This document shows positions 1 through 12,723 of a stretch of 12,723 nucleotides of DNA, in pieces. Every line of letters starts with the position of its first letter. Position 1 is the stretch's first letter. The notes beneath the pieces are model-generated. The model made no database searches. It was not told the origin of the DNA and worked only from the letters and a program-made list of their open reading frames with translations. The stretch covers positions 1 to 12,723 of the forward strand of contig PUMG01000354.1 of assembly GCA_003551265.1 (NCBI GenBank), read 5' to 3'. The position numbers were made by a program, and so were the translations under genes. The stretch is from Halovenus sp. (GTDB taxonomy: Archaea; Halobacteriota; Halobacteria; Halobacteriales; Haloarculaceae).

Positions 1-713
1 AGGCACGCCAGCTCGATGCAGCGCTCGAAGCGCTCGGTAACGACACCGAACAGCTCGAATCGATTCATTACTCCTGGGTGAATTTGCCAGGCGGCGGTGG
101 GATGTCGACACGTCGCGGGACTGGCATCATGCTCGATGACCTGCTCGACGAGGCAATCTCTCGCGCCCGTGACGAAGTCGAGACTCGCATGGACGACCGC
201 ATCCGTGATGATGACCTCACAGACACCGACATCGAGCGCATCGCTCGCCAGGTCGGGATTGGTGCGGTCAGATACGACATCGTAGCCAAACAGCCGACGA
301 AGGCGATAACCTTCGAGTGGGACCGGGCGCTCGATTTCGAAGCGCAGTCTGCGCCGTACGTCCAGTACGTCCACGCCCGCACCTGCGGCATACTGGCAGA
401 AGCCGAGGAGATACCCGAAACACTGTCGGTAGATGCTTCGCTGCTCGAAACCGAGGCAGAACGGACGCTGGTACGCGAGATTGCCCGGTTCCTCGTCGTC
501 GTCGAGGAGGCGGCCGACGAGCGTGCACCACACGTCGTTGCAACGTACACCAGAGACATCGCCGAGACGTTCAACGCGTTCTACCGCGAGTGTCCGGTGC
601 TGGATGCACCCGAGGACGTTCGGAACGCACGACTCGCACTCGTGATTGCCGCACGGAACACCGTCGCGAACGCGCTCGACATCCTGGGTGTGCAGGCACC
701 GGAATCGATGTGA
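1..713 (+). CDS. argS: Arginyl-tRNA synthetase, C-terminal part (5' end outside window)
   Basis: Charges tRNA-Arg with arginine in the cytoplasm (class I aminoacyl-tRNA synthetase). The frame is open from the first full codon at base 3, so the gene starts upstream of the window. The visible part begins just before the KMSKS-loop equivalent: the segment [17 protein letters not shown] (about bases 75-125) matches the MSTR-type loop of ArgS, here without the usual preceding lysine. It is followed by the helix [12 protein letters not shown]. The last ~120 residues form the DALR-type anticodon-binding helical bundle, with a characteristic end ([14 protein letters not shown]). The stop is TGA at 711-713. 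An internal GTG at 78 is a valine codon inside the protein, not a start. The next gene begins 6 bases after the stop, suggesting co-transcription. Family assignment is secure; only about 237 residues are visible. Confidence 0.95.
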
Positions 714-719
714 GACGTC

Positions 720-1679
720 GTGTCCGAATATGCGTTCGAGTTAGCGCTGTGTGCTCAGCTGGAACGCGAGCGCGAGCGTATCGTGAGTCGTCAGCTTGGA
801 ACGCAGGTGCACGGCCGACGCGTGATGGACATCGTCTGTATCGAGCCGGGGAAAGCGTTCGACGAGCGGGTTGCCCTCACTGCTGAGTCGATTCCACATC
901 TTGCCATCGTGAGCGACGTCGGTCCCGGCAGAGCGCGATACTGGAAAGACGCGTTCGACTGCCACCCGGACACTGCGGCGAGCGTCGTCGAGCGAGCCGT
1001 CGACATCGGTTTCTTCGAGCGCGAGCGACGGAACGGCCGAACGTACGTCCGACAGACGGCAGGCTACCCCGATTGGTACGACACCATCGTCGGAATCGAG
1101 AACAAACCAGACCTTGGCCGACCGGGAGCGCTCGAAACGCAACTGCTGACCGACGTACAACTCGGACTCGTCGACGAAATCGTGCTCGCGACGGAGTCGT
1201 ACGTCACCGGTGCGCACCGGAATCGCATTCCCGAGGAGGTTGGTATCTGGCGGTTCGACCCCGACACTGGTGAGCGAACGGTCCTGCGTGAGCCTGAGCG
1301 GCTACCGACACGGGACAGCGGTATCGAGATCATCGACCGCAACAGCGCCAGAACAGAGATACGAGTCGCCACTCCCAACGAGATTGAGCTGGCCCGAATG
1401 CGAGTCGCTGAGCGTGCGTATGGAAAGGGATGGCGAACGTACGACTGGCCAGAGTGTGCCGAAATGGAACCCGACGAAGCAGCACTGCCGTACTGCTCGT
1501 GGCTGGAAAGAGTGGTCCATCCTGCCAAGGACTGTGGGAGTTACTGTGATGGTTTCGAACCGGCAGAACCGCCCGACGTCGACACCGAGCGTGTCCGTGC
1601 CGAGCGGACACCCTGGAAACCAGACCCGGACGGTCTACAGCGAACACAGGCCGGTCTCGACCGGTATTTCAAAGACTAA
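720..1679 (+). CDS. Haloarchaeal conserved protein of unknown function (DUF5787-like), possible PD-(D/E)XK-type fold
   Basis: Starts with GTG 6 bases after the argS stop, so it is probably translated from the same mRNA; 319 aa, acidic and soluble, with no membrane segment. I believe this is the haloarchaeal family DUF5787, recalled from memory rather than searched. Residues that fit a nuclease-like core are: an N-terminal helix (FELALCAQLERE), a strand with Asp37 (RRVMDIVCI), a strand with Glu127-x-Lys129 (TIVGIENKPDL), then a helix and strand (LETQLLTDVQLGLVDEIVLAT). Between them lies a segment resembling a winged helix (about 65-112). Near the C-terminus is a cysteine group, C246-x12-C259-x12-C272-x3-C276, which could bind zinc or an Fe-S cluster; Cys11 is also present. 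The nuclease reading is inference from motif spacing only. The pairing with argS may be positional rather than functional. Confidence 0.8.
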   Translation: MSEYAFELALCAQLERERERIVSRQLGTQVHGRRVMDIVCIEPGKAFDERVALTAESIPHLAIVSDVGPGRARYWKDAFDCHPDTAASVVERAVDIGFFERERRNGRTYVRQTAGYPDWYDTIVGIENKPDLGRPGALETQLLTDVQLGLVDEIVLATESYVTGAHRNRIPEEVGIWRFDPDTGERTVLREPERLPTRDSGIEIIDRNSARTEIRVATPNEIELARMRVAERAYGKGWRTYDWPECAEMEPDEAALPYCSWLERVVHPAKDCGSYCDGFEPAEPPDVDTERVRAERTPWKPDPDGLQRTQAGLDRYFKD

Positions 1680-1715
1680 ACGGGAGTTCGCGCTCACAGA
1701 CCGCTTTCCTCGCCG

Positions 1716-2486
1716 TCAGGGCTTTCGAGCGACGAGCGATATGCTCTTGACGCCGTATTTCTGACAGGCGTTCGTCGCCTGTTCGGAGATGAACTCGTAA
1801 TCGGTGTTTTCTTCGACCTCAACAGCACCGAACCCGGCATCTTCGATGAGCGACGTGTAGCTATCGATCTGTGCTGCCCCACCGATACAGGCCGCCCAGA
1901 GGTCGGCATCGTTCTTGATGCTCTCGGGCATCTGTCTCTCACTTATAATGTCCGCGAGTGCGAGTCGTCCACCCGGCCGCAGCACTCTTTCTGCTTCCTC
2001 GAAGACGCTCTTCTTCTCGGGCGAGAGGTTGATCACGCCGTTTGAGATAACAGCATCGAACGATTCGTCCTCGAACGGGAGGTCTTCGATGTAGCCCTGA
2101 TGAAAACGGACGTTGTGAAATCCGTTTTCGCCTGCAAGCTCACGTGCTTTCTCAACCTGCGCGGTGGTCATATCGACGCCCAGTACCGTTCCGGTTTCAG
2201 TGACGCCGAGTGCAGCGACAAACGTGTCCATCCCCGACCCACTGCCGAGGTCGAGCACGTCCTCCCCCGGCACGAGGTCTACCAGGTCGAAGTAGTGACC
2301 GACACCTGCAAACGAGTCGATCGCCGGTTCGGGAACGTACTCGAGAGACTCCGGGTCGTACCCGAGACGTTCAGCGAGCTGGCGTCCGGTCTCGAAGTGG
2401 AAGTCGCCTTCTGTGCTCTCTGCAACTTCCTGGTACATCGACTTTACTTCGCGTTCGAGTCTCTCTGTGTCGAGTGATTTGCTCAT
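1716..2486 (-). CDS. SAM-dependent class I methyltransferase, ArsM-like but lacking key arsenite cysteines
   Basis: 256 aa. Rossmann-type SAM-binding core: motif I VLDLGSGSGMD (77-87), acidic residue in LGVDMT (102-107), FDAVISNGVINLSPEK (143-158) and VLRPGGRLALADI (168-180). The order and wording of these motifs follow the arsenite methyltransferase family, including LAERLGYDPESL at 37-48, DLWAACIGGA with Cys200, and NACQKYGVKSIS with Cys241. Two positions that are cysteine in arsenite methyltransferases differ here: GCGNP is GVGHY (Val62), and SNCVINL is SNGVINL (Gly150). True As(III) methylation is therefore doubtful, and the substrate may be another thiol- or metalloid-type compound. It lies 13 bases after the OsmC-family gene, with an SD-like GAGGTGA (around 2494-2499) before its ATG. 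This makes it the second gene of a two-gene operon. It converges with the DUF5787-like gene. Confidence 0.88.
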   Translation of the reverse strand: MSKSLDTERLEREVKSMYQEVAESTEGDFHFETGRQLAERLGYDPESLEYVPEPAIDSFAGVGHYFDLVDLVPGEDVLDLGSGSGMDTFVAALGVTETGTVLGVDMTTAQVEKARELAGENGFHNVRFHQGYIEDLPFEDESFDAVISNGVINLSPEKKSVFEEAERVLRPGGRLALADIISERQMPESIKNDADLWAACIGGAAQIDSYTSLIEDAGFGAVEVEENTDYEFISEQATNACQKYGVKSISLVARKP

Positions 2487-2499
2487 CGAGAATCACCTC

Positions 2500-3105
2500 T
2501 CAGTCGTCCCCCGCAACCTCGACAGGCGTGTTGACGGTCATATCGACATCCTGTGCGAGCGAGACCAGCGTATAGACGGGAGCTCGCCGTGCCCACTCGT
2601 CGACGAGGTCTGCATCGATCTCCTCTCCTTCTATCTCTATCTCTGCAGTCAGGTTCTCGAAGACCGAGTCTGCCTCCCCGAGTTCCACGAGGTTGAACAG
2701 AACTGCCGGGTCGAAATCGGCCCGAACGCGAGTCTGGAGAGTGTCGATGTCGACGCCATTGGCGACGGCGTTGATGCTGATGCCAACGTTGATGCAGGCA
2801 GCGAGCGCTGAAAGCGCCGCTTCGACTGGCTCGATGCGATCGGTTGCACCGACCCATCCACCGGCATCCAGTACCTCCTTCCAGCCCCCATATGGAATCG
2901 TGTATTCACGGGTCTCACGAGCGATGGTTTCACCTCCGAGTTCGTAGCTGTCGATCTGTGCGAGGCTGTGTGCGCATGTCCCCTCGTAGGCTGCGGATGC
3001 TCCGAGACCGAGTTGAACCTCGTCGGGATGTTCGGATGCGTGCTGGGCGAATCCTTCGAGCGTTTCGAGTTCTACACCGTGTGTTATCTGATTTTCATCT
3101 GTCAT
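2500..3105 (-). CDS. OsmC-family protein with only the first catalytic cysteine
   Basis: 201 aa, soluble. The OsmC/Ohr fold is indicated by the central helix EPVEAALSALAACINVGIS (92-110) with Cys104 at the first redox-cysteine position, followed by strand-rich segments (TRVRADFD, LTAEIEIEG) and a final helix plus strand (WARRAPVYTLVSLAQ). In OsmC/Ohr peroxidases a second cysteine sits in a CPV motif; here that place is Ala175-Pro-Val. The usual two-cysteine peroxide mechanism is therefore unlikely, as in many OsmC-like relatives of unknown function. An additional Cys44 (EGTCAHS) is present. The start is supported by a strong SD-like GGGAGG about 10 bases upstream (3116-3121). It is followed after 13 bases by the methyltransferase gene and preceded on the same strand by an HTH regulator. 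Family assignment is good; the reaction is unknown. Confidence 0.85.
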   Translation of the reverse strand: MTDENQITHGVELETLEGFAQHASEHPDEVQLGLGASAAYEGTCAHSLAQIDSYELGGETIARETREYTIPYGGWKEVLDAGGWVGATDRIEPVEAALSALAACINVGISINAVANGVDIDTLQTRVRADFDPAVLFNLVELGEADSVFENLTAEIEIEGEEIDADLVDEWARRAPVYTLVSLAQDVDMTVNTPVEVAGDD

Positions 3106-3113
3106 TCTTTCGT

Positions 3114-3121
3114 CGCCTCCC
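3114..3121 (-). promoter_or_regulatory. Shine-Dalgarno-like site before the OsmC-family gene
   Basis: The minus strand reads GGGAGGCG, about 10 bases before the ATG at 3105. This is a strong match to the end of archaeal 16S rRNA and implies a leadered mRNA, unlike the probably leaderless genes nearby. No convincing TATA box could be chosen in the 132-base gap upstream (3106-3237). Confidence 0.55.
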
Positions 3122-3237
3122 GGTCGAAAAGTACGACTCAGTGTGTGTTGTAGTTACTCCGTGACCGTTCTGCAGAGGTTGACGTTCGTGCACCTGTTGG
3201 CCGATTCGCACGCTCTGGTTGTCGACGACCCATCTGG

Positions 3238-4062
3238 TCACTCGGCAATTAATGAGTGTTCAAGCGGTCGAGCCCCCTCTCGGTAGGAAGCGTAGACAGC
3301 CTCCGCCCACTCGCGCGCAGCTTGGGCGTCGCTGTCGATCAACACCTTCACAGCTCCGCTGTCGAGGTCGTTGCCCACGATGGCGGTGCGGTCGTCGAAG
3401 ATACCGACTCCGTACGACGGTAACTCGTCGTGGAGAAGCGCAGTCATGTTGCCGCTCTCGAGAATCTCGGTACAGAGTTCCGGATACGTCGAGAGGATGT
3501 AGCTGGCAGCCTCGGGTGGGTCGATGATTTCGGCCTGCATTCCGTCGAGGACCTGTTGCCGGAACGCTTCTCGACAGGGTTCGAGTACGGAGAGATCGAC
3601 CCCGACGAATCGGAACTGAGTCGCCTCCTCAAGCAGGGAACGGAACCGGTTCACCGGACGGTATGGCGAGTCGTACTCGGCGACGGTCACTGTTGCCTCT
3701 GTACTCGCATCGACCGCAAATTCGAGCGCCTCGTCCGGAAGCCAGTGCCAGACGTCGCGCAACGCCCGTTCAGCTTCGACTCGGTCGAGGAGTTCTTTCA
3801 CCCCGGACGCGATGGCCTCCCCGAGCAGTGTTGCGGTGTACTTGTATCCGTCCTTTCGAACCCATCTCCGGTCCTCGAACTCACCTAGCGTCCGTCGAAT
3901 CGTCGACGACGACACGCCAGTACGCTCACAGAGTTCGGACCGACTCCGGGGACGGTCGGTCAGCGAGACGAGCGTCTGCACGCGATGCTCGGACCGCGTC
4001 AGATACGCGACGTCACCGATTGCCGAGTCACTCTGGCAGCGCTTCATGTTATCGAGTGTCAT
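3238..4062 (-). CDS. HTH transcriptional regulator with C-terminal FilR1-type domain
   Basis: 274 aa from the chosen ATG at 4062 (an alternative ATG at 4047). The N-terminal winged HTH (about residues 18-75) reads YLTRSEHRVQTLVSL ... SRSELCERTGVSSSTIRRTL and ends with a wing (RRWVRKDGYKYTAT). A central-to-C-terminal region with RPVNRFRSLLEE, FVGVDL, EIIDPPEAASYIL, GNMTALLHDELPSYGVGIFDD and a final WAEAVYASYREGARPL matches the large haloarchaeal family annotated as HTH plus the middle domain of FilR1. The frame stays open 79 codons further upstream, but that part overlaps the MATE gene and a TATA box (4103-4112), so the shorter start is preferred. It lies just upstream of, and in the same direction as, the OsmC/methyltransferase operon, which it may regulate. 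That role is inferred from position only. Confidence 0.88.
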   Translation of the reverse strand: MTLDNMKRCQSDSAIGDVAYLTRSEHRVQTLVSLTDRPRSRSELCERTGVSSSTIRRTLGEFEDRRWVRKDGYKYTATLLGEAIASGVKELLDRVEAERALRDVWHWLPDEALEFAVDASTEATVTVAEYDSPYRPVNRFRSLLEEATQFRFVGVDLSVLEPCREAFRQQVLDGMQAEIIDPPEAASYILSTYPELCTEILESGNMTALLHDELPSYGVGIFDDRTAIVGNDLDSGAVKVLIDSDAQAAREWAEAVYASYREGARPLEHSLIAE

Positions 4063-4102
4063 GTTGTCTGTACGCAAATGTTCGGGATAACTCTTCGGAC
4101 CG

Positions 4103-4112
4103 CTTATATGTA
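4103..4112 (-). promoter_or_regulatory. TATA box of the HTH regulator
   Basis: The minus strand reads TACATATAAG, a good archaeal TATA box, overlapping the DNA just after and including the MATE gene stop codon region. Transcription would start around 4080, about 18 nt before the ATG at 4062. This supports the short start of the regulator and separate transcription from the MATE gene. Confidence 0.55.
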
Positions 4113-4114
4113 CA

Positions 4115-5662
4115 TTATGCCTCGACTCCTCTCTCGATCTCGTCCTCGTCGATATATTTCTCCTTCCAGGTGCCGCAAAGGAACCACGGGACGGCGACAG
4201 CCGCGCCGAGAACGTTGCCAGCAGCCATGCCAACCCAGACACCAGTCGGACCCCAACCAAGACCGAACGCGAGCAACACGACGGTCCCGACGCGACCAAT
4301 CCAGAGCGTACACAGCGAGATAACCATCGCTATCTTGGTGTTGCCAGCACCACGGAATGCCCCAAGCAGTACCTGACTCACTCCGAGGAAGGCGAACTCG
4401 ACCGAACGAATCTGCAGGTAGTCGACGCCGTGAGCAATCGTCTCGGCCGCACGCTCGACGTCACCGAGAAAGACACTTACAATCGGCTGTGCGAAGACGA
4501 CTGCCACGATAGCCACACCGACCATCACGGATGCAGACGTCGACGCTGCCAGGAACACCGACCGTTCGGCACGGTCGTCTCTGTCGGCACCGAGGTTCTG
4601 ACCGACCATCGTGTCGATCGCTCTTCCCAGCCCCAGCGCCGGGAGGAACACCAGCGAGATGATTCGGTTTCCGAGTCCGTACGCGGCGACGACCGGCGGC
4701 TCAAACGAGACGATCATCGCAGTCAGTGCGATCATCGCGAATGCGCTCGCTGACTGCTCGATCATGCTCGGCGTCCCGAGTCGGACGATATCCTCGATGA
4801 ATCCGAAGTCAGGAGAGAGGTCTGCGAACTGGACGGGTGGGCCAACCCCGGTGAAAAACAGGAGATACAGCCCGATCACTGCAGCGAGACCCCGTGAGAC
4901 AATTGTGGCGAGTGCCGCTCCTTCGATTCCCCACCCAGTGAAACCAGTCGAAGACAGAAGTGTTGCCTCCAGCCCTGTCAGACCGAGCCAGACGAACAGC
5001 GGATTGTTCTCGAAGCCGAAGATGAAAAACGGGTCGAGCGCGATGTTCGCGACGACAGAAACGACCATCACGTACATCGGCGTTTTCGTGTCGCCGTATC
5101 CGCGCATCAGCGCCGAGAAGATGAAAAAGCCGAACATCAGCGGAATGCCGAGGAAGATAATCTCCATGTAGTCGGCAGCCAGCGGAATCACGTCCGCCGA
5201 TGTATCCGGATCGCTCGGCAGAATTTCGAGCGCCGGACGAGTGTAGAAGAAGCCGACGCTTCCGATGAGTATCGACAGTCCGAACACAACCGTCACCGTC
5301 TGGCCGACGACTCTCCCCGCAGACTGCTCTCCCTCCGCACCGGTGTACTGAGCGACGAGTATCGCTCCTGCCGTGGTGAATCCGCCGGCGACCGCGATGA
5401 GCAAGAAGATGAGTGGGAATGCGATGCTTAGCGCTCCGACTGCCTCGGCCGAGAGCCGACCGAGATACAGTGTGTCGACGACGTTGTACGTCACCTGCAA
5501 CAACTGGATGACGACGATGGGCCAGGCCAGGTGAAACAGCGGCCAGACGAGACTCCCCTCCGTGATTGAGTTCTGCGACTCCTCGCTCGCGCCGTCTGTG
5601 CTCCTCTCGTCTGATTCGTCAGTCGCGTCTGATTCGTTGCTCGTACCGCTGTCGTCAGTCAC
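4115..5662 (-). CDS. MATE-family multidrug/metabolite exporter
   Basis: 515 aa integral membrane protein, probably with 12 transmembrane helices in two six-helix halves. It exports organic cations, drugs or metabolites in exchange for Na+ or H+ in characterised members. The N-terminal ~37 residues are a very acidic Ser/Asp/Glu-rich cytoplasmic tail. Family signatures follow: LAWPIVVIQLLQVTYNVVDT (start of helix 1, with the VDT typical of MATE proteins), ALMRGYGDTKTPMYVMVVSV between helices 5 and 6, TPSMIEQSASAF at the start of the second half, and FRGAGNTKIAMVISL in helices 10-11. The start is GTG at 5662; no other in-frame start upstream gives a better fit. The gene lies 52 bases downstream of moaB on the same strand. 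A perfect palindrome at the end of moaB (5705-5720) is a likely operator. The substrate cannot be told from sequence. Confidence 0.93.
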   Translation of the reverse strand: MTDDSGTSNESDATDESDERSTDGASEESQNSITEGSLVWPLFHLAWPIVVIQLLQVTYNVVDTLYLGRLSAEAVGALSIAFPLIFLLIAVAGGFTTAGAILVAQYTGAEGEQSAGRVVGQTVTVVFGLSILIGSVGFFYTRPALEILPSDPDTSADVIPLAADYMEIIFLGIPLMFGFFIFSALMRGYGDTKTPMYVMVVSVVANIALDPFFIFGFENNPLFVWLGLTGLEATLLSSTGFTGWGIEGAALATIVSRGLAAVIGLYLLFFTGVGPPVQFADLSPDFGFIEDIVRLGTPSMIEQSASAFAMIALTAMIVSFEPPVVAAYGLGNRIISLVFLPALGLGRAIDTMVGQNLGADRDDRAERSVFLAASTSASVMVGVAIVAVVFAQPIVSVFLGDVERAAETIAHGVDYLQIRSVEFAFLGVSQVLLGAFRGAGNTKIAMVISLCTLWIGRVGTVVLLAFGLGWGPTGVWVGMAAGNVLGAAVAVPWFLCGTWKEKYIDEDEIERGVEA

Positions 5663-5704
5663 TACTCTGACGTTTGCTCACTCGATAGTGAATGTTCTGA
5701 AATT

Positions 5705-5720
5705 GACTGACTGGTCAGTC
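5705..5720. promoter_or_regulatory. Perfect 7-2-7 palindrome, candidate operator for the MATE gene
   Basis: GACTGAC-TG-GTCAGTC is a perfect inverted repeat of 7-bp arms with a 2-bp centre. It overlaps the moaB stop codon (5715-5717) and lies 43 bases upstream of the MATE GTG start, just before the likely core promoter. Its size and symmetry are like those of operators of TetR/AcrR-type repressors, which often control exporters. No tetR-like gene is in the window. Confidence 0.5.
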
Positions 5721-6263
5721 GAAGCGGTGACGGGTTGCAAGTCCGGCGAGGTGGGGTGCTTCAGGCAGAATCAACTCTATCATCCCAGTCTGGACGGCCG
5801 CCCGGCTTCCGGGCAGGCAGAACACGGGTGTCCCGGAGACGACACCAGCAATCGCGCGTGACGCCATCGCCCGGTGTCCAATCTCGTCGTAGGAGATGCT
5901 CCTGAACAGTTCACCGAAGCCAGGAATGTCTCGCTCGAACAGTCCTTCACAGGCTGTGGGAGTGACGTCGTCCATCGTCATGCCGGTGCCTCCCGTCGTG
6001 ACGATACAGTCGACGTCGTCGCGACGACTCAGGTCGTCGACGGTTGCGCGGATGGCCGCGAAGTTGTCTCGCACCAGTTCGCGTGCGGTCACGCGGCCGT
6101 CAAACTCTTCGACCAGTTTGGCGGCGGTGTCGCCGCCAGGGTCGTTGTCCGGGTCACGCGACGAAGAGACCGTCACGATTGCCACGTACAGCGGGTCGAC
6201 GATGTCGTGTCCGTGGCCGTCTGTTCCACGACGCTCTGTCGGATCGAGTGGAGCCTCTGGCAT
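5715..6263 (-). CDS. moaB: MoaB/Mog-type molybdopterin adenylyltransferase-like protein
   Basis: 182 aa. Members of this family (MoaB, Mog, Cnx1G) adenylate molybdopterin before metal insertion during molybdenum or tungsten cofactor synthesis. The MPT-binding fold is recognised by YVAIVTVSSSRDP (26-38), the glycine loop CIVTTGGTGMTMDDVTPTA (86-104), the PGFGELFR segment (114-121) and FCLPGSRAAVQTGM (148-161). The first ~22 residues are a polar, His/Gly-containing tail not needed for the fold. The ATG at 6263 lies about 27 bases after a TATA-like sequence, suggesting a leaderless transcript. The 3' end carries a palindrome that probably serves the downstream MATE gene. No other molybdenum cofactor genes are in the window. 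Confidence 0.93.
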   Translation of the reverse strand: MPEAPLDPTERRGTDGHGHDIVDPLYVAIVTVSSSRDPDNDPGGDTAAKLVEEFDGRVTARELVRDNFAAIRATVDDLSRRDDVDCIVTTGGTGMTMDDVTPTACEGLFERDIPGFGELFRSISYDEIGHRAMASRAIAGVVSGTPVFCLPGSRAAVQTGMIELILPEAPHLAGLATRHRFD

Positions 6264-6285
6264 GTCTGTACACGGGTGTGGCTAC

Positions 6286-6295
6286 CCCTTTAATG
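6286..6295 (-). promoter_or_regulatory. TATA-like box of moaB
   Basis: The minus strand reads CCATTAAAGG; its centre is about 27 bases before the A of the moaB ATG, the spacing expected if transcription starts at or next to the start codon (leaderless mRNA, common in haloarchaea). Confidence 0.45.
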
Positions 6296-6331
6296 GCTCG
6301 CTGTGCTCGCCATTTTTTGCGGCCCGCTGCG

Positions 6332-6829
6332 CTACTGGTCGACGGAACCTGTAGATTGCTGTGTGAACGGACTTGCTGTCTCACACCAGTTCCAGCCCGG
6401 AAGTCGTGTCTGGAAGCCAGCGGCGAGCGCCGCGTCGAGGTCGTCGATACCGGCGCTCTCGCCGTCGTGGACGTGGACGTCTGCGTAGTGGAATGTGGCC
6501 TCGCCGAGCAATCGAAACGGCTGGTTGCCGGCGAGCATCCCTGCGAGTTCCCGACCGAGGAGTTCGTCGACGACGAAACCTGGATAATCGCCGTCGACAT
6601 CCAGTTCGCGCAACAGCCAGACGAGTGCGGCGACGTTGACCGCGAGGTCACCATCGGCGAATACCTCGTCGACTGCGTCGTGATACTGCTCGGTCGTGAC
6701 GGAATCGACGTCGGTATCGAACAGGTCGCCGAGGTCGTTACGTACGTTGTTGATGAGTGAGACGATTCGGTCGTCCCGACTGTGAATCCATTCATACTCG
6801 CGGGCGACCGTCTCCGGTGTCAGGTGCAT
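6332..6829 (-). CDS. Haloarchaeal hypothetical protein, acidic and mostly helical
   Basis: 165 aa from the ATG at 6829; not a family I recognise. The open frame continues 30 codons upstream, but that part reads unlike the rest, has several cysteines and histidines, and would overlap the divergent promoter region. The ATG giving MHLTPETVAREYEWI is therefore preferred. The protein is acidic with no membrane segment. Visible segments are a helix RDDRIVSLINNVRNDLGDLF (19-38), NVAALVWLLRELDVDG (65-80), FVVDELLGRELAGMLAG (85-101) and a His-containing stretch ATFHYADVHVHDGE (111-124), which might bind metal. The C-terminus (TASPFTQQSTGSVDQ) looks unstructured. It is transcribed away from the GT4 glycosyltransferase and toward moaB, 68 bases away. 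No function is proposed. Confidence 0.75.
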   Translation of the reverse strand: MHLTPETVAREYEWIHSRDDRIVSLINNVRNDLGDLFDTDVDSVTTEQYHDAVDEVFADGDLAVNVAALVWLLRELDVDGDYPGFVVDELLGRELAGMLAGNQPFRLLGEATFHYADVHVHDGESAGIDDLDAALAAGFQTRLPGWNWCETASPFTQQSTGSVDQ

Positions 6830-6884
6830 ACAGTGAGCAGTGTGTGCTGAGACGGTCAATGTTATGCTCCGTTCGAGGAGGTCG

Positions 6885-6897
6885 ATAGCTATTAACC
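6885..6897. promoter_or_regulatory. Divergent promoter region with ATAGCTAT palindrome
   Basis: The sequence ATAGCTATTAACC contains a perfect 8-bp palindrome (6885-6892). It gives TATA-like strings on both strands: CTATTAACC for the plus-strand glycosyltransferase (ATG at 6935), and GTTAATAGC for the minus-strand hypothetical gene (ATG at 6829). For the plus strand, transcription would start near 6917, giving a leader of about 18 nt. A second minus-strand candidate is the GCATAAC string near 6870-6876. Confidence 0.4.
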
Positions 6898-6934
6898 CGA
6901 GCGCAGTGCACTCGTGCATAGGAATCTCTCGCCG

Positions 6935-7942
6935 ATGAAGCTACTCTGGCTCCGTCCATCGAAAGGTGACAACATCAGCGTCCGACGCGAGCGAATCGCC
7001 GAGGAGTTACGCGAGCGAGGCCATAAAGTCGACATCAGGGACGCTTCCGGACTCGACGCACTCGGAGCCGTTCGACAGGCTCTCACCGGGGACTACGACG
7101 TCATCGCGGGGAACGTCCGCATTGGGTTGTATCTTGGCTATCCCGTTTCGCGTCTGTTACGAACCCCGTTACTGGGTGACGTGAGCGACCCGATTTCGGA
7201 CATCGACAATTACCCAGCACCGCTGTTTCGGTTCTTCGAGTGGTACGAGTGGTTCGTTCTCAAACGTGCAGAGGCTGCGGTGTTCGTCTACGAATCGACC
7301 TACCAGGAGGCACTTGGACGCGGTATCGACCACGCGGTCAAACTCCCGAATGCAGTGAACTACGAACTGTTTGCAGAACCACAGCAGGAAACTATCGAAA
7401 CAGCCAGAGAGGCGCTGCAAGGAGACGGCGTTGATCCGGATAAACCAATCGCCATATACATCGGCGTGTTCTCCCGGCGCTACTGCATTGACGCGATTCT
7501 CGAGACCGCGAAACATGCACCGGAGTGGCAGTTCGTATTCCTCGGCGAAGGTGAACTCGAAGAGCGAGTTCAGCAGACAGCACACGAACGCGAGAACGTG
7601 TTCTTTCCGGGAGCGTTTCCGTATCGGTTGATGCCGGGCTTCCTGTCACTGGCCGATGTCGGTTTCTGTTTCAAAGATGCAGAGCAACCGCTGAAGCTGA
7701 AGGAGTACGGTGCTGCTGGTATCCCGACCATCGTGAGACCTGGTGAACTGTCTCGGTTCTACGACGAGGACCAGCTGGTGTTCGTTGACCCGGAACCAGC
7801 AGCGATTGCCGAGCGACTCGCGGAGTTGCGTGAGGACGAAGAGCTATACGACTCCTACGCCGAAGCAGGCCGGGCTATTGCGAGCGAGTGGAGTTGGGAA
7901 ACGATTGCTGACGGTTACGAGGAGTTGTTCAGAGGGATATGA
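6935..7942 (+). CDS. Glycosyltransferase, GT-B fold, GT4-like
   Basis: 335 aa from the ATG at 6935 (MKLLWLRPSKGDNISV). An in-frame GTG at 6914 is possible but falls close to the predicted transcription start. The N-terminal half (LLWLRPS, ERIAEELRERGHKVDI, YDVIAGNVRIGLYLGYP) fits the acceptor-binding Rossmann domain. A link region VYESTYQEALGRGID...LPNAVNYELF is typical of group 1 glycosyltransferases. The C-terminal donor-binding domain has AIYIGVFSRRYCIDAILETA, WQFVFLGEGELEERVQ, FFPGAFPYRLMPGFLSLADV and AEQPLKLKEYGAAGIPTIV, the last at the place of the EX7E motif. It would transfer a nucleotide-activated sugar to a lipid- or glycan-linked acceptor at the membrane; sugar and acceptor are unknown. 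Its TGA stop (7940-7942) touches the target duplication of the insertion sequence. Confidence 0.88.
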   Translation: MKLLWLRPSKGDNISVRRERIAEELRERGHKVDIRDASGLDALGAVRQALTGDYDVIAGNVRIGLYLGYPVSRLLRTPLLGDVSDPISDIDNYPAPLFRFFEWYEWFVLKRAEAAVFVYESTYQEALGRGIDHAVKLPNAVNYELFAEPQQETIETAREALQGDGVDPDKPIAIYIGVFSRRYCIDAILETAKHAPEWQFVFLGEGELEERVQQTAHERENVFFPGAFPYRLMPGFLSLADVGFCFKDAEQPLKLKEYGAAGIPTIVRPGELSRFYDEDQLVFVDPEPAAIAERLAELREDEELYDSYAEAGRAIASEWSWETIADGYEELFRGI

Positions 7943-7946
7943 TCCT
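7942..7946 (+). repeat. Target site duplication, left copy (ATCCT)
   Basis: ATCCT directly precedes the left end of the insertion sequence and is repeated exactly at 9394-9398. Its first base is the last base of the glycosyltransferase stop codon. A 5-bp duplication fits the ISH3 family. Confidence 0.9.
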
Positions 7947-7973
7947 CAGTACCTCACAAAAGTTCGGTACTGA
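7947..7973 (+). repeat. Left terminal inverted repeat of the ISH3-family element
   Basis: Begins CAGTACCTCACAAAAGTTC and ends GGTACTGA. It matches the reverse complement of the right end except for one extra A. Within the repeat, CAGTACC (7947-7953) and GGTACTG (7966-7972) are themselves inverted copies. Similarity to the right end continues inward, for example AACCGCAAA. Confidence 0.9.
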
Positions 7974-8021
7974 CAACCGTAACCGCAAACAAACGTCTCT
8001 CGAAGCTCGTTAGTTGAAGAA

Positions 8022-8064
8022 GTCCGCTTGCTGAAGTGTGACCAAACAACAGCAGCAAGCGGAC
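8022..8064 (+). promoter_or_regulatory. 12-bp perfect stem enclosing the transposase start codon
   Basis: GTCCGCTTGCTG (8022-8033) and CAGCAAGCGGAC (8053-8064) are exact reverse complements with a 19-nt loop. The GTG start codon (8038-8040) is in the loop, and the right arm is coding (Gln-Gln-Ala-Asp). In an mRNA that begins upstream, the start codon would sit in a stable hairpin. In a leaderless mRNA starting near 8036-8038, the left arm would be absent. Function is inferred; the repeat itself is certain. Confidence 0.7.
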
Positions 8065-9207
8065 AATGAAATCCACGGGGACCAGCTTCTTAACTTTCTC
8101 GTCAACGCGCTCACCGGAGCGTTTGGCATCAGCATCGCCGAAAATGGAGATATCGAGCCAGAGGACATCTACGAGGTTCTCGTCGGCGCGACCGCCGACG
8201 GAACCTCGATCTCAACGCTGTGTGAACGCAGCGAAGATTCCTACTCGGGCAACGATATCCTCTATCATCTCCGAACCAAGTTCGATCTTGAAACCGTCTC
8301 AGCTGTCGGGAACACGCTTCTCCAAGAACACACACTTGCGATGCTTCCTGAGCAGGTGGAAATTGTCGTGGATTTCCACCTGCGACCTTACTACGGTGAC
8401 AAAGACGAAACGGACGGCCTCTACTACAGCGAAGCCAAGCGAGGAACCACCGCGTTCCATGCCTACGCGACATTGTACGCCCGCGTGAAGAACAAACGCT
8501 ATACGCTGGCGGTGCGCCGTCTCACCGACGGCGACACCGCCAGTGAAGTCCTCGCAGAGTTCCTTGGACTCGTCGACGACTTCGACTTTGATGTCAAAGC
8601 AGTCTACGTCGACCGTGAATTCTACGATGGGAAGTGTCTGACACTGATGCAAGCACACAACCACGCCTACGTCATGCCAATCGTCAAGTGGGGAACGAAA
8701 ATCAAGACCGAACTGTCTGAGGGGTGGAGCCGTGAGATCGAACACGATCTGACGACGGAATTCGACGGCCACGAGTGGACCGTCGAATTCCCGGTCATGA
8801 TCGACTGTACGTACCAACAAGGCCGATACGACGAGCATGGCGTGGCGCGTCACGGCTACGCCGTCGACGCGCCGTTCATCAACACACCGCGTCAGGCTCG
8901 TCGCCACTACAGCAAACGGTTTGGAGTCGAAGCAACGTACCGTCTCTCAGAATCGTCGCTGATCTCGACGACAACACAAGATTCGACGAGACGACTGTTG
9001 TTCGTGGTGATTAGCTTGCTCATGCAGAACGTGTGGCGGTATCTGCACTGGGAGTATGTGGCGACGCCACGCCGAGGCGGGCGTCGCCTCTGGTGGTGGC
9101 CGTTCGAGGAGTTCATTCGAATGGTCACTCGTGCAGCATGGAATGCGCTTTCAGTGAGACGCGAGGTTCCAGCGAACAAGCCACCTGACGATCGGTTCAC
9201 CAGGTAG
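8038..9207 (+). CDS. ISH3-family transposase (DDE type)
   Basis: 389 aa, full length for the family. Catalyses cut-and-paste transposition of its element. It matches ISH3-family transposases in the N-terminal EIHGDQLLNFLVNAL, the DIYEVLVGATADGTSISTLC segment, and the RNase H-like core. The expected acidic triad is visible: Asp112 (IVVDFHLRPYYGD), Asp192 (YVDREFYD) and Glu298 in YSKRFGVEATYR, which is the Y-(2)-R-(3)-E signature of IS4-type transposases. The C-terminus (WRYLHWEYVATPRRGGRR..., NKPPDDRFTR) is also typical. The start is GTG at 8038, inside the loop of a 12-bp inverted repeat. A weak TATA-like TAGTTGAA (8011-8018) lies at the right distance for a leaderless transcript. No frameshift or internal stop is seen, so the enzyme may be active. 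Confidence 0.95.
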   Translation: MTKQQQQADNEIHGDQLLNFLVNALTGAFGISIAENGDIEPEDIYEVLVGATADGTSISTLCERSEDSYSGNDILYHLRTKFDLETVSAVGNTLLQEHTLAMLPEQVEIVVDFHLRPYYGDKDETDGLYYSEAKRGTTAFHAYATLYARVKNKRYTLAVRRLTDGDTASEVLAEFLGLVDDFDFDVKAVYVDREFYDGKCLTLMQAHNHAYVMPIVKWGTKIKTELSEGWSREIEHDLTTEFDGHEWTVEFPVMIDCTYQQGRYDEHGVARHGYAVDAPFINTPRQARRHYSKRFGVEATYRLSESSLISTTTQDSTRRLLFVVISLLMQNVWRYLHWEYVATPRRGGRRLWWWPFEEFIRMVTRAAWNALSVRREVPANKPPDDRFTR

Positions 9208-9252
9208 ATATCGACCGGGAACGCCTGACTTTGCAGTGGCAACGCTGTCGTC

Positions 9253-9275
9253 GTCGGCGGCGAGCAGCCGCCGAC
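9253..9275 (+). other. GC-rich stem-loop downstream of the transposase gene
   Basis: GTCGGCGGC (9253-9261), loop GAGCA, GCCGCCGAC (9267-9275): a perfect 9-bp stem 45 bases after the transposase stop. No T-run follows, so it is not a classical terminator; it could stabilise or end the transposase mRNA. A weaker hairpin, ACCAG/CTGGT, follows near 9289-9305. Confidence 0.5.
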
Positions 9276-9367
9276 TCGACACCATTCACCAGTTAGTGTC
9301 TGGTCGGTGGGATGCTGACCTCTCAGCTACGCCAGCAACAGCGTTCATTTGCGGTTGCGGTGCGGTA

Positions 9368-9393
9368 TCAGTACCGAACTTTGTGAGGTACTG
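9368..9393 (-). repeat. Right terminal inverted repeat of the ISH3-family element
   Basis: The plus strand reads TCAGTACCGAACTTTGTGAG and then GTACTG, matching the reverse complement of 7947-7973 with one base missing. It also contains an internal inverted pair: CAGTACC (9369-9375) and GGTACTG (9387-9393). Confidence 0.9.
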
Positions 9394-9398
9394 ATCCT
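9394..9398 (+). repeat. Target site duplication, right copy (ATCCT)
   Basis: Exact repeat of ATCCT at 7942-7946, immediately outside the right inverted repeat. Confidence 0.9.
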
Positions 9399-9440
9399 AC
9401 GTTATTTTCCGCGTTTCAACACCCCTAGCCGCGCAGTAGT

Positions 9441-9462
9441 CGAAAGACAGAAGTTATTTTAT
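9441..9462 (+). promoter_or_regulatory. BRE/TATA-like promoter of the ParB-like gene
   Basis: A purine-rich CGAAAGACAGAAG followed by the AT-rich TTATTTTAT (9454-9462) resembles an archaeal BRE plus TATA box. Transcription would start near 9485 and leave a leader of about 48 nt before the ATG at 9533. A second AT-rich string, CATAATATCC (9467-9476), is an alternative. The promoter is outside the insertion sequence, so the downstream genes probably keep their own transcription. Confidence 0.45.
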
Positions 9463-9532
9463 CGGGCATAATATCCACGGCTGCAAGAACAGCCTCTCTT
9501 CGAGACTGTTTCCGAAACTGACTGACGATACG

Positions 9533-10327
9533 ATGGCGCTCACACAGCAACTCCGAAAACTGGTTCGCCACGTCGACGAGAATGGAGTGTTGCGGACGAG
9601 TCGAGCGGTGTCGCGACATCTCGTCAGAACAGCCAGTGACAAACTCGAAGGCAAACCGGGGCACTATCGCTGGCAGGAGTGGCGTCTCGGGCGACGCTAT
9701 GACAGCGCAGATCTGACACCAGTCTGGGTCTCACCTGACCAAATCACATCACTTACCGGGCCGTACGAACGCCGCGAGCAGGGCCATCTCGACTACGTTC
9801 CATACTTCAAACCGCGAGAAGCAAACTGGAGTTCGGTTCCGTACCGTGAGGAAGTACCGTACGGGGCACGGAGAGATGGCGACTGGGACCAACAGCGGCC
9901 GGCGTTTTCGAAACTCCTGCTCTATCGGGGAACACACCAGCGTTTCGTGGAAGGAGTTGACTGGCAAGACACAGTCTACTACAGACAACATCTCGACCGG
10001 TTTCGAGGGGATGGCTGGAGTGATTCTGACGCAAAGGCACTGGCGAGAGAGCGATGTGAGCACATCGAACAGGTGTACAATACCATCGAACAGGACGGCT
10101 ACCAGTCTCAACGAGTGATCAACGGTCATCCACTCCACGAGGTGACGGTAACTGTTGGACGTAATGGAGAAGTGTTGTACAACTGTGAGGGCCGACACCG
10201 ACTGTCGGTTGCCAAAGTACTCGACATTTCTGAGATTCCAGTCCTGATTCTCGTCCGCCACGAGGAGTTCGAAGGGACTGTTGGAACGAGAAATCAGCAC
10301 AACTCTGAACAACAAATACAGGACTGA
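9533..10327 (+). CDS. ParB/Srx-like domain protein of a glycan gene cluster
   Basis: 264 aa, soluble. The C-terminal part (about 195-245) has the ParB/sulfiredoxin-like pattern: a preceding NGHPLHEVTVTVGRNGEVLY, then CEGRHRLSVAKVLDISEIPV and LILVRHEEFE. The GRHR at 220-223 corresponds to the phosphate-binding G-x-(H/R)-R motif of ParB, sulfiredoxin and the ADP-dependent serine kinase SerK. The N-terminal ~190 residues (RKLVRHVDENGVLRT, YFKPREANWSSVPYREE, FVEGVDWQDTVYYRQH) are not a domain I can name. Proteins of this layout are, from memory, frequent in haloarchaeal and bacterial polysaccharide clusters. The stop lies 3 bases before the next ATG, so the two genes are probably translationally coupled. 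It may act on a nucleotide or a phosphorylated precursor; this is inference. It is not a chromosome-partitioning ParB: the HTH DNA-binding domain is absent. Confidence 0.8.
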   Translation: MALTQQLRKLVRHVDENGVLRTSRAVSRHLVRTASDKLEGKPGHYRWQEWRLGRRYDSADLTPVWVSPDQITSLTGPYERREQGHLDYVPYFKPREANWSSVPYREEVPYGARRDGDWDQQRPAFSKLLLYRGTHQRFVEGVDWQDTVYYRQHLDRFRGDGWSDSDAKALARERCEHIEQVYNTIEQDGYQSQRVINGHPLHEVTVTVGRNGEVLYNCEGRHRLSVAKVLDISEIPVLILVRHEEFEGTVGTRNQHNSEQQIQD

Positions 10328-10330
10328 GAT

Positions 10331-11590
10331 ATGAGCGGATACAACCAATTAGAACAGACAGTAGGAGGCTTTCTCACTCGTTTCCCACGGGCGAAAAGTG
10401 CCGTCGAGACAGTGTACCAGCGAGCGAATTATCATCTCTTCGCCGATAGCGGGTTCACCTACGAACTGCACGACGACGTGAAATTACAGACAGCAGAATC
10501 GTGGTGTGGAGGGGTCGAACAGGCCAACGGACGGTTCGTCGGGTTTTATGATGTCTGTCCGTGGGACCGCTCGATGGATCGCTATTTTGTCCACGAAACC
10601 GGTGGCAGTGAACGCGAGAGTGCGTCAATCGTGGTCTTCGAAGACGGCACGGCAACGACCGTTGCCTCGACCGATGCCTGGAACTATCAGCAGGGGAGTC
10701 AGACACAGTGGCATCCGACACGCGAGAAGGCCCTCGTTTTCAACGATATTGAGGCGGGAAAAGCGGTCACTCGGGTCGTCGATACCGATGGCACGGTCGT
10801 TCGAACGGTTCCCCAGCCGGTTCAGGCCGTAAACCCGACAGGTGGAGAGTTCCTCTCGGTGAACTACCGGCGGCTGGACCGAAACAGCCCCGGGTATGGC
10901 TACGGGACAGACGACGGGTCACCGCTTCCAGTACCAGACTCAGACGGCATCTTTCGAGTCGAATTCGACTGGAAGTCGGAGTTGATTGTCCCACTCTCGG
11001 AACTCCGCGAGGCTGCCGGGGGAGACGCCCCACACAGTGCTCACTACATTCACCACGTGCTGTACGCGCCCGATGGAGAGCGCTTTGTCTTTTTACACCG
11101 ATGGATGGATGGGGAGAAACGCCGCACCCGACTGTTCGTTGCCGACCGTGACGGCAGTCGGAAATTGCTGCTCGAAAACCGCGACGTCTCACACTTCTCG
11201 TGGCTCGATACCGAGCGAATCTTCATGTGGGGCGGCTCGGATGCTTTCGGAAGCGGGTATCACGTTGTCGACGTGGACAGTGGGGAACTGGAGTACGTCG
11301 ACCCCCTCGACGGCTACGGCGATGGTCACCCGTCGGTGTCACCGAACGGAGAGTGGGTAGTCACTGACAGCTATCCGAACCGGTTGCGAAAGCGGTCGCT
11401 GACGCTGTACCATCTCGACAGCGAGCGCGCCGTCCCGCTTGGGGAGTTTCTCGCGCCGTTCGGATTCGATGGTCCCACAAGATGTGACCATCACCCACGC
11501 TGGAGTCCAGATGGGAACTTCGTTTCTATCGACTCCGCACACGAAGGTGTTCGGAGGTCGTACGTCGCGGACGTCAGTTCGGTCGTTTGA
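10331..11590 (+). CDS. Beta-propeller (TolB/oligogalacturonate lyase-like) protein
   Basis: 419 aa with repeated propeller-blade signatures: TQWHPTREKALVFND (blade about 124-138), HHVLYAPDGERFVFLHRW (about 240-257), FSWLDTERIFMWGGSD, GHPSVSPNGEWVVTDSYP (about 327-344) and HHPRWSPDGNFVSIDSAHEGVRRSYVADVSS (split here only by blade boundaries, about 388-418). The H-P-x-W/S-S-P-x-G pattern is shared with TolB and with oligogalacturonate lyase-like proteins of sugar metabolism. No signal peptide is evident at the N-terminus, so it may be cytoplasmic. It follows the ParB-like gene by 3 bases and probably forms one transcription unit. It could bind or cleave a uronic-acid-containing glycan, or act as a scaffold in polysaccharide assembly; the sequence does not decide. 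Confidence 0.8.
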   Translation: MSGYNQLEQTVGGFLTRFPRAKSAVETVYQRANYHLFADSGFTYELHDDVKLQTAESWCGGVEQANGRFVGFYDVCPWDRSMDRYFVHETGGSERESASIVVFEDGTATTVASTDAWNYQQGSQTQWHPTREKALVFNDIEAGKAVTRVVDTDGTVVRTVPQPVQAVNPTGGEFLSVNYRRLDRNSPGYGYGTDDGSPLPVPDSDGIFRVEFDWKSELIVPLSELREAAGGDAPHSAHYIHHVLYAPDGERFVFLHRWMDGEKRRTRLFVADRDGSRKLLLENRDVSHFSWLDTERIFMWGGSDAFGSGYHVVDVDSGELEYVDPLDGYGDGHPSVSPNGEWVVTDSYPNRLRKRSLTLYHLDSERAVPLGEFLAPFGFDGPTRCDHHPRWSPDGNFVSIDSAHEGVRRSYVADVSSVV

Positions 11591-11599
11591 CTGTTGAGG

Positions 11600-11612
11600 A
11601 GTCTTTTTGATA
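11600..11612 (+). terminator. T-rich terminator-like site after the beta-propeller gene
   Basis: A run of five T (AGTCTTTTTGA) lies about 12 bases after the stop codon. Haloarchaeal transcripts often end at such T-rich runs without a hairpin. The 71-base gap (11591-11661) separates two converging genes and holds nothing else I can identify. Confidence 0.4.
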
Positions 11613-11661
11613 GACGAGACTGTGATTTCGTCTTATGCATATATATTATCATACTCTCGAT

Positions 11662-12471
11662 TCATCTATCCAGGGTATGCTGGAGTATCTGCTCCAACTG
11701 TTGGGTATCGACGATCATATTTTTGTTCAACTCTCGTCGGGCGTCTCCAACAGGTTCTCCGGACAGGGCCTGATAGTTGTGCCCTTTGAGGTATGAGAGG
11801 GTGTAATACGGTGCTTTGATGACTCGATTGAATATCTCGACGACATCAAGTTGATCGCCGAATATGATTGATGTCAGTCCTGCACCGTGTGGTCCGATTA
11901 TACCAGTTGCATTTCGAACCGCACAGATTTCCTCTTTTAGAGTGAGTTTCTCGGGAGAGAGCGGACGGATGTTATACTGTTCAAACAGCTCCTTGATTTC
12001 TGAGTAGTTCTGTATGCGTCTCCCTCTTTTAGCTTGTTGTCGAGAGATGTAGAGCCAATCACTGTCTGACCGAGGGCAACTCACAGCAGTTGTCACACGG
12101 TCTTCGAGCCACGACAGTGTTCCGGGTGTTGGTTCGGGGTGAGAAGGAAGGATGAGGCGTTCGACTCGGAGCGGTTCGCCATCCCACAGCAATAGGTCGC
12201 TCTCGTCATAGCCACAGATATCGAGGAACTCGAAGACAAACGTCGGAGCATCGGAGTCAACAATCAGTGTGACTTCATCGCCAGTCTGGTTCTCGTAGTG
12301 CTCGATTGCCCGAAGTTTCAGAAGTTGCTCGATGATCCAGTGATAGTAGTTCTCATTGTGATGGTACAAAACGGTACCGACAGAAACGTGCTGGCCGTCA
12401 ATTGCGACCGGACCGTGTCGTAACGCAGACCAGAGGGTTCGTGGTCTGTGAGTGATGGCCGAATTGAGCAT
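11662..12471 (-). CDS. Glycosyltransferase family 61 (DUF563-like), probably 5'-truncated
   Basis: 269 aa from the ATG at 12471. The GT61 catalytic domain is recognised by VLYHHNENYYHWIIEQLLKL (34-53), DWLYISRQQAKRGRRIQNY (138-156) and ATGIIGPHGAGLTSIIFG (188-205). These match the YHW, S-R and GPHGAGL motifs of the family. Members transfer a sugar to a glycan or protein acceptor. The frame remains open 19 codons upstream of the ATG to a TAG at 12529-12531. The upstream residues (...SASNNLDRTRW) read like protein but contain no ATG, GTG or TTG. From memory, haloarchaeal GT61 proteins are usually longer at the N-terminus, so the 5' part may be lost. A TATA-like AGTATTAAA lies at about 12563-12571 on this strand and could still drive expression. 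It converges with the beta-propeller gene; the C-terminus looks complete. Confidence 0.82.
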   Translation of the reverse strand: MLNSAITHRPRTLWSALRHGPVAIDGQHVSVGTVLYHHNENYYHWIIEQLLKLRAIEHYENQTGDEVTLIVDSDAPTFVFEFLDICGYDESDLLLWDGEPLRVERLILPSHPEPTPGTLSWLEDRVTTAVSCPRSDSDWLYISRQQAKRGRRIQNYSEIKELFEQYNIRPLSPEKLTLKEEICAVRNATGIIGPHGAGLTSIIFGDQLDVVEIFNRVIKAPYYTLSYLKGHNYQALSGEPVGDARRELNKNMIVDTQQLEQILQHTLDR

Positions 12472-12723
12472 CCAGCGAGTACGATCGAGATTGTTTGAGG
12501 CAGAATCTTGGTCGCGTCTCAGAGTCGTCTAGGATTGGGTCGGTGTTAACTGCGACTCTCAGCGTTTAATACTACCCAGAGACGCTCTTCAGAAGAAGAT
12601 TGTTGATGGCTTCCTGTCTTGCGGTTGTGGCGAATATGGCTCGAGACTGAAGATAGTGGCATCTGGCAAAATCAATCGCTTAATTGCCCGCTGAGAAAGT
12701 ACCGTCCGGTCGGATCTAAGAAA
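12472..12723. other. Right-edge region without a confident gene
   Basis: 252 bases that are more AT-rich than the rest. On the minus strand, short protein-like stretches appear in different frames (LDPTGRYFLSGQLSD; QSRAIFATTARQEAINNLLL), each closed by a stop. This may be a decayed gene, perhaps the lost part of the GT61 gene or another remnant, but nothing can be identified. Confidence 0.35.

Follow-up and report, generated by a model that had tools for sequence, protein, structure and literature searches.

A covarying palindrome over the transposase start codon of haloarchaeal ISH3 elements probably templates a short antisense hairpin RNA

Main finding

The window, by which we mean the whole 12,723-nucleotide stretch of Halovenus DNA analysed here, contains an ISH3-family insertion sequence with a 43-nt palindrome positioned over its transposase start codon. 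In computational comparisons the stem of this palindrome covaries among relatives, its placement around the start codon follows a regular geometry, an archaeal promoter signal stands at its base on the opposite strand, and its layout recurs in other families of insertion sequences. We conclude that the palindrome's chief role is probably to specify a short antisense RNA, folded as a hairpin, that would control the transposase in the manner of RNA-OUT from IS10. An RNA of about 43-48 nt would be made from position 8064 on the minus strand and would fold into a hairpin. Through its loop and 5' half it could pair with the initial 27 nt of the transposase mRNA, taken to be leaderless, and this pairing would cover the start codon, so that the ribosome could not begin. 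A transcript entering from the upstream glycosyltransferase gene carries both arms and would fold as well. The same sequence could thus act both as an antisense RNA in trans and as a guard against read-through translation, since both are readings of one palindrome.

The insertion sequence and its palindrome

The features of the element and its surroundings are as follows.

6914 to 7942, plus strand: glycosyltransferase gene; its stop codon (7940-7942) adjoins the insertion sequence, and it is a possible source of read-through transcripts
7942 to 7946: left copy of the target-site duplication ATCCT, which begins with the final stop-codon base of the glycosyltransferase ORF
7947 to 9393: ISH3-family insertion sequence, with ends CAGTACC...GGTACTG
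8010 to 8015, plus strand: weak sense TATA-like string TTAGTT, 23-28 nt before the GTG
8022 to 8033, plus strand: left arm of the palindrome, GTCCGCTTGCTG, non-coding, upstream of the GTG; identified by mechanical inverted-repeat search and by covariation
8034 to 8052, plus strand: loop of 19 nt, containing the GTG start codon at 8038-8040
8038 to 9207, plus strand: ISH3-family transposase gene with GTG start, 389 aa
8053 to 8064, plus strand: right arm of the palindrome, CAGCAAGCGGAC, within transposase codons 6-9; identified by the same search and by covariation
9394 to 9398: right target-site duplication, ATCCT

Elements of the ISH3 family have ends starting with CRGT and duplicate 4-5 bp of target (PMC2266710); the window element has CAGT ends and a 5-bp ATCCT duplication on both sides. 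The GTG at 8038, taken in the original prediction as the start of an ISH3-family transposase, does open a 389-aa ORF that matches family model NF033541 with an E value of 3e-104 and 348 bits (cut-off 225), and the window's genome has one match to this transposase. The insertion sequence lies directly behind the glycosyltransferase gene, and the two genes are on the same strand. A mechanical search likewise bore out the perfect 12-bp inverted repeat that had been described around the GTG, the arms being 100% complementary and 19 nt apart. The predicted stability of the hairpin is -25.0 kcal/mol in the window and averages -19.7 kcal/mol over 117 distinct types of relatives. When positions 7947-8137 were folded as a single sequence the z score was -3.86, and none of 200 shuffles folded equally well. 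Rfam found no family at gathering score within 7900-9450; its one sub-threshold match lies elsewhere in the element.

The window copy has several other structural features. Its left end (7946-7995) is about 45 bp longer than in most relatives and is largely mirrored at the right end (9342-9394), and its left tip forms a small palindrome, CAGTACC...GGTACTG. A GC-rich hairpin at about 9250-9280 lies just past the transposase stop, and a similar hairpin is found past the L017-type gene. More inverted repeats lie within the transposase gene, at 8173-8207, 8356-8379, 8505-8544, 8844-8873 and 9060-9088; several of these internal repeats have invariant third codon positions and a few pair-preserving co-changes. 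A subterminal site bound by the transposase was considered as an explanation of the arms and rejected: the arm motif is absent, at up to two mismatches, from the last 180 bp of the element, and the nearest two-mismatch match is at 9169.

Conservation of the hairpin in relatives

As controls for the stem score we took 264 ORFs in stretches of two haloarchaeal genomes, each allowed its best in-frame start within the first 60 codons. With the start codon in the loop the window scores 16. No control reached 14 (0/264) and one reached 13. Weaker members of the ISH3 family, with scores of 11-12, are not distinguishable singly, since a score of 11 is attained by 22 of the 264 controls; they are supported by comparison among relatives.

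Relatives were collected as 182 loci (L002-L183) from named genomes, other genomes of the class and plasmids. With a minimum length of 250 aa, 174 transposase ORFs were obtained from 171 of these loci and the window. Of these ORFs 150, representing 118 distinct types, have an in-frame start codon within the loop of the best near-start stem, and their arms could be anchored. The start codon is GTG in 116 types and ATG in two, and stands 5-8 nt behind the 9-nt left core; the two 9-nt cores are 20, 21, 22, 23, 25 or 26 nt apart. Among haloarchaeal members of the W, L017, L079 and L117 groups we found no element with an intact 5' end that lacks the hairpin.

The 24 ORFs outside this set are mostly cut, broken or non-haloarchaeal. 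Seven have a 5' end that is cut or replaced (L054, L061, L066, L072, L114, L166, L181), four a broken frame though the hairpin is visible (L016, L063, L065, L096), and three are short with a hairpin (L071, L075, L160). Two have a hairpin that the script could not anchor (L097, L158), four are non-haloarchaeal (L115, L116, L119, L123), two have another layout (L121, L122), and two are second ORFs, in L006 (hairpin visible, with one mismatch) and L018 (a remote ORF). At 11 of the 182 loci no transposase ORF reached the 250-aa minimum: seven are 3' fragments (L067-L070, L073, L074, L077), L064 is missing its 5' end, and the hairpin is present in L060, L062 and L076.

In non-haloarchaeal ISH3 relatives the hairpin is mostly absent. 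A remote ISH3 relative that does not belong to the class, L258, has an ATG in the loop of a 13-bp stem that scores 14, above all 264 controls. Another ISH3 subgroup (L121, L122, L204-L206) has a larger, two-part layout with an upstream 14-bp hairpin; in most of its members GTCCGGAT...ATCCGGAC flank the ATG, inner stem included.

Covariation of the stem

Covariation was counted over the nine pairs of the core on a transposase tree of the 118 types. Both partners of a pair changed on one branch in 19 in-register events, 16 of which led from one Watson-Crick pair to another, as against 2 co-change events in 72 off-register column pairs; only 0.015% of permutations of the column partners reached 19 events. 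Both sides of pair 4 changed on 10 branches, and in the diverged L079 group the core itself differs. It is therefore the pairing that is selected. Compensatory change in the two arms, which the original prediction had named as a check, is thus strongly evident.

A second test, on an alignment of 42 rows, agrees with the tree-based count in four of five measures. In register, 90.1% of its cells are paired, compared with 28-44% when one arm is slid against the other. Seven pairs changed on both sides, against 3.8 in shuffles, and the covariation score is 0.166 against 0.063; for paired cells, both-side changes and covariation score alike, none of 500 shuffles did as well. In the fifth measure, the count of further pair types, this alignment does not exceed shuffles (9 vs 8.3; 225/500). 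RNAalifold predicts the same stem.

The direction of decay of Watson-Crick pairs was examined for a bias that would mark the sense RNA. Pairs decayed to G-U in 6 events, to A-C in 8 and to other combinations in 4. By this comparison there is no sense-RNA bias; the stem favours neither strand.

An antisense promoter signal at the base of the stem

The opposite strand carries the following predicted features.

8095 to 8101, minus strand: BRE-like CGAGAAA, recognized by sequence and contributing to the promoter score
8090 to 8093, minus strand: TATA-like TTAA, 26-29 nt before the predicted antisense start
8016 to 8064, minus strand: predicted antisense hairpin RNA, with 5' end at 8064 and hairpin from 8064 to 8022
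8021 to 8016, minus strand: pyrimidine tract TTCTTC, the likely 3' end of the predicted RNA

Haloarchaeal promoters have been described by the motifs TTWT, CGAAA and WW (PMC4983044). We built a promoter matrix from 316 ORFs (138 in the final set) in stretches without listed ISH3 matches, and it converged on CGAAA..TTAT. The model is our own and its training starts were guessed; on it, the 99% point of random positions is 4.6. A minus-strand start at 8064 scores 8.1 in the window, a value reached by about 0.12% of random positions, and exceeds 98.7% of synonymous recodings (p 0.013). The mean antisense score at the stem base is 11.6 in the L017 group, the best of 320 positions, and 5.4 in the W group, the second of 320; in the L079 group the mean is 4.3, lies two nt inside the stem base and ranks about fifth of 320. 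Scores above 4.6 at the exact stem base occur in 27 of 27 L017 types, 42 of 60 W types and 4 of 30 L079 types, the last rising to 19 of 30 when the best of three positions is taken. The single L117 element is below the 99% point at the exact stem base, and Halobacterium ISH27-2 scores only 1.4-1.6 there. Synonymous recodings are beaten at p<0.05 by 25/27 (L017), 19/60 (W) and 11/30 (L079) elements, which are not independent of one another; the low counts in the W and L079 groups indicate that coding sequence explains part of the antisense signal.

A scan for codons that are kept although they are not preferred points to the same region. Leu18 is encoded by CTT in all 84 of the 84 W and L017 types that have leucine there, and CTT makes up 19% of leucine codons; the Leu, Asn and Phe codons beside it vary. 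Two bases of this invariant codon (8089-8091) are part of the antisense TTAA. In these groups just two further codons with A or T in third position are nearly invariant, namely CAA for Gln7, which is part of the right arm, and CGT for Arg271, which falls in an internal stem. In the L079 group, despite a different local sequence, Leu11 CTT and Lys17 AAA are each invariant (30/30) and stand at -7 to -9 and -25 to -27 of the same antisense start; four more near-invariant codons ending in A or T lie elsewhere in the L079 gene (E127, E244, D277, E284). The conserved codons fall approximately at the places of the haloarchaeal -10 WW element and TATA box.

Hairpin cores span 38-44 nt in the relatives, and a 27-bp duplex is predicted between the antisense RNA and the transposase mRNA. 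Behind the hairpin the antisense strand of relatives is T-rich, with 3.8-5.1 T in 12 positions against 2.0, a composition that would suit a haloarchaeal 3' end. Of the marks of an IS10-type system, the covarying stem at the start is present, and an opposite-strand promoter downstream of the start is found computationally, weakly so in part of the L079 group. From these signals we infer that the RNA would be produced from this element, with ends near those listed above, and that it would probably repress the transposase.

The sense strand and alternative explanations

Sense transcription was considered from the same geometry. Among the 87 distinct W and L017 types, 81 have the tip of the insertion sequence 45-47 bp ahead of the GTG; the six others were not matched by the pattern, and the window is among them, its distance of 91 bp being about 45 above the usual. 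The left core ends 7-8 nt before the GTG in these types, and a TTAG string is found at -28 to -25. Because the tip is so near the GTG, a BRE/TATA within such an element can serve only starts past the left arm. The proposal that the element's own promoter yields an mRNA without the left arm accordingly fits the geometry of these 81 types, and the argument is weaker for the window copy with its longer left end. A TATA-like string exists as had been predicted, in the form TTAGTT; its coordinates are those listed above and not 8011-8018. The sense promoter score at the GTG is low, at -1.7 in the window, with group means of -0.6, 3.0 and -2.0. According to fold predictions, 4% of the right arm is unpaired in read-through mRNA and 53% in leaderless mRNA. 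As the start codon lies in the loop, any blocking would be mainly steric.

A guard on the sense strand alone, in which read-through mRNA folds the start into a hairpin and leaderless mRNA from the element's own promoter remains free, was the centre of the original prediction. The covarying and stable stem agrees with it, as do the placement of an inside promoter that excludes the left arm, the difference between the two folds and the position of an upstream gene that ends at the insertion sequence. Against it, G-U intermediates are not in excess over A-C, the sense promoter is weak, and a sense guard accounts neither for the promoter signal on the opposite strand at the base of the stem nor for the invariance of codon 18 or the published antisense RNAs of about 45 nt considered below. 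The emphasis on the sense strand is therefore not sustained, and we regard a guard as the sole function as unlikely. As a second function of the same palindrome a read-through guard is plausible, and possible alongside the antisense role, from which sequence does not separate it.

Two other explanations appear less probable still. The palindrome might act in DNA, as two half-sites for the transposase or a repressor in an autoregulating promoter. Palindromic operators covary too, decay to G-U and to A-C is about equal, and the left arm is placed between the TATA-like string and the start. The spacing of the cores, however, varies from 20 to 26 nt, which is more than half a helical turn, and a loop therefore fits better than a two-site protein operator; unrelated families with other transposases and other arm sequences also share the layout. 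We consider such an operator very improbable. Alternatively, the stem might be a by-product of coding constraint, or of a transposase gene generally rich in hairpins. The right arm is indeed coding and other stems exist in the gene, yet the left arm is non-coding and tracks the right one, and in the W and L017 groups 12 co-changes preserved pairing in the start-codon stem, as against 3 in the next best stems. No comparable hairpin was found in three cyanobacterial loci, L119 and seven related loci (scores 4.0-8.0); one more such locus, L241, reaches 11.0. Taken with the covariation, these comparisons make a by-product scarcely credible. The antisense hairpin RNA thus remains the reading we prefer.

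Start-codon hairpins in other haloarchaeal insertion sequences

The plasmid pNRC100 was searched for the same layout by testing 15 annotated transposase genes in 150 kb, along with 102 control genes. The set excludes two further copies (ISH3B, ISH27-3) and a short ISH7A ORF, which has no hairpin. The start codon lies in a predicted hairpin loop in ISH28 and ISH11 (both IS5), in ISH10 (IS66) and in five ISH8 variants (IS4), the placement in ISH8 assuming an in-frame GTG start 30 nt upstream of the annotated ATG. A strict joint test (promoter score at least 4.6, dG at most -12) was passed by 3 of the 15 genes (ISH3B, ISH28 and ISH8E) and by none of the 102 controls. The best control has a combined score of 13.3, which only ISH28, ISH3B, the three ISH27 copies and ISH8C surpass. 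ISH11, ISH10 and the other ISH8 copies are within the best-control range, and ISH7 and ISH4 are below it. The case of ISH10 is only suggestive, and because it lies within the control range IS66 was withdrawn from the families counted.

We then sampled ISH28-like and ISH8-like elements by searching 49 genomes for each kind and taking up to 30 loci of each; the denominators include some rows that are truncated or have a wrong start in the alignment. A hairpin (dG at most -12) is found in 22 of 27 distinct ISH28-like IS5 elements, and the antisense promoter exceeds the random 95% point in 22 of these 22 and the 99% point in 16. Among ISH8-like IS4 elements 10 of 17 have the hairpin, with promoters above the 95% point in 9 and above the 99% point in 4. 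Promoter and fold were picked jointly in both samples, so that the fair yardstick for these counts is the 0/102 of the pNRC100 controls. Stem sequences differ between and within the two families. The start-codon hairpin layout recurs in unrelated IS5 and IS4 elements.

Two further observations concern these families. The ISH8 transposase may begin at the GTG upstream of the annotated ATG, within the palindrome loop (L264 14308-15582 and other copies), and a corrected ISH8 start codon is suggested. The window's own genome contains an ISH28-like IS5 element (L311, G000:C186:12999-13817) whose antisense score of 11.3 is the highest of its sample.

Comparison with known systems

The description of antisense RNAs in vesicles of Haloferax volcanii is reportedly the work of Mills and colleagues. 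Several published data sets bear on the regulation of haloarchaeal transposases. The vesicles contain 21 antisense RNAs, with a mean length of 45.5 nt, over the start codons of ISH3-, ISH5-, ISH8-, ISH9- and ISH11-type transposases, and these RNAs appear to share sequence and structure (PMC10927574). The predicted length of our antisense RNA agrees with that mean, the comparison covering length and position. ISH3 targets are included among them, and the available text of that paper gives neither covariation of a palindrome nor a promoter. In Halobacterium, 58 of 846 antisense RNAs lie over transposase genes, 10 of them over 5' ends (PMC6523106); the mechanism of such RNAs at transposase 5' ends is not worked out in the accessible parts of that catalogue. 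Of seven genes whose translation is repressed in stationary phase, three encode ISH3/ISH27 transposases, with transcript ratios of 1.0-1.5 (PMC3225822). In an ISH3 transcript, Ribo-seq reads pile up at the 5' end, and a processing site and binding of SmAP1 are seen as well; deletion of SmAP1 in Halobacterium lowers ISH3 transposition, and Halobacterium transposases are transcribed with protein hardly detected (PMC10134880). A search of freely available full-text literature found no prior description of the covarying palindrome or of its antisense promoter.

More tentatively, and with appreciably less confidence than in the antisense RNA itself, we suggest that the palindrome may be a two-way device: an antisense hairpin RNA of about 45 nt, with its own promoter, acting in trans, together with a guard in cis. 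Such a device would have arisen independently in at least three unrelated haloarchaeal families (ISH3, IS5 and IS4) and would exploit leaderless translation, and export of the RNA in vesicles might silence transposons in neighbouring cells.

The nearest bacterial parallels are with IS10. RNA-OUT of IS10 is hairpin-shaped and has the stronger promoter, and in IS10 fold-back inhibition an inverted repeat near the start folds read-through mRNA. As with RNA-OUT, the predicted ISH3 RNA would be a short antisense RNA from within the transposase gene, lying over the start and complementary to the 5' end of the mRNA. RNA-OUT is 69 nt long, with its first 35 nt complementary to RNA-IN, and it blocks ribosome binding (PMC5006887). 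The ISH3 RNA would be shorter, at about 45 nt, with promoters of the archaeal BRE/TATA kind and an expected leaderless GTG start. IS10 and ISH3 belong to different families, and the likeness claimed is functional only. The inverted repeat near the ISH3 start could fold read-through mRNA as in fold-back inhibition; here, unlike in IS10, the start codon is in the loop, and a guard would separate leaderless from leadered mRNA. In Pseudomonas putida, the antisense sRNA Asr9 of ISPpu9 is likewise directed at a structured transposase 5' region, which differs in having a long 5' UTR with a ribosome-binding site, and Asr9 helps expression (PMC8450116). As Asr9 activates, an antisense RNA need not repress.

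The covarying palindrome and the opposite-strand promoter signal together offer a concrete, testable mechanism for transposase antisense RNAs, one evidently under selection, and sequence alone predicts which elements carry it. Such a mechanism would give archaea a widespread equivalent of IS10 control, in a form suited to leaderless mRNA.
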